NCBI GenBank assembly: GCA_024762925.1
Contig: JANTGM010000027.1
Location: 1 to 61,122 of the forward strand
DNA length: 61,122 bases
Direction of reading: 5' to 3'
From: Kofleriaceae bacterium
Lineage (GTDB): Bacteria; Myxococcota_A; Polyangia; Haliangiales; Haliangiaceae
The position numbers were made by a program, and so were the translations under genes. Below, one piece after another: positions 1 through 61,122 of this stretch (positions are counted from its first letter, which is position 1; each line of letters starts with the position of its first letter). Below the pieces are notes generated by a model. That model saw only the letters and a list, made by a program, of their open reading frames with translations, did no database searches and was not told the DNA's origin.

Positions 1-577
<577 letters not shown>

Positions 578-1021
578 GTGAGTCGAAGTGTAGTGCCGAT
601 CGCGGCTTTGCCGGCCCAATCGTGGACGACAAAATCGAGCATCTCGAATCGCATGAGCGTTAGGGACGCCATTGCAAGACTTACGGCTCGTCATTCTCGA
701 GATCTGGCGCCTCTCTTTGATGCTTCGTCACTACAATGGTAACGAGCTGTGCAGTCATCAAGGCGAGCGAGGTTCGACCAGCAATCGGTTTCGCCCCATT
801 CAGACCATGCCTCGCGAGAAGGATCTTTGGCAGGACTTCTAGTCTTGCTGTGGCGGGTTCGATACCTAGTGAGGTACCCGATTCGGACGTGGCGTGGCGC
901 ACCCGTTGTTGTTGTTTCGCCACGGCACGAGCTGGCAAGAGCGGGCAGTTCGCTCACCTTCGCGGAAATTGCTGGCTGGCTCAAAGTTTGCTGTTCCTCA
1001 CGGCATGAAAGGAACTCCGTC
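578..1021. other. Intergenic region, no gene seen
   Basis: Lies between the divergent genes starting at 577 (minus) and 1022 (plus), so it should hold promoters for both. Short ORFs on either strand lack family resemblance and ribosome sites. I see no RNA gene; a GGTTCGATACC stretch near 860 resembles a T-loop but has no matching stem. Confidence 0.5.
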
Positions 1022-1651
1022 ATGAACGCAACCGTAAAGAAAACTCCACTTCAAGAGTTGCTCGACACCGCGTGCGGGCGCATTAACTCTACCCTCTCCG
1101 CAAAACGCGCACTCCACATCGCCATGGGCTCGCTACTCTGTGCTCTCCTTCTCTCCGCCGCCTGGGGGGCAGCAGCAGGCAGTGGTTCAATTCTACTGGC
1201 GCTTTCAAGCGGTCTCAAGGTGCCCGTCATTGTTCTACTCTCGACTCTCGCAGCCCTGCCGGCTACGCTCTTAGCGTTGCGTCTTTCGGGCGTCCACTAT
1301 GCAAGCCGAAGACTTCTTCTTAGTATTTGTTCTGGTGTCTTGGGAGGCGCGCTAATCCTCGCCGCCCTTGCCCCCATTGTCGGTATCTACTACCACACGA
1401 GTGCTGCAATCGGGGCAAAGCTCGCCGTCGCATCGGCATTCGTGGCTCTGGGGACCGGAAGTCTAATCATGGTTCGCAACGCACTAAGGCAGCTTCCAGA
1501 AAGTCTCACGGCCAAGAGCATTGCCATGCCGCTGGGCGTATTTACCGTTGTGCTGCTTGCAGCTATGTTGCAGTTCGTCGCGCTCGCATCACCGGTGCTC
1601 CCTGTACCAAGCGTTTTTGATGGAGGCATCGACGGGCTAGTTGTTCGATGA
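1022..1651 (+). CDS. Multi-pass membrane protein, unknown function
   Basis: 209 residues starting at ATG 1022, chosen because AAAGGA lies about 8 nt upstream; the open frame extends further back but looks non-coding. About 35 hydrophilic residues come first, then four to six hydrophobic segments: roughly 34-54, 58-85, 90-115, 118-142 and 160-190. A proline-rich end follows (PVLPVPSVFDGG). No catalytic motif is visible and I do not recognise the family. The stop codon overlaps the start of the next gene (ATGA), so the two are almost certainly translated together and probably form one inner-membrane complex. Confidence 0.7.
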   Translation: MNATVKKTPLQELLDTACGRINSTLSAKRALHIAMGSLLCALLLSAAWGAAAGSGSILLALSSGLKVPVIVLLSTLAALPATLLALRLSGVHYASRRLLLSICSGVLGGALILAALAPIVGIYYHTSAAIGAKLAVASAFVALGTGSLIMVRNALRQLPESLTAKSIAMPLGVFTVVLLAAMLQFVALASPVLPVPSVFDGGIDGLVVR

Positions 1652-1836
1652 GTACGGAAGCAGAGTTCTTAGGGCTCGGTGGACACAGTGCCGATCATCA
1701 GCAGGTGATGCTCTATGTTGCCCTCGGAGTGTTTTCTGCCGTCGTTCTGGTGCTGGTGTCCCTGTACAGAAGAAGCGGCGAGTCAATCGAAATGGACGAG
1801 ATAGACGCCTTGCTTCGAGAGGAAGACATCATATGA
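1648..1836 (+). CDS. Small single-pass membrane protein
   Basis: 62 residues. The start ATG at 1648 overlaps the TGA of the upstream membrane gene by 4 nt. A short N-terminal segment (MSTEAEFLGLGGHSADHQQ) is followed by one hydrophobic helix at about residues 20-41 (VMLYVALGVFSAVVLVLVSLY) and an acidic cytoplasmic tail ending in EIDALLREEDII. Such small tail-anchored proteins usually accompany a larger membrane partner, here the preceding gene. Function unknown. Confidence 0.65.
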   Translation: MSTEAEFLGLGGHSADHQQVMLYVALGVFSAVVLVLVSLYRRSGESIEMDEIDALLREEDII

Positions 1837-1939
1837 GTCCTCATAGTTCCAGCTCCGGTGCTCGTGTGCCCTCTTAAATGATAGACTGTGGCGGGTGCAG
1901 TACGAAGCACACACGACCAACATTCTGGGTGGGGCATTC

Positions 1940-2515
1940 ATGCGCTTAGCAGCGGTCGTATCTCTGGCAGTTGCACTGCTCGCTTGCAAAGGGGGCAGCT
2001 CCAATGCTCCCGCCCCCGACGCAGTTCCAGAGGGCTTCTGCGACGACACGATTCCCTGTGAGGATCCAACCCTGCCCTTCTGCGATGTGGCGGGCGTCTA
2101 CCCCGACTCCAACAACACGCCCAACACCTGCATTGCACAACCAGCGATTCCAGATTGCTCTAACACAATCGCTTGCCCGACTGCTGAAGCGCCGGTATGC
2201 AACTCCATCGGCGAGTGCGTTGAGTGCTTGAATTTCTCGCACTGCAATACAACCAATCCTCTTTGCTCACTCTCCACATACACCTGTGGGCCATGCAGAA
2301 CTGGCGCAAAGGGCGATGCAGTCTGCGAGGCGATCGACTCGTTTCAACCGTTCTGCGCAGAAACCGGCTCTTGTGTCGAATGCTTGGCGAATGGCGCTTG
2401 TGGAATTATCAGCGCCCCCATCTGCGATCCAACAGAGTTTCTCTGTCGAGGATGTAACACAGGTGAATGTGATGCGGGCACCTGCAATACGATTACGGGC
2501 GTCTGCGAAGAATAG
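1940..2515 (+). CDS. Cys-rich predicted lipoprotein
   Basis: 191 residues from ATG 1940, with GGTGGGG just upstream as a ribosome site. The N-terminus MRLAAVVSLAVALLAC is a lipoprotein signal peptide with lipobox LLAC. The mature protein contains more than twenty cysteines in short knots (CDDTIPC, CVECLNFSHC, CRGCNTGEC), repeated about four times in a 'C-x-x-x-x-C...P.C....G.C..C' layout that resembles the small Cys-rich repeats of delta-proteobacterial surface proteins. It probably sits on the outer membrane with many disulfides. It ends 7 nt before the stop codon of the convergent DUF885 gene. Role unknown. Confidence 0.75.
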   Translation: MRLAAVVSLAVALLACKGGSSNAPAPDAVPEGFCDDTIPCEDPTLPFCDVAGVYPDSNNTPNTCIAQPAIPDCSNTIACPTAEAPVCNSIGECVECLNFSHCNTTNPLCSLSTYTCGPCRTGAKGDAVCEAIDSFQPFCAETGSCVECLANGACGIISAPICDPTEFLCRGCNTGECDAGTCNTITGVCEE

Positions 2516-2522
2516 CTCAACG

Positions 2523-4352
2523 CTACTTCGACTTCGAACCAATCCAGGCCGCAACCAAGTCGGAGAGAATCGGAAGTGGAACTGAGCCGTTGCTGAGCAC
2601 GACTTCGTGGAACTCTCGAATGTCGAACCTCTCTCCGAGCTTCTCTCTAGCATTCTCCCGCAGGCGCAGGATCTCATTCATGCCAATCTTGTAGGCGGTG
2701 GCCTGTGAGGGCATCACGATATAACGCTCGATCGCATTGACCACGTCGCCCATGGGGTTGGGTGTGTTGGCCTTGAGGTAGTTGATCGCTTCCTGGCGGG
2801 TCCACTTTTTCTCATGAATCCCCGTGTCCACGACAAGTCGACACGCACGCCACAGTTCCATCGCAAGGCGCCCAAAGTTTGAGTACGGGTCCTTGTAGAG
2901 TCCCATCTCCCGTGGGAAGTATTCTGAGTATAGCCCCCAACCCTCAACGTATGCTGTATATCCTCCGTGGCGACGAAAATCAGGCAGGCTTTCAAGTTCC
3001 TGAGCGATGGCAATCTGCATGTGGTGGCCAGGAATTCCCTCGTGGTAGGCCAGAGCTTCCATCTGGTATGTGGGCATGCGCTCCATGCGATAGAGGTTTG
3101 CGTAGTAGGTTCCTGGCCGGCTGCCATCAAGGCTGGGCTGCCCGTAAAACGCCTTGCCAGCAGATTGCTCCCGAAACGCTTCGACTCGTTTTACGACGAT
3201 TTCGGCCTTTGGCTTGGTAATGAAGAGCTCATCAAGGCGCGTTCGCATCGTATCGATGATCTGCGTTGCTTGCGCGAGATACTGCGCTCGGCCCGCTTCG
3301 TCATTGGACAAGTAAAACTGCGAATCTGTACGCATGAACTCGAAAAACTCTGAGAGCGTCCCAGAAAACCCGGTTTCCGTCATGATCGCTCGCATCTCGC
3401 CGTGAATTCGTTCTACTTCACTCAATCCCAGTTCGTGGATTTCGCTAGCGGTCATCTTGGTGCTGGTGGTTCGGGCCAGAGCAAAGCGATAGAACTCACG
3501 CCCCTTTGGCAAACGCCACACGCCGTCGTCTTTGCCAGCACGCTGCATTTCATCTTTGAGATAGGCGGCCAGTGACTTGTAAGCGGGAAAAACCGTCTCT
3601 GTCAGCGCCGACGAGGCTTCGCTCAAGAGCCTAGCTTTGTCCTCTTCTGGCAGCGAGAGTCCATTCACCTTGCCACGGAAGTCTTCAAGAAGGGTACTGT
3701 CGGCAGGTCCATCGTCAAAGGGCTTTCCGACTAAGATATTCTCGCAATCGCGGATTACATGCGGATACACAAAGGCGGGCGGAATGATGCCGAGCTTTGC
3801 TCGCGTTGCAAGTCCGCGCTCCAGCTCCTCAAAGAGGGGACCGACACCGCGAAGTCGCTGCACATACGCCTCAGCATCGCTGCGAGAATCAACCTTGTGA
3901 TAGTTGATGAGAAACGCTGGCACTTCTGCCTGGGCCCCATGCATTTGATTCACGGGGTAATTGTGATGCCTCCAAGCATGGCCTTCGATGCGCTTCTCAC
4001 TGTCATACTCAAAGAGGCGATAGCTAACTTTCGTTTGCTCATCGAGCTTCGCAAAATCAAACTCTGAGCGAAGCTGTTCCAGGTCGCTTGTCCAACGCCG
4101 CAAGTCACGATGTGCAGCTGCCTCCGAGCGATCATCCCACTTGTCGTAGTCCGTCTTGATGCCGAGAGAGGTTTGCTTCTCTGGACTGCGCGCAAGCTCT
4201 GCTGCAAACGTCTCGGCGAAGAAGGCATTGAGTCGGTCGCTCTCAGTCTCCGCGGCGCTTGCTGGCGTCTTCGAGGAGGACGCGCCAAGAACGCAGCTGG
4301 AGGCGAGCCCAAGAATGAGAAGCAGAGTGGTCGTGAGCAATGATGTTTTCAT
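2523..4352 (-). CDS. DUF885 family metallopeptidase-like protein
   Basis: 609 residues from ATG 4352, the first methionine followed by a signal sequence (MKTSLLTTTLLLILGLASSC); possible lipobox at ASSC. The body matches the DUF885 family, exported proteins of about 600 residues with a gluzincin-like fold. The metal-site motif H-E-G-I-P-G-H-H lies at residues 437-444, preceded by MEALAY. The C-terminal part (IERYIVMPSQATAYKIG) is also typical. Probable role is periplasmic peptide hydrolysis; the substrate is unknown. It is the last gene of a minus-strand run (kinase, TPR protein, lipoprotein, this gene), 49 nt after the preceding stop. Confidence 0.88.
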   Translation of the reverse strand: MKTSLLTTTLLLILGLASSCVLGASSSKTPASAAETESDRLNAFFAETFAAELARSPEKQTSLGIKTDYDKWDDRSEAAAHRDLRRWTSDLEQLRSEFDFAKLDEQTKVSYRLFEYDSEKRIEGHAWRHHNYPVNQMHGAQAEVPAFLINYHKVDSRSDAEAYVQRLRGVGPLFEELERGLATRAKLGIIPPAFVYPHVIRDCENILVGKPFDDGPADSTLLEDFRGKVNGLSLPEEDKARLLSEASSALTETVFPAYKSLAAYLKDEMQRAGKDDGVWRLPKGREFYRFALARTTSTKMTASEIHELGLSEVERIHGEMRAIMTETGFSGTLSEFFEFMRTDSQFYLSNDEAGRAQYLAQATQIIDTMRTRLDELFITKPKAEIVVKRVEAFREQSAGKAFYGQPSLDGSRPGTYYANLYRMERMPTYQMEALAYHEGIPGHHMQIAIAQELESLPDFRRHGGYTAYVEGWGLYSEYFPREMGLYKDPYSNFGRLAMELWRACRLVVDTGIHEKKWTRQEAINYLKANTPNPMGDVVNAIERYIVMPSQATAYKIGMNEILRLRENAREKLGERFDIREFHEVVLSNGSVPLPILSDLVAAWIGSKSK

Positions 4353-4401
4353 GGAGGTACCGAGGCGTTCGAGACGCGCAACGATACCATTGCGCTCCAC
4401 G

Positions 4402-5694
4402 CTACTGCCGTGGATCAACTCCATTGCTCAAGGTTTGAAAAATCGCAAACGTCTCATTGACGGCACCAACAACCAACAGATCGGAATCATCTTCGCCGAA
4501 AACGAATTCGGCCTCAGCTAGGGCTCTACCGTAATTCTGGCCATCTTCAGGGGTGCTGTCGTAAATCACTGCTCTTGGCTCGAACACCTCCTCTTCAGAG
4601 AGCTCATAGACGTTCACTTGGCCCGCACTGAAGAGTCCTTCTGGACTTGCGAGAGGATCTCCAACCACCAACTCGTCGCCTTCGTTTGTATCAAGATCGA
4701 GGAATAGAATCGGACCATCTCCGAATGCTCCTGAGTCTTCAGAAGGAACCAAAGACTGGGGACGGGCGTTAGGAGTCGAGATATCAAAGTTTGAAAGAAC
4801 ATACACCTCATCCGTCAAGGGAGCAGTCAGCGCAATGTGCAGCTTGTCTTCTTCGCTGCTACTGCCAATTGCCATGCGAGCACCGTAATCAGTGGCAGCA
4901 CCCAAGCCGATGCCGTCTGAGCCGATGCCGCTGAACTGCGGAGTGATTGAAGAACAGACGAGCCCATCGGTTTCTTTTAGTCTGGCAGCAGAGAAGAGAG
5001 AAATGGTGCCAGCCATCGACACGATGACCTCCTCACCATCAAAGAGTGGGGAATCGTCAATGAACTCTCCCACAACAACATCGGAACCCACCGCATCCAA
5101 CGTGCAGTGGGTGCAAGAATGCGTCGTGGCAGTCGGGTCCAAATCGGAGATTATGAAAATCTCGTCGTCCCGCAGCGCAATGAGATCAAAGACACCTTCC
5201 TCGCCTGTTTCCCGAAACACCATACGATGTCCCAGATTTGCCCCCGGAAGGCCGCAATCCGCTCCTGACGCTTTTCCCAGGGGCTCGGGCTCTCCACTGC
5301 CAACATCGAAGAACAGGATCTCATCAGCACTTCCCAGGCCGCCGATGGCAACCAAGGCACCAACACTTCGCACCACTTCAGGAGCACCGACGAGACTGGG
5401 TGTCGAGCTAAGAATAACTCTGTCAAACCCATCGATATTCGCCCCAAACTGTTGCAAGCCGCCGGTGGCATCATACGTCACAACACCAAGCCCTAGAGGA
5501 CTTGTGCCCAAGACGGCAATCGTCGTGCCTGGTGTGTCTGTTGTCACGCCAGCAACTGCCACGCCATATTCTTGTGAGTCGATACCAACCGAGCCATTGC
5601 TGTCCGACCAAGCAGCCGCGCGTTTGTCGTCAAACGTCGACATGCTGCAACTGGCCGAGAGCCCAAAAACAACGATCCAGCGAAATGGATTCAA
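4402..5694 (-). CDS. Lipoprotein with FG-GAP-like repeats
   Basis: 430 residues. The N-terminus MNPFRWIVVFGLSASC carries a lipobox (LSASC), so the mature protein should be membrane-anchored. The rest is beta-rich, with repeated acidic segments of the type 'GDFDGDG/DLDTNEGDELVVGDP', 'GEFIDDSPLFDGEEVIVS' and 'GEDDSDLLVVGA'. These resemble the FG-GAP/integrin-type repeats of secreted beta-propellers, though degenerate. The start codon overlaps the stop of the upstream TPR gene (ATGA), so it belongs to that operon. Probable surface or periplasmic ligand-binding protein; no enzyme motif seen. Confidence 0.72.
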   Translation of the reverse strand: MNPFRWIVVFGLSASCSMSTFDDKRAAAWSDSNGSVGIDSQEYGVAVAGVTTDTPGTTIAVLGTSPLGLGVVTYDATGGLQQFGANIDGFDRVILSSTPSLVGAPEVVRSVGALVAIGGLGSADEILFFDVGSGEPEPLGKASGADCGLPGANLGHRMVFRETGEEGVFDLIALRDDEIFIISDLDPTATTHSCTHCTLDAVGSDVVVGEFIDDSPLFDGEEVIVSMAGTISLFSAARLKETDGLVCSSITPQFSGIGSDGIGLGAATDYGARMAIGSSSEEDKLHIALTAPLTDEVYVLSNFDISTPNARPQSLVPSEDSGAFGDGPILFLDLDTNEGDELVVGDPLASPEGLFSAGQVNVYELSEEEVFEPRAVIYDSTPEDGQNYGRALAEAEFVFGEDDSDLLVVGAVNETFAIFQTLSNGVDPRQ

Positions 5695-6746
5695 AACGTC
5701 ACCTCCAAAGCCAAGCCAGCATGATTCACACTCGCGGTAGGCACAACAAGCGTGTGACTCGCCGCCCGCGATGAAGACTTCTTCTTCATTGCTCGATACA
5801 ACAAGAACCCGCCCGCGATCGCCGCTGCTCCCGAGACAGCGTAAGAAATGTTCGCAATGAGTGCGTCGCGTTTGCCGTCGGCAAACCGTGGGTCGCTAGT
5901 GTCGAGAGGGGGAACTCCCGTTTCGAGTTGCTCCCCAAGTTCGGTATCCGTGCTCGACGAGCGCGATCCAAAGAAAACTCCCGCGCCAAGGGCAACTCCT
6001 GATGCCGAGAATGCCACGATGCTTGGCACCAAGCTTGGCGTCGCAGGAGGTTGTGTCGATTGCCTTGGCTTTGAGCCAGTGCCTTGCCAAGCTGCTGACA
6101 TGCTGCTGTCAATCTCTTGAATTCGCTGGCCTGCTTGCTGTCGATTTGCCCCAGATACCGATAGCGCCAAGTAGCGCTCGTACTCGACCTTGGCCAAGAC
6201 CAAATCGCCTTTGCCGCGATAGGCCTCTGCCAGTGCAAAGACCACCTCGGGCTCATTCACAAGCGCAAAGGATGCTGTGTACTGCGCAATGGCCTCTTGC
6301 CACCTCGATGCAGCAGCAGCCTGTTGGCCCGCAGACCGCTTTGCCGCGGCCTCTTCCTTCTTCGCCAACTTCTCGTCTCGTTCTTCAAGCTCTCGCCCAA
6401 GCGCCTCACGCCTAGCGCGAGCCTCGACGGCTTTGTCTTCGTTCGGAGCATCGCGTAGGTACCGATCGTAGTACTCCACGGCCTTGTCCTTGTTACCCGA
6501 CTTCTCGTAGCAGAGCCCGATGTTAAACAAGACGCCGGCTTTGGGCGCGAGAGCATAGGCGGCAGCGTACTCTTCGATTGCTTTGTCGAAGGTGCCAACC
6601 TTGAAGTAGGCCTCGCCCTGGCGAAAGTGCTTCTTGGCTTCCTCAAGCCTTGGGTCGGCGACCGCGCTCTGTGCGCCCAAAAGGTAGGCGAGCACAAATG
6701 CGATCGCTACGATGGATCGGAATATGGATCGGTAGTTTTGGCCCAA
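5691..6746 (-). CDS. TPR-repeat protein with signal peptide
   Basis: 351 residues. A signal sequence (IVAIAFVLAYLLGAQSAVA) leads into TPR units at about 35-105 (FRQGEAYFKVGTFDKAIEEY, GLCYEKSGNKDKAVEYYDRY), a charged coiled linker (ELEERDEKLAKKEEAAAKR), more TPR units at about 140-205, and two hydrophobic segments near 230-252 and 293-313 with a basic KKKSSS between them and the end. Its start lies 40 nt inside the 3' end of the upstream kinase gene and no later ATG is available, so the overlap is probably real. TPR proteins beside myxobacterial kinases usually act as scaffolds; here that is inference. Confidence 0.78.
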   Translation of the reverse strand: MGQNYRSIFRSIVAIAFVLAYLLGAQSAVADPRLEEAKKHFRQGEAYFKVGTFDKAIEEYAAAYALAPKAGVLFNIGLCYEKSGNKDKAVEYYDRYLRDAPNEDKAVEARARREALGRELEERDEKLAKKEEAAAKRSAGQQAAAASRWQEAIAQYTASFALVNEPEVVFALAEAYRGKGDLVLAKVEYERYLALSVSGANRQQAGQRIQEIDSSMSAAWQGTGSKPRQSTQPPATPSLVPSIVAFSASGVALGAGVFFGSRSSSTDTELGEQLETGVPPLDTSDPRFADGKRDALIANISYAVSGAAAIAGGFLLYRAMKKKSSSRAASHTLVVPTASVNHAGLALEVTF

Positions 6747-8056
6747 TTGTCTTGGTCTCCCGGCTTCGTTTTCTTTGGAGGCGTCCTTGCACCCGGTGCT
6801 TTCTTGGCGTCGGTGGATGAGGCTTTGGGAGCCTTTCCATCTCGAGGTCGTTTCCTTCGGGTCGTCTTCACCGTGGCATCCACCGCGGCAGAGGAGGAGG
6901 TCATTCCCGCATCAGGCGGCGTCTTTGCTGCGCCTGTAAGACTCTTGATGCTTGCGTCCATGATGGTGACCGCTCCCGTGCCAGCATCAAGTATCTCAGC
7001 TACATTGCCCTCGTATGCAGACGTGTTGGTCGAATCGCCACCACGCAAGGAAAACGCAAGCACAGATATGACCAGGCCTGCACCAGCGACTCCGAAAAAC
7101 ACCAAAGGCCGCCTGTTGGTGGGCGGAATGGAGAGCATCTCATGTTCCGAATCGAGTGTCGTAGTCGCTGCCGCAGCAGCCCGAGAGATGGGAGCAGACA
7201 TGTCCGTTCCATCTGCAGCACTGACAAGTTCTAGGTAAAACTCCTGTGCCGTAGCAAATCGGTACTCTTTGTCCTTTGCGAGCGCCTTGGCGAAAACTCG
7301 ATCTAAGGCCTCACTTGCACCAAACGCACTCGGCAGTTGTGGCTCACCATTGACATGCAAATTCATGAGCGCAGCATGTGAGTTCGACTCGAAGGGATAC
7401 CGCCCCGTGATGAGATGGTGAACCAAGACACCCAATGCGTAGATGTCTGTGCGGTGATCCACACCACGTCCTTCCCACTGCTCCGGTGACATGAAGAGTG
7501 GTGTGCCCATTTGCACGCCTGTCTGCGTGGCTGAGACATCGCTCTCCACGAGCTTAGCGATGCCAAAATCGAGAATTCGCACCGATGGCGGACCATTGCG
7601 TTCGATAGCCAAGTAGATGTTGTCGGGCTTCAGATCACGGTGATAGATGCCCGCTTCGTGGGCCGTGTCCAGAGCGTCAGCAATCTGCTCGACCAAGGGC
7701 AAGATCTCGCTGAGGGCCATTGGACCGTGCTTCATGCGGTCACCGAGTGACTCGCCTTTGAGGAGCGGCATGATGAAGTAGTGGCCTACCTCGGGTGTGT
7801 GGCCAAACGAAAATACATCAATAATATTAGAATGTTGAATCTTAGCAATGGCACGTGCTTCCTGCACAAAGCGCTTGACCATCTGCTCGTTCTTGGACAA
7901 GTGGGGCGCCAGCACCTTGATCGCAACCTCCTTGCCAATGATGGGATGGAAGCCCTTGTAGACCGCTCCCATGCCACCTGCCCCCAGGATCCCCACCACC
8001 TCATACTCGCCGAGTGTCGTGCCCAGAGGCACTTCTTGAGCAGCAGCGTTCGTCAA
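6707..8056 (-). CDS. Hanks-type Ser/Thr protein kinase
   Basis: 449 residues. The kinase domain (about 17-275) has every key feature: glycine loop GAGGMG at 25-30, lysine in VAIK at 47, catalytic HRDLKPDN with Asp141, DFG at 163-165 and a SPEQ version of the APE motif. A transmembrane helix follows at about 318-338 (LVFFGVAGAGLVISVLAF), then a Ser/Thr/Ala-rich stretch and a Lys/Pro-rich tail (KAPGARTPPKKTKPG). There are no PASTA repeats, so any sensing is by another type of tail. It heads a run of overlapping minus-strand genes (TPR protein, lipoprotein, DUF885 protein) and may phosphorylate or be scaffolded by the TPR partner. Confidence 0.93.
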   Translation of the reverse strand: MTNAAAQEVPLGTTLGEYEVVGILGAGGMGAVYKGFHPIIGKEVAIKVLAPHLSKNEQMVKRFVQEARAIAKIQHSNIIDVFSFGHTPEVGHYFIMPLLKGESLGDRMKHGPMALSEILPLVEQIADALDTAHEAGIYHRDLKPDNIYLAIERNGPPSVRILDFGIAKLVESDVSATQTGVQMGTPLFMSPEQWEGRGVDHRTDIYALGVLVHHLITGRYPFESNSHAALMNLHVNGEPQLPSAFGASEALDRVFAKALAKDKEYRFATAQEFYLELVSAADGTDMSAPISRAAAAATTTLDSEHEMLSIPPTNRRPLVFFGVAGAGLVISVLAFSLRGGDSTNTSAYEGNVAEILDAGTGAVTIMDASIKSLTGAAKTPPDAGMTSSSAAVDATVKTTRRKRPRDGKAPKASSTDAKKAPGARTPPKKTKPGDQDNWAKTTDPYSDPS

Positions 8057-8574
8057 GGTTCCGATGGTATCACGGACCCATTTGCTCCGCAGCTAGCGGC
8101 GATGACCAACATTTTCGGGCCTCGAGTCACCGCGCCATGTCGCACGCCCGTTTCGAACGGTTGCCCCAACAAATTTGGGATCTCAGAATTTCTCTGTTGA
8201 CCTTTTCCTGTAGATCCGTAAGGTGAAGCTACTGGAGTTCTGATGCCCTTGCCGCAATGTACATACCTGCAACAAACACTTGCAGAATCTAGCCTCCCCT
8301 TCGGGCGACGCTAAGTACTGGCTCGCGCTCGGCGTGCGCGACACTCGGCTTGCGCGACGTCTGGAAGCGACACCCATCTTTCGAGATCTCTGACCGGTCG
8401 CAAGTCTTCGGCGTATGAGTTTCTGACTCATCCGCTCTTTGGCACATGCGGACCCAAAATCGCTATGCGACGGCCTCGAACCTCGTCGCTCTTGGACCAC
8501 CGCCATCCGAATCCGTTTGACCTTGTGCGACGACGGCAAACGGAACTGCATCCACATCTCCACACGAACGAACC
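8057..8574. other. Divergent intergenic region, no gene seen
   Basis: About 520 bp between the kinase (minus) and AAA ATPase (plus) starts. A 205-codon open frame on the minus strand runs through here and into the ATPase gene, but its composition (runs of Arg/Ser, no domain) marks it as a shadow. Promoters for both flanking genes should lie here; no strong consensus stood out. Confidence 0.5.
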
Positions 8575-9711
8575 ATGCAAATTCCAAAAAAGAAGCAACG
8601 CCGAATTGAAAAGGTGTTGGAAATCGCTGCTGACGTTGGCTCGCTCGCCATGAGTCTGCGCGACCGTCCCACTCGTCTCGACTGGGTGTCGCTAGGCCTG
8701 CGCGCAGTGTCAATTGGAATAAAGATCCAACACAACAAGCGCAAGCAGAGCTCACTGTGCCCTTGGAGCTATTTTGAAGACACGGGCCCAAATCGGGCAT
8801 GGGTTGCCATTCCGGAATCGCTAGGCGAGTTGATCCTCAAGCACGTGCGCCAAGTCTCGCTTGTGCAAGAGTATTGGGATGAGGACATCACATCTGAGGT
8901 GGTATGTCTCGGCCTTCTGCGAGGCCAAGAGATTGGCTGGATCTCATCGTTCGATGGAAAGCTGCAAGATGGTCCCTACATGCGCGTCGACAAGCAGAAC
9001 GAGACCCATGCCGCATTGGGCGCTTGCCTGTGGGATGAACTCGGCAACAACAACTTAGTCTTTGGGACCAACGGACTCACAGTGGACCCGCTTGCGAAAA
9101 CTTCTGATCTGTCCACGGCACAGTTCTCCGAACTGCAAGGTCGCGTGCGAGCATTTCTTCTCAACGGCCAGTCGCGCAGCTTGCTCTTCTCGGGTCCTCC
9201 CGGGACAGGCAAGAGCACCGGAGTGCGCCAACTCTCACGAGGTCTTGGCTTGCGAACACTGCGCGTGGAGATCAAGATGCTCGCCGAGTCGGATCGTCGC
9301 ATGCAGTCTCTTACGGCAAGTCTCGACACGCTGGTGCGCGCGCTGGCCCCCGAGGCGCTCATTCTCGACGACATCGATCGGGTGCAAGAGGAAGACAAGC
9401 TCCTGCACTTTCTCGAGTTGACAAAGCGCACCTGCCGAGTCGTCTTGGCATCCGCCAACAACGTAGGAGACATGACGCCAGCGACCCTACGTCCTGGGCG
9501 CTTTGACGAAATCATCGAAGTGAACAAGGCCGACAAGAACGTGGTGCGGGCACTCTTGGGCGACGATGAGATCCTGTTTGAGAAGATCGGACACCTGCCC
9601 ATGGCCTACATCGCAGAGTTTGTGAACCGGCGCGCGGCGCTTGGGCGAGACGTAGCGATGGAAGAGATTCCAACGCTACTCGAGCGCTTCAAACAATCGA
9701 AGTCGAGTTAG
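8575..9711 (+). CDS. AAA+ family ATPase
   Basis: 378 residues. Walker A is GPPGTGKST at 207-215 and Walker B is ILDDID at 263-268. A sensor-1-like ASANN and an RPGRFD motif follow, the usual AAA+ second region of homology with its arginine finger. Residues 1-190 match nothing I recognise; they include a basic start (MQIPKKKQRRIEKVLE) and a beta-rich segment (WAWVAIPESLGELI-like, then LLRGQEIGWISSFDGKL). The layout, with a substrate-specific N-terminus and a single AAA module, resembles BCS1-like or phage/toxin-linked ATPases; which it is cannot be decided. No good ribosome site is visible before the ATG. It converges on pyruvate carboxylase. Confidence 0.85.
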   Translation: MQIPKKKQRRIEKVLEIAADVGSLAMSLRDRPTRLDWVSLGLRAVSIGIKIQHNKRKQSSLCPWSYFEDTGPNRAWVAIPESLGELILKHVRQVSLVQEYWDEDITSEVVCLGLLRGQEIGWISSFDGKLQDGPYMRVDKQNETHAALGACLWDELGNNNLVFGTNGLTVDPLAKTSDLSTAQFSELQGRVRAFLLNGQSRSLLFSGPPGTGKSTGVRQLSRGLGLRTLRVEIKMLAESDRRMQSLTASLDTLVRALAPEALILDDIDRVQEEDKLLHFLELTKRTCRVVLASANNVGDMTPATLRPGRFDEIIEVNKADKNVVRALLGDDEILFEKIGHLPMAYIAEFVNRRAALGRDVAMEEIPTLLERFKQSKSS

Positions 9712-9720
9712 AGGAGCGCT

Positions 9721-9790
9721 CGATCCAAAGCGATTTGAACGCAAACAAAGCGATTCGAACCCGATCCGAAGCTATTCAAACTCGATCAGA
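9721..9790. repeat. Degenerate ~20-bp tandem repeat
   Basis: Three imperfect copies of a 20-21 bp unit built on (A/C)AAGCGATTYGAAC, with centres near 9732, 9752 and 9773. They lie in the short gap between the convergent AAA ATPase and pyruvate carboxylase genes. The third copy runs into the last codons of the carboxylase. No terminator hairpin is seen here. Confidence 0.5.
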
Positions 9791-12700
9791 AGATCCTTCG
9801 CTTCAATCTGGGAACCGGCCGGTGAGTGAATCGCTTTGACCGTGGCATCGCGCTCTGCGTAGATCCCGGTCTCCATCTTCATTGCCTCAATGGTGACAAG
9901 TAGGTCGCCGGTTTTAACAGCTTGCCCCTCCCCCACCACGACGGATGCGACGACGCCCGGCATCGGGGCCCCAACGTGGGAATCGTTGCCAGCCTCGGCC
10001 TTCGGGTGCCTCACGGTGGTGGCCGTGATGCGTCGGTCTGGCACACGAATGGTGCGAGGCTGCCCGTTGAGCTCGAAGAAGACGCGGACCTGCCCCTGCT
10101 CGTTGGTCTCCCCTACGGCTTGAAGCCGAATCTCCAACGTCTTGCCAGGATCGATCTCGGCAGAGATTTCTTGCCCTGGCTCCATTCCATAGAAGAACAC
10201 ACCGGTGTCGAGGCATCGCACCGGGCCGTACTCGCGGTGGCGGTGCATGTATTCCACAAAGACCTTGGGATACATGAGGTATCCACAGAGGTCTTCGTCG
10301 CTCAGCTTGACCCCATCGAGTTCTTCGGAGACTTGGCTGCGGACCGCTTCCAGATCTGTGGCAGCCATCGTGGCGCCAGGTCTGGTCGTGGACGGCGCCT
10401 CGCCTTTGAGCACTTTCTTCTGGATGGCTTCGGGAAATCCCCCAGGCGGTTGTCCGAGCCTTCCGCGCATCATGTCGACCACCGAGTCGGGGAACGCTAC
10501 GTCGACATCGGGGCTCTCTACCTGCTGTCGAGTCAGTCCCTGGGTCACCATCATGAGCGCCATGTCGCCCACGACTTTGGAGGACGGAGTAACCTTGACA
10601 ATGTCGCCAAAGATTTGATTGACCTCAGCATAACTCTTAGCGACCTCGGGCCAGCGGTTTTCGAGTCCAATGGCACGGGCCTGGGCTTTGAGATTGGTGA
10701 CCTGACCTCCAGGCATTTCGTGCAGGTACACTTCAGATGCAGGCGAGTGGCCACCACTCTCGAAGGCGGCGTATTTGCCGCGCACATGGGCCCAGTAGTT
10801 GGATATTCCGCGAATCGCCCCAATGTCCAGGCCTGTGTCTCGCTCCGTGTGCTTGAGGGCTTCCACGATCGAGCCCAGGCATGGTTGCGAGGTTCCGCCG
10901 GAAAACGCGTCCATAGCGGCATCGGCAGCATCAACGCCGGCGTCCGCAGCCGCCAGAATCGTAGCGCCCGCGATTCCGCTGGTGTCATGCGTGTGGAAGT
11001 GAATGGGAAGTCCGACCTCCTCTTTGAGAGCTTTGACGAGTACTCGCGCTGAGGCGGGCTTGAGAAGTCCTGCCATGTCCTTGAGGCCGAGAATGTGGGC
11101 GCCGGCGTCGCGGAGTGCTTTGCCCATATCCACGTAGTACTTCAAGTTGTACTTGGCTCGATCGGGGTTGAGGATGTCACCGGTGTAGCAGATGGCGGCC
11201 TCGCAGACTTTGCCGCTTTCCAAGACCGCATCCATGGCAACACGCATGTTTTCGACCCAGTTCAGTGAGTCGAACACTCGAAAGACATCGACGCCCGAGA
11301 TTGCAGCCTGCGCAACGAACGCCTGAACGACATTGTCGGGGTAGTTGGTGTAGCCAACGCCATTAGAGGCCCGCAGGAGCATCTGCGTCATCACATTGGG
11401 CAAGCGCGCCCGCAGATCGCGAAGGCGCTGCCACGGACACTCCTGTAAGAAGCGATACGCAACATCAAAGGTAGCGCCGCCCCAGCACTCCATGGAGAAG
11501 AGCTCTGGCAGGTTGTGGGCGTATGCGTCGGCGACATTGATCATATCGATCGACCGCATGCGAGTGGCTAGCAGCGATTGGTGTCCATCGCGCATCGTGG
11601 TGTCGGTGAGTAAGAGTTTTTCTTGGGCCAGCATCCAGTCTGCAAGCCCCTTGGGGCCTTCGCGCTCTAAAAGGTTGCGCGTGCCCTGGCCAGGCTCCTC
11701 GCGCAAGCGGGCGGGCGGGCGCAGGTGTTTTTGTGGGGCGGGGCGAATGCGACCCGTGGTCTGCGGATGTCCATTGACTGTGATGTCCGCGATGTAGGTG
11801 AGTATCTTCGTAGCACGGTTGCCGCGCCGTGCGAGATCGAAGAGCTCCGGCGTCGTATCGATGAAGCGCGTAGTGTACGTATTGCCCAGGAAGGTTGGGT
11901 GCTTGAGCAGGTTCTCGACAAAGGCAATGTTGGTGGAAACCCCGCGCACACGAAACTCACGAAGGCTGCGATCCATGCGCGCTACGGCCATCTCTGGCGT
12001 CGGAGCCCAGGCTGTCACCTTTACCAGAAGCGAATCGTAGTAGCGCGTGATGACAGCGCCTGAGTAGGTGGTGCCGCCATCGAGTCGAATCCCCATGCCG
12101 TTCGCAGGGCGATAGGCGGTGATGCGACCGTAGTCCGGAATGAAGTTGTTTTGCGGATCTTCGGTGGTGACCCGGCACTGCAGGGCGTGGCCATTTAGCA
12201 CCACGTCGTCCTGCGACGCGCGCCCGGTAGCGTCCTGGATCGACTTGCCCTCGGCAAGAAGGATCTGTGCACGCACGATGTCAATGCCGGTGACTTCTTC
12301 GGTGACTGTGTGCTCCACCTGAACCCGAGGGTTGACCTCGATGAAATAGAATTCGTCGGTCTCCATGTCCATCAAGAACTCGACGGTGCCCGCACACTCA
12401 TAGCCCACGTGCGCACAAATCTTGCGCCCGAGTTCGCACAAACGCTCGCGCTGCTCTTGCGATAGAAAGGGGGCCGGAGCTCGTTCAACGACCTTCTGAT
12501 TTCGGCGCTGCACCGAACAGTCGCGCTCCCAGAGGTGAAAGATCTGGCCCTGTCGATCGCCAAGGATCTGGACTTCGACGTGGCGGGCGTTTTGAACAAG
12601 TTTTTCGAGGTAGCCTTCGCCGTTGCCAAATGCGCTAACAGCCTCCCGACGTCCTTCAAGCACCTTGTCCTCGAGCTCATCTGGGGAGTAAATGGGCCGC

Positions 12701-13212
12701 ATGCCACGTCCACCGCCACCCCAGCTCGCCTTGAGCATGAGCGGATAGCCCACCTCATCAGCCATGCGACGCACCTCACTCATATCGTCGGGCAAAACCT
12801 CGGTGGCTGGCACCACAGGAACGCCAGCCAGAGTTGCGACCCTTCGCGCGCTGGCTTTGTCACCGAGCGCACGCATGGTGCTGGCCTTTGGACCGATGAA
12901 GGCAATGCCATGGGCCTCGCAGGCATCGACCAGCGCCGGGCTCTCAGAGAGCAGGCCGTAGCCTGGATGAATCGCGTCAGCTTGGGCCATCTTCGCGGTG
13001 CGAATGATCTCGTCGATCGAAAGGTAGGCGGCGACCGGCCCCATCCCCTCGCCGATCCGGTAGGCCTCATCAGACTTGAAGCGGTGGAGGCTCAGCTTGT
13101 CTTCTTCGGCGTAGACTGCGACGGTCCGCTTGCCCAGCTCGTTGGCGGCTCGCATGATACGAATCGCGATTTCGCCGCGGTTTGCGATCAGGATTTTTTC
13201 GAAATTCAACAT
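9772..13212 (-). CDS. pyc: Pyruvate carboxylase
   Basis: 1146 residues, full length for a single-chain pyruvate carboxylase, which makes oxaloacetate from pyruvate, bicarbonate and ATP. The N-terminal biotin carboxylase domain (about 1-455) begins FEKILIANRGEIAIRIMRAA and has the glycine-rich GGGGRGM and EVNPRVQVEHTVTEE signatures. The carboxyltransferase domain (about 530-800) has TTMRDGHQSL, LKDMAGLLKP and HFHTHDTSG. The C-terminal biotinyl domain has EAMKMET with biotin-accepting Lys1112. The linker at about 490-530 (RIRPAPQKHLRPPARLREE) is proline- and arginine-rich. It stands alone, with about 115 bp of possible promoter before it. Expected role: anaplerosis and gluconeogenesis. Confidence 0.97.
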   Translation of the reverse strand: MLNFEKILIANRGEIAIRIMRAANELGKRTVAVYAEEDKLSLHRFKSDEAYRIGEGMGPVAAYLSIDEIIRTAKMAQADAIHPGYGLLSESPALVDACEAHGIAFIGPKASTMRALGDKASARRVATLAGVPVVPATEVLPDDMSEVRRMADEVGYPLMLKASWGGGGRGMRPIYSPDELEDKVLEGRREAVSAFGNGEGYLEKLVQNARHVEVQILGDRQGQIFHLWERDCSVQRRNQKVVERAPAPFLSQEQRERLCELGRKICAHVGYECAGTVEFLMDMETDEFYFIEVNPRVQVEHTVTEEVTGIDIVRAQILLAEGKSIQDATGRASQDDVVLNGHALQCRVTTEDPQNNFIPDYGRITAYRPANGMGIRLDGGTTYSGAVITRYYDSLLVKVTAWAPTPEMAVARMDRSLREFRVRGVSTNIAFVENLLKHPTFLGNTYTTRFIDTTPELFDLARRGNRATKILTYIADITVNGHPQTTGRIRPAPQKHLRPPARLREEPGQGTRNLLEREGPKGLADWMLAQEKLLLTDTTMRDGHQSLLATRMRSIDMINVADAYAHNLPELFSMECWGGATFDVAYRFLQECPWQRLRDLRARLPNVMTQMLLRASNGVGYTNYPDNVVQAFVAQAAISGVDVFRVFDSLNWVENMRVAMDAVLESGKVCEAAICYTGDILNPDRAKYNLKYYVDMGKALRDAGAHILGLKDMAGLLKPASARVLVKALKEEVGLPIHFHTHDTSGIAGATILAAADAGVDAADAAMDAFSGGTSQPCLGSIVEALKHTERDTGLDIGAIRGISNYWAHVRGKYAAFESGGHSPASEVYLHEMPGGQVTNLKAQARAIGLENRWPEVAKSYAEVNQIFGDIVKVTPSSKVVGDMALMMVTQGLTRQQVESPDVDVAFPDSVVDMMRGRLGQPPGGFPEAIQKKVLKGEAPSTTRPGATMAATDLEAVRSQVSEELDGVKLSDEDLCGYLMYPKVFVEYMHRHREYGPVRCLDTGVFFYGMEPGQEISAEIDPGKTLEIRLQAVGETNEQGQVRVFFELNGQPRTIRVPDRRITATTVRHPKAEAGNDSHVGAPMPGVVASVVVGEGQAVKTGDLLVTIEAMKMETGIYAERDATVKAIHSPAGSQIEAKDLLIEFE

Positions 13213-13328
13213 GCTCGCGAGCAGTGGTAGCCCAATCGGAAGTCACGGCCAATGCGAATGGCAACAATTCCGACGTTGAGAGCGAGAGGTTCGCCGGGGC
13301 GCAACATAGCTCGAGCACCGTTTTATCC

Positions 13329-13909
13329 TTACTTCGTGACTCGCATGACCCTCTTGGTCGTCTCATCGAGCCAATAGACCTGGTCGGCGACCATATCCCA
13401 CATCGATCCCGACGATGGCCAAGAATCTCTAGGTCGCCACCGCTCGTTGGCACGCGTCCAAAGACCATGTCGCTAGAAGCCGAGTCTTGGTAGCTCGTGT
13501 AGACATGGTCGCCTGCAAGCACACCATGCTGTAGCCGCGTCGCAGAGGCGAGCGTCTCGACGGTGCTTCCTTCCGAGAGACTAAGAATACTTCCGAACCC
13601 AACACCCGCTGATTCGAGCGCCCAGACAAGCTGATTATCATCGACCTCCAAGCTCGTGATGCGCACGTCATCATCATCGTCACTCCAAAGTGTAAGTGCA
13701 TCTCCCGACACTCCATCAACTGCGAAGATTTCGGTTTGGGCGTTTGGGTATGGCCTGCATGTGGCCATGTAGAGTGTGTCGTCGTGAATCGCTAGCCGCA
13801 CAGGGGGTTCGTCCATCGTAGCGACCGTGACAGATTGGGCAGTGGGGCAATCGTTCCCCGCGCACGCAGCCGATGTGGCAGTGGGCCGGAATGAGGTTGC
13901 GAAGGTCTG
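13329..13909 (-). pseudogene. Frameshifted propeller-like surface protein remnant
   Basis: One minus-strand frame from about 13909 gives Cys-containing text (AACAGNDCPTAQSVTVATMDEPPVRLAIHDDTLYMATC) shortened here: AACAGNDCPTAQ, then LAIHDDTLYMATC, SLEVDDNQLVWAL and VPTSGGDLEILG. These resemble beta-propeller repeats of myxobacterial surface proteins. Near 13415 the sense shifts to another frame, which continues WDMVADQVYWLDETTKRV and stops at TAA 13329-13331. There is no signal peptide, and a TAG at 13910-13912 closes the frame upstream. So the gene seems to lack its start and to carry a one- or two-base frameshift. It is either a decaying gene or a sequencing error plus an unrecognised start. 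A naive ORF call would instead run into the pyc coding region to 13070. Confidence 0.6.
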
Positions 13910-14083
13910 CTATCTGTTGCCTCATGCCGGAGGCGCGATCGCTTGCAGGGGCTTGGCGAGACATCTCGTGGCCGGATGCACGCATCGATTCTCGCTCATC
14001 GACTCGCTTGCCGCCCGCTCAGAGAACCGGAACCCTCGATACGCACGCTTCGCGGGCCGCTGCTGTGATAGCGTGGACGCTGC

Positions 14084-15430
14084 ATGTTTGGCTTGATGGT
14101 TGGTAGGCGAGCTTTGGCGGCATTGGCTGTCGCGAGCACTGTTTGGGGATGCGGTGGAGGATCATCGTCAGGGGACGGAGATGGCGGCACAGGTGCCATT
14201 GATGGCGGCCCCGGTGCGGATGCCTCGACAAGCCCAGGCGCCGACTTTGTCTTCGACGAGAGCCAGATTCGCACCTACGAACTAACCCTACCTGATGCGG
14301 ATTGGGACGAGCTCAATGCAAACGCCGTAGCGGAGCAATACGTCTCGGCCTCGCTCACCTACGAAGGCGAGACAATCGAGAACATCGGGATGCGCTTCAA
14401 GGGCTCGTTTGGAAGCCTCTACTTTTGCTTTCAAGGCAACGTGCGGGTTTGCGACAAGCTCAATCTCAAGCTCAAGTTCAATGAATACGTGCCCGGCCAG
14501 CGCTTCTATGGACTCAAGCGGATCAACCTTCACGCGATGGAGGCAGAACCTTCCAAGATGCACGATGCAATTGGCTACAAGCTCTTTCGCGATGTTGGCG
14601 TATATGCGCCGCGCATGGCCTATGCACGGATTGTCGTAAACGGAGAGAACCTCGGATTGTATGCCGCCATCGAAGCCATCGATGGCAAGTTTACCCGTGC
14701 GAACTTTCCCGATGGCGGCGAAGGCAATCTCTACAAAGAGATCTGGCCCGTCCACACAACGGAAGCACCCTACATCAACGCCCTTGAGACGAACGAGGAT
14801 GAGATGCCTAGCGCTGACAAGATGGTGCGCTTTGCAAGCGACCTAGCAGCCGCGGGCGATGATGGCTTCGTGGCAACACTCAGCGCTTGGACCGACCTTG
14901 AGAAGTTCGTCAACTACATGGCCGTTGCGCGCCTCATCGATCACTGGGATGGCATTGTTGGCTTCTACTGCTTGGATGACTCTTGCACCAACCATAACTA
15001 CTATTGGTATGAGAGCACCACCGAAGACAAGATTTGGCTCGTACCTTGGGACATCGACCACACTTTCGAAGAACCCAGTCCCATTCGAACCTTCTTTGGA
15101 ATGCCGGATTGGGATGACACCGAAGCGAACTGCAATCCAATTCCCATTTTTGCAGGCATTACCGGGCAGGCCCCATCTTGCGATCCAATCATCGACCGCA
15201 TGGCGCGTTTGCTTTTCGACGACTACGCTGCTGCGTCGACAGAGCTGCTGAACGGGGCGTTCTCGCAAGCTGCCATGGATGCGAGAATCGATGCCTTGGC
15301 CGACCTCATCGAAGCCGACGTCGATGCTGACACGCTGTCGACCCAAACGATCGAAGAGTGGCGAGCAGCGGTAACGCAGCTTAAGGCGACGATTGCTGCG
15401 AAAAGGCAGCATGTCTTAGAGAAACTCTAA
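14084..15430 (+). CDS. CotH kinase family lipoprotein
   Basis: 448 residues. A lipoprotein signal (MFGLMVGRRALAALAVASTVWGC, shown to lipobox VWGC at Cys23) is followed by a Gly/Ser/Asp/Ala-rich linker of about 30 residues. The CotH domain starts near 60 (RTYELTLPDADWDELNAN) and includes MRFKGSFGS, LNLKLKFN, NLGLYAAIEAIDGKF, GNLYKE and WLVPWDIDHTF, the signatures of this atypical kinase fold. CotH proteins phosphorylate spore-coat or secreted proteins in Bacillus; targets in this group are unknown. Start could also be ATG 14096. The neighbours are unrelated and rpoH converges on it 40 nt downstream. Confidence 0.9.
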   Translation: MFGLMVGRRALAALAVASTVWGCGGGSSSGDGDGGTGAIDGGPGADASTSPGADFVFDESQIRTYELTLPDADWDELNANAVAEQYVSASLTYEGETIENIGMRFKGSFGSLYFCFQGNVRVCDKLNLKLKFNEYVPGQRFYGLKRINLHAMEAEPSKMHDAIGYKLFRDVGVYAPRMAYARIVVNGENLGLYAAIEAIDGKFTRANFPDGGEGNLYKEIWPVHTTEAPYINALETNEDEMPSADKMVRFASDLAAAGDDGFVATLSAWTDLEKFVNYMAVARLIDHWDGIVGFYCLDDSCTNHNYYWYESTTEDKIWLVPWDIDHTFEEPSPIRTFFGMPDWDDTEANCNPIPIFAGITGQAPSCDPIIDRMARLLFDDYAAASTELLNGAFSQAAMDARIDALADLIEADVDADTLSTQTIEEWRAAVTQLKATIAAKRQHVLEKL

Positions 15431-15469
15431 TCGCTGGGCGAAAGAGCCTAGCGAGAGCTTTGCGGAGTG

Positions 15470-16528
15470 TTACATCGCGAGGTTCATGGCACTTGCGTAT
15501 TGATCGTTCGCACCGACAGTAACGGCGCTGCCAAGTTCCTTCTCCAAGTACTTGCGTACTCGCCCCAAGAGCCGCGTTTCGAGCTGGCGAGCGCGTTCGC
15601 GGCTCACGCCAAATTCACTGCCGAGCTGGCGGAGCTTCATGGGCTCTTCCGACAACCATCGCTGGCGAAAAATGCGTTCCTCGCGGCCTTCCAACGAGTC
15701 CGCAAACAATCCGAGTTTTTCTTTGAGAAGACTGTGAAACTGGACCTCCTCGACAACTTCATCAGGGCGACCGCTTCCAGTGTCTTCCAAAACATCATGT
15801 CGCGTGCGCGCGCCCCCTTCCTCTCCGGTTGAGAGAGGCGCATCGAATGATGCATCCGAAGAAGCAAGGCGCTTTTGCATCTCAACGACGTCCTTCTCGC
15901 GAACCTCTAGCGACTTCGCAATGGCAGCAGCATCCGCGACAAAGCCCTCAGACTCTAGGCGGTCTCGCTCTTTTTTGAGATTGAAAAAGAGTTTGCGTTG
16001 TGCCTGTGTGGTGCCGAGCTTCACCATGCGGTGATTGTTGAGAATGAACTTGAGCATGTACGCGCGAATCCACCACGATGCATAGCTAGAGAGCCGTACG
16101 CCGCGATACGGGTCGTACTTCGAAACGGCCTGCATTAGCCCAATGTTGCCCTCTTGAACAATGTCGAGCAGGTTCTGATGAGCGCGCTGGTACTCGTAAG
16201 CGATCTTCACAACGAGGCGCAAGTTCGACTCCACCAAGGTGCGAGCCGCCGCCGAATCGCCATCTTCTACCAGTCGAACCGCGAGCTCATGCTCTTCTTC
16301 TCGACCCAGCAGCGGAAAGCGCTTGGTGTCTTGCATATAGACGTCCAGTGGATCACGCCCAGCCAAGTCCTTGTCTTGCGAAGACACATGCTTCGCAGAT
16401 TCCTGCACACCTAGGACTTCGATTTGTGGTTCAGCAGCATCAGTTTCAACATTGGGGTCCATTTCTTCCGCGAAGAAGGCTTGGGTTCCGTCGAATTCGT
16501 TGCTTTGTTCATTTGTTGTTGTGTTCAT
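15470..16528 (-). CDS. rpoH: RpoH-type (sigma-32) RNA polymerase sigma factor
   Basis: 352 residues; AGGAGA lies 7 nt before the ATG. Region 2 (about 103-165) has [31 protein letters not shown] and [10 protein letters not shown]. Directly after it comes [12 protein letters not shown], which contains the nine-residue 'RpoH box' diagnostic of heat-shock sigma factors. Region 4 (about 285-340) has [24 protein letters not shown]. The first 60 residues are an acidic extension and the end ([17 protein letters not shown]) is short. It probably directs transcription of chaperone and protease genes; a matching promoter lies before lon in this window. It follows the SDR gene by 50 nt on the same strand. 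Confidence 0.92.
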
Positions 16529-16578
16529 ATATCTCTCCTAGGTGTGCTGTGCTGCTGAGCTCTCATTGGCGCGTTGCG

Positions 16579-17328
16579 CTACAGCGAAATCCCACCGTCG
16601 ACAACGAACTCTTGTCCCTGCACGTACGATGCTTCATCGCTGGCTAAGAACAGCGCTACGCTCGCGACTTCGTCTGTGTTGCCAAAGCGACCCAGTGGAA
16701 CTTGGCTCGTAAAATCCTTGGCCATCTGTGCTAGCGCCTCAGGTGGTGCACCCATCTTTCCGAAGATTGGCGTTTCGATGGGCCCGGGGCTCACAGCATT
16801 CACCCGAATTCCTCTTGGGGAAAGCTCTGTCGCTGCAGTTCGAACGAGCTGTCGCACGGCCGCCTTGGTCGCGGCATAGGCACTCGCACCTGACACTGCC
16901 ATTTGATTCACAGAAGACGTCGTAACAATGACCGATGCGTTGTCGTTTAGCGCGGGGATTCCATACTTGATGGCAAGCCACGGACCTCGCACGTTGATCG
17001 CAAACTGCTTGTCGAAATCATCAACGCTGTGCTGCTCCCAGGGAGCAAAGCGTGCGATGCCCGCGTTGAGATAGAGCACATCAATCTTGCCGTGCTCGGC
17101 CACAACCCTGTTGAAGAGCGACCTAACGTCCTGCTCATTCGCCGCATCGGATGCGATGACGTTGGCTCGGTCGCCGAGTTCATTGCGAGCGAGCGTTAGC
17201 GTCTCGGGATTGGTGCCAGTGACAATCACCGTTGCGCCCTCGTCGATAAAACGCTTGGCGGTTGAAAAGCCGATACCGGTGGTGCCGCCCGTAATAACCG
17301 CTACTTTGTTGTTGAGTCGTTCTGTCAT
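16579..17328 (-). CDS. Short-chain dehydrogenase/reductase (SDR)
   Basis: 249 residues from ATG 17328, chosen for AGGACG upstream; the open frame extends 20 codons further back without a signal. Classical SDR layout: cofactor loop TGGTTGIG at 13-20, NAG at 88-90, catalytic Ser near 138, Tyr151 and Lys155 in YAATK, and the SPGPIETPIF loop. The substrate cannot be told. The sequence text is closest to the oxidoreductases often paired with YwnA-type Rrf2 regulators, and the Rrf2 gene lies just upstream on the same strand, so redox- or stress-linked expression is likely. Confidence 0.9.
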   Translation of the reverse strand: MTERLNNKVAVITGGTTGIGFSTAKRFIDEGATVIVTGTNPETLTLARNELGDRANVIASDAANEQDVRSLFNRVVAEHGKIDVLYLNAGIARFAPWEQHSVDDFDKQFAINVRGPWLAIKYGIPALNDNASVIVTTSSVNQMAVSGASAYAATKAAVRQLVRTAATELSPRGIRVNAVSPGPIETPIFGKMGAPPEALAQMAKDFTSQVPLGRFGNTDEVASVALFLASDEASYVQGQEFVVDGGISL

Positions 17329-17344
17329 GTTGATTCGTCCTGCG

Positions 17345-17400
17345 TTTATGTTTGTGTGTTGGTAACTTAGAGACATTAAAGGACGCATAAAAAGCGCCCA
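17345..17400 (-). promoter_or_regulatory. Possible promoter/weak Rrf2 half-site before SDR gene
   Basis: The gap between the Rrf2 stop and the SDR start contains TAACTTAGAGACATTA at about 17362-17377. It shares TAACT and AGACA-TTA with the perfect inverted repeat before the Rrf2 gene. It may be a degenerate second site; similarity is partial and this is inference. Confidence 0.3.
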
Positions 17401-17415
17401 ATGAGCTGGTGTGGG

Positions 17416-17835
17416 TTAGTTGCCGATGTAGCCCGCAAGCAGGTCGGCGATCGTGGTTCGCTTGAGTTCGGACTCCACGGCCTGCTCGACGCGTGTGTTG
17501 ATGTCTTTAAGAAGTGTGCTCATGCCGGCCTGTACCGGGCACTTCGACAGATCACTGCACTCGTGAGTCTTGAGACCGGGGCGACATTCTGTGGCTAGAT
17601 ACACATCGCGCAAGGAGATGTTTTCCGGTTTGTTGGCAAGACGAGTTCCCCCTCCCTTGCCCATCTGGGTTTCCACAAGGCCAGCCTCTTTAAGACGACC
17701 GATGAGGCCCCGCAAGAACGACGGATTCGTGCCGATCGATTTGGCCAGATGGTCAGAGCCCACAAGCTCGCCTTCATGATAAGCCAGCGCGCTGAGCACG
17801 TGGATCGCCATGGAGAAGTGGGTGTTCGAGAGCAT
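17416..17835 (-). CDS. Rrf2 family transcriptional regulator
   Basis: 139 residues with an N-terminal winged helix (FSMAIHVLSALAYHEGE, AKSIGTNPSFLRGLIGRLKEAGLV) and the wing GKGGGTRLANKPENISLRDVY. Cysteines at 84, 93 and 99 (CRPGLKTHECSDLSKCPV) lie where Fe-S or redox-sensing Rrf2 members carry theirs, so it may bind a cluster or respond to oxidants through thiols; ligands are not provable from sequence. A perfect inverted repeat lies 16 nt upstream of the start and suggests autoregulation. The SDR gene follows about 90 nt downstream and is the likely target. Confidence 0.9.
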   Translation of the reverse strand: MLSNTHFSMAIHVLSALAYHEGELVGSDHLAKSIGTNPSFLRGLIGRLKEAGLVETQMGKGGGTRLANKPENISLRDVYLATECRPGLKTHECSDLSKCPVQAGMSTLLKDINTRVEQAVESELKRTTIADLLAGYIGN

Positions 17836-17850
17836 GATGGGTGGCTTGCT

Positions 17851-17877
17851 TAACTGTCTTTACTATGAAGACAGTTA
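17851..17877. promoter_or_regulatory. Inverted-repeat operator, probably for Rrf2 regulator
   Basis: TAACTGTCTT (17851-17860) and AAGACAGTTA (17868-17877) are exact reverse complements separated by 7 nt. The centre is about 29 bp before the Rrf2 start codon, over the expected promoter or leader. The TAACTGT...ACAGTTA core resembles operators of the YwnA-like branch of the Rrf2 family. Seen: the palindrome. Inferred: that this Rrf2 protein binds it. Confidence 0.7.
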
Positions 17878-18020
17878 GCACCTCTGTCAACCGAAGATCG
17901 ACAATCCCTTCAGAAGGACACCGCAACCATCTAACTTCATGGGGTTTTGCCCCTCATACCACCACGAATCCATAGCTGACGATTCACCACGACACAAAGG
18001 GTCGCAGTCACCAGCCGCTC

Positions 18021-18611
18021 TCACATGCACGTATCTGATGCAAGATCGCAGAACTGGCCTTCGGGGCAGAAGCGCTCGGCGGACGGTTGGCAGGTAGCTT
18101 GGGTGCAGAACCCCAAAGAGCAGGTCTCTTCCACGACGCAGCGCTCTTGTCCATCGCACGCAATGCCGTTGTCACAGTCGCCGTCGCCGTCACACAGATT
18201 GAGCGTTTCCAAGCGGAACGTTCCAAAGTCGACTTCAGTGCAGACGCGAGCGAGTGCTTCAACTTCTTCGTGGGTATCGATAGTGCCGCCTCCCACACCG
18301 AAGTTGTCGTAGTAGAAGCGCGAGCGATCTTGCGATGCGCAGGAGGCTACGATAGTTCCCCGATCGCATGCGCCCGTATGAAACGTTCCGTCGTAGCAGG
18401 GGCCTACCCAGTCGCTGTCGGGGATATCGCACTCGCAGAAGCCCTTGAAGTCGTCGTAGTCGTTCGTGAACATGCCATCGCGATAGGCCACGATGCACTG
18501 GTCCGCGAGTTCGCAAACCAGTGGTGATGTGCCAGACTTTTCGTCCTCACAAGCGCTCATCGCAAAGAGCGTCAGCCCTGCAATCAGAAAAATCCCTATA
18601 CTACTCTTCAT
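18021..18611 (-). CDS. Cys-rich predicted lipoprotein
   Basis: 196 residues. Signal MKSSIGIFLIAGLTLFAMSAC with lipobox MSAC. The mature protein has about 20 cysteines; the C-terminal part (CDGDGDCDNGIACDGQERC, CSLGFCTQATC, FCPEGQFCDLASDTC) matches the Cys-rich disulfide repeats widespread in myxobacterial surface proteins. The middle has an acidic, aromatic stretch (DRSRFYYDNFGVGGG). It is the last gene of the minus-strand envelope cluster, 40 nt after the 981-aa protein. Function unknown. Confidence 0.78.
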   Translation of the reverse strand: MKSSIGIFLIAGLTLFAMSACEDEKSGTSPLVCELADQCIVAYRDGMFTNDYDDFKGFCECDIPDSDWVGPCYDGTFHTGACDRGTIVASCASQDRSRFYYDNFGVGGGTIDTHEEVEALARVCTEVDFGTFRLETLNLCDGDGDCDNGIACDGQERCVVEETCSLGFCTQATCQPSAERFCPEGQFCDLASDTCM

Positions 18612-18651
18612 TGACGTCTCGTTTCCTCGCCACTGATTCCTTGCAGTCTTG

Positions 18652-21597
18652 TTAGTTTAGAGCGGCGTCCCACATGGCGCGGGGAACGCGAATGATCTCA
18701 TCACGGGCTCCAATGGCGGTCGCCTGCAAATGAACCAGGGTTTCGCCGACCACAATGCCATGCACATCTTTTCCTGACGCCTCCGCCGGATCTGCGAAAA
18801 ACGCCTTAACGTCTACGATGTCCCTCGCCGGGCGAAACCCCTCGGCCGTGAATGCCCCGACAACAAAGTCACTCAGGTTGAGCGTTACGAGTTTTCCGTA
18901 GAGGATTCCATCAGCCCCAACGTGTGCGTCCTGAACTTGAAACCCGCTCTCGAAGCCAGTGGGAGTGGCGTAGGAACGCACTTCCAGTGTTTCGAAGTCG
19001 GCGATGTGAAGCTCGCCAACATCACCCTGCATCACAACAAGGCGATCATCGATGAGAGCCGAAATCGGGCTTGGAACATTGTATAGATCGACGAGCACAG
19101 CAGTCTCCATGGTCGCAGCCTCCCGCACGAGACCAGCAGGCGTGGCGCAGTAGAGAAACTGTGTGTTGCTCTCGAGTCGAGTACCACAGAGTTCTCCATT
19201 GGCGCGCTCGACCATGGGCGTCGTTCCGGCAGGATGCTCAAGCTCCTCAAGGCTGCCATCCGGGCGCAGGATCCCAAGTCCAAGATGCTCTGAGGCCCGA
19301 AGGACGCTCATATTCGATATCAGAAGCCCTCCAGAGTTGAGCGCTCGGAGTGCTACCTGTGTTGTTCCCGCACCAATGTCCTCGTTGTAGAGAAAGTGCT
19401 TAGGCTCTGGACCAGCAAGTGCAATGCCGCTGAGAAGTGTCATCGTTCCATCAGTTTCCAATACGGGAAAGTGCGCGCCCTCGATCCACACACCGTTGCC
19501 GACAAGACCAACGACCGGCGGAAGGGTGGGATTGGAATCCATGCCAGGCTTGCCCAGCGCCATACCTCCCGGCCCAAACGCCGCGCTTGAATCTGGCGAT
19601 GGTCGAGAAGGGGACTGAAAGAAGCCGCCCCCCTTCCTCCACGCGTGCTCACCAGAGGCGATTGGGGCAAATCCGCGCGCCGGACCATCGCCGGGCATGC
19701 CCTTCACACGACCGACTCCGGGAACGGGTCCCTCAACCACGTTCCAGCCCGGAGCATAATCGAGATCGCCCTCGGGCTTTGGACGCTCGGCAAGATCGCG
19801 AAGGATGAGCGCGCATCCCTCGCCCGCGGGAACCACAGCGAGTGCGGGTACCCCACCTAGGATCCAACGAGTGGCATCAAGAGCACCATCGGTTTGTCCC
19901 CAGCACACACGCATGTCGAACCCCCATGCTTCGATGCTTACGGTACTCGAGGGAGGGGACGGAATCGGAGTTGGCGGCGCCTTGCCATACCAGAGCAACT
20001 CTTGCTCTGTGGCAGGATCGTGGGTGGCGAGCAGAAGATAGCCATCGCCTAGCTCGATAGCTCCGGTGAGCGTTTGCCCAACCGGTACTTGGGCCCGACC
20101 GAGAAACTCGCGTTGGGTGCCATCGGCGCCAAAGGAGATACGCTCGATGAAGCCAGAGGCAGCCACCAGGTAGTGGACATCGCCCTCCTCCGTCGTGAGG
20201 GTGCTTGCGGCTTCGAGAGCCTTGTCAACGTAGCGTCCAGGACGTGAGAACTTTCCGTAGGTAATGTCCTCGGTCTCCGCCGTCCACAGCTCGGCCACGT
20301 ACCTGGGATCAGCACGCAGACCATAGTAGCGAGTGTCGCCGGCCGCAGGTCCTTGAAGTACCCGTGGGACGCCTTCAAACCCGTGTCCGCCCCAGATCTG
20401 ACCTTTGACACTCTCGAGTCCAGGGGCCACCACGGTCTCTTCTGAAAGAAACGTGGTCGCATTGGTAACGCCGTGCTTTGGAAGCGCCGCCCGAAAACCG
20501 CTGACACCGCCTGCAGCATTTTCGTAAAAGAGGTGGTCTGTCGTGGACGCGAAAAGCCCAGCAGCCGTGTAGATGGCATTGCCAAAGAGACCAAACAGCC
20601 GATACCGGCCGGCGAATCCCACATCGTTCAAGCTCTCGAGTCGTGGCTCCATCCACCGGGAGAAGGCAGTCGTTTCCAAGGTTCCGGGGCCGGTGCCATC
20701 ACCTGCAAAGTAGGTAAGATTCGCGCCCGAGCCCGTGTCCACGCCTCCGCTCACAAATATAATGATGCCGGCCACAGATACGTGGGTCTGGGTGCCATCT
20801 CGAGAGCGAATTCCTCGCAACTGATCGAGCGGAGTTATGCCGCCTGGATTGAGTGGGAGCTCGTGGGGAGTAGCTGGCTGCAAAGCAATCTCCGGAACCG
20901 CGATGGCCGCCCGCTCGTGTTCAAGGGCAATGGACTGGTGAATTGCATACCCGTAGGCGTCGCTTCTATCCGCACTAGAACGATTGGCAACGCTGACCTG
21001 TCCCCAGCCCTCGGCATACACGCGGTAGACAGACGGCTCCGTTTCGCCTTCGAAGATTTGCCCTATTTCCCAGAACACGACCTCCTCGCCGTCATGCCAA
21101 GGCAAGACGGAACGATCGGTCACTTCAAAGGTGAACTCCTGGTAGCTCCCCCCCGGTGACGATTTCCATTTCTTACCGAGCTTCACCTTCGCGGGTACGG
21201 TAAGAATGCCACTGGGCAGCATGCCGTCTTCGGTTCCACCAACCAGCCAGACACCATGCTCATCTTCGACCTGGTAGCTCTCACCATGGAGAAAGACGTT
21301 GTTCTGCCGCTGAACTAGGAGCCGATAGACCGAACGCCCTTCCATTTCGAACGGACCGCGAATCAGCGCGTTGGAAGCGTCGTTTTCCTCTTCAATTCCA
21401 AAGAAGCGACCGAAGCGAAAGAACATGCCATCGCGCAGGGGAAAGAGCGACTCCACATTGGCCTCGCCTTCCCCTTTGTCGAGCACGGTGAAGTTGCCGG
21501 CCGTGTCGTCATCGCCACCACAAGCAGCCGCTGTGAATCCCATAAAGAGAACGACGGTGCGCAGAATCATAGTTCGATCAAACCCGAGACGATCCAT
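18652..21597 (-). CDS. Large lipoprotein with repeated beta-rich regions
   Basis: 981 residues from ATG 21597, chosen because AGGAG lies 5 nt upstream; an earlier in-frame ATG at 21618 would overlap the preceding gene. The signal ends at lipobox TAAAC, then GGDDDTAG. Residues about 35-220 form one beta-rich domain (FPLRDGMFFRFGRFFG, YRLLVQRQNNVFLHGESYQVE). The rest consists of many segments such as HYLVAASGFIERISFGADG, GDGYLLLATHDP and DDRLVVMQGDVGELHIADFE that suggest degenerate propeller blades. A Pro/Ser/Gly-rich linker lies near 620-660. No enzyme motif seen. It overlaps nothing and is 8 nt after the L-domain gene, so it is co-transcribed with it. Confidence 0.78.
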   Translation of the reverse strand: MDRLGFDRTMILRTVVLFMGFTAAACGGDDDTAGNFTVLDKGEGEANVESLFPLRDGMFFRFGRFFGIEEENDASNALIRGPFEMEGRSVYRLLVQRQNNVFLHGESYQVEDEHGVWLVGGTEDGMLPSGILTVPAKVKLGKKWKSSPGGSYQEFTFEVTDRSVLPWHDGEEVVFWEIGQIFEGETEPSVYRVYAEGWGQVSVANRSSADRSDAYGYAIHQSIALEHERAAIAVPEIALQPATPHELPLNPGGITPLDQLRGIRSRDGTQTHVSVAGIIIFVSGGVDTGSGANLTYFAGDGTGPGTLETTAFSRWMEPRLESLNDVGFAGRYRLFGLFGNAIYTAAGLFASTTDHLFYENAAGGVSGFRAALPKHGVTNATTFLSEETVVAPGLESVKGQIWGGHGFEGVPRVLQGPAAGDTRYYGLRADPRYVAELWTAETEDITYGKFSRPGRYVDKALEAASTLTTEEGDVHYLVAASGFIERISFGADGTQREFLGRAQVPVGQTLTGAIELGDGYLLLATHDPATEQELLWYGKAPPTPIPSPPSSTVSIEAWGFDMRVCWGQTDGALDATRWILGGVPALAVVPAGEGCALILRDLAERPKPEGDLDYAPGWNVVEGPVPGVGRVKGMPGDGPARGFAPIASGEHAWRKGGGFFQSPSRPSPDSSAAFGPGGMALGKPGMDSNPTLPPVVGLVGNGVWIEGAHFPVLETDGTMTLLSGIALAGPEPKHFLYNEDIGAGTTQVALRALNSGGLLISNMSVLRASEHLGLGILRPDGSLEELEHPAGTTPMVERANGELCGTRLESNTQFLYCATPAGLVREAATMETAVLVDLYNVPSPISALIDDRLVVMQGDVGELHIADFETLEVRSYATPTGFESGFQVQDAHVGADGILYGKLVTLNLSDFVVGAFTAEGFRPARDIVDVKAFFADPAEASGKDVHGIVVGETLVHLQATAIGARDEIIRVPRAMWDAALN

Positions 21598-21605
21598 AAA
21601 AACTC

Positions 21606-22679
21606 CTAGAGGCTGCACTCGTCCTCCAGATTGAATCGCACCTCGAGACTCGGCAGCGAACCAGTTGCAGCTTCGACCCGCTCAGCGATTTCCATCACCT
21701 GGCAATCGGGCAACATGGGGTTTTCGAGAATGCGAAGAACGTCAGCGTCGTCAAGGGATGGAAAACGGATCGACGAGAGCACCTCGTTGTCCTGGATGTG
21801 GAGATATGACGAACTCCTCTCAAGGGCCGCCATAGAGATGGAGGTCAAGGCCGTGTTGTCGCGTATCTCGATGAGCGGGGCATCGACAATCTCGTTGAGT
21901 TCAAGAGTCGTGAGGCCAACCCGCTGCACGGTGAGCGCGCCGTCCACCGAAGTCACCGGCAGATCGAACTCGCTGAGGAACGGCAGGCCCGTTAAGACGA
22001 GCCCCGACATCTCCGAAGGCACGCTGCCCCTAACGCGCATCAGGGTGGGATTGCCGACGATCGTTAGCGCTGAGATCGCAGAAACGGTTCCCAAATCAAT
22101 CGACTCGAGACGAAGGTTGCTACTTGCTCCCACCGCCACTCCGATCCCCAGCACGTCGTTTGTGATTGCTGGCAGCGAAAAGTCGACAAGCGAATCTAGG
22201 CCAGATATCTCAACGCTTGCTGCAGTCTCTAGCGCATCGATGTTTATGGTTTGCAGTCTTGGATTGGTATAGAACGAAACGGCCACGGGGGTGTTGTCGT
22301 AGTCGACGACGTCCTTCAGTGCACCAAAATCGACAAGCTCGAGACTGGGCATATCGTGGACAGTGAGACGGGAATCGCCGTTGAGTGAGTTGACGCTTTC
22401 GAGCTTGGGAAAGCGAATTTCACGAACGTTTGGGAATCCCGAGATGTCCAGAGCCCCGTTGATGTTCACAAGGTTGGGAAACTCGAGAATCTCAAACGAC
22501 TCCTTTCCTTCGTCGAAGATGGGAATTACCTCCTGCGATTCAGTGCACTTCATGCGAGAGCGCAGAGCGGATGCGCTGGTGATGTGCCCCTCGGTATCAC
22601 AGCCGCCACCATCGGTATCGCAGCTCGCCGTGAGTGATAGAAGGTAGGCGGGAAGTAGTAGCAGTAGTCGTGTTTTCAT
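21606..22679 (-). CDS. Lipoprotein with receptor L-domain-like repeats
   Basis: 357 residues from ATG 22679, with GAGGA upstream. The signal MKTRLLLLLPAYLLSLTASC has a lipobox-like TASC. From residue 60 on there are about ten units of the form 'LEFPNLVNINGALDISGFPN', 'FPKLESVNSLNGDSRLTVHD', 'TALTSISMAALERSSSYLHI' (shown in pieces). Each is a short strand-turn with conserved Asn/Leu, the pattern of the receptor L-domain, an LRR-like beta-helix first known from insulin and EGF receptors. A ligand-binding or adhesion role is likely. It ends in DCQVMEIAERVEAATG...DECSL, a Cys-capped end. It sits in the envelope cluster with 8-11 nt spacing on both sides. Confidence 0.78.
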   Translation of the reverse strand: MKTRLLLLLPAYLLSLTASCDTDGGGCDTEGHITSASALRSRMKCTESQEVIPIFDEGKESFEILEFPNLVNINGALDISGFPNVREIRFPKLESVNSLNGDSRLTVHDMPSLELVDFGALKDVVDYDNTPVAVSFYTNPRLQTINIDALETAASVEISGLDSLVDFSLPAITNDVLGIGVAVGASSNLRLESIDLGTVSAISALTIVGNPTLMRVRGSVPSEMSGLVLTGLPFLSEFDLPVTSVDGALTVQRVGLTTLELNEIVDAPLIEIRDNTALTSISMAALERSSSYLHIQDNEVLSSIRFPSLDDADVLRILENPMLPDCQVMEIAERVEAATGSLPSLEVRFNLEDECSL

Positions 22680-22690
22680 GGCGTCCTCTT

Positions 22691-23941
22691 TCATGGCCTG
22701 TGAACGAAAAGGCCGCGTCCTGAGTAGGGGCCAAAGAGGCCCGCGTCCCCCTGCACGTCGTAGAAGGAGTAGCTCCAGTAGGTGCCAGTTCCAACTTCGT
22801 AAACAGGCGCTCCAGAGTTTCGATGTGGAATGAAATCGGTCTCGCGAACCTGGCGATCGAGATTGTTGGTGCCAGTGAAGACAAACAGTCCGAAGGACTG
22901 GTCTCCCGTTCGCATGTTCAAGGAGCCATCACTATTGAAGGCCCAGTAGAGAATGCGACCAAGGGTATCCACACCATGGGCTACCTGGCTCTCTGGACCA
23001 AGCTCATCGTTGCCATCAAAAACGGTGGCGGTTCTGCCTTGGGCCTGTGGCCCGTAGACGATGCCGTCGCGAATCTGCTTGTTAAAGTCTGCCGTTGCAA
23101 TCCAGCTTGAGCCATCAGAGTTTGCGCGAATCCGAAAGGGTATGACGTCGTTTCCTTCACAGGTTGTGCACCCTGGACGAAGTTCGGTTTGCGTCGCCGA
23201 GTACAACTCCTCGTAGCTTCCAGCGCCAGCAGCGATCTTGACCACGCTCAAGCTCGCCCCAAGGTTGATCAACGCCAACATGCTGCCATCGGAATTCGGG
23301 TCGACCGAGATGAGCGTGCCGCCCGCAGGCCACGCGGTTCCAGCAGCGGAGTCATCGATCTCAATCGTGCCGATTTCGTTCTCCGTATCGAGATGCCAGA
23401 GCCTCCCCTCGCTAACCACATAGAGTTCATCGCCCTGTGCCACAAGGTCAGTGGGATAGAGCGCGAGGTCCTCGAATGACGCCCCACTCTCCCGGCTTGT
23501 GCCATAGCCGCCAGCAATCTCAATGTTCACGAGGTAGTCGGTGCTGCCTGCCCCATCGATCGGTTCGCCAGTCACAGTCACGTTGGCTTCGGCCTGTGAT
23601 CCAATGGCCCCGGTATCACTGACCTCCGATACCAGGATCAGGGTACTTCCCGGTCCGACAGCCTGCATGCGAATGGTGTCGTCGAGACCATCACCGTCCT
23701 CATCCGTTCGTTCCCCCCCAAGGCGAACGACATCGCTATCGTAGCCCGGAGTCACCGTCCACTGATAGTTGTTACCAGCTCCAATCTGCCTCGGAGGTGG
23801 CATCTTGAGTTGCACGATGTCGCCGGTCTTCAGCGCAATCGTGCACTCGGGCGCCCCACTCAGGTCGCAAACGTTTTCATCGCCGCCCCCACAGCCAACT
23901 GTCAGCGTCGCTGCTATCAAAACACCCAGTATGTTCCGCAT
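22691..23941 (-). CDS. Predicted lipoprotein with beta-sandwich and propeller-like regions
   Basis: 416 residues from ATG 23941; earlier in-frame starts run into unlikely sequence. MRNILGVLIAATLTVGC gives lipobox TVGC. Residues about 30-140 look like an Ig-like sandwich (VQLKMPPPRQIGAGNNYQWTV, GSTLILVSEVSDTG), with a calcium-type acidic loop DEDGDGLDD. The remainder is propeller-like (LYVVSEGRLWHLDTENEIG, DPNSDGSMLALINLG). CTTC at about 270 is a short CxxC; whether it is a disulfide is unknown. It starts the run of four secreted-protein genes that continues to 18021, and follows the L,D-transpeptidase gene by 157 nt. Confidence 0.75.
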   Translation of the reverse strand: MRNILGVLIAATLTVGCGGGDENVCDLSGAPECTIALKTGDIVQLKMPPPRQIGAGNNYQWTVTPGYDSDVVRLGGERTDEDGDGLDDTIRMQAVGPGSTLILVSEVSDTGAIGSQAEANVTVTGEPIDGAGSTDYLVNIEIAGGYGTSRESGASFEDLALYPTDLVAQGDELYVVSEGRLWHLDTENEIGTIEIDDSAAGTAWPAGGTLISVDPNSDGSMLALINLGASLSVVKIAAGAGSYEELYSATQTELRPGCTTCEGNDVIPFRIRANSDGSSWIATADFNKQIRDGIVYGPQAQGRTATVFDGNDELGPESQVAHGVDTLGRILYWAFNSDGSLNMRTGDQSFGLFVFTGTNNLDRQVRETDFIPHRNSGAPVYEVGTGTYWSYSFYDVQGDAGLFGPYSGRGLFVHRP

Positions 23942-24097
23942 CCGTATCCCCCATACAGGAGGGTATCGAACTCGTGGTTCCGCGGGCAAACCAAAGCGCG
24001 ACAGTCGCAGGAATGAAGACCTCAGATGTGATGTTGCCAACGTTGGCGGCCCCTGCGAAATGCTCTCAGAGCTACTCGCAACGTCCAGCAGCAATTC

Positions 24098-25477
24098 CTA
24101 TCGAGTAGCGACTTGCTGTGGCTCATCAGTACCTGAGCGCACATGAACCGCTGTGCCAGGTTGGCTTTCATGGCCATACACAACGGACCAACCCGCGGGC
24201 ATTTCTGGACCGACGAATCGGTAGATGGTTGCCGCATCCGCAGGAGAGAGGTTGATGCACCCATGGCTACGAGGACTGCCAAAGCTATTGTGCCAGTACG
24301 TTGAATGAAATGCGAAGCCCTTGTCAAAATACACAGGCCAAGGTACCGCGACGCTATAAGTTTGCTTCTTAGAGCGGTCGCTGCGCATGGTTGTCTGGCG
24401 CTTTTTGCGGGTGATGTTGAAGACGCCCGTTGGCGTTGCATTCTCGCCTTTGCCTGTCGATGCAAGGGTTGCAAAGACCGCTTCTGTACCTTCATAGGCC
24501 ACTACGAGTTGCTGCTCTAGATCAACGTCGATCCAGCGCCCATCCTCTGCAACGTCCATCGGAGGTTGCTGCTGTTGAACGATTCGCAAGTTACTTCGCT
24601 CGATCCAACCGGCAGCCGAGACCCGCACAAAGGCGCCGTCATCAGAGATCTCCAGGACTTCAACAACACTGCGTCGGGAGAGGCGGCGAATAGCCTTTGC
24701 TTTGTTTGATGGTGCGTTTCGAACAACGACAGATTTCTTCGGATTTCCAGCGTGCACAGCGAAGGCCAAGGGCAACATGGGGCCGTGCTCGTCCCGCAAG
24801 TCGACTCCGTGAAAGCGACTACCAGACAATCTCTTAAGCGTGCTTGGGTCTACATACTCACCGCGATCGGTCTTCCACAGCACTCGCCCGTCTTCAAGCT
24901 CCACCGTATCTCGGCGTTTCACCATGTCACCCTTGGCGACTCGGCTCCGCCCCCCTTCGTTGGCAGCTTTGATCGACTTGTAGAAACGCGTACCCTTGGT
25001 TGCGATGGCGTAGGTGCCAGGAAGGTTGCGCATGCGCTTGGCAGTGCTTGCCGACGATGGGGGGCGCTGACTCGCTTTAACTTCGACACAGATCCAACCG
25101 TGGGGTGCAATTTCGACCCAGGGCGTGGGGCAGTCGTCGTTGACCGTATGAGCCTTTTCTTCGACTCGAGTGCCACCGCCAATGTGACCAAGTCGGTCGC
25201 CATCTGCAAAGGGTGTCGCGAGAACCCATGTTGACTGCTTGAGTTCTAATGAGGGAGATGTCGCGCCAAAGAGTGGTTCGGTGATGACATCGAAACTTCG
25301 AGAAGGGGCAGCTTCTTCCACCTCAGGTTCGACAACAGGCACATCTTTGGCTGTCTCGCTGGGAGTTGCAACGATGCGTTTCGTGGGCTCTTGAAGGTTC
25401 GCCTGTGAGCCGACAGAGCAATGCAGCGACGCAAAAAAGGAAAGAAGGAGGTAAGGGAGGCGTGTGGAGTGGTTCAT
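24098..25477 (-). CDS. L,D-transpeptidase (YkuD domain) with SH3-like regions
   Basis: 459 residues. The signal ends near LHCSVGS, possibly a lipobox (SLHC). Two SH3b-like segments sit at about 75-135 and 250-300 (VVVRNAPSNKAKAIRRLSRRS). The YkuD catalytic domain is at about 325-440: HSTYWHNSFGSPRSHGCIN with catalytic Cys407 and its histidines. Such enzymes form 3-3 cross-links in peptidoglycan or attach proteins to it. Its ATG overlaps the stop of the upstream glycosyltransferase gene (ATGA), so synthesis and cross-linking of peptidoglycan are translationally coupled here. Confidence 0.92.
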   Translation of the reverse strand: MNHSTRLPYLLLSFFASLHCSVGSQANLQEPTKRIVATPSETAKDVPVVEPEVEEAAPSRSFDVITEPLFGATSPSLELKQSTWVLATPFADGDRLGHIGGGTRVEEKAHTVNDDCPTPWVEIAPHGWICVEVKASQRPPSSASTAKRMRNLPGTYAIATKGTRFYKSIKAANEGGRSRVAKGDMVKRRDTVELEDGRVLWKTDRGEYVDPSTLKRLSGSRFHGVDLRDEHGPMLPLAFAVHAGNPKKSVVVRNAPSNKAKAIRRLSRRSVVEVLEISDDGAFVRVSAAGWIERSNLRIVQQQQPPMDVAEDGRWIDVDLEQQLVVAYEGTEAVFATLASTGKGENATPTGVFNITRKKRQTTMRSDRSKKQTYSVAVPWPVYFDKGFAFHSTYWHNSFGSPRSHGCINLSPADAATIYRFVGPEMPAGWSVVYGHESQPGTAVHVRSGTDEPQQVATR

Positions 25478-27792
25478 GAGTTCTTTCCTTTTTTGCTTGG
25501 GTGTCGTCGCTTACAAAGAGAGCTTTTTCGTCCTCGGAAGGACAAAGGGGTTTCAAGAGCAAGGGCATGCGCCTCTTCATCGAGACGATGACGTTTGTGC
25601 ATGTGCCCAAGGATGCGTTCAATCTTTGCGCTGGTGGTGCGCCCCACATAGCCACGGCAGTACTGGCGAAATCGCTTTGTTGGCGCGGGCAAGAGCGATG
25701 AGAGAAATGCCGACTCCACCGGGTTTAAGTTGCGTGGGTGTTTTGAGAAGTACTGGCGCGCGGCGGGCCCAATGCCGTAGAGCCCAGGCCCAAACTCAAT
25801 CGCGTTGACATAGATTTCAAGAATGCGGTCTTTGCTTAGGATCGACTCCATGTGCCACGTGAGAAACAGCTCTTGGACTTTTCGAGAAACCGTCTTCTCT
25901 CGGCTTAGCAAGACATTCTTGACGACTTGCATCGAAATTGATGACGCCCCATAAGCGAAGCGACCGCGCTCCAAGTTCTTGACCAAGGCACTCTGAAACT
26001 CCTTGGCAATGAAACCGCTGTGTCGGTAAAATGCTGAGTCTTCTGTTGTTAGAAACGAGCGCGTTAGGTTCTTTGAGACCTTGCGCAAAGGAACGAAGTC
26101 GGGGTTCTCCGGACCAACAACAAAGGTGCGCCAACCACCGGGAACAGGCACTCGATGTTCAAAGGAGCCAGTGAGTCGTTCTGCACTCATATGATATGGC
26201 GCGCTAAGAACTCTGCACTCATTGAAGTTGATGTCCGAGTCAAGTTCAGTCGCATCCAAGTCGTCCCAGTCAATCGAGACAGTGAGCTGGCCTTGGGCAT
26301 TGCCCGCCAAAGAGAATCCCTCAAGCTCTGGGGCAAACCCTCGAGGAAGTGAGGAGAGCATTGCTTGACAGGGCACTTTGGGCATTGCAACCCAGGCCGT
26401 GAGACGACTTGCAGGGTGTTCTTCGCGATCAAACCCTGGAAGCAAAAACCCTAAGGAAAGTTCGTATGGAACATCGCCAGAGAGAACGGTTGCATCGTCA
26501 ATCCGAAGAGTGCCAGTTTGGCGATCGAGCGATGCGCGCCCCTTCAACGTGGTTTGCTCGACATACATCGCCCCTTTTGCGAGCCGTGGATGCTCCACCC
26601 GAAGGCCATCGAGCACGGTGTTCCCTTGCACAGATACCGAGTTCCGATCGGCAAGTACCGTCCACTCCACCGATGCACGGGCGTTCTCAAGACCGAGTTC
26701 AGGATAGGCGGCCAGAAGAGGAGCAAACCGAGAGAGCTGAAGGTTCTTGCCCTGCACTCGAATCTCGTCTTTCCCAGACGCCGCCTTTGAGAGGGAAACC
26801 AGGAACGACTCAGCAACGTCATTCTCTAGGCGCTCATCGATGCTGGTGAAGTCGCCCATGAAGTGCCATTCCCATGTGCGGTTCTGACCGCGCACTCGTT
26901 CGGCATACAGCTTTCCAACGGAGTTCTCTGCAAGCACTGTTTGCAGTCGTGGGTCACTGGAAGCGGTGCGCATTCCACCGGCATTTAGGGAGATGCTTCC
27001 ATCCCTGGTTGCACGCACAGTAGCCGAGACAAGCTCAATGGAGGCGACTTGCCCTCGCAACTTGGTCGTGGCCGACAAATCGACACCTGACATTTTGACA
27101 ACTCGCGCGGCATCAACTTCAAGTGAGGAGGCACTGAGGAGCGCATTGCTATCGCTGCCTCTCTCCGTGATATTCAAGACAACATCGCTTGCGTGAAGAG
27201 TTGCCTTCTTTGATGAGCTCTGTAACTTTGCTCCAGCCTGTGGCTGACTTGGGCTTGCAGCGGAAAGCCGCGCCAGGACATCGCTAACGTTGTCATCACC
27301 GGCGCCAATCACGATGTTGCCCGAAACTCCGGTGAGGTCGACATGCTCAACAACAACATCACCGCGCAATAGGGATGGCAGGTCTATGGTGACCGTCGCT
27401 TGTCGAACCGCAGCCATCGGCACTGCTTTGACGGCATCTCTTGGGCCACGCACTGTGATGTCGCGCAACGTTGCGGTGCCAAAGCCAAAGACAATCTCAC
27501 CGACCTCCACGTCACGACCAAGTCGCTCGGCGAGAGTGGGCACGACCTCATTGCGGATGTGCCCCTCCAGCATGCTGCGACCCACCAGGCCGGCAACGCA
27601 AAGTGTTGCCACAATAGTTGCAATGCCAACCACCCATCGCCGACCGTGCGCCTGGCGACGTTTCCTGCGATGCCCCTGCTCGTGTTTTTGTGTGGCGGTT
27701 TGCAGAGCAGCCCACTGCCATTCGATGTGTCGCTCCATGTAGTGGCGTAGTGCACCGACGGGGCCAACCTCCGACACCTCCGAAGGCTGCAC
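25474..27792 (-). CDS. AsmA-like/GT51 peptidoglycan glycosyltransferase fusion
   Basis: 772 residues. A basic cytoplasmic stretch (HRRKRRQAHGRRW) is followed by one membrane helix (about 54-73). Residues about 75-560 are beta-rich with AsmA-type features (LAERLGRDVEVGEIVFGFG, TLRDITVRGPRD, FSLAGNAQGQLTVSIDWDD). The C-terminal GT51 domain (about 565-735) has the catalytic TTEDSAFYRHSG with Glu584, then GASSISMQVVKN, RKVQELFLTWHMES and LEIYVNAIEFGPGLYGIG. No transpeptidase domain follows. It should polymerise glycan strands from lipid II at the inner membrane. The large AsmA-like region is unusual for monofunctional transglycosylases, which are usually 230-270 residues. First gene of a unit with the L,D-transpeptidase. 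Confidence 0.88.
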   Translation of the reverse strand: MQPSEVSEVGPVGALRHYMERHIEWQWAALQTATQKHEQGHRRKRRQAHGRRWVVGIATIVATLCVAGLVGRSMLEGHIRNEVVPTLAERLGRDVEVGEIVFGFGTATLRDITVRGPRDAVKAVPMAAVRQATVTIDLPSLLRGDVVVEHVDLTGVSGNIVIGAGDDNVSDVLARLSAASPSQPQAGAKLQSSSKKATLHASDVVLNITERGSDSNALLSASSLEVDAARVVKMSGVDLSATTKLRGQVASIELVSATVRATRDGSISLNAGGMRTASSDPRLQTVLAENSVGKLYAERVRGQNRTWEWHFMGDFTSIDERLENDVAESFLVSLSKAASGKDEIRVQGKNLQLSRFAPLLAAYPELGLENARASVEWTVLADRNSVSVQGNTVLDGLRVEHPRLAKGAMYVEQTTLKGRASLDRQTGTLRIDDATVLSGDVPYELSLGFLLPGFDREEHPASRLTAWVAMPKVPCQAMLSSLPRGFAPELEGFSLAGNAQGQLTVSIDWDDLDATELDSDINFNECRVLSAPYHMSAERLTGSFEHRVPVPGGWRTFVVGPENPDFVPLRKVSKNLTRSFLTTEDSAFYRHSGFIAKEFQSALVKNLERGRFAYGASSISMQVVKNVLLSREKTVSRKVQELFLTWHMESILSKDRILEIYVNAIEFGPGLYGIGPAARQYFSKHPRNLNPVESAFLSSLLPAPTKRFRQYCRGYVGRTTSAKIERILGHMHKRHRLDEEAHALALETPLSFRGRKSSLCKRRHPSKKGKNS

Positions 27793-27941
27793 TTAACGAT
27801 TTAAATTCAACTGTTTACACTGCGCTCACCACTTGTCTAACGAGCCAATCTCCAGTTGCGCCACGGTTGCACCGGGTTGCGCTACAGCTGGCAACTTCCG
27901 GTCGAGTTGCGGTGCCAAGGTGTGGTCCTGTACCAAGCGCC

Positions 27942-28859
27942 ATGGGCAAGAAAGCGAGCAATCAGACTACCGGACTTTCCGATCTGCATCGACACCTCGA
28001 TGGCTCGCTCCGCTATGCAACCCTTGAAGAGCTTCTCGCCAAGCTTGGCCGTTCGGTTCCACCCAACTTGCGTTTCTACAAAGGCATGGGCCTTAATGCA
28101 GCGCTCGCCTGTTTCGAGACAACCCTGGCAGTGTTGCAAAGCCCCGATGCAATTGCGCGGGTAGCACGCGAGACCTGCGAGGACGCAATCGCTGACGGCG
28201 TGACGACTCTCGAAATCCGTTTCGCCCCACAGCTGCATGGGGACCGAGCGGTTGCAATTGATGCCGCCCTCGATGGAATCGATGGCCGGGCTGGTCTAAT
28301 ACTCTGCGGCCTGTATGGAGAAGACCCGGCGATTCTCTCCAACCTTGTCAGCCTCGCGCGGTCTCGCTCGGGAGTTGTTGGATTGGACATCGCCGGTGGA
28401 CCAAGCTCTGGGCAGGAGTGGCAGCTCTCGGACTATGCTCACCCGTTTGCGGAGGCCAAGGATGCAGGCCTCGGGCGTACGGTTCACGCGAGTGAGGGTC
28501 GTCCACCTCACGAGATTCGCACTGCGATTGAAACACTGCATGCGCAGCGAATTGGTCATGGAACCACGCTTCTCGACGATGAGGAGGTGCTTGCGCTTGT
28601 GCTCGAAAACGAAGTCACACTTGAGGCTTGTCCGACATCAAATGTGCACACTGGAGCCATAGACTCACTCGCTTCTCACCCGCTAAAGAAATGGCTTGCC
28701 GCAGGAGTGCGAGCCTGCATATGCACCGACAACCCACTTTTCTCAGATGTGACAGCATCCAGCGAGCTTGCGAACATTTCTGAAGCGCTAGACCTGAGCC
28801 CAAGCGAAGTCGAGGAAGTCATTGCCAACGGCCACGCCGCGGCATTTCCCAAGCGCTAG
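27942..28859 (+). CDS. Adenosine deaminase family enzyme
   Basis: 305 residues from ATG 27942; the open frame extends far upstream but overlaps the divergent gene. Metal-site and catalytic motifs are present: DLHRHLDGS, the central HASEGRPPHEI, RIGHGTTLL and TSNVHTGA. The usual S-T-D-D-P is CTDNP here, with the catalytic Asp kept. It hydrolytically deaminates adenosine or a related nucleoside; the family also includes adenine and aminofutalosine deaminases, which sequence alone does not separate. It is shorter than typical Add proteins (about 330-350). It is divergent from the AsmA/GT51 gene and 225 nt before lon. Confidence 0.88.
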   Translation: MGKKASNQTTGLSDLHRHLDGSLRYATLEELLAKLGRSVPPNLRFYKGMGLNAALACFETTLAVLQSPDAIARVARETCEDAIADGVTTLEIRFAPQLHGDRAVAIDAALDGIDGRAGLILCGLYGEDPAILSNLVSLARSRSGVVGLDIAGGPSSGQEWQLSDYAHPFAEAKDAGLGRTVHASEGRPPHEIRTAIETLHAQRIGHGTTLLDDEEVLALVLENEVTLEACPTSNVHTGAIDSLASHPLKKWLAAGVRACICTDNPLFSDVTASSELANISEALDLSPSEVEEVIANGHAAAFPKR

Positions 28860-28960
28860 CCGTGCTGGGCTAGTGCGTGATCCATGGACATTGCAGGGTA
28901 GTGGTCGAGCCATACCCCTTGTGCTAGACCTACGGGCCGCTTACTCGCCGTTTCACTGCG

Positions 28961-28987
28961 CTTGAACACTTCGGTGGCAACCCTATC
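28961..28987 (+). promoter_or_regulatory. Candidate sigma-32 promoter of lon
   Basis: CTTGAAC (28961-28967), a 13-nt spacer, and CCCTATC (28981-28987). This matches the sigma-32 consensus (CTTGAAA, 13-15 nt, CCCCATNT) at most positions. It lies about 100 nt before the lon start. The RpoH-type sigma gene at 15470-16528 could supply the factor. Match seen by eye; regulation inferred. Confidence 0.6.
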
Positions 28988-29083
28988 GCGGTGATCAGCG
29001 AAAAGCTTCTTAAACATCAGCGCTCTAGCGAGTCAAAGCGCAATGACCTCTTGACTCGATGACAAACGTATCCATCTTCCACT

Positions 29084-31456
29084 ATGTCCTCAGAAAACAC
29101 GCAAGGGTCAGCCAAAGCGATTGCCCTCCTTCCCCTCAGACACGGCATCCTCTTCCCCGGAGGAACCACAGCTCTCGGAATTGGTCGTGCCCAGTCTCGG
29201 GCGCTCCTAAAAACTCTTAGTAAGGACCAACGCATTGCAGTTGGGTTTCAGCGCGATGCGAGCGTTGAAGATCCGGGCTTGGCAGATTTGCTGCCGGTTG
29301 GTGTCTTTGCCGAGGTAAAATCGATCCGTCGGGAGAAGTCTGGGCTCAGCATTGCCCTCGTCGCGAAAGAGCGATGTGAGTTTACTAGCCTGGCCCAGTC
29401 CCATCCCTTCTGGCAAGTCTATGCCGAGCCACTAACGGCCACCAATGCCAGCACTCTCGATTCCCAGGCGCTCGCATCACTGCTCACAGATCGAGTTCGC
29501 GAAGTTCAGCCCGACGCAGGCAAAAGGCTTGAGCACATCTTGCGCAACTCTCCGGGCGCGTCGAAGTCCGGCGCGATCGCAGATATGGTCGCAAGCGGCC
29601 TTGGCCTCGACAGTAGCGACGAAGCCTCGGTGATGCTTGAGCTGGATATCGAGAAACGGTTGCGCTTGGTCCTAACACTTCTTAGTCAAGTCGAGACCCT
29701 AGCAGAGGTCAAGTCAAAGCTCAGTGACGAGGTTCAGAAGCAGATTGGCCAGAACCAGCGCGAGGCGATCTTGCGTGAACAAATGCGCGCGATTCAAAAG
29801 GAGCTTGCCGAAAGCGATCCAGAGAATGACGATGACAGCCTCGAAGAGCGACTCAAAGCTGCCGAGCTGCCGCCCGAGGTGCGCAACGTCGTGGACCGCG
29901 AGCTAAAGAGGCTCGCCGCTGGTTCTTCGCCCGAGCAACAAGGCACGCGCAAGTACCTAGAGCTCATTGCCGACTTGCCTTGGAGCGAGCGTGCTGAGTT
30001 GGGCCAAGATATCGAAGCTGTTGCTACCAAACTCGATGACGATCACTTTGGGCTCGACGATGTGAAAGAGCGAATTCTGGAGCACTTGGCGGTTGAACAA
30101 CGCATCGGTGTGCACCGCGGTGCCATCCTTACGCTCGTCGGTCCGCCAGGAGTCGGCAAGACCTCACTGGGACAGTCAATCGCAGAAGCCACAGGTCGCC
30201 CATTTGTTCGCGTCGCGCTTGGCGGTGTTCGCGATGAAGCGGAGATTCGCGGACATAGGCGAACCTACGTAGGCTCTTTGCCGGGTCGAATCATCAGTGC
30301 GCTGCGTGATGTGAAGGTGAAGAACCCTCTTATTCTGCTCGATGAAATCGACAAGCTCGGCCAAGGTTGGATGGGGTCTCCCGAGGCAGCACTCCTCGAA
30401 CTGCTCGATCCAGAACAGAACAAGCACTTCACCGATCACTACCTCGAGCTGCCCTTTGATCTCTCCGAGGCGCTCTTTCTCTGCACGGCGAACACCTTGC
30501 AAACACTCTCGGCCCCCCTGCGCGACCGTCTTGAGATCGTCGAGCTCAAGGGCTACACGCCACAGGAGAAGCTTGAAATTGCTCGCAGCCACCTGCTGCC
30601 AAGCAAGTTGGAAGAACACGGACTCGAAGCTACCACGATCGAAATCGCCGATGACACCGTACATGCGGTCATCGATGGATACACCCGAGAAGCAGGAGTT
30701 CGGCAGCTTTCGAGAGAACTCACGCGCGTGTGTCGTGGTGTGGTCTTGCATCTAGCTCGGGAGACCGAAGCAATGCTGCAGCCAATTGCGATCCGCCCAG
30801 AGACTCTTCCCGAGTACCTCGGCAAGATTCGATTCCTTCCCGACCTACAGGAGCGAGCGAGTATTCCCGGAGTCGCGACCGGCTTGGCGTGGACACCTGT
30901 CGGAGGAGACGTGCTCTTCGTCGAAACCTCGCGCATGCCGGGCAAGGGTCGCATCGAAATCACAGGGCAACTAGGAGATGTTATGAAGGAGTCCGCGCGC
31001 ACAGCGCTCTCCTACTTACGAAGTAACGCAAGTGAAATTGGTATCGATCAAACGCTGCTTGACGACCAAGACATCCATATCCACGTCCCAGCGGGAGGAA
31101 TCCCCAAGGATGGCCCATCGGCGGGAATCACGATGCTCACGGCGCTAGCTTCGCTCTTCACAAACCAAATGGTTCGCCCCGATACCGCAATGACCGGCGA
31201 AATCACGCTACGTGGACGCGTTCTCCCAGTCGGGGGAATCACCGCGAAGGTCTTGGCGGCACACCAGCGAGGCATCCGAAGAATAATTCTCTCGAAGCGC
31301 AACCAACGCGATACTGATGAAATCCCCGAAGATGTGTTGGCCGATCTTTCGCTCTTCTTTGTTGATGATGTTCGAGAGGTACTTGAGGCTGCATTGGGAG
31401 ATGCGTCCCCTTCGTCTTCGGAGCCACAAGACAAAACCGCAACGGCTGTGGCCTAG
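29084..31456 (+). CDS. lon: ATP-dependent protease Lon
   Basis: 790 residues, the family's usual length. The N-terminal substrate-binding domain (about 10-205) starts [18 protein letters not shown] and has a coiled segment [21 protein letters not shown]. The AAA+ domain has Walker [10 protein letters not shown] at 353 onward and Walker [12 protein letters not shown]. The protease domain has catalytic Ser679 in KDGPSAG and catalytic Lys722 in [10 protein letters not shown] (the usual GGIKEKVLAA with one change, not of the catalytic Lys). It degrades damaged and regulatory proteins in the cytoplasm. A sigma-32-like promoter precedes it. Myxobacteria often hold two Lon paralogues; which this is cannot be told. 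Confidence 0.97.
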
Positions 31457-32117
31457 AGCTGCCTACCGATGGCCAGCTCGCGACACACAACGTTCCTATG
31501 TGTCCCGGCCGGCCAAGTCGAGGCCGTTAGCGGATTCTAAGGGCCGAAGAAGCAAGCAATGCCTGGGCATGCAGATCATCGAGCAGCATCAGCCAACTGT
31601 CGTCCGGTTACCTGCGAGGCACCGCAACGGAAAGTCCGCTCTGGCGGAGTAGGTGACGCGGCTCTTGATGTGCACACAGGAGGAACAACAGAAACAAGAA
31701 CTATTCTCATCACGCATCGCAACGCGTCGTCGTCGAAGTTCGCAGGAAGACGCAGCGTTGTGCGGCCACCTCCGTGCGAATGTCGGCCGACTGGGGCGGG
31801 CTAACTCCGTGAAGCATGTGCGCGGAACCGACCGTGCTCTTGTCGTCTAGCTTGCCGCACACCTCGCTTCGCGAGGAGAGAAGACCACGGATTCTAGACC
31901 TCGATAGTCGCCATTGCGAAGTATTCCTACGCCCAGCAGTTGGGCCCCTGCGAGACCAACATAGCCTGCGTGAACCAATGTCAACGTACCGATATCGCGA
32001 CACCTTTGCACGCTCAGCGCATCCTCGGAATCTTCAAGAACGAGCCATGCAGACAATTTCCAAACCCGCCCCAGGCCGAGCGTTCTATGCGCGCCAACGT
32101 TGTACTATGCTTCGCTT
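31457..32117. other. Gene-free stretch after lon
   Basis: About 660 bp with no convincing gene. Short open frames exist on both strands but show no family resemblance and no ribosome sites. A perfect small hairpin, CCTCGC-TTC-GCGAGG, lies at 31862-31876. Possibly decayed sequence and the promoter of the SMI1/KNR4 gene. Confidence 0.45.
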
Positions 32118-32879
32118 ATGAGCCTCTCCTCGATGACGATTGATCAACTCGAACTCAGTGTCCGCACCTCCTCACTCCTCCAAGAACTCGGGGTCTCCAC
32201 CCTCGGTGAGATTCTGGCCCTTCAGAAGATTCAAGCGACCCCTATGTCCATTGCCGAACTCACCGAAGTCTTCAGCGAACTTGAGGTGCGCTTCGAGGGC
32301 GAATTCGTCTCCACAGCAGGGAGCGCAGACAACAATGCCACCGGACCGCTTGAGGAGCGCTGGGAAACGATCAAGTCTTGGCTCCTCGAGCACCATCCCA
32401 GAGTTTACGAAGAATTCTTACCACCCGCGACCGAAGCCCAGATTGAAGAAGCGGAGAAGTCGCTCGGGTGCCGTCTTCCCGAGGATTATCGGCGCTTCCT
32501 ACGACTGCACAATGGCCAGGTGTCTGGTGGCGCAATGGTTATGACGTGCTCACTCTTTCCGGTTGAGAAGCTCCATGAAGCCCACAAGAGATATTCCAGC
32601 GTCTTTGACGGCGACAACCCGCCCCCAACCAATGTCGATCTTGGAATTCGTGCCGTTGAGCACTCAGAGGGTTGGATTCCCATCGGAAACAGTGCACGGG
32701 GTCGGGACTATCTGTGCCTAGATATGGATCCCGCAGAAGAGGGCACCGTCGGCCAGGTGATTCTCACGGCCGTGGACTTCAATGATCACAGACTCCTGGC
32801 ACCGAACTTTGCTGATTTCCTATCGCACTTCTTCGAGGAACTCCAGACCGGCGAAATCCTGCTGAACGAGGAAGAATAG
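32118..32879 (+). CDS. RNA polymerase alpha-CTD-like / SMI1-KNR4 fusion protein
   Basis: 253 residues from ATG 32118 (ATG 32133 is also possible; no strong ribosome site). Residues 6-40 (MTIDQLELSVRTSSLLQELG, then VSTLGEILALQ) closely follow the helix-hairpin text of the RNA polymerase alpha-subunit C-terminal domain (IEELELSVRSYNCLKRAGI, shortened). From about 100 the protein is an SMI1/KNR4 domain: ATEAQIEEAEKSLGCRLPED, YRRFLRLHNGQ, GWIPIGNSARGRDYLCLDMD and FADFLSHFFEEL. SMI1/KNR4 domains occur as immunity proteins to polymorphic toxins and as scaffolds. No toxin gene is adjacent. The pairing of an alpha-CTD-like module with this domain is unusual. Confidence 0.83.
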   Translation: MSLSSMTIDQLELSVRTSSLLQELGVSTLGEILALQKIQATPMSIAELTEVFSELEVRFEGEFVSTAGSADNNATGPLEERWETIKSWLLEHHPRVYEEFLPPATEAQIEEAEKSLGCRLPEDYRRFLRLHNGQVSGGAMVMTCSLFPVEKLHEAHKRYSSVFDGDNPPPTNVDLGIRAVEHSEGWIPIGNSARGRDYLCLDMDPAEEGTVGQVILTAVDFNDHRLLAPNFADFLSHFFEELQTGEILLNEEE

Positions 32880-33040
32880 CCCCGTTGGCGCTATGATAGG
32901 CCCTCTGCGCGTCTGCGAATTCCCCCGAAATCGCGACTCGCCTGTCAGACTTCAAGCACGTCGGATACCAGCCTCTTGTGCAATCTCGGGCAATTGTCGA
33001 CTCTGAGATTTCCGGAACCAGTCTTGCCTATCGCCGGCCT

Positions 33041-33928
33041 ATGCGACTCGTTGCAGTGATTGGTTTGCTTGTGCTGGCTGGAGGTTGCGTTCCAGGGCCG
33101 CCGCCACCGGTCTACGCCGTGCAGCGATCCGCCTTGGTGGCCCACCCATCGCCGCCAATATGGTCGGGCACTCCGCTGCGGGGCCGCGTTCAGTTTCAGG
33201 CCTCGAGTTCAACTGTCGTAGTGCCAGTGGAGCCGGAGGAAACCGATGGCGCCAATGCCGGCCTCTTCGTCGCACGCACAAATCTGGGTGGCACTCTTCG
33301 GATCCGCTTTTGGGAAAACCTCACAGTGAAACTTCTTGGAGAAATGTCTCCAGACAAGAAGGCGATGCAGATTGCAGAAGAATCCCTAGGCAGCCCTAGG
33401 GGGGCTGTGAACACACTGGGAGCTGGGCTTGAGTACTCGGCCCCGCTCACCGGACCATGGCGACTTGGGCTCGCCGGCGAGTTGCGCACTAGCCGAAGCC
33501 CATTTCGCGAAGAGGGTCGATGCATAGAGAACTGCCTGGACGCGCCCGACTACTATGAGGAAGGTTGGCATCGCGTGTCCATCTATTCGGCATCACTTGT
33601 TCCGTCGTATGACCTTGGCAAGGTGGTCTTATTTGCTGGACTCACCGTACGGAACCACCCCACCAACACACGCAAGAATCGACAGACTGCGCGGGTCAAT
33701 GACAGCATGGACGAGCTTCGAGAGGGGCCCGCCTATTTCCTGCTTGGCAGTGGCGTCGAAGTGCGAGCGACCAAGCACATCTCTGTCCTTGGCCACGTAT
33801 TCCAACCAGTCTCAACGGAAATTGCTAGGTACGGACCAGCGATTGGCTTCGCGATTCGAGGAGACTTGTACGACTCAGAACAAACCCGGTACTCAAGAAG
33901 CCAACTTCGACAATCACTTGCTCGCTAG
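33041..33928 (+). CDS. Predicted outer-membrane lipoprotein
   Basis: 295 residues from ATG 33041. MRLVAVIGLLVLAGGC gives lipobox LAGGC, then a proline-rich GPPPPV. The mature protein has alternating-hydrophobicity strands (LFVARTNLGGTLRIRFWENLTVKL split here, WRLGLAGELRT, VSIYSASLVPSYDLGKVVLF, HISVLGHVFQPVS) of the type seen in small outer-membrane barrels. A short disulfide loop CIENC lies near 167. No family recognised. The next small gene starts 66 nt downstream. Confidence 0.65.
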   Translation: MRLVAVIGLLVLAGGCVPGPPPPVYAVQRSALVAHPSPPIWSGTPLRGRVQFQASSSTVVVPVEPEETDGANAGLFVARTNLGGTLRIRFWENLTVKLLGEMSPDKKAMQIAEESLGSPRGAVNTLGAGLEYSAPLTGPWRLGLAGELRTSRSPFREEGRCIENCLDAPDYYEEGWHRVSIYSASLVPSYDLGKVVLFAGLTVRNHPTNTRKNRQTARVNDSMDELREGPAYFLLGSGVEVRATKHISVLGHVFQPVSTEIARYGPAIGFAIRGDLYDSEQTRYSRSQLRQSLAR

Positions 33929-33993
33929 TTTTTCGCTGCTTAGTAAAGAAATCGGGGTTGACAACGCTCCAGTCCGCCCCACGTTGGGCCCCG

Positions 33994-34320
33994 ATGAGGA
34001 TACGGCGTATTGCGGCGATGGGAGTGTCCCTAACGCTCTTGTTCGGCCTTGCTGCGCTGGGCAGTCTCGCACCTCATCGAGAAGCCAACAGAACGACAGC
34101 ACAAGAGGCTGCCAAGACACAAATTGCTGGCAGTCAAGCCAGAGCTTCTGGGCCGGGACATCCGTTGGAAAGTCCTTTGCGCCTGGAACTCCTCGCGGAG
34201 CAAGCGCTTGAGCCGGTGCTCAATGAAGCGAGGCGCCACAGCTTCGCGGGTGAGAGTAAAGAGCGCATCTTGTCACGAGCATCAGTAGCGCCGTTCCCTT
34301 TAGATGCGCTAGCGCACTAG
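33994..34320 (+). CDS. Small secreted or membrane-anchored protein
   Basis: 108 residues from ATG 33994 (MRIRRIAAMGVSLTLLFGLAALGSL), one hydrophobic N-terminal segment acting as signal or anchor. The rest is helical and polar (EANRTTAQEAAKTQIAGSQ, LRLELLAEQALEPVLNEARR). No conserved cysteines. Its stop is followed at once by a large palindrome. Function unknown; reality of the gene is moderately supported by the signal sequence. Confidence 0.5.
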   Translation: MRIRRIAAMGVSLTLLFGLAALGSLAPHREANRTTAQEAAKTQIAGSQARASGPGHPLESPLRLELLAEQALEPVLNEARRHSFAGESKERILSRASVAPFPLDALAH

Positions 34321-34358
34321 CGCTGGCGAGCGAGCAACGTTGCTTCGCTTGCTAGCGC
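34320..34358. other. Large imperfect palindrome
   Basis: Left arm GCGCTGGCGAGCGAGCAA and right arm TTGCTTCGCTTGCTAGCGC pair with few mismatches around a perfect central GCAACGTTGC (34334-34343). It begins directly after the stop codon of the small gene. There is no T-run, so it is not a classical intrinsic terminator; it may act as a 3' stabiliser or be a repeat remnant. The remaining stretch to 34618 holds no gene. Confidence 0.55.
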
Positions 34359-34618
34359 GCCTCTTCCTTCAACGCAGCGCCGCATCCCTGGGATATATTC
34401 CTAGGATAAACACTTGGCTGTGAGCTACCACACGTAACGACACAGCCCAAATGGCGACATCAGGCGCAGTACTCTCTGCGTCTGCAACCGCGACGCGGAG
34501 GCACTCTCTCCGTTGTTGCCTTGTTCAACCTCCCTTGCGTCTGGCCTCCGCCGACCAGGGAATAAATCACTCTTTTCAAACAGTGGCTGTCGTCATGACG
34601 CCTCTGATGGAGATTCCG

Positions 34619-35050
34619 ATGCTACGTCAAGACTACATACTACGAATCATTCGACAGGCCGTTGCTGCGATTGCGCGCATGCTGGGCGCAATCAAGCGAG
34701 GCGACTATCAAGAAGCGCGAGACTGCGCAGAAGCGGCGTACTGCCTACTGGGCGTCCCTCCTGAGCTTGCCGTGCGCATGGACTCGGCATCTTTGGCGGG
34801 CCTGTTCAAGCAATCAGAAAACGTACGAATGCTATCCCAACTATCTTGGCAAGAGGGCCAGTTGTTTCGAGCATGCGGAGACCCTTTGAACGGCCTAGAC
34901 CGACAGCGAAGGGCAATTGAATTGCTACTCGAAGTTCAGAAACGAGATCCACTGCCCGAGGACAGTTCAACGTTGCAGGAGATGTTTCGGCATGTGCCGG
35001 CAAGCTGTCTGGATGACCGTTACCTAGGGAGCGCCTTCCAACCGAAATAG
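34619..35050 (+). CDS. DUF6483-like protein
   Basis: 143 residues from ATG 34619 with GGAG eight nt upstream; the open frame continues back to 34451 without a ribosome site. The start MLRQDYILRIIRQAVAAIAR follows the pattern of DUF6483 proteins (M-x-Q-D-Y-x-x-R-x-I-x-Q). The rest (AAYCLLGVPPELAVRMDSAS, LSWQEGQLFRACGDPLNGLD) is a helical, TPR-like fold also consistent with that family. Cytoplasmic; function unknown. The esterase gene follows 75 nt later. Confidence 0.65.
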   Translation: MLRQDYILRIIRQAVAAIARMLGAIKRGDYQEARDCAEAAYCLLGVPPELAVRMDSASLAGLFKQSENVRMLSQLSWQEGQLFRACGDPLNGLDRQRRAIELLLEVQKRDPLPEDSSTLQEMFRHVPASCLDDRYLGSAFQPK

Positions 35051-35124
35051 AAGCGTGCGCCGAATGCAAGGCTCCTGCAACATGGTGGTTGACGCACCGC
35101 AGTCCGAATGGTCTCTTGGCGCTC

Positions 35125-36102
35125 ATGGTGGCCCAGAAACTATCGGAGCTTCGGCGAACCCTGGCCGCAGGAGCCGCGGAACAGTTCTACTCAAACCTGG
35201 CGTACTGGGGAAGCAAGCATCCCAAGGCGGATCCAAAGCGGCACGGCCTGGAAGTTCTTAGGGATATTCCCTACATCCTAAGTGACGCCGCCCATCACCG
35301 CCTGGACGTGTACCGACCAACCAAGCGCGACAGCTTGTTGCCTGTGGTTATGTACATCCACGGAGGTGGGTTTCGTATTTTGTCAAAAGACACGCACTGG
35401 ATCTTCGGTATTGGCTTTGCTCGCAAGGGCTATGCCGTTTTCAACTTGAACTACCGGCTTGCTCCCAATCACGCCTTTCCCGCCGCCGCCATAGATGTCT
35501 GCAAGGCGTACGAGTGGATTGTGAACAACGCCGAGCGCTTTGGCGGCGACCCAAGCCGTATCATCATCGCTGGCGAATCCGCAGGCGCCAACCTCTGCGC
35601 CATGGTGGCGATCGCCGCGTGTTGCGAGCGCCCTGAACCTTGGGCCAAGGCCCTTCTCCAGCTTCCGGCGCCGATCGCTGTGATGCCATCGTGCGGATTG
35701 CACCAGGTTTCGGATGCGAGGCGCTTTGGGCGAAGGCGCAAGTTGCCCCGCTTCATCACCGATCAACTGGAGACAATCGCAATAGACTACCTGGGCGAGA
35801 CCCAAGGTGAGCATGCGATGGCGGACCCGCTCCTTGTGCTCGAAGAGGGCGTTGAGGTTCACAGACCCATGCCCCCATTTCTCCTCACCGTTGGCACCAG
35901 AGACCCCATTCTCGATGACACACGCCGCTTGGATGCAGCCCTCCGAGCCATGGGTGTTGCTTGCGAGACGCACTATTACGAAGGTGAGGGGCACGCGTTT
36001 CAGGCGCTGGTTTGGCGTGAAAAGGCCAAGACATGGTGGGGAGATAGCTTGCGGTTCATGAAGCGCGCCGTCGATCACAGCGACGCAAATCGCGAGTCCT
36101 AG
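35125..36102 (+). CDS. Alpha/beta hydrolase (HSL-type carboxylesterase)
   Basis: 325 residues from ATG 35125; a TTG at 35089 would add 12 residues. The oxyanion-hole motif HGGGF, nucleophile Ser152 in GESAG, Asp in GTRDPILDD and His in GEGHAF make the complete catalytic set of hormone-sensitive-lipase-type esterases (family IV). VFNLNYRLAP and FPAAAIDVCKAYEWI are also typical. Probable cytoplasmic hydrolysis of short acyl esters. The natural substrate is unknown. Its stop codon TAG is the first three bases of a dispersed intergenic repeat. Confidence 0.92.
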   Translation: MVAQKLSELRRTLAAGAAEQFYSNLAYWGSKHPKADPKRHGLEVLRDIPYILSDAAHHRLDVYRPTKRDSLLPVVMYIHGGGFRILSKDTHWIFGIGFARKGYAVFNLNYRLAPNHAFPAAAIDVCKAYEWIVNNAERFGGDPSRIIIAGESAGANLCAMVAIAACCERPEPWAKALLQLPAPIAVMPSCGLHQVSDARRFGRRRKLPRFITDQLETIAIDYLGETQGEHAMADPLLVLEEGVEVHRPMPPFLLTVGTRDPILDDTRRLDAALRAMGVACETHYYEGEGHAFQALVWREKAKTWWGDSLRFMKRAVDHSDANRES

Positions 36103-36240
36103 TGCGTGATCCAGAGAGACTGAGATGGGATCGCGAAGTCAGCATGTTCGCTGGCAAGGCGCGCGAAGGAAGCTTGCTGGGGCAAGTGACCGATCAAGCA
36201 ACGATGAGCGCAACGCGTCCCGCGGGCGAGAACACACGTG
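36100..36240 (+). repeat. Dispersed intergenic repeat, copy 1
   Basis: Begins TAGTGCGTGATCCA at the esterase stop codon; the same 14 bases occur at 28871. It continues with GATCGCGAAGTCAGC (36129-36143), shared exactly with copy 2 at 38509, then GTTCGCTGGCAAGGCGCG and CTTGCTGGGGCAAG (36173-36186), shared with the copy at 61085-61116. CTTGC-TGGG-GCAAG is a small hairpin. No coding potential. Confidence 0.6.
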
Positions 36241-36267
36241 AGCACGCTCAATATCTTTGAATCACAG

Positions 36268-36421
36268 CTAGAGCGTATCTCACAACCTCTTCGGTCGTCT
36301 CAGGCCCGATCTGCGCATCTCGGCATCGCGAAACCTAGAGCCACTATGCCTGCTCTCGCTCCTGGACCTGTTTGCAGCTCAGACCCTTATGCTCGGTCAG
36401 TGGGTATGAGATACGCTCTAG
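36268..36421. mobile_element. Putative MITE with 15-bp terminal inverted repeats
   Basis: CTAGAGCGTATCTCA (36268-36282) and TGAGATACGCTCTAG (36407-36421) are perfect inverted repeats enclosing 124 bp without a gene. The outer CTAG at both ends could be a 4-bp target duplication, as used by IS5-group elements (YTAR). Size (154 bp) and structure fit a miniature inverted-repeat element. No transposase is in the window, so the parent element is unknown. Confidence 0.5.
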
Positions 36422-36499
36422 TTTCAAACATGCTCTTCCCCACCAGACTTTGGGCACCGATGACTTGCCACCAAACCGAGTCCGGGCGACCATTGTGGT

Positions 36500-36799
36500 A
36501 TGGCAAGATCCGACGATCGTATTCTCACGTTCTTTGTTTCCGGAGCACTTCTCGCAGGGGCAGCGGCCTGCAGCAAAGAGACCGAGCCCGAGGAACCGCG
36601 AACCAACGTCGCGAAGGAAGAGCACGTCAATGAGGGACCGACCAAGGAACCCGAAGCGAACTCCGATGCGGGCACCACAGCCGAGCCTCACACCAATACC
36701 GGGCCAGCAACCGTTCCACACACCAACACTGGCCCCAAGGAGTCAGCACAGCCCAGGCCCAGGACCAATGTTGGCCGCGAAGCCGAGGAACCCAAATAG
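36500..36799 (+). CDS. Small repetitive predicted lipoprotein
   Basis: 99 residues. Signal MARSDDRILTFFVSGALLAG ends at a lipobox-like AAAC. The mature part is Pro/Thr/Glu-rich with repeated HTNTGP and RTNV units, most likely disordered. It precedes the ferritin-like gene by 3 nt and may be co-transcribed. No ribosome site stands out. Function unknown. Confidence 0.6.
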   Translation: MARSDDRILTFFVSGALLAGAAACSKETEPEEPRTNVAKEEHVNEGPTKEPEANSDAGTTAEPHTNTGPATVPHTNTGPKESAQPRPRTNVGREAEEPK

Positions 36800-36802
36800 C
36801 GC

Positions 36803-37729
36803 GTGGAATTCTCTGCCGAAGCTCGAGGTCGTCTGCCTGGCAGCGATAGCTCGGACTCAAGTGGCCAAGCACAGATGCTCGTTCAGGCCACGCCGCGCCT
36901 GGAGAAGATACACAAGGGCCAGGTGCACCGGGATCCGTGGCCCGACTTCGGCAGTTTCCGAAAATCAGAATATTCCCTAGATCTGCGACGGGCAGGCGCG
37001 ATTCAATGGGCTGGGCGGGCGCGCGCGGAACATGGCTCCGTCCATCAGTTCTCAGCCCTCACACATGCCCTTTGCGAAGCTTGCGCTCCACTGCATCTCT
37101 TGGGGGCACTCACCCGACTGCAGACCGACGAAGTTCGTCATGCTGAGATGTGCGCTGCAATGGCCCTCGCCTGCTACCCGGAAGGGGTCGAGAAAGAACC
37201 TCACATCTTCGGCTGGCCCACTCCTGTGGCGCCCTGGCCTGATGCCCCCCGTCCAGAGCAAGCTGCTTCAATCGAACTATGGGCAGCCAACGCGATTCTT
37301 ACCGCCTGCTGCCTCGGCGAGACACTTTCCAAGCCAATGCTCGACGCCATCGCCCTGGTCACGACCGATCCAATTTGCGAGTCAGTTGCGCGACAAATCC
37401 TTCGTGATGAGCACTTGCACGCAAGCTTTGGATTTGAGGCCCTGGGCTGGCTTCTGCCACGATTAGATGATGAGGGCCACGCCAATGTGCAAGAGCGCTT
37501 GCGACACTCACTGTCGTCGTTCGAGAGCACGACTGCCTGTGGCATCACCGTCGCTGACATCGCCGAAAGCAAGATCGAGATCGCGGCGGGCGATCAGCCA
37601 AACCTCGGCACTCTTACGGATCACCAGTACGCAATGATCTTCTTTGCAACGCTGGAATCAGAGATTTTCCCAAAGCTCACCCAATTGGGGTTGGATCCAA
37701 TGCAAGCGTGGAGCCACCGCGGAGACTGA
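36803..37729 (+). CDS. Ferritin-like (diiron) protein
   Basis: 308 residues from GTG 36803; ATG 36875 is an alternative that would still keep the whole domain. The first ~60 residues are not conserved. Then come RARAEHGSVHQFSALTHAL, LQTDEVRHAEMCAAMA and ARQILRDEHLHASFGFEAL. These give the E...ExxRH...E...DExxH pattern of four-helix diiron carboxylate proteins, closest to the oxygenase-like or rubrerythrin-like branch. Probable cytoplasmic oxidase or iron-binding protein; substrate unknown. The gap from here to 38014 holds no gene. Confidence 0.78.
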   Translation: MEFSAEARGRLPGSDSSDSSGQAQMLVQATPRLEKIHKGQVHRDPWPDFGSFRKSEYSLDLRRAGAIQWAGRARAEHGSVHQFSALTHALCEACAPLHLLGALTRLQTDEVRHAEMCAAMALACYPEGVEKEPHIFGWPTPVAPWPDAPRPEQAASIELWAANAILTACCLGETLSKPMLDAIALVTTDPICESVARQILRDEHLHASFGFEALGWLLPRLDDEGHANVQERLRHSLSSFESTTACGITVADIAESKIEIAAGDQPNLGTLTDHQYAMIFFATLESEIFPKLTQLGLDPMQAWSHRGD

Positions 37730-38014
37730 GCCACCGACATACGAGTTATTCTTAGTTAGTTCAGACGACGATATCCCGTCGCTCGTTCGGCGTCTTCTTC
37801 TACATCCAGATTTGGCGCGATAGCACAGCCCAGCACCTCGCATGCTGGAATTTGTAGGGCATGCCCCTCTATCGGCCTGCTCAGCGCGTGATGCGTTTCC
37901 GCTAGTCGCTGACTCGCAAGTGTCGCGAAGTTTGTCCCAACGCCTCTGCGCCACGGCGCAAATCACCTGCGAGCCTCGGCGCACCTGTGTCGACAATCCC
38001 GTATGCTGCGTTGC

Positions 38015-38488
38015 ATGGCGAAAGACCGATGGGAGTGGCTTGAGGGCCTTAAGGCCGAATCACCGATCGATGTGGCAGTGAAATACGTGGCCGCGCTGAC
38101 TGCCGATGCCCTGGTGGCATGGCCTCCTTCAGTCCGTGCCGTCGAAGGTCAGAACGCTGGTCGCTTTCGCGATGTGCTCGAACCTGGAGCCGAACGCCCT
38201 TCCCTGCCGGCATACGAGGAGGCCATCAAGCGCGCTCGGTGGGAGTTGCTTCGCGACTACGATGCAATCGATTTCTATGCGCGCAACAACCACATCGCAA
38301 AAGCCTGCCCATCTGACCGGGACCAATTGGCGAGCGAGTTTATCCAGCACTACGTTCTCGAATCGTTCTTTATGCTCATGGAAAAAACCGAATATCGCGT
38401 CAAGCGGAAGGACATAATCCCCGGCCTTGCAATGGTAGAAAAGCGCATCAAACTTGTGTGGTTCGAAACACTCGCTGGTCGCAACTAG
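38015..38488 (+). CDS. Conserved-looking hypothetical protein
   Basis: 157 residues from ATG 38015 (ATG 38003 also possible). A soluble, helical, charged sequence: DRWEWLEGLKAESPIDVAVK, KRARWELLRDYDAIDFYARN, FIQHYVLESFFMLMEKTEYRV. No motif recognised. Codon usage matches the neighbours, supporting that it is real. It ends in the second copy of the dispersed repeat. Confidence 0.55.
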   Translation: MAKDRWEWLEGLKAESPIDVAVKYVAALTADALVAWPPSVRAVEGQNAGRFRDVLEPGAERPSLPAYEEAIKRARWELLRDYDAIDFYARNNHIAKACPSDRDQLASEFIQHYVLESFFMLMEKTEYRVKRKDIIPGLAMVEKRIKLVWFETLAGRN

Positions 38489-38560
38489 ATCCAAAGGCAT
38501 TGATTTGTGATCGCGAAGTCAGCTCGTTTGCTGGCGAGGCAGGAAGAGGGAGTTTGCCCC
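38486..38560 (+). repeat. Dispersed intergenic repeat, copy 2
   Basis: Starts at the stop codon of the preceding gene (TAGATCCA) and contains GATCGCGAAGTCAGC (38509-38523), identical to copy 1, followed by TCGTTTGCTGGCGAGGCAGG. The end runs into the PcfJ-like remnant. Confidence 0.5.
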
Positions 38561-38809
38561 GACGACAAGTCGCTGCGGGTTCGCAGTGACTCTGGATCGT
38601 CCATCGACACAGGCTTGTGCATAGGTTGCAACGCAGTGACGCAGATCGCGACCTTCGAGACGCAGTTCTTGTGAGTTCGTCACTTCAATGACTTCCCAAA
38701 ACAACCCCAGCTGCCCCTTACTCCTTACTCGCTCTTGCACTCGCAACATGCGATGCAACGACGGATTCCAAGACTTGCGAGCCAATCGTCGGTGCCTCAG
38801 TGCCTCATC
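38519..38809 (-). pseudogene. PcfJ-like protein remnant
   Basis: The minus-strand frame open from 38809 to 38519 reads ARKSWNPSLHRMLRVQERV, SSQEL-like NSQELRLEGRDLRHCVATYA and QACVDGRSRV. The segment LRLEGRDLRHCVATYA matches the conserved core (..EGRxMRHCVxxYA..) of PcfJ-like proteins, which occur on mobile elements. It lacks a normal start (only TTG; a TGA lies just upstream at 38812) and its end is replaced by the dispersed repeat. It is therefore a fragment of a once longer gene. Confidence 0.6.
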
Positions 38810-39065
38810 TCAACGATCGGCCAATCGCAACACAGAGGCAAGCGTCCTGCCCTTGATTGAAAACCTCAGCTCAGGCGGCTCAATGACAGAGGTGTTCACG
38901 CCCGGTTTCAACGCAGGCGTGCACATGCACAAAGCTCTTTGCAGCTCCCGTCAAAGCCCCGAGAAGATTCCGAGTGCAACCAAGCAAGCGACGGATAGGC
39001 CAATTTGTGCCGTTGCGTGGACTCGTGCTTTCGCGTGAGGCGCCAACTCAGATACAATCAAAACA
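38810..39065. other. Remaining gap before vWA gene
   Basis: No gene seen. Together with the preceding remnant and repeat this makes a 580-bp region with decayed coding traces. The promoter of the vWA lipoprotein should lie near its 3' end. Confidence 0.45.
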
Positions 39066-39971
39066 ATGCGTCTTGTGACTTCAATCTGGTTGAGTCTCTT
39101 GCTTGCAGCCTGTGGCAGTGGTGATGGTGCTGGGAATGGAGACGCCGGCAATGCCAACGGGGACGGTGGCAACGACAATGGGGACGGCGGCCCAGCAGCC
39201 GATGCCGACACCGATTGCGAAGCACCCGACATGTTGCTGCTCATCGATCGAACAATGAGCATGCATCGCAATCCCGAAGGCGATCGTCCGGAGAATACTC
39301 CCGCGGGTCGAGCGAGTAGCAAATGGTCCATTGCCGTAAACTCCATTGAAGGCGTCACAGCGACACTTGACTCGGGTATCCGCTTTGGGCTTGCGCTCTT
39401 TCCGGTCGATCCAGGTGGCGACATCTGCGTGACATTGGAAGAGCGCATCTTGGGCACCACAGCAACCAATACGCAATGTGAAGCAGGCGAGGTGTTGGTC
39501 TCGCCCGCCATATCAACCGGCTCTGAGATCGCGGCAGCCATTGACGTGGATACCACCCGATTGTGCCGTTCCACTCCGATTGGCGCAGGCCTGAGTACGG
39601 CACAAGCGGCACTTGCCTCGATACAAAGCCCATCGCGAAGGCAGTTCGCCGTGCTCTTGACCGACGGGGAAGACACTTGCGACGAAACACTCTCAGTCAC
39701 CACAGTGCATGCGATGGCGGATGACGACGTTAACGTCTATGTCATTGGGTTTGGCGGCAACGGTGTCGACAATGGATTGCTCAATGACCTTGCGTGCGCA
39801 GGAGAAACCGCAACCGGGTTTCCGACTCCCTGCACAGCAGATGCAAGTGGTCACTACACCGCAACCGATCGCGATGGCCCGCCTCTGTACCAGCTTGCAG
39901 AAAACGCCGCACAGCTCACAGAGACTCTGGAAGGCTTTGCAGGCGAAGTCTGCTGTGATTGCGTGGACTAG
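39066..39971 (+). CDS. vWA-domain lipoprotein
   Basis: 301 residues. MRLVTSIWLSLLLAAC has lipobox LAAC, followed by a Gly/Asn/Asp-rich linker of 28 residues. The von Willebrand A domain (about 52-245) starts DMLLLIDRTMSM, a D-x-T/S-x-S metal-site motif, and includes LLTDGEDTC and VNVYVIGFGG. Cysteine pairs near 112-140 and at the end (EVCCDCVD) suggest disulfides. Probably binds ligands or partners at the outer surface. Its stop codon is again the TAG of a repeat-like TAGTGTGCGGCTCA. Confidence 0.88.
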   Translation: MRLVTSIWLSLLLAACGSGDGAGNGDAGNANGDGGNDNGDGGPAADADTDCEAPDMLLLIDRTMSMHRNPEGDRPENTPAGRASSKWSIAVNSIEGVTATLDSGIRFGLALFPVDPGGDICVTLEERILGTTATNTQCEAGEVLVSPAISTGSEIAAAIDVDTTRLCRSTPIGAGLSTAQAALASIQSPSRRQFAVLLTDGEDTCDETLSVTTVHAMADDDVNVYVIGFGGNGVDNGLLNDLACAGETATGFPTPCTADASGHYTATDRDGPPLYQLAENAAQLTETLEGFAGEVCCDCVD

Positions 39972-40093
39972 TGTGCGGCTCATGAATAAGAACGCGCTCA
40001 CTCGTATTCTCGCCCGCTGGACAGACTGGCTCAGCCAGTCTTCTTCGCTGAGGCTGTCTAGACAGGTAGAAATCGAACGCGTACCTTTGCAGC

Positions 40094-40696
40094 GTGGCAG
40101 ATCTATTCGAGGACAAGGCAGCTGATTGGGACTCTCGTCCGATCCCAGCACAGATTTCAGATGGAGTGGGAACTGCGCTAATCGACAGCGTTCGGCTAAC
40201 CCCGCAGATGCGCGTCATGGATTTTGGGGCCGGAACAGGGCTTGTCTGTTCGCAAGTCGCACCACATGTTGAGAAGGTCTACGCAGTCGATATCTCCGAG
40301 GCCATGCTTGCTCAGTTGGCGAGCAAGACTGAGTTGGCAGGCAAGGTGGAAACCGTGTGTCAGAACATCCTACAAGAGCCACTTGGCAAGCCCGTTGACT
40401 TGATCGTCAGTGCCATGGCAATGCATCACGTCGAGGACACAGCCGCTCTCATTGAGACATTTTCTGAGCATCTACAATCAGGCGGACAGGTTGCGCTGGC
40501 CGATCTCGACAAAGAAGACGGTAGCTTTCACCCAGCAGACACCGAAGGCGTCTTTCACAACGGCATCGATCGCGAGTCGCTCCGAGCTCTTCTCAAGAGC
40601 AACGGTTTTGGCGACATCAAGTTCTCGACAGCCGTAACTGTGACCAAAGAGGATGTGGACTATCCGATCTTCTTCGCAACTGCCAGCAAGCTCTAG
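40094..40696 (+). CDS. Class I SAM-dependent methyltransferase
   Basis: 200 residues from GTG 40094. Motif I VMDFGAGTGLV, an acidic VYAVDISEAML, and SAMAMHHVED near the post-I motifs mark a class I methyltransferase of the UbiE/type 11 kind. The N-terminus FEDKAADWD is typical of small-molecule methyltransferases. The acceptor is unknown. Stands alone; the next gene is convergent. Confidence 0.85.
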   Translation: MADLFEDKAADWDSRPIPAQISDGVGTALIDSVRLTPQMRVMDFGAGTGLVCSQVAPHVEKVYAVDISEAMLAQLASKTELAGKVETVCQNILQEPLGKPVDLIVSAMAMHHVEDTAALIETFSEHLQSGGQVALADLDKEDGSFHPADTEGVFHNGIDRESLRALLKSNGFGDIKFSTAVTVTKEDVDYPIFFATASKL

Positions 40697-40736
40697 GATT
40701 GCCAGGGCTTGAGAGCCGCTCTAGCTCTGCTACCCG

Positions 40737-41357
40737 CTAGAATCGGCCACCTAGCGTCACGCCGTATGAAGCCGATGTGGTGCGGTAATCATAGTTCTCA
40801 GAAGTTCTCTCATGACCAGTGTGGAGATTTCCTATTTCGCCACCAAGATCCGCCCAGAGGCTGACATTGACCTTTGGACCGACGCCCATGAAGAAAGCGG
40901 GCCAGAACAAGAAGCCGAGAGCGCGAACGCGAAATGACGCCATGGCACCTGCTCCATACTCGAGCCCAAAGCCCACTAAGTCCGAGTCATACGTGTCGGT
41001 TAGAAGATTCTCTGTGAGGCCTGCTCGGCCATAGAGGCTGAAGTGTTGACGAACAGGAATAAGTCGCTTGGCTCGCACCCCCCAACCGAGCAAGCTGGCT
41101 TGTGCGCTCGATGCATCGAGTGCAGCTCCCCCACGGCCCATGAGCTCATACGCCCAAAGCGAATTTCGTGGCTGGTATCCCACTCCGAGTTGAATCTGCA
41201 AAACCTCCGAGGTTCGCGCTGAGAGTTCGCCGTGCACTTGTGAGTACGTGAGCCCCTCAAAGACATAAAACGATGAGGGCTTTGCCTGGGCCTGAGCCTG
41301 GCCTTGGGTTGCGACAACCAGACCGAGAATGATCAGTACAGTGAGAGCGAGGCGCAT
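40737..41357 (-). CDS. Predicted outer-membrane beta-barrel protein
   Basis: 206 residues from ATG 41357 (a TTG lies 18 nt upstream). A signal peptide (MRLALTVLIILGLVVATQGQAQAQA) precedes strands with alternating hydrophobic residues, and the chain ends in ...GVTLGGRF with the C-terminal Phe recognised by the BAM machinery. About eight strands would fit the OmpA/OmpW size class. No homologue named. Confidence 0.75.
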   Translation of the reverse strand: MRLALTVLIILGLVVATQGQAQAQAKPSSFYVFEGLTYSQVHGELSARTSEVLQIQLGVGYQPRNSLWAYELMGRGGAALDASSAQASLLGWGVRAKRLIPVRQHFSLYGRAGLTENLLTDTYDSDLVGFGLEYGAGAMASFRVRALGFLFWPAFFMGVGPKVNVSLWADLGGEIGNLHTGHERTSENYDYRTTSASYGVTLGGRF

Positions 41358-41707
41358 GACACGTTGTATCAGCAAGGCTGGTGCCAGGCGGCACTCTAAG
41401 CGCTTTCAGGCACTAGCAATCCCCAGATCCGCTTGCGACTACAGATAGCGACATCTGTGTCGTGGTTTCGAGAGGCTCCAAACCCTGTAAGACCAGCTGG
41501 CATTCGGGCCGTCGGATCGACGATGTCAGCTTTTTCTATTCAGAGTTGGCAATCCAAAAGCTGCCACCGAATGGCACGAGTAAAGGCATCGTTTTTAGGT
41601 CGGTGCGCGCCCATAGGACACCCAGGCAATTCTATGTGCGACTTGTGGGGCCCATGCGCCTCTAGTGAGTAGCCCAGCGCCTCTGCGCCAAACTGGAGAA
41701 AACACCT
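41358..41707. other. Intergenic region, no gene seen
   Basis: About 350 bp between divergent genes. Open frames on both strands are short or are shadows of the following gene. Promoters for the barrel protein (minus) and lipoprotein (plus) are expected here. Confidence 0.45.
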
Positions 41708-42340
41708 ATGAGAATTGCCACCACCATCATTCCCCTTCTCGCTCTCACGACCGCATTTGCGTGTTCTAAGGATGATAAGAAAGAAAAAGCCCCAACGTCC
41801 GCTGCCAAACCAAGCGGTGAAGGAACCCCGACAACCCCAACAACCTCCGGTGACAATAGCGCTAAGAAAGTGGGCCTTGATACAGGCGGCAAGTCCCTCG
41901 GTGGTGACCCTGTCAAGCTCAGCGCCCTCAAGTTTGGTGGAAGTGGATTCGAAGGCGAGTTCAACGAAGCACTTGACAGCTGGACCTTCGAGAAGTGGGA
42001 GCCACAAAAAGGCGGCGGCAATGAGAACGTTGTTCGAATCTATGTCGACGAATGGGACTCTGAGTGGCCTGCAGATATGGAAGCGTTCGCAACCAAACTC
42101 GGTGAGCCAGACTTTCTCGACTTTGGTTCTAAGTGGCCCACCATCGCTACTAAGACCGCCTTTGAGGGTGGTTGGCTTATTACTGGAGAGACAAGCGATG
42201 ATGAGGACACAGAGAAGGCGTTTGCTGTGCAACTCACAAAGCTACGAATTCTCTGTCGCGGTTCGGTGAAAGCAACTGCGAAGGACATCGAAGCCACTCG
42301 CACCGAGGCGATTGAGGCTTGCAAAGCATCCACGCTCTAG
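41708..42340 (+). CDS. Predicted lipoprotein
   Basis: 210 residues. MRIATTIIPLLALTTAFAC has lipobox AFAC, followed by a Lys/Pro/Thr-rich linker of about 40 residues. The folded part (SWTFEKWEPQ, VVRIYVDEWDSEWP, GGWLITGETSDDEDTEKAFAV) is an alpha/beta domain with two cysteines (CRGS, EACKA) near the end. A ribosome site GGAGAA lies upstream. No family recognised. Confidence 0.72.
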   Translation: MRIATTIIPLLALTTAFACSKDDKKEKAPTSAAKPSGEGTPTTPTTSGDNSAKKVGLDTGGKSLGGDPVKLSALKFGGSGFEGEFNEALDSWTFEKWEPQKGGGNENVVRIYVDEWDSEWPADMEAFATKLGEPDFLDFGSKWPTIATKTAFEGGWLITGETSDDEDTEKAFAVQLTKLRILCRGSVKATAKDIEATRTEAIEACKASTL

Positions 42341-42414
42341 CTACCCAAACGTTTCGATTCTGAGCCGGCGAGCTGCGCCAGATCGGAAACAGATCGTGCC
42401 TTGGGCATGAGCCT

Positions 42415-42681
42415 ATGAAGTCCTCACATCCTTGGGGACTTCTCAAGAAGGTTGTCCCGGTCCTCGACACCCAAGCAAGTCTTGGGACCGCGAGCGACGA
42501 CGTTAAGTTCGCCAGTGCGGTAGCTGCCTTTGGCATGATCTTGCGCGGCTCTCCGCACAGCAATGGTGCAACACTGTCACAAGTACTGGACTGGGCGAGC
42601 GAAGGACGTGGCGATGACAAGCACGAATACCGCGCCGAATTTCTGCAACTCATCCGCAAGGCAATTCGACTACGTCGCTAG
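42415..42681 (+). pseudogene. Remnant of YfbK-type vWA protein C-terminus
   Basis: 88 codons. From residue 26, ASDDVKFASAVAAFGMILRG and DKHEYRAEFLQLIRKA match the C-terminal region of YfbK-family proteins (E. coli text 'FAAAVAAYGQKLRG...YRAEFITLV'). A complete protein is about 500 residues or more and carries a vWA domain before this part; none of it is present. The first ~20 codons do not match. It is most likely a deletion remnant, though a stand-alone small protein is not excluded. Confidence 0.65.
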
Positions 42682-42698
42682 GTGTCGCATCGCGTCGC

Positions 42699-43217
42699 TT
42701 ACTTCAATTCGGCAGCGACGATTTTGCGCTGTTCTTCTTCCAAATCGCTGTTGGCAAGTACCTCTTCGCGAAACCCCTCCGCTTCTACGAATCTGAGAGC
42801 GCATCCAACATGCAGATAGCCGGGTCGAGTGAGTCCTGGCGAGTCCTCTACCTCGCGCTCCACCACAACTCGGAGCGTTCCCTTGGGTTTGATCTTCTCC
42901 TTGCAGTGTAGGCAGGACGCTCGACCACTCGGTGCGGCCTCGATCCTTGGAATAAGATTTTTTCTGGCGGCGATTCTTGCAGTTGCACGCAGCTCTTCTA
43001 TGCCCGAAATCTCGCCGTCGAATTCTTGTACGGCAGTCTCAAACGACTCCGGGTTCAATGCAGCTCCACATGGAAGATGGTACCAGGTCCAAGAGCCATC
43101 AGTGTCGAACTGATACGAGATGATGCCAAGTCGAAGCTCGTCCTTGGCGATTCCTTCGCGGCACTTACGACACTTAGAGCGACCAGTCTTTGCGGATTCG
43201 ATTTTGGAATCAGACAT
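42699..43217 (-). CDS. Double PARP-type zinc finger protein
   Basis: 172 residues. First finger at about 9-52: AKTGRSKCRKCREGI, then TWYHLPC, i.e. C-x2-C...H-x2-C. Second at about 96-142: GRASCLHCKEKI and GYLHVGC with the same spacing. This is the PARP-type finger that recognises DNA breaks in eukaryotic PARP1; the motif 'AKSGRxxCxxC' is well preserved. No ADP-ribosyltransferase domain follows; a short acidic helix ends the protein (EVLANSDLEEEQRK). Probable nucleic-acid-binding protein; the partner is unknown. Confidence 0.88.
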   Translation of the reverse strand: MSDSKIESAKTGRSKCRKCREGIAKDELRLGIISYQFDTDGSWTWYHLPCGAALNPESFETAVQEFDGEISGIEELRATARIAARKNLIPRIEAAPSGRASCLHCKEKIKPKGTLRVVVEREVEDSPGLTRPGYLHVGCALRFVEAEGFREEVLANSDLEEEQRKIVAAELK

Positions 43218-43582
43218 AGGCCAAGGCTACCGCGTCACAAGCAGGGATTGGTCTCGGCCCACGAATTTTGTGGTCCAGAAATACGCCAGTTTGCGAACTT
43301 GCCCGCGACACTGAAGAGTCTTGCTACTCAAAGACGATATGCAACCGACTGCACTTGTTCTCCTGACACGACATCGAACTTGCGCTCTCTCGGAGCTATT
43401 GCGATGCGGTCTTATGAATCGATCTCTCGGCGTGTGCAATTATCTTCCGGCGTCGATAAGGAGCACCTGACTGCTGGCACCGATGACAGACTGATTCACT
43501 TCGTGCCAGGCGCCAAGCGCCTCATAAGCGTTCCCACAAAGGGCACGACAGTGAAAATTCGGCATAGGTATAGTTCTTAGAC
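43218..43582. other. Intergenic region, no gene seen
   Basis: About 365 bp between the PARP-finger gene start and the end of the next minus-strand gene. A plus-strand frame crossing it continues out of the antisense of the PARP gene and is a shadow. Should contain the PARP-finger promoter. Confidence 0.45.
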
Positions 43583-43924
43583 TTACTTGGCCAACTCGAT
43601 CAGCAAGCACTGCAACTCGCCACGATCGAGCCAGACTCCGTGACGTCCGCACTCATCGATAGCGACTCCAGCGCGTGTTCTTCGCCACATGGTGGTCTTG
43701 CACAGAGGGCACAACAACAACGTGTCGTTCCCACAAGGAGCTTCGATGGCCTCCTCGCTTGCACCACCGGGCGCTAGGCGCGCGCAGATGTCGTCAAGAT
43801 CTCGGAGCGAGAGCCAAATCCCCGAGCAGCGTCCACAGTACAAGCCGCTCTGCCCTGTCATGAGCGTCAGCGGCTCAAGTGCCGCGATGCAACGAGGGCA
43901 CATTGGATGTTGGTCGCGATACAT
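43583..43924 (-). CDS. TFIIB-type zinc finger protein
   Basis: 113 residues with two zinc-finger units: CPRC...YCGRCSGIWLSLRDLDDI at 9-48 and CPLC...DECGRHGVWLDRGELQCLL at 72-108. The 'C-x-x-C...C-x-x-C-x-G-x-W-L/D...E/D-L' text is that of the bacterial zf-TFIIB family. Small, cytoplasmic, function unknown; often linked to DNA or RNA binding, which is inference. Confidence 0.8.
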   Translation of the reverse strand: MYRDQHPMCPRCIAALEPLTLMTGQSGLYCGRCSGIWLSLRDLDDICARLAPGGASEEAIEAPCGNDTLLLCPLCKTTMWRRTRAGVAIDECGRHGVWLDRGELQCLLIELAK

Positions 43925-44048
43925 GCGCTTGTACTAGAGAATAGCATCTGGAGGCGAATTCGCGATATCGCGGGGTTCCCGCAGACACGCAAGAAAAACG
44001 TCTCTATGGGGCGAAGCGCTTGCGCTGCAGCCCGACTACAATCGGGCC

Positions 44049-44984
44049 GTGCTTCTTCTCAGAAATCGCAGCTGGCTCGCACTGCTCTTTGTTGTGCGCG
44101 GGACCCCGCTTGCTCGTATTTGGCTCCGGCTCATTGTCGTTCTCTCGGTTGCGGTCGCGGTCACCCTCGTCCATGAGAAATATGGAACCTTCGCCGCTGG
44201 ACTCACCACGGTCCCGTTTTCGCTCGTCGGACTTGCTCTAGGTATTTTTCTAGGGTTTCGCAACAACACCAGCTATGATCGTTTCTGGGAAGGCCGCAAG
44301 CTATGGGGCGCGCTCGTCAACACCACCCGAAATTGTGCCAGACAAATTCAGACCCTCATTGGCCAGCCCGACTCAGTTCCTAGGGAAATCACCGAGACAC
44401 ACCGTGAACTCACGAACCGAGTCATTGCCTATGTGCACTGCTTTCGTCACCACCTGCGAGATGAGGCGCACCCCGGGGAGGCGACCAAGTTTTTACCCCC
44501 GGCGGAGGCGAAGGAGTTGGAAAATCAGAGCAACCCTCCCCAAGCGATCCTCCACAGGCTAGCCCAGCGGTACAGGGAGCTGTGGCAGCACGGAGAGATA
44601 CACCCCTTGCACCTCACACACCTCGATCAGACCTTGACCGACCTTACAAACCTCCAGGGTGCTTGCGAGCGAATCAAGAGCACACCGATTCCTGCCTCCT
44701 ACACCGTTCTCATTCACCGACTCGTGGCGTTCTATGTCTTTGCCCTACCCTTTGGCCTCGTGAGCACGATTGGTTCATGGACCCCGGCAGTCGTTGCCTT
44801 GGTGGCCTACGCGTTTCTCGGACTCGATGCGATCGGGGATGAAATCGAAGAGCCTTTCGGGACCCACACAAACGATCTGCCACTCTCCACCATCTCTCGC
44901 ATGATCGAAATCAATCTCAAGGAGAGACTTGAAGAGGATAATGTGCCCGAGCCCTTGGCACCGGCAAAGGATGTCATGCGCTAG
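44049..44984 (+). CDS. Bestrophin-family (UPF0187) membrane channel
   Basis: 311 residues from GTG 44049. Membrane segments at about 20-45 (ARIWLRLIVVLSVAVAVTLV), 48-70 (LTTVPFSLVGLALGIFLGFR), 220-240 (LVAFYVFALPFGLVSTIG) and 243-262. The bestrophin signatures GIFLGFRNNTSYDRFWEGRK and GLDAIGDEIEEPFG are both present. Bacterial members form pentameric ion channels, sodium- or anion-selective. Length is normal. Promoter and ribosome site unclear. Confidence 0.93.
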   Translation: MLLLRNRSWLALLFVVRGTPLARIWLRLIVVLSVAVAVTLVHEKYGTFAAGLTTVPFSLVGLALGIFLGFRNNTSYDRFWEGRKLWGALVNTTRNCARQIQTLIGQPDSVPREITETHRELTNRVIAYVHCFRHHLRDEAHPGEATKFLPPAEAKELENQSNPPQAILHRLAQRYRELWQHGEIHPLHLTHLDQTLTDLTNLQGACERIKSTPIPASYTVLIHRLVAFYVFALPFGLVSTIGSWTPAVVALVAYAFLGLDAIGDEIEEPFGTHTNDLPLSTISRMIEINLKERLEEDNVPEPLAPAKDVMR

Positions 44985-44999
44985 CAGCTCCAATCCATG

Positions 45000-45178
45000 G
45001 GCGAGGATAGAGACGTTTCACCGCAGGTGCTGACGCCGAAGAGCACTCTTGAGCGCCAGGACTTGTTCTCTGGCAGGGCGCGAACGACGACCGTACCAGG
45101 GGAAGAAAGAAGCTGAGCAACGAATAGCGCTGGCGATGCCAGCACGTCCAGAGGGCAAGAAAGCGAGCGAGAGGGTTC
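45000..45178 (+). repeat. Dispersed intergenic repeat, diverged copy
   Basis: GGACTTGTTCTCTGGCAGGG through GGGGAAG at 45059-45105 aligns with 61070-61116 over about 47 bases at roughly three-quarters identity (CGTTCT.TG.CAAGGCGCGAA.GACGACC..). A hairpin GCTGGC-GAT-GCCAGC follows at 45129-45143. No gene in this gap. Confidence 0.45.
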
Positions 45179-45179
45179 T

Positions 45180-48100
45180 ATGCTCCTGGATCTGGCACTA
45201 GCCTTAGCAGCGACTTCAGGGGATAGTGCGCTCGTGGTCGCGACAACCTTCTCGCTCAATGCACTCACCGATGAGCACCGGCGCTTGTTGTTGGTTCTCG
45301 CCGTGGCGGGAGACTGGAGCACGGCAGTCCAACTTGAGGAGCTAGAGATTCTCAGCACGTCACGCGGTTTTTTGCCGCCTGGTCGACGCGAGAACTTCTG
45401 GCCTCGTTTACTAAAGGACTGGGCGGAAATTGGGCTCGTCGAGAGCCGCGATTCACACTACGCCACAACCTACTTGCTAAACAGGAGTCTAGCGCACGAA
45501 GTGCTGCGCCACGCTGACCCCATCGTGCTTGGCCGATTGCATGAGGCACTTCCCGCGCAGGCTTGGCAGGACGAGAACCGCTTGAGCCAGAGCGCTCGTG
45601 TGTCGCTATATCTCGGAGATTCGGCGCGTTTCGTCAGTATCATGGCGCATGCGGGTGATTTGGATTGGGGCCGACTTTTTGGCGCGGATCCTCCACCAGA
45701 AGTCTTCGCCCTAGTGCCGTCTGTGCTCAGGGAGCAGTATCTAGAGCACCTCGCAGAGAATGCCTTGCAGTTGCGGGCACCACTGTGCGGAGTTGTTTGG
45801 AGCGCGTCGTATTCGTCTTTGGACCCGTATCGAATTGCGGTTCGAGCCTTGCGTGGAGAGCTTGCGCTTGATTCCGATTTGCTCATCGGGCTTGATCCGG
45901 AGGCTGACAAGACCGGGCGTTTGCATGCGGCACTGGGGCTTGTGAATTTGTGTGCAGGCAGTCTTGGGGCCGCGCAAGCTCATGGTGCTCGGGCATTGGC
46001 CCTGTCCTCTGGGCGCCAGAGCTATCCTGCGCTTCGCGGAGCTCTCGGAACCTGGGCAGCACTGTGCGCACTCTCGGGTACGCCCAGCCAATTCGCAATG
46101 GGAGAACTCTTGGTCTCTGGGATAGGGCATCGCCAGACCCGCGAACTCGACGATACCGAAGAATTCTTACGGCTCTTCGTCGAGTGGCAGAACGCGGGCA
46201 GGGAAGAGCCTCTAGGAGAGTGCGTCAACGATGGCTTGCGAGATCTTTGGCCCCCGCTTACCTGGGTCATACGTGAGGTTCTGGTTCGCTGGGGGGTGAT
46301 TGAGCCAATACGCGCAGATGGCGACAACGACGAGCGTACCCAGGTTTTGGCCAACATCAAGGAACGCGGCTACCAATGGGTGTACAAGCAGTACACCGAT
46401 CTCATTGTGCCCGAAGTGCGCCCCATCCTTGCGTCCATGTTTGTCCCAAAGGAATCTTGGGAGCGTCGCCTCGATCGCCTCTCAGGTCTTGCGGCAAGGC
46501 TTGATCGTGACACGACTCGCAAGAACGAGGCTGAACAGCGCCTTATTTGGGTGGTTGGCTGCAGCGACACGGGAATCACTCTAGAGGCGCGAATACAACG
46601 AAAGGCCCGTACGGGCTTCACCAAGGGGCGCAAGGCGATCGCAGCAACACTTGTCGCGCGTTACGAAGAGCGTTGGCTCGATGCAGATGATCGTGCAGTC
46701 ATTCGCGCTGCTAGTCGAAGCGTCGGTGGGCATCAAGACAGCGGCGAGTATCGCTTTGGACTACAGTCTGTTCTCGCTCTGGCTAGTCACCCACGCGTGT
46801 TTTGGGCTGCTGATCTCGAACCTGCGGAGGTGATTCGAGCCAAGCCGCGGATACACGTCTCGCGTGAAAGCGATACCATTCGAGTCGCACCTCATCCATG
46901 GCGTCGCACAGAAGGCCCTTGGGCAGAGAGAGATGGCACGAGGCTTCTCGTATACGACGTTGATGCACAACACACTCGCCTTTGTGAGGCGTTGGGGGCT
47001 GCCAGCTCTACGCTGCCAGCTGACGCCGAACCTAGGCTCGCTGAGATCTTGGGACACCTCTCTAAGAATATTTCTCTACACTCTGATGTCGTCCCCGAAG
47101 GCACGCAGGTGCGCGAGGTAGCGCCCAATCCAGTGCTAGTGCTACAGCTGCGTCGCAATAGCGACACGTTGAGAATTCGAGTCGTTGTTCGCCCCTTTGG
47201 AGAACATGGCCCGGTGTTCGCTGCAGGGCGAGGTACCACGGTAGTAGTCACGGAGATCGATGGTATTGCCACTCAAACAACTCGCGACTTGCATGACGAG
47301 CAGACTCGAGAGGCAGCGCTCTTTGAGGCTTGTCCCAGCCTGCGCGAAGCCGAAATTCGAGACCGAGACCTGATTGTGCACGGCCTCGGTGCATGTCTGG
47401 AACTCATTGAAGAGCTGTACAGCCTTGGAGACGAAGTGGTTTGCTTGTGGAGTGAAGGCGAAGCCGTGCGCTTCGATCTTTCGGCTGATATGGCAGGTCT
47501 CCGTGTCCGCTTTGGCGATGCCAAGTCGTGGCTGACAGCCGATGTCGAGGTTAAGGTGTCGGCAGAGCTCACCCTGAAGGCGCACCAACTGGTATCCGGG
47601 ATGGTCGCAGGGGCAACAAAATACGTGCGACTCGACGATGGTCGCTTTCTCAAGCTCAGCGAAGAACTATCCAAGAAGCTATCGGAGCTCTCCGACTTGG
47701 GTTCTCTGGGCAAGAATGGCGTCTCGCTGGCACCCGCAAGCGCTTTTGCCCTAAGCGCCTGGCTCAGCGACATCGGGCTCACTGGCATCAAGGGCGGGCA
47801 ACTCGCAAGTGAGCGTCTCGCAAGGGTTGGGGAATCAGAAGAACTCCTATGTTCCGTACCAACAGCATTTGAAGCGGACCTGCGCCCGTATCAGATTGAA
47901 GCCTTCCAGTGGCTCTCTCGATTGGCACACTGGGGGGGCGGCGCACTTCTCTGCGACGACATGGGGCTTGGAAAGACCGTGCAAATGCTGGCGGTTCTTG
48001 TCGACCGAGCTAGCAAGGGGCCGGCGTTGGTGGTGGCACCGGTATCTGTAGCGCCGCACTGGGTGTCCCTCATGCGTCGGTTTGCCCCAACATTGGTTCC

Positions 48101-49256
48101 CAAGGAAGTCGAGGCAACAGGCAGGGCTGAAGCATTCGCTTCACTTGGACCAAGGGATGTCCTGATTGTCAGCTATGGCCTTCTACACACCGAGGCTGAG
48201 CTCCTGAGCTCGCGACGCTTTCAGACGATCGTGTTGGACGAAGCGCAGGCGATCAAGAATCCTCGATCTCTACGCGCTCGTGCTGCCCATCGTTTACAGG
48301 GTGACTTTCGGGTGGTCACGACAGGTACTCCCATCGAAAATCACCTTGGGGAGTTGTGGAGCATCATGAACTTTGCGAATCCCGGGCTGCTTGGAACGAC
48401 TAGGGCTTTTGCTGAGGCCTTTGGAAAACCCATCCAGAAGGAAGGCTCGCGAGAGGCGAGTGCGCGACTGCGACGCATACTCAGGCCTTTCTTGCTGCGA
48501 CGCACAAAGGCGCAAGTGTTGGATGAGCTCCCTCCAAAAACCGAGATCACATTGGAGGTTGAGCCGTCGCAAGAGGAAGCTGAGTACTACGTGGCAATTC
48601 GTGACGCGCTGCTTGCCGAGATTCAAGCGGGACGAACTCGGCCAGCACATCAGCGCATGCAGATACTGGCCGCCCTAATGAAACTCCGACGCATTGCCTG
48701 CCACCCACGACTTGTCGATGAGTCTGTCGATTTCGGCAGCGCCAAGCAGGACACGTTCATTGAGCTTGTCACTGAGTTGCTAGAGGCTGGACATCGGGTA
48801 TTGGTCTTCAGTCAGTTCGTTGGTCATCTTGCGATCGCGCGAGAAACCCTTGAGAGTAAGAATATCTCCTACCAGTACTTGGATGGCCAAACGTCCAAGA
48901 CGAAGCGCAAGACTGCCGTTACGGCATTTCAAGGGGGTGAGGGCGACGTATTCTTGATCAGCCTGAGAGCTGGCGGCGTTGGTCTCGATCTCACTGGCGC
49001 AGACTACGTCATTCACCTTGATCCATGGTGGAACCCTGCGGTGGAAGACCAGGCGAGTGACCGAGCACATCGTATCGGCCAAAAGAGACCGGTTACTGTG
49101 TATCGATTGGTGACAAAGGGAACCGTGGAAGAGAGTGTTCTCGAGTTGCATGATCGCAAGCGAAAGCTGGCAGAAGACCTGATTTCAGGAAACGAATCCG
49201 CCGGCGCGCTTGGAGTCGACGAACTCGTCGATCTCATGCGCGATGTTGGATCATAG
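45180..49256 (+). CDS. SNF2-family ATPase with long N-terminal region
   Basis: 1358 residues. The C-terminal 470 form a SNF2 helicase-like ATPase: LRPYQIEAFQWLSRL, Walker A DDMGLGKT (Lys932), DEAQ box at 1020-1023, TTGTPIENHLGELWS, VFSQFVGHL and the arginine-finger motif SDRAHRIGQKRPVTVYRL. The first 880 residues are largely unassigned: a helical TPR-like part to about 400, with winged-helix-like LLLVLAVAGDWSTAVQLEEL at its start, then beta-rich parts. It moves DNA or remodels DNA-protein complexes. The stop is 66 nt before the methyltransferase/Nudix-like gene on the same strand. This could be chromatin-like maintenance or a defence module. Confidence 0.92.
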   Translation: MLLDLALALAATSGDSALVVATTFSLNALTDEHRRLLLVLAVAGDWSTAVQLEELEILSTSRGFLPPGRRENFWPRLLKDWAEIGLVESRDSHYATTYLLNRSLAHEVLRHADPIVLGRLHEALPAQAWQDENRLSQSARVSLYLGDSARFVSIMAHAGDLDWGRLFGADPPPEVFALVPSVLREQYLEHLAENALQLRAPLCGVVWSASYSSLDPYRIAVRALRGELALDSDLLIGLDPEADKTGRLHAALGLVNLCAGSLGAAQAHGARALALSSGRQSYPALRGALGTWAALCALSGTPSQFAMGELLVSGIGHRQTRELDDTEEFLRLFVEWQNAGREEPLGECVNDGLRDLWPPLTWVIREVLVRWGVIEPIRADGDNDERTQVLANIKERGYQWVYKQYTDLIVPEVRPILASMFVPKESWERRLDRLSGLAARLDRDTTRKNEAEQRLIWVVGCSDTGITLEARIQRKARTGFTKGRKAIAATLVARYEERWLDADDRAVIRAASRSVGGHQDSGEYRFGLQSVLALASHPRVFWAADLEPAEVIRAKPRIHVSRESDTIRVAPHPWRRTEGPWAERDGTRLLVYDVDAQHTRLCEALGAASSTLPADAEPRLAEILGHLSKNISLHSDVVPEGTQVREVAPNPVLVLQLRRNSDTLRIRVVVRPFGEHGPVFAAGRGTTVVVTEIDGIATQTTRDLHDEQTREAALFEACPSLREAEIRDRDLIVHGLGACLELIEELYSLGDEVVCLWSEGEAVRFDLSADMAGLRVRFGDAKSWLTADVEVKVSAELTLKAHQLVSGMVAGATKYVRLDDGRFLKLSEELSKKLSELSDLGSLGKNGVSLAPASAFALSAWLSDIGLTGIKGGQLASERLARVGESEELLCSVPTAFEADLRPYQIEAFQWLSRLAHWGGGALLCDDMGLGKTVQMLAVLVDRASKGPALVVAPVSVAPHWVSLMRRFAPTLVPKEVEATGRAEAFASLGPRDVLIVSYGLLHTEAELLSSRRFQTIVLDEAQAIKNPRSLRARAAHRLQGDFRVVTTGTPIENHLGELWSIMNFANPGLLGTTRAFAEAFGKPIQKEGSREASARLRRILRPFLLRRTKAQVLDELPPKTEITLEVEPSQEEAEYYVAIRDALLAEIQAGRTRPAHQRMQILAALMKLRRIACHPRLVDESVDFGSAKQDTFIELVTELLEAGHRVLVFSQFVGHLAIARETLESKNISYQYLDGQTSKTKRKTAVTAFQGGEGDVFLISLRAGGVGLDLTGADYVIHLDPWWNPAVEDQASDRAHRIGQKRPVTVYRLVTKGTVEESVLELHDRKRKLAEDLISGNESAGALGVDELVDLMRDVGS

Positions 49257-49322
49257 AAACTCTAATTCGCAGCGAACCGACAAGTACAACAGCACAGTCG
49301 AGACAAGGCGATCGTAACGAAT

Positions 49323-51536
49323 ATGACAAAGAAAGAAACCTACAGTGCACAGCGTCGCGGAGACCGTGGTGCCTATGAGCGCTACTTGCGCGGCATGGAC
49401 ACTTCCATGCGGCAGAAGGTTGCGCTAACGGCCGCGCATCTGCTGTCCGAGGGCAAGATTGCTGACATGGGCATGGGGTCGGGAACAGGAAGCGAAGCCC
49501 TTGCCGCACTCTACCCGGCCTTGGAAGTCGTGGGTGTGGATGTTGAGCCGACGATGGTTGAGCTTGCGCAGGAGCGCTACAATCTCGAGAACCTTTCGTT
49601 CGTTGTTGGCGATATCGCAAAGCCTGTGTTTCCCGAAGCGAGTCTCGACGGAATTCTTAACTCGTCAGTACTCCATCATGTGACCTCATTCAACGGATAC
49701 GCACCTGAGCGCGCATCAGAGGCACTTGAGACGCAAGCCAAACAGCTCACCGACCGAGGAATACTCATCGTTCGAGACTTCGTTGCGCCAGCAGATCAAA
49801 CCGTCCTACTCGATCTCCCCGACAATGACAGCGAGAGCTTTGCGGACCTAGCGACTGTCTCGACCGCAGCACTCTTTGAACGGTTTGCCAAGACGTATCG
49901 CCCCCTTTGCGATGCACCTGGCTTCGCCTACGAGATGGTCGAGTCGAGCGAGACCAAAGCTGGTTGGAAACGCTATCGGCTTGCCGCCCGTCACGCCGTG
50001 GAGTTCGTTCTTCGGAAAGACTATCGTCGCGATTGGGATAGCGAACTGCTAGAAGCCTACTTGTACTTCACCCAGCCCGAGTTTGAACAGAGCTATGCGG
50101 ATATGGGGCTGCGTGTTCTTGCCTCAACGTCGATCTGGAATCCGTGGATTGTCAGGAATCGGTTTGAAGGCAAGTTCGAGTGGCGCAACGAGCAAGGCGC
50201 GATGCTTGAGTTTCCGGCCACCAACTACATCATCGTCGGTGAGAAGGTCCCCGACAACGAAGGAGTTCGCTTCAAAGAGGGCAAGACGCAAGCCCCGACA
50301 GGGTTTCTCCAGCTCGAATACTATCGCCATCGCAAGACAGGCTCCGTGGTGGACTTGGTTCGTCGGCCAAATCGAACCTTGGACATCATCCCGTGGTTTG
50401 AGCTGGACGGTGACTGTTTTGTGCTTGCTAGAGCGAGCTACCCGCGGCCAATCATCTGTGCAGATACCCCAGAAACCGCGTCATTGGACCGACGGCACTC
50501 GGCTGGGTACGTTGTCGAACCGCTGGTGGTCGTGCAAACCGACAAGCCTATGGGAATGACGGTCGAAGAGACGCTGGCGCGCGATGCGGGAATCTCCAGT
50601 TCCCAGATTCGCGGATTCAGAAAAGGTAGTAGCTACTATCCATCCCCTGGAGGCATTCAAGAAGAGGTTCGGGCGTGCTTTGTAGAAATCGATCCAACCT
50701 TCAACCAGAAGCCATTGGACAATCAAACGGGCTTTACGACAGCTGGGCGCGTGTTGGCGATTGAAGCACAGCAGGTGCTCAGGGCATCACAGATTGGCGG
50801 GCTTCCGGATGCAAGGCTGGAATTGAACGCCTACGATTTGCTGCTCAGCCAAGGAAAGCTCTGTGGCCCGTGGCTTGGCGAGAAGATTGAGCTTCCCGAC
50901 TCCGAGTCGCCGAGTCAGCCTCTGGCTTCGCTTAGCGTTGAGCCGCGCGTCGCACGTCGCATCTTTGACAAGGCGGGTAGCGAGGACAGCAGTGGGTTTC
51001 TAACAATCGAATGTGCCGAGTTTGAAGAGCTCGATAGCATGAGAACTGTTCGGAGTAGGAAGACGTTGGAGTTCGTCGCTCCCAAGCCGCTCTCCCTCAA
51101 TACAATTGCAACCGCGCTACTTGCAAGGCAAGACGGCCGCGTTTGGATCGGGCTGGACGATGATGACCTACCTGCGGCACAAGGGTTTAGCGGCAATAGC
51201 GAGCTCTTCGTTGCGCCAGCATGGCGATTGCCAAAGACAGTTACGGCGTTCTCCCCCGCACAGCGGTGGATTCGAGAGCGACTCTCCGAAGAGTACGGAG
51301 TGCGTACGAAGGGAATTTGGCACTTAGGTGGTCCGTACTTTCCGAGCCTGGGGCTAACACCCGAAATCGTGCATCCTCTCGCAGTGCAAGTCACTAATAT
51401 CGAGCAAGCAAATCGAAGCCTCCGGTGGATCCCGCTCGACGAAGCAGTAGCGACGCGTGGTACCTTCAAGGATGGACATCTGCGCATTGTTTTGCAGCGT
51501 GCCGCCCACGCCCTTGGACTGATGTCAGAGGCTTAG
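49323..51536 (+). CDS. Methyltransferase / Nudix-like fusion protein
   Basis: 737 residues. Residues about 35-230 are a class I methyltransferase: IADMGMGSGTGSEALA (motif I), VVGVDVEPTMVELAQ, ILNSSVLHHVT and GILIVRDFVAP. Around 330-490 lies a Nudix-like fold: TVEETLARDAGISSSQIRG, SYYPSPGGIQEEVRACFVEI. The helix keeps the shape of the Nudix box but lacks its REUXEE acids, so hydrolysis is doubtful. A third beta-rich region (about 510-737) may be a second degenerate copy (AERLSEEYGVRTKGI-like, YFPSLGLTPEIVHPLAVQV). No ribosome site stands out, and the SNF2 gene is 66 nt upstream. Substrate unknown. Confidence 0.8.
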   Translation: MTKKETYSAQRRGDRGAYERYLRGMDTSMRQKVALTAAHLLSEGKIADMGMGSGTGSEALAALYPALEVVGVDVEPTMVELAQERYNLENLSFVVGDIAKPVFPEASLDGILNSSVLHHVTSFNGYAPERASEALETQAKQLTDRGILIVRDFVAPADQTVLLDLPDNDSESFADLATVSTAALFERFAKTYRPLCDAPGFAYEMVESSETKAGWKRYRLAARHAVEFVLRKDYRRDWDSELLEAYLYFTQPEFEQSYADMGLRVLASTSIWNPWIVRNRFEGKFEWRNEQGAMLEFPATNYIIVGEKVPDNEGVRFKEGKTQAPTGFLQLEYYRHRKTGSVVDLVRRPNRTLDIIPWFELDGDCFVLARASYPRPIICADTPETASLDRRHSAGYVVEPLVVVQTDKPMGMTVEETLARDAGISSSQIRGFRKGSSYYPSPGGIQEEVRACFVEIDPTFNQKPLDNQTGFTTAGRVLAIEAQQVLRASQIGGLPDARLELNAYDLLLSQGKLCGPWLGEKIELPDSESPSQPLASLSVEPRVARRIFDKAGSEDSSGFLTIECAEFEELDSMRTVRSRKTLEFVAPKPLSLNTIATALLARQDGRVWIGLDDDDLPAAQGFSGNSELFVAPAWRLPKTVTAFSPAQRWIRERLSEEYGVRTKGIWHLGGPYFPSLGLTPEIVHPLAVQVTNIEQANRSLRWIPLDEAVATRGTFKDGHLRIVLQRAAHALGLMSEA

Positions 51537-51572
51537 CAAGGACGATTTCAACGTCGCCGTTTTTCGCGCGGG

Positions 51573-52004
51573 CTATCGTTTGTCTTGGTGGTAGGTAAGA
51601 GCCGCCTCAATACAACTACGGAGCGCTTTTTGCGGGATCGGCGCGTTAATGGGCATCACGATCGCGCGGTTTCCTTCGAAGTTTAGCGAGATACCTGCGG
51701 TTCGAAATTCCGAGATGAGCTTTGTGTTGCAGTTTAAGAAAACTGCGTAGTTTTCGGGTTGAGATGGGCGCCAACCGATTCGAATTGTCGAACCAGACTT
51801 GCTCTTCTCTGTTAGATACGAGACTTCCCCCCACTTGAGTGTCTCGGTGAGTTCGCCTACCCCTTTGAGGGCCGAAGCCGTTTCGAAGATGAGCGCACGC
51901 ACTGCAAGCAGCCGAGCACGAGCGTTGGTGGGGTAGTTCGCAAGCACCGATGCCACTGCGGCGTGCATATCATTCGTTCGTGATTTGTGGACCTTGCCCC
52001 CCAT
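51573..52004 (-). CDS. DUF1801 family protein
   Basis: 143 residues from ATG 52004 (ATG 52019 also possible); the longer open frame upstream overlaps the divergent selenoprotein gene and is not credible. LLAVRALIFETASALKGVGE, TLKWGEVSYLTEKSKSGSTIRIGW and EGNRAIVMPINAPIPQKALR follow the DUF1801/YdhG-like pattern, small cytoplasmic proteins of unknown role. It is divergent from the selenoprotein pair, about 110 nt apart. Confidence 0.82.
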   Translation of the reverse strand: MGGKVHKSRTNDMHAAVASVLANYPTNARARLLAVRALIFETASALKGVGELTETLKWGEVSYLTEKSKSGSTIRIGWRPSQPENYAVFLNCNTKLISEFRTAGISLNFEGNRAIVMPINAPIPQKALRSCIEAALTYHQDKR

Positions 52005-52117
52005 GGGAGCAGGCAGCATACGACGACTGTTGTCACTTTTGGAATGATCTTGGTCAGGTTGGATTCCTGACGCGCTAGCTACGGGTCCGACATCCGTCGC
52101 GAGAGCCCGCAAAACGC

Positions 52118-53425
52118 ATGTATACTGCGCATGTGCTGATACTTCTGCGCGTGGTTTTCGTCTTGCTCTTTGCTGTTGTAGGCATGACTTCCGCAAGAGC
52201 TCAGTGCACAACCTGAGTGAACCCCGCGCTCCCGGGCGGGGCGCCAGGCGATGCAGATGGCGGTGAACCCAATGCCTGGTTGGTTAGCGGTCGGCTAAGC
52301 TATGCAGGAATTCCCTACAAGAATCTGCAGCAAGGCACCAAACAAGGACCAAACCCCGATCAGTTGCGCATCGATGTGCATCTAGCAACTGCGGAGGTCG
52401 CGTTAACTGCTCCGTGGCAGACAAAGCTTAGCCTTCAATTGCCTGGTGGACGCTTGGCTACAAGTACTCTGGCCGAGAGTCGAACTGATAGCGATCTTGG
52501 AGATGCAGAACTGCGCCTGAGGCAATCGCTACCCTCATGGAAATCGCTTCGGCTCGATATTGGCGCCGGAGTCGTTCTCGCGACGGGGCCCTACGTTCCA
52601 AAGAGTGGGGCTGCAAACCTGCCGCCAGAGGCAAGTTACCTCACCTTGGGGAGAGGGGTGACTTGGGCAATTGGAGAACTGCAAGTAAGTACTTCTCTTA
52701 GTGATGACATTTCGGCCTATGGTGAGTTTTCTACAAGAACACCTTTGGGAAAGACAGAGGACGACTTTGACTGGGGAACCGAAGCGCGCGGGGTGATAGG
52801 TGGCAGGCTGCGTCTCCCCCTCCGTCTGTCTGCGCTGGCGATCGGTGAATGGCAATGGCGTGGCTCGGCAACAGAGCCCGATCCGTTTGTCGGTGGGCGA
52901 ATTGAGACTGCCAATGCAGGTGGTCACTGGGTGACACTGATGCCAGCTCTTGGCTATGAAGTCACCAGCGCGTTCTCGGTTCTTGCAGGAGCCCGCATTC
53001 TGGCCTACTCGGATGTTCGCGGAAACCAATTGGTACCAAGCGTAGGTGGTTTTCTCTCACTCAATGGCCGTTGGTCATTTGGCATAGGGAAAACTCGCAA
53101 GTCAATCTCGAATGCGGACGGGCAAGTGAGCTCCGCCAGCCCTGTTCTCGGAACAATCACCATCGTAGATTATTGGGCAACGTGGTGTGCGCCGTGTAAG
53201 GAAATTGCTGCGCTCCTCGAAGAGGCAAAAGGCGATTGGGACAGTGTGACGATTGTGAAAGTCGATGCAAGCGCCTATCCCGATAGCGCAATTGCGCTGC
53301 CCAACGGCGCTGAGGGCCTTCCAGTCATTGAGATCTTTGATGAGTCCGGAAATAGCAAACACGTTCTCATAGGGCCTGATGCTCTAAAGGTTGTAGACAT
53401 CGTAAATGCGATGCGAGATAACTAA
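52118..53425 (+). CDS. Predicted selenoprotein: CxxU motif, beta-rich domain and thioredoxin domain
   Basis: 435 residues if the in-frame TGA at 52214-52216 is read as selenocysteine (residue 33). Start ATG 52118; GTG 52133 is possible. Residues 6-28 are a clear signal peptide (VLILLRVVFVLLFAVVG, then MTSARA), giving a mature end QCTTU, i.e. Cys30-x-x-Sec33. Residues about 50-310 are beta-rich (barrel-like strands such as LRLDIGAGVVLATG, GGRLRLPLRLSALAIG). A thioredoxin fold follows with WCAPC at 356-360 and VDYWATW before it. A SECIS-like hairpin sits 10 nt after the TGA. If the TGA were a stop, the remaining frame from GTG 52217 would lack any export signal. Expected site: periplasm or outer membrane. 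Sec incorporation is inferred. Confidence 0.8.
52226..52244 (+). promoter_or_regulatory. SECIS-like hairpin after TGA of first selenoprotein gene
   Basis: GCGC (52226-52229), bulged T, CCC (52231-52233), loop GGGC, GGG (52238-52240), GCGC (52241-52244). This is a stem with one unpaired U three base pairs below a four-base loop rich in G, the same geometry as the E. coli fdhF SECIS upper stem. It starts 9 nt after the TGA. An alternative pairing CCCCGC/GCGGGG is also possible. Confidence 0.6.
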
Positions 53426-53443
53426 CTTCTAACAAGGAATACG

Positions 53444-54082
53444 ATGAATCCCCTCAAACGCTCGAGTCGAAATCTCGGAACCCTCAGCACGCTTTCATTG
53501 GCGCTCGTGACAACCCTCGTCGTTGGCTGTTCTTCAGACGATGAGGCCCCACCGGCAGATGCAACGGCAGGCAACGGCTCCGCGGATGCGGCCCTCGGCT
53601 CGCCCGATGCCATGCCATCTGGTCCGGATGCCATGCAAGCGGCCGTGCAGATTCCCACTTGGACGCTTGAAGACATTCAACCCGCGAGTCCCAAGTCTGG
53701 CCAGGTCTACGGTCTCAGTGAATTTACCGGCAGAATTCTCGTTGTTGTGTTGGTTGATGGGTTTTGAGGAAGTTGCCGGTCCCAGGTTGGGGCTGCAAAC
53801 ACACTCGTCGATGAACTCAGGAATGATGGCTACCCTGTAGACTTTGTTTTGCTCTCGGATGCCAACGCCAGCGACTACGTCACCAGAACCGAGATGCCAA
53901 TTTTCGAGGAAGATCGCAGCGGGCGGCCAGCGTGGGGGGAAATGGATTCGGGGGCGGTCAAGCACGACACATTCGTTTTCACGGATACTGGTGAGAGAAT
54001 CCTCTTTTGGGACACAAGTGCAAATAGCCTAGCGAACTGGTCAGATGATATTCGCGCCGCCGTTGAGTCCCAAGGCCAGTAG
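53444..54082 (+). CDS. Predicted selenoprotein: thioredoxin-like lipoprotein with UGSC motif
   Basis: 212 residues if the TGA at 53765-53767 is selenocysteine (residue 108). AAGGA precedes the ATG and the gene lies 18 nt after its partner. MNPLKRSSRN... ends in lipobox VVGC (Cys29), then an Asp/Ala/Gly-rich linker. The thioredoxin-like domain begins near 72 (WTLEDIQPASPKSGQ, YGLSEFTGRILVVVLVDGF) and is followed directly by U108-G-S-C111 and RSQVGAANTLVDELRNDG, as in TlpA/AhpC-type proteins with CxxC at this place. The frame continues to DIRAAVESQGQ without other stops. Treated as two ORFs (53444-53767 and 53849-54082), both halves lack sense. UGSC-motif proteins have been described among predicted bacterial selenoproteins; kinship is not tested here. 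Confidence 0.87.
53773..53798 (+). promoter_or_regulatory. SECIS-like hairpin after TGA of second selenoprotein gene
   Basis: TTGC (53773-53776), bulged C77, GGTCCC (53778-53783), loop AGGTT (53784-53788), GGGGCT (53789-53794), GCAA (53795-53798). Ten pairs including two G-T, with a five-base loop holding G at positions 2-3. It starts 5 nt after the TGA, where bacterial SECIS elements lie. Pairing worked out by hand. Confidence 0.65.
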
Positions 54083-54333
54083 GCAATCCGCAAGCAAGCC
54101 CTACGTTTACGAGCTGCGGAGCGAGGACGCTGGTGGCTTTGGTTGGAACGGCAAGCAAGCCATCGCCGAGATCAAACCAAGGGGAATAGGAAGTATGGGC
54201 CGGCCATCGGCTTTGCCATACGACAATAGAACACAGAACCGAAAGCAAACATGGCCTTTGGCCAAGGAGTTCCGACGAACTACCAAGGTCAAAGGCCACG
54301 TTGCTTGGAGCCAAGGCTCCTGTCATGTGGTCA

Positions 54334-54699
54334 TTACTTTGCGGGTTTTGCGACCGCAGCGATTGATGCGGCGAATCCAATGAAGGCACCGAGGATCATC
54401 AGCTTTGCGCCGATAGCGCCACCAAAGACTTCACCCCATGGGCGAAGCTTGATTACGCAGAGACCGAAGCCAGCAATCGCAACGCCAGCTTGCCAGCGAA
54501 GAAGCCCACCCTTGAGAGCCATGCCACCCATGATTGCTGGCAGAAGGAAGCCTGCGAGTACGAGATATACCTGGCCGGCATCAAAGGCTTTCACATCCCA
54601 AAGGCTAATGGATTGTCCGCCCATCGAAACCATGGGTAGGAAAATTCCGAGAAGGCCAATGACTCCACAGCCCAAAATTGCATACTTAACGTTTTCCAT
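54334..54699 (-). CDS. Small four-helix membrane protein
   Basis: 121 residues, four hydrophobic segments: about 5-25 (YAILGCGVIGLLGIFLPMV), 42-60 (VYLVLAGFLLPAIMGGM), 68-84 and 92-115 (GAKLMILGAFIGFAASIAAV). A short MENVKY start and a basic end (VAKPAK) put both ends in the cytoplasm. No family named. Convergent with the selenoprotein pair; the 250 bp between holds no gene. Confidence 0.75.
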   Translation of the reverse strand: MENVKYAILGCGVIGLLGIFLPMVSMGGQSISLWDVKAFDAGQVYLVLAGFLLPAIMGGMALKGGLLRWQAGVAIAGFGLCVIKLRPWGEVFGGAIGAKLMILGAFIGFAASIAAVAKPAK

Positions 54700-55336
54700 C
54701 TTATGTTTCCTTATCTTCCACGGTACGTAGTTTGTGGTTTGTATTGTCGTGAGGCACTGAGTACAGCGATGTCGCGGGAAATTTGTTTAAGAGTGTTTTG
54801 CCAGAGCCAAGCGGTGCGACTGGCAGCGATTTTGACACCAAATAACGCTCGCAAGCTCGTTTCGGGCGCTTTCTAACGCTCTCTCGCGAGAGATCGCCCC
54901 AGACTTCCGTAAATCTACCTGTTTTCCAGGCAGATCGAACATGTCGGATCTAGCTTCACCGTTCGTCTGGTGGCGAAGTCACCGGCGTAGAGTTTGCCCG
55001 TCACAATTCGCCTGAGCTTCACCTGGCACATAGTTGGCAACACCTGGCGCACTGTTGAGTCTTGAGGAAGAGAATCGGCGACTCAAAGAAACTGCGGCAA
55101 GGGCTCGTCACCGGAGATTTAGCCGACCCCGACGGCATTGCACGCAGGGCCACCGAAAAACTCGAATGGCTCCTGGATAAGAACTATTCCGAGCGCACTG
55201 CAGCCGCCCAAAAGCGTATCTGCGCTACTTCATCACCTGGTTTGATCCGCGTGGCCTTGCCCCGCAAAAAAGTCACCCTGGCGAATTGCCTATTCTCGGC
55301 CATCGGTGGCAAACGCCTTTCCGCACTGGCAGTATC
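54700..55336. other. Gene-poor region before second kinase
   Basis: About 640 bp. A perfect palindrome CTCTCGCGAGAG lies at about 54884-54895. Near 55060-55200 there are traces of coding text (LEEENRRLKE in one frame, GIARRATEKLEWLLDKNYSERT in another) that switch frame, suggesting a decayed gene. No family identified. The kinase promoter should lie near the 3' end. Confidence 0.4.
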
Positions 55337-57682
55337 ATGAGAGAATGTAATGTGGATGATGGCTCGGACGTTGGTGCAGATACGTTGCTCCAAAAGCCCC
55401 AGGGGCACCGGAGACCATCAACCGCTGGTAGCGATGCAACGGCCATAGCAGCTCCAGCGAGTTCGAGCCGCGCCCTGCCAAGCCCACTTGAAATCGCGGC
55501 CCCCGTTTTGAAGCGAGGTTCTTGCATTGGGCCGTTTCGTATTGTTGAAAAGCTCGGAGAAGGAGGCATGGGGCTGGTCTTCAAGGCCTACGATCCTGTT
55601 CTAGACCGGCACGTAGCAATCAAGGTATTGCAGTCCAGACTGTTTTCAGGGCTCGGGTCGAATGCGGCCCGTGAACGACTCCTGAGGGAAGCCCAGGCCA
55701 TGGCCAACGTTCGGCATCCCAACGTCATCACCGTGTACTCGGTAGGTACTTTTCGCAGCCAGGTCTATATCGCGATGGAGTACATCGAAGGGGACACTCT
55801 TCGGGACTGGATAGACGCCGGCGATCAAGATTGGCGCGACGCCGTGAAGCTACTGCGGGATGCTGGCAACGGCCTTGCGGCTGCTCACGAGAGTGGTTTC
55901 GTTCATCGAGACTTCAAACCTGCCAATGTTCTGCTTGGCACAGCCGACAGAGTCTTGGTTACCGACTTTGGTTTGGTGAGTTCCGAGTCCGATCCGGAAC
56001 AACTCGAGGGTTCCGCTCGAAATAGTCTCGAGCGGCCAGCAGTAGATCCCAATTCCGTCTCCCTGACAAAGACGGGGACCATCTTGGGTACGCCTCCGTA
56101 TATGGCCCCAGAGCAGCATCGTGGGGAGCCGGCGGATGCTCGCGCTGACCAGTTCGCATTCTGTGTCACCCTCTACGAAGCTCTCTACGGAGAGCGCCCC
56201 CACAGAGGCTCTGAGTATTCTGAGCTGGTGGGCAACATCGTCAACGGAACGCTAAAGCCAACCCCGCGAGGAACCGAAGTGCCAGATTGGGTTCACGACG
56301 TTGTAGTGCGGGGCTTGGCTACTGCACCAGACGATCGCTTTGATTCTATGAGCGATCTTTTGAACGCGTTGGCAATGGAGCCAGTACAACGCCCATGGTG
56401 GCGTGGCCGTCTGGGCGCAATGGCACTGGCAGCAGGCGTTCTGGGGATTTTTGTGGCCCTTCGCTGGCCCACCAGCGATGCCCCTTCAGCCAATGTGGTA
56501 GTCACGCTCAATACTCGCCCCGCTGGCGGTCGGCTATATATTGATGATGTCTATGTGGGCAGTGACGGCCTGAGTATTCGGCGCACGACTGGCAGCGAAT
56601 TCAGCGTTCGCTGTCAACTTGACGGTTTTCGTGATGGCGCTATCGCTGTCAGGTTCGACGAGCAATCGACCTACCTTTGCCCTCTTGGCGCTCCTACGAC
56701 TCCCCCGACTGCTGCCAGCATCAAGCGGCGACTGCTATTGCTCACCTCAAGTCCCCCCGCGCTGGAGCTTTATAGAGAGGATACAGGGGCACGCATCGCC
56801 ACAACGCCATTCTTTGGCTACCTCTACCCGAAGGAGCATGTCATGGAGCCAGGGGATTGTGTGTTTACGATGGAGGCCCGACTGGGAAATATCGCATCCA
56901 TTGTCGTACTGGACGCCTGTAGTGGCGCCCAGGAGGTGCACATCGAACTCGACACCAGCCGACTCGATGTCGATTCAGTCGCTCCTGTGGCAGCGCCTCC
57001 TCTTTGTGATCGCGAACTACTCGCCCTAAGCCACGCAATCCAGAGACGCGAGTCCGATCCACTATCGAAAGCCTGGAGTGAGATAAGCGTGTGCTTTGCA
57101 AACCAAGGGCTCCTCCAAGAGGCGGACTACGCCATGAGTGCCATGAGCAAGGTCCTCCAAGATAGGCAGGGAGAGGACAAGAGAGTCGCGCAGAACGCCC
57201 AGGTAGCCTTTCGCCGCGCACAACTGCTGTGGAGACGAGGTTCCGAGCAAGACGCTCTCATGGAGGCCCGCAGCGCCATCCTATGGAATCGTCTAATCAA
57301 GCACGACCTCGAGGAGGCGAAGGTTCTCCAATGGCTTCACGGACGCGGGGCTCTTCGCGATCTACGTATTGACCTCCATGGTGCATCGGCGGACCCAATA
57401 CGCATTCGAGGTTGGCTATTCCGTGGCCAGCTTGAGATCGGCGAGACTATCGACGAGATTAGCAAAGCCAATGAGGACAGGGTTCTGGCTTTGAGCGACA
57501 CAAGTGGCCCTGGTCTCGATACCAAGATGACGTTCGCCCTGCTTCCGCCGGGTGAGTTCACGCTATGCGCGGAAGCCATCGATGGGTCCAGTGGTCAAAA
57601 AGCCTTCGGCTGTGCATACGTCCAACATCATCCAACCCGCGCCGAGACACACGTTCTCCAGCTTCAGCTGCCAACGCGCTAG
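55337..57682 (+). CDS. Hanks-type Ser/Thr protein kinase with PEGA-like region
   Basis: 781 residues from ATG 55337. A disordered N-terminal 55 residues precedes the kinase domain (about 64-350): glycine loop GEGGMG, VAIK with Lys96, catalytic HRDFKPAN (Asp192; the usual Leu is Phe), DFG at 210-212, and MAPEQ. One membrane helix follows (about 375-393, GAMALAAGVLGIFVAL). The outer part starts with a PEGA-like sandwich (VVVTLNTRPAGGRLYIDDVYVG), a second beta region and a helical TPR-like part (about 545-650), then a final beta domain. It stands alone. Probably senses envelope or external signals. Confidence 0.92.
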   Translation: MRECNVDDGSDVGADTLLQKPQGHRRPSTAGSDATAIAAPASSSRALPSPLEIAAPVLKRGSCIGPFRIVEKLGEGGMGLVFKAYDPVLDRHVAIKVLQSRLFSGLGSNAARERLLREAQAMANVRHPNVITVYSVGTFRSQVYIAMEYIEGDTLRDWIDAGDQDWRDAVKLLRDAGNGLAAAHESGFVHRDFKPANVLLGTADRVLVTDFGLVSSESDPEQLEGSARNSLERPAVDPNSVSLTKTGTILGTPPYMAPEQHRGEPADARADQFAFCVTLYEALYGERPHRGSEYSELVGNIVNGTLKPTPRGTEVPDWVHDVVVRGLATAPDDRFDSMSDLLNALAMEPVQRPWWRGRLGAMALAAGVLGIFVALRWPTSDAPSANVVVTLNTRPAGGRLYIDDVYVGSDGLSIRRTTGSEFSVRCQLDGFRDGAIAVRFDEQSTYLCPLGAPTTPPTAASIKRRLLLLTSSPPALELYREDTGARIATTPFFGYLYPKEHVMEPGDCVFTMEARLGNIASIVVLDACSGAQEVHIELDTSRLDVDSVAPVAAPPLCDRELLALSHAIQRRESDPLSKAWSEISVCFANQGLLQEADYAMSAMSKVLQDRQGEDKRVAQNAQVAFRRAQLLWRRGSEQDALMEARSAILWNRLIKHDLEEAKVLQWLHGRGALRDLRIDLHGASADPIRIRGWLFRGQLEIGETIDEISKANEDRVLALSDTSGPGLDTKMTFALLPPGEFTLCAEAIDGSSGQKAFGCAYVQHHPTRAETHVLQLQLPTR

Positions 57683-58025
57683 TTTCTGCAGGGATTGCTC
57701 CCGACTAGGAGATCGCGACGAAGACAGCTTCCATAATTGAAGTGTGAAGCATCGGTCGCCTTCTCTCAACCATCACTTGGTGGAGGAAAGGTGAGAAGAA
57801 TCACCGAGCCGAGGGATGTGGCCTCGCTTTCGCGAAGCATTCTTATGCTGAGAATGCCGTTCCCTTCACGGGCGAGGCGTCTAACTACCAGGGGATGGCA
57901 GACTGGTGAGACCCTGTCATTGAGCAACCATTCGAGTCCTGCGCGAGTCTGTGATAGTCATAGGTACAAGTGCTGGCGCCAATGCTGACGCCCATGCTGC
58001 TCTCGATTTAGGTCAGGACTCCCAA
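57683..58025. other. Intergenic region, no gene seen
   Basis: About 340 bp between the kinase stop and the Cys-rich lipoprotein start. An in-frame extension of the latter to 57951 is not coding-like. No terminator hairpin recognised after the kinase. Confidence 0.4.
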
Positions 58026-58631
58026 ATGCTTCGAAACACGCTTCTTCTCTCCGCTCTCTTTGTCTCCTCCGCCTCCCTTGCTGGCTGCAACCTCTATTTC
58101 GAGGACGGCGATCAAAGGCGGCCCGGTCAATCGTCCAATTGTCGGGGCGAAGACTGTTTCGATGTGACTCCAAGTTCATGCCAAACCAACGAAGAATGCG
58201 GCCCAGGTTGCTACTGCAACGACGAGGGCACCTGCGAAGAGACTGATTTCTGCGAAGAGACAGACCAGTGCATCGAGGGCTTTGAGTGCGATGAACGAGA
58301 TACCTGCGTACCGACAGACGAGCCAGATCCGATCGTGACTTGCCAGACCGAAGTGACTTGCGATGCAGCAGCTCCCATTTGCCCAGAGGGGTCCACGGCC
58401 GGGATCTTGAATGGTTGCTACACAGGAGAGTGCATCGCCAAGGAAGACTGTCCTGATGGCGCACCATTTGAGTGTTCCGATCTCAATTCGGATGAAGCGG
58501 CCTGCAACGATAGCGATACTTGTAGCGCGGTCTACAAAGGCGTGAACTGCACGTCGAACACTGGTGCCGATTGCACAAGCGGAAGCGCCGACTGCACCTG
58601 TGAGTCCTTCGAGTACGACTACTGCGAGTAA
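58026..58631 (+). CDS. Cys-rich predicted lipoprotein
   Basis: 201 residues from ATG 58026. MLRNTLLLSALFVSSASLAGC has lipobox LAGC. The mature protein has more than thirty cysteines, in units such as CQTNEECGPGCYCNDEGTC, CVPTDEP and CTSGSADCTCESFEYDYC, and is strongly acidic. It is the same general type as the proteins at 1940 and 18021, probably an outer-surface, disulfide-rich protein. A strong intrinsic terminator follows 30 nt after the stop. Confidence 0.8.
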   Translation: MLRNTLLLSALFVSSASLAGCNLYFEDGDQRRPGQSSNCRGEDCFDVTPSSCQTNEECGPGCYCNDEGTCEETDFCEETDQCIEGFECDERDTCVPTDEPDPIVTCQTEVTCDAAAPICPEGSTAGILNGCYTGECIAKEDCPDGAPFECSDLNSDEAACNDSDTCSAVYKGVNCTSNTGADCTSGSADCTCESFEYDYCE

Positions 58632-58664
58632 GAACCTCTCTCACTATCCGAGCATGAAACGAAA

Positions 58665-58696
58665 GCGGCCGTCCAATTGGGCGGTCGTTTTTTTTT
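58665..58696 (+). terminator. Intrinsic terminator
   Basis: CGGCCGTCC (58666-58674), loop AATT, GGGCGGTCG (58679-58687), then nine T. The nine-base-pair stem has two G-T pairs. It ends transcription of the Cys-rich lipoprotein gene and is the only classical terminator that I found in the window. Confidence 0.88.
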
Positions 58697-58752
58697 GTGT
58701 GTGAGAGGTTCGAAGATCGTTGGGCTTGGAGGACTCGATCTAAGAATGGTTC

Positions 58753-60534
58753 TTATCGACTTCTGTGGTCTCGCACGTTGGGGCGCACCGACCGTCTGGG
58801 CATATGCCCCTGGAGCTTTTTGCCAAGCTGATCGCGCCAAGAACCTGGTCTCACAACCACGCGACCACCAAGGCGAACTTCAACACCGGGAATCCAAACA
58901 GCATCGTTTGTTGGTGGTGTTGCCCAGGTTCCCGAGATCCAAACCCACTGTGACCCCTGCCGCTCATAGAACCCAGAAATCCAGGTTGCATTGGCACTTG
59001 GTGCTGCGGGGCGAACCTCCACAGGAGCCGGAGGCGGATTGGTGGAGATTGTGTCAATTGTGAGGCTTGCAACCGAGACCTCCGCTTCTGGGGCATTTGC
59101 CGTCACCGACGCCTCTGCCATCGCTGTCATCGCCTGCCTCTTTCTTCGCTCTGCTAAACGCCTGCTATCGACACGGGCTTCAAACGATGCAAAGTCTGCT
59201 TCATTCTGACGACGGCGGTAGTCTGGATCTGCACCATTGGCAACGAGGTACGCGAGCAATTCTTCGCGGGCTCGCAACGAGATGGTGATGCTCTCTTTCT
59301 CTCGCCTTCGAGCTTCTTCTCTCTGCTGATCCTTCGAGCGAAGGTCTGCTTGGTACGCATCAAACTTCGCCTGGCGGACGCGGGCTCGATGGTATTTGTC
59401 CGCTCCGCACGACTCGAGCCACGCGATGATTCGTCCGCGGGTGTTGAGCGAGGCTTGGCGTCTTCCAAATTCGATTTCGCCCTCTCGCTGGATTTCAACA
59501 GCGAGGCCAACGTCAAGCTCAGCAGTTGCTGGCTTGACGGGCCGAGGTTGCATTCTTGTGTCGACTCGCGTATCCACCGCAACTCTTATGTCAGCCTTTG
59601 GGGGCTTGGGCTGCACATGCATGGGTTCTGGGGGGCTTGGTGGATCAACCTTAAACTGGGCACGAACACGACCGCGAATGGCCAACGCGTAACGGTTGCG
59701 AGCAACTCGATCGGCTCGTTCCTGTTCGCGTTTGTGACGCTTAGCTTGCTGTGCAGCAAATTCGATTTCTGCACGATGTGCGGCCTTCTGAGTTGCGGCC
59801 TTGCGGCGAGCATCTGGATCTGCACCCGCGGACACAAGCGTGGTGGTTACCTGAGCGCGAAGGGCCAAGGCCGCTTGTCGCTTCTTGGCCTTGCCCTCCC
59901 TTCTCTCCCGTTGCAGGTCCACGAGGCGCGCAACATGAAACGATGCGGTGACGCCAGAGAGGTCTTGCTCGGAGTGCCTCGACCAAACCGCCATGCTGCA
60001 CGATCCAGCCACACCACCGGGAAGCGTCACCGAATCGGAGAGGGTGCGAGCACCCGTGTCCATTGGTCCCAGTTGGACGGCTGGAGTCGTTGCTTCTGCC
60101 ACGGCTTGGCCGATTTCTTGGCCATCAGCTGCGACGGTGACTTGCGCGTGGTGGGTTGGCTCCACAACCTGAGCTTGGCCCTGAACATGCCCTGTAACGG
60201 CGCCAACAAGACTCGCCGTGGCTTGCCTCTCACGATGTGCTTGCGCCTGGAGTTCAGCGAGTCGTCTCTTCTCGTAGTTCTCCCACCGTTCGCCGAGAAC
60301 GCCACTGCGCTCGCCCCCAGGACATCGAACCGCATACTGCAGCTCCACAGCACGCGGCAGGTAGAGCTGGTACTTCACCTCGACGCTGTCACTTGAGGCT
60401 GCAACAGCGATGCTGCTCGCTTGCTCTTGCTGTCCAACGACAACGGCTTGCGAACCAAGGCTCTGGTGTCGAAAGCGCGGCGCGCATGCCGCGACAAAGA
60501 GGAGCGCAACACCTGCCAAGACTTTCTTGTGCAT
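58753..60534 (-). CDS. Large helical lipoprotein with repeated GAD motifs
   Basis: 593 residues from ATG 60534. MHKKVLAGVALLFVAAC gives lipobox VAAC. Residues about 40-190 are beta-rich (VEVKYQLYLPRAVELQYAV). The middle is a highly charged, Arg/Gln/Ala-rich helical region holding three related units: LVSAGADPDARRK, LESCGADKYHRAR and LVANGADPDYRRR, each after a helix. The C-terminus has the tryptophan pattern ATWISGFYERQGSQWVWISG and AVWIPGV, like YXWGXW/BBP7-type repeats. Probably cell-envelope associated; function unknown. Confidence 0.75.
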   Translation of the reverse strand: MHKKVLAGVALLFVAACAPRFRHQSLGSQAVVVGQQEQASSIAVAASSDSVEVKYQLYLPRAVELQYAVRCPGGERSGVLGERWENYEKRRLAELQAQAHRERQATASLVGAVTGHVQGQAQVVEPTHHAQVTVAADGQEIGQAVAEATTPAVQLGPMDTGARTLSDSVTLPGGVAGSCSMAVWSRHSEQDLSGVTASFHVARLVDLQRERREGKAKKRQAALALRAQVTTTLVSAGADPDARRKAATQKAAHRAEIEFAAQQAKRHKREQERADRVARNRYALAIRGRVRAQFKVDPPSPPEPMHVQPKPPKADIRVAVDTRVDTRMQPRPVKPATAELDVGLAVEIQREGEIEFGRRQASLNTRGRIIAWLESCGADKYHRARVRQAKFDAYQADLRSKDQQREEARRREKESITISLRAREELLAYLVANGADPDYRRRQNEADFASFEARVDSRRLAERRKRQAMTAMAEASVTANAPEAEVSVASLTIDTISTNPPPAPVEVRPAAPSANATWISGFYERQGSQWVWISGTWATPPTNDAVWIPGVEVRLGGRVVVRPGSWRDQLGKKLQGHMPRRSVRPNVRDHRSR

Positions 60535-60717
60535 TGAAGTGGGTGGCGAGTGTGTGAGTGCGGTGATGGACACACACCAAGACATAGCAATCCTGTCGCC
60601 ATCGCTTGCCTGGCCCCAGACTTGCGACTTCAATCCTGCACGATGTCTGCAACTTCTCGAAATATCGCGAATTCCCTTTCTGTGTCCGCCGGATCTCGCA
60701 AGCGTCGCTGTGACCGC

Positions 60718-61032
60718 ATGTCAACGGCACTGCTCACCTGCGTTGCACTCTTGCCACTTCTCGCCTGCGGCGCTGGCGCCAAGAAGGGCAGCTACAAGAA
60801 GGCTGTCGGAAAGCAAGAGCAGTGCTGCCAGGGTTTGCAAGACGACAAAACCCGCTCTGATTGCATGGCCTCCATTGTTCGAATCGGCGATGAGAGCAGC
60901 GAAGACCACAAGCTCAACGAGGCAACGTTTCGCTGCGTCGAACGCAACTTCGTTTGTGAGCCGCAAACTGGGCGTGCCACCCAAGAGGCGAGCCAGAAAG
61001 CCTATGATTGCATTTCAGATCTGAGCAACTAG
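60718..61032 (+). CDS. Small Cys-rich predicted lipoprotein
   Basis: 104 residues from ATG 60718; the longer open frame upstream is unlikely. MSTALLTCVALLPLLAC has lipobox LLAC, then a lysine-rich GAGAKKGSYKKAVGK. Cysteines at QCCQGL, DCMAS, RCVER, VCEP and DCISD suggest three disulfides in a small helical fold. The stop TAG is the first codon of a dispersed repeat copy. Function unknown. Confidence 0.7.
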   Translation: MSTALLTCVALLPLLACGAGAKKGSYKKAVGKQEQCCQGLQDDKTRSDCMASIVRIGDESSEDHKLNEATFRCVERNFVCEPQTGRATQEASQKAYDCISDLSN

Positions 61033-61122
61033 TGTGCGGCTCAGAGGAATAGAAATGTGCTGGCGACGGGAGCTCGTTCTTTGACAAGGCGCGAAGGACG
61101 ACCTTGCTGGGGCAAGCAAGGA
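61030..61122 (+). repeat. Dispersed intergenic repeat, copy at window end
   Basis: Begins TAGTGTGCGGCTCA at a stop codon, as at 39969, and contains CAAGGCGCGAAGGACGACC and CTTGCTGGGGCAAG (61085-61116), shared with the copy at 36155-36186. It is cut by the window edge. Confidence 0.6.

What the first reader, a model, noticed from the sequence alone, without database searches (positions are those of the whole stretch)
52118..54082. Tandem pair of predicted exported selenoproteins
Two adjacent same-strand genes, 18 nt apart, each contain exactly one in-frame TGA, and in both it falls in a redox motif (C-T-T-U and U-G-S-C). Both proteins are predicted to be exported (signal peptide; lipobox), both contain a thioredoxin-like domain, and both TGAs are followed within 10 nt by a hairpin of SECIS geometry. 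Two independent nonsense mutations at cysteine-equivalent positions are unlikely. The pair may be a selenium-dependent thiol-disulfide system of the cell envelope that automatic annotation would split or shorten.
Basis: partly seen in the sequence, partly recalled or inferred. Interest (0 to 1): 0.95.

Follow-up and report, generated by a model that had tools for sequence, protein, structure and literature searches.

The report
Paired exported selenoproteins: channel and redoxin
Two neighbouring genes in a bacterium related to the family Kofleriaceae read a stop codon as the rare amino acid selenocysteine, and appear to make a selenium-dependent redox pair of the outer cell envelope: an outer-membrane channel fused to a thioredoxin, and a small lipoprotein redoxin; gene-finding software would cut both short.

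Summary
The finding holds. Gene A (52118-53425) and gene B (53444-54082) each have one in-frame TGA (residues 33 and 108). The genome encodes selA, selB, selD (itself with a TGA) and tRNA-Sec(UCA). The A-B pair recurs, adjacent, in at least 15 other myxobacterial genomes: 13 keep TGA in both genes, two have Cys in both (one lacks tRNA-Sec). Both TGAs are followed 10 nt later by a 6-bp hairpin that meets the published bacterial SECIS model. In B the hairpin exceeds synonymous recoding, shows compensatory changes, and is absent from Cys homologues.

A's CTTU motif sits at the mature N-terminus, ahead of a 12-stranded outer-membrane barrel (best fold match: COG4313 channel 4rl8), with a C-terminal thioredoxin domain (CAPC). 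B is a lipoprotein with a ResA/TlpA- or peroxiredoxin-like domain and a UxxC site. A sister family of A carries two Sec (UTAU, UGGU) plus a His-rich linker. I found no matching barrel family in NCBIfam or in the 2026 selenoprotein catalogue. The reaction is inferred: an envelope selenol/thiol relay, perhaps with a redox-active channel plug.

The parts
52118..53425 (+). Gene A: signal peptide, N-terminal CTTU motif, 12-strand outer-membrane beta-barrel, C-terminal thioredoxin domain (435 aa with Sec33)
   Evidence: Open under TGA=Sec; relatives at 47-51% identity downstream of the TGA keep TGA
52118..52201 (+). Signal peptide (residues 1-28, ..SARA|Q)
   Evidence: Sequence pattern; conserved hydrophobic segment ending A-Q in the alignment; inferred signal peptidase I site
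52205..52216 (+). C-T-T-U redox motif; Sec codon TGA at 52214-52216
   Evidence: QCTTU in all 11 family members with TGA; QCTTC in G281/Labilithrix; Q29, C30 and C/U33 invariant in alignment A4
52227..52243 (+). SECIS-like hairpin of A: CGCTCC-CGGGC-GGGGCG, stem starts 11 nt after the TGA
   Evidence: Six pairs intact in 11 of 11 Sec homologues; pairs broken in Cys homologues
52277..53080 (+). Outer-membrane beta-barrel (residues 54-321)
   Evidence: AlphaFold2 pLDDT mostly about 90 in the barrel; 4rl8 COG4313 channel Z 25.7, 254 aligned, rmsd 2.4; Pfam Phenol_MetA_deg weak in two members
53150..53419 (+). Thioredoxin domain (residues 345-434), active site CAPC at 53186-53197
   Evidence: PF00085 E 8.7e-12; profile matches solved thioredoxins, E to 3.9e-16
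53434..53438 (+). Shine-Dalgarno-like AAGGA before gene B
   Evidence: Direct sequence
53444..54082 (+). Gene B: lipoprotein with thioredoxin-fold domain (212 aa with Sec108)
   Evidence: Open under TGA=Sec; relatives at 52-60% identity after the TGA
53519..53530 (+). Lipobox V-V-G-C29
   Evidence: Sequence; C29 invariant in alignment A5
53765..53776 (+). U-G-S-C active site; Sec codon TGA at 53765-53767
   Evidence: Column holds only Sec (TGA) or Cys in 26 sequences; C108 and C111 invariant
53778..53794 (+). SECIS-like hairpin of B: GGTCCC-AGGTT-GGGGCT, stem starts 11 nt after the TGA
   Evidence: Stem 6.29 bp on average against 2.87 expected under synonymous recoding; compensatory changes; absent in Cys homologues

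Best explanation
A and B are a conserved two-gene unit of selenoproteins exported to the outer envelope. SHOWN BY COMPARISON: both TGAs are read as selenocysteine, each directed by its own hairpin starting 10 nt downstream, using the SelA/SelB/SelD/tRNA-Sec set of this genome. INFERRED: A is an outer-membrane barrel of COG4313 type whose mature N-terminus carries a Cys-Thr-Thr-Sec pair and whose C-terminus carries a thioredoxin domain, both on the periplasmic side. B is an outer-envelope lipoprotein with a TlpA/ResA- or peroxiredoxin-like domain and a Sec-x-x-Cys site. INFERRED MECHANISM (about 0.4): the three redox centres (CxxU and CxxC in A, UxxC in B) form a selenol/thiol relay at the inner face of the outer membrane. 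B and the thioredoxin domain pass electrons to, or take them from, the selenylsulfide at the N-terminus of A, which reduces a substrate arriving through the barrel or repairs the barrel's own plug.
For: tRNA-Sec 67.6 bits with anticodon TCA, selB 331.8 bits, selA 579.5 bits, selD 373.7 bits with its own TGA in GGUxxK. Eleven genomes of the family, the window's included, have the A-B pair, each gene with one TGA (one B is cut by its contig end). Three Myxococcaceae-type loci are also Sec/Sec (L095, L100; L096), and two are Cys/Cys (L099, L103). The Labilithrix genome with the Cys/Cys pair has no tRNA-Sec, while 10 of 11 TGA-pair genomes have one, against 125 of 280 in the class. The 12 genomes of 290 with A are the same 12 with a close B. 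A and B overlap by 4 nt (ATGA) in seven relatives, and no other flanking gene is shared. B hairpin: mean z -1.76 against synonymous recoding in 21 Sec members, -0.06 in 12 Cys members; stem 6.29 against 2.87 expected; compensatory pairs at positions 12-26 and 15-23; relocated hairpin in L064 and L065. A hairpin: rare GGA in 13 of 16 Gly codons, CTC and CCG in 16 of 16. Structure. SECIS model: PMC13188914 section 5.
Against: No experiment. A's hairpin energy is not below synonymous recoding, because the Pro-Ala-Leu-Pro-Gly-Gly-Ala segment is GC-rich anyway. The N-terminal segment with CTTU has pLDDT under 50, so its place in or near the barrel is unknown. Contact between A and B was not tested. 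Three Sec-or-Cys relatives of A at about 30% identity (L098, L101, L102) have no B next to them by motif search.
Confidence: 0.85

Rival explanations
1. B is a selenium-dependent peroxidase of the outer membrane (peroxiredoxin/GPx-like), and A is its reductant carrier: peroxides are reduced at Sec108, resolved by Cys111, and B is recycled by A's thioredoxin domain and CTTU.
For: Redoxin and AhpC-TSA weak Pfam matches; GPx and Bcp/PrxQ among the top fold matches, Z 16.4 for Bcp against 16.7 for DsbE-like and 15.8 for ResA, i.e. tied; the invariant K173 near FVxD stands about where TlpA-like proteins have their cis-Pro (inference).
Against: No peroxiredoxin PxxxTxxC motif around Sec108 (sequence); UxxC spacing is thioredoxin-like; NCBIfam calls the nearest family a thioredoxin fold, not a peroxidase.
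Confidence: 0.3
2. The pair handles metals or metalloids (Cu, Hg, Se or As species) at the outer membrane: CxxU/UxxU binds or reduces the metal, and the barrel is an export or uptake channel.
For: The sister family with UxxU has His-rich linkers before the thioredoxin domain; PcoB copper barrel among fold matches, Z 13.9.
Against: A itself has no His-rich linker; no metal gene is conserved next to A-B or next to the sister barrels.
Confidence: 0.2
3. The TGAs are true stops (nonsense mutations, or separate short genes): A starts at the GTG after the TGA and B ends at its TGA.
For: A GTG follows the TGA in A of most Kofleriaceae members; TGA is an ordinary stop for other long ORFs in the window.
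Against: TGA kept in both genes of 14 genomes at about 50% protein identity, with identity nearly as high after the TGA as before it; the only alternative in the column is Cys; the signal peptide of A lies before the TGA; the hairpin is selected in B.
Confidence: 0.01
4. TGA is reassigned to another amino acid genome-wide (code 4 or 25-like) rather than Sec.
For: In-frame TGA in several genes.
Against: At least six long ORFs of the window end in TGA; tRNA-Sec and SelA/B/D present; the TGA column is Cys elsewhere, not Trp or Gly.
Confidence: 0.005

Closest known systems
NCBIfam NF053656 redoxin_TUGYCR, 'TUGYCR motif thioredoxin fold (seleno)protein'
   Same: B matches it over 71-196 (34.6 bits, E 1.6e-8); thioredoxin fold with Sec or Cys in UxxC(R/Q)
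   Different: Well below the curated cut-off of 100 bits; motif GFUxxCR; paired with an outer-membrane barrel-thioredoxin protein, whereas three of the more distant homologues read here sit next to cytochrome c / rhodanese genes
COG4313 / Pfam Phenol_MetA_deg outer-membrane channels (Pput2725, 4rl8; SphA)
   Same: 12-stranded barrel, same fold (Z 25.7 over 254 residues); N-terminus on the periplasmic side
   Different: A adds an N-terminal CxxU motif and a C-terminal thioredoxin domain; sequence match to the Pfam model only marginal (PMC4493636)
TonB-dependent receptor FCYXU-type selenoprotein (NF049945) and MtrB/PioB-type barrel selenoprotein (NF041027)
   Same: Outer-membrane barrel proteins listed as selenoproteins in the 2026 catalogue, so Sec in an outer-membrane protein has precedents
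   Different: Listed under other protein families than the COG4313-type barrel and thioredoxin fusion seen here (PMC13188914; not compared by sequence)
Multi-selenoprotein operons (grdA-grdB, SAO, Tso)
   Same: Adjacent selenoprotein genes that are thought to act together
   Different: Other protein families; none of those named is an outer-membrane channel plus lipoprotein pair (PMC13188914 section 9)
TlpA / ResA / DsbE thiol-disulfide oxidoreductases
   Same: B's fold (3gl3 Z 16.7, ResA Z 15.8); envelope location
   Different: Sec at the first active-site position, no WCxxC motif, cis-Pro position replaced (sequence inference)

Membership tests
Bacterial selenoprotein (SECIS-directed) | In-frame TGA with Sec or Cys in the same column of homologues | tested here: met
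Bacterial selenoprotein (SECIS-directed) | Genome encodes SelA, SelB, SelD, tRNA-Sec | tested here: met
Bacterial selenoprotein (SECIS-directed) | bSECIS: loop 3-9 nt, stem 4-16 bp, G in the first two loop positions, loop 16-37 nt after UGA, MFE at most -7.5 | tested here: met
   A: 6 bp, loop CGGGC, 16 nt, -13.4; B: 6 bp, loop AGGTT, 16 nt, -12.3 (energies of nt 7-36 after the TGA; model)
Bacterial selenoprotein (SECIS-directed) | Selenium in the protein | not testable with these tools
   Needs 75Se or mass spectrometry
NF053656 redoxin_TUGYCR (B) | Score over the curated cut-off of 100 bits | tested here: not met
   34.6 bits; a relative, not a member by that rule
COG4313 / Phenol_MetA_deg (A) | 12-strand barrel of this fold | tested here: met
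   Z 25.7, 254 of 268 residues
COG4313 / Phenol_MetA_deg (A) | Pfam PF13557 match above cut-off | tested here: not met
   No match for A itself, weak (best 0.0014) in two relatives; above cut-off in a sister protein, 36 bits against 22
Thioredoxin (A, C-terminal domain) | PF00085 above cut-off with CxxC | tested here: met
   45.4 bits, CAPC
Peroxiredoxin (B) | PxxxTxxC/U motif | tested here: not met
   Residues before Sec108 are VVVLVDGF
Peroxiredoxin (B) | Peroxidase activity | not testable with these tools
   -
TlpA/ResA (B) | Fold and two redox residues in CxxC spacing | tested here: met
   UxxC invariant, Z 15-17
TlpA/ResA (B) | Disulfide reductase activity | not testable with these tools
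   -

The most novel reading that the evidence does not exclude
A is a redox-gated outer-membrane channel. In the solved COG4313 channel the first ~14 residues fold into the barrel and block it (PMC4493636). In A the Cys-Thr-Thr-Sec pair lies just before the segment that aligns to this plug (model residue 35 to chain residue 1), so a selenylsulfide may sit in or at the pore, be set by the barrel's own thioredoxin domain and by lipoprotein B, and so switch the channel or act on its cargo. The sister family would do this with two selenocysteines (UxxU).
Probability: 0.2. Interest if true: 0.88.

Novelty: new variant of a known kind. Interest (0 to 1): 0.66.

Why it matters
It adds to the selenoproteome of myxobacteria a barrel-thioredoxin architecture for which I found no catalogue entry, and an operon of two exported selenoproteins, and it ties selenium to the outer membrane. 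The sister family with two Sec residues three apart in an outer-membrane protein is striking by itself. All members are prone to misannotation (A starts after the TGA and loses its signal peptide, B is cut in half), so the family is likely hidden in databases. It gives a concrete testable question: can a selenylsulfide work at an outer-membrane pore, and which electron source reaches it?

Tried and rejected
Nonsense mutation or pseudogene: rejected on conservation. Genome-wide TGA reassignment: rejected, TGA ends other long ORFs. Hairpin presence as proof: rejected as too common, 17% of TGAs. Hairpin free energy of A against synonymous recoding: no signal, so codon choice and stem pairing were used instead. 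Rfam scan of the window at gathering thresholds: no match, so no SECIS hit from there. Conserved third gene in the unit: none in eight loci. Metal or transport genes shared around the UxxU sister barrels: none convincing. Literature: no hit for selenoproteins with 'myxobacteria' or 'Myxococcota' as searched; deep-Sep does not mention Myxococc-. No solved structure matched B by sequence. A first motif search missed the B gene next to A in L096; a profile search of that genome and a direct translation found it.

Full report
WHAT WAS CHECKED. Gene A, 52118-53425 (+), is open for 435 codons with one TGA (codon 33). Gene B, 53444-54082 (+), is open for 212 codons with one TGA (codon 108). They are 18 nt apart. 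Standard ORF calling yields a 402-aa protein from the GTG directly after A's TGA and a 107-aa protein ending at B's TGA. The window lies in a 6.8 Mb draft genome (98% complete); its closest named relatives in the contig scan are Kofleriaceae and unnamed Deltaproteobacteria/Myxococcales bins (Myxococcota).

SEC MACHINERY. The genome has one tRNA-Sec above the Rfam cut-off (67.6 bits), which ARAGORN also calls tRNA-SeC with anticodon TCA, SelB (331.8 bits), SelA (579.5 bits) and SelD (373.7 bits). SelD itself reads through a TGA in EHGGUAAK.

HOMOLOGUES. A search of 290 genomes of the class with A found ten more genomes of the same family, each with a full-length A containing exactly one TGA, and one Cys form in G281. 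The search with B found the same genomes with one TGA in B and the Cys form in G281; in G117 the B gene is cut by the contig end but still holds the TGA. So A and close B co-occur in the same 12 genomes of 290. The alignment shows QCTTU in all TGA members of A and QCTTC in G281; in B the column is U or C, and both redox residues are invariant in 26 sequences. Identity after the TGA is nearly as high as before it. A scan of named genome contigs added Archangium (L095), Myxococcaceae (L096), Myxococcus (L100), Labilithrix (L103, the Cys/Cys locus already seen in G281) and further Myxococcales. L095, L096 and L100 are Sec/Sec; L099 and L103 are Cys/Cys. More distant A proteins have CATU (L097, L102) or CVSC (L098, L101). 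The G281/L103 genome lacks tRNA-Sec. Of 11 genomes with TGA pairs, 10 have one, the exception being a 73% complete draft; the class rate is 125 of 280. L099, L098 and L101 are Cys forms in genomes that do have tRNA-Sec, so the Cys state does not always mean loss of the machinery.

OPERON. In seven relatives the start of B overlaps the stop of A by 4 nt (ATGA), which suggests translational coupling; in the window the gap is 18 nt with an AAGGA motif before B. Among eight 15-kb neighbourhoods no other gene is shared across the loci.

HAIRPINS. After both TGAs comes a 10-nt spacer, a 6-bp stem and a 5-nt loop: A CGCTCC-CGGGC-GGGGCG; B GGTCCC-AGGTT-GGGGCT. They meet the constraints quoted in PMC13188914: loop 16 nt after UGA, G in the first two loop positions, energy under -7.5. 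Because 17% of TGAs in this window have something similar, I tested selection. Recoding the codons synonymously 1000 times per gene, B's Sec members are more stable than expected (mean z -1.76, 11 of 21 below p 0.05) and Cys members are not (mean z -0.06, 0 of 12). Stem length in B is 6.29 against 2.87 expected, and 2.17 against 2.63 in Cys members; in A it is 6.38 against 4.19. The sequences are related, so these are not independent trials. Ala codon 7 of B is the rare GCT in 14 of 16 Ala cases, and Gly codon 8 of A is the rare GGA in 13 of 16. B shows compensatory changes (GC to AT at pair 12-26, CG to GC at pair 15-23). In L064 and L065 the usual stem is lost but a new one, around CGTCC-AGG-TTGGACG, lies some nine nt further on. 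For A the free-energy test is silent because the coded peptide is GC-rich; there the codon choice and the loss of pairs in Cys homologues are the evidence.

ANATOMY. A: signal peptide, then Q-C-T-T-U at the predicted mature N-terminus, barrel, thioredoxin. The model (pLDDT 83) has a barrel at 54-321 and a thioredoxin domain at 345-434; residues 22-46 are mostly unresolved. The barrel matches the COG4313 channel 4rl8 best (Z 25.7, rmsd 2.4, 254 residues; Foldseek E 1.8e-10). In that channel the first ~14 residues plug the barrel from the periplasmic side (PMC4493636). B: lipobox VVGC29, a low-complexity linker, and a thioredoxin-fold domain 70-210 about equally close to DsbE/ResA and Bcp/PrxQ (Z 15-17). 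B is related to NCBIfam NF053656 (TUGYCR) but under its cut-off. Distant B homologues in other families stand beside a diheme cytochrome c with a rhodanese domain or gene, which suggests B-type redoxins exchange electrons with different envelope partners.

SISTER FAMILY. The same genome holds a paralogue of A (G000 contig C49) with the N-terminal motif U-G-G-U, a His-rich linker and thioredoxin WCGPC. Similar proteins with UTAU, UGGU, UAAU or UAGU occur in at least seven other genomes, and the eight genomes with a confirmed UxxU motif all have tRNA-Sec. One hairpin, CCTTCC-GGTC-GGAGGG-like, follows the second TGA.

MECHANISM. Shown by comparison: Sec coding and its hairpins, the pairing, the Sec/Cys concordance. 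Predicted from sequence and models: export, outer-membrane barrel, lipoprotein, thioredoxin folds. Inferred: that A and B act together as a selenol/thiol relay in the outer envelope (about 0.4 for this scheme); whether the chemistry is disulfide reduction, peroxide reduction or metal handling is open. The most novel reading is a selenylsulfide in the channel plug (0.2).

KNOWN OR NEW. NCBIfam gives A only generic thioredoxin-type matches. The parts of the 2026 catalogue that I read or searched list two other barrel selenoproteins, but neither this one nor the pair; I did not read the first third of that table line by line. I therefore rate it a new variant of a known kind.

Noticed in passing
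L080:1316-2884 (-), i.e. G000 contig C49; also L081, L115-L119, L123: Paralogous barrel-thioredoxin family with two Sec residues (UGGU, UTAU, UAAU, UAGU) at the mature N-terminus and a His-rich linker; only generic thioredoxin matches in NCBIfam.
   Followed up: partly
L131, L135, L136 (also L076): Distant Sec/Cys homologues of B stand beside a diheme cytochrome c with a rhodanese domain or neighbouring rhodanese gene: possibly another envelope sulfur/selenium redox module.
   Followed up: partly
L064, L065 (downstream of the B-type TGA): The usual SECIS stem is lost and a different hairpin sits about nine nt further downstream: an apparent relocation of the SECIS within the gene.
   Followed up: partly
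L017: SelD of this genome is itself a selenoprotein (GGUxxK).
   Followed up: yes
window 51573-52211 (-): DUF1801 ORF on the opposite strand whose longest form overlaps the start of gene A; its true start is probably further in.
   Followed up: no
window 49323-51536 (+): 737-aa protein with an N-terminal methyltransferase domain and a long C-terminal part without a Pfam match.
   Followed up: no
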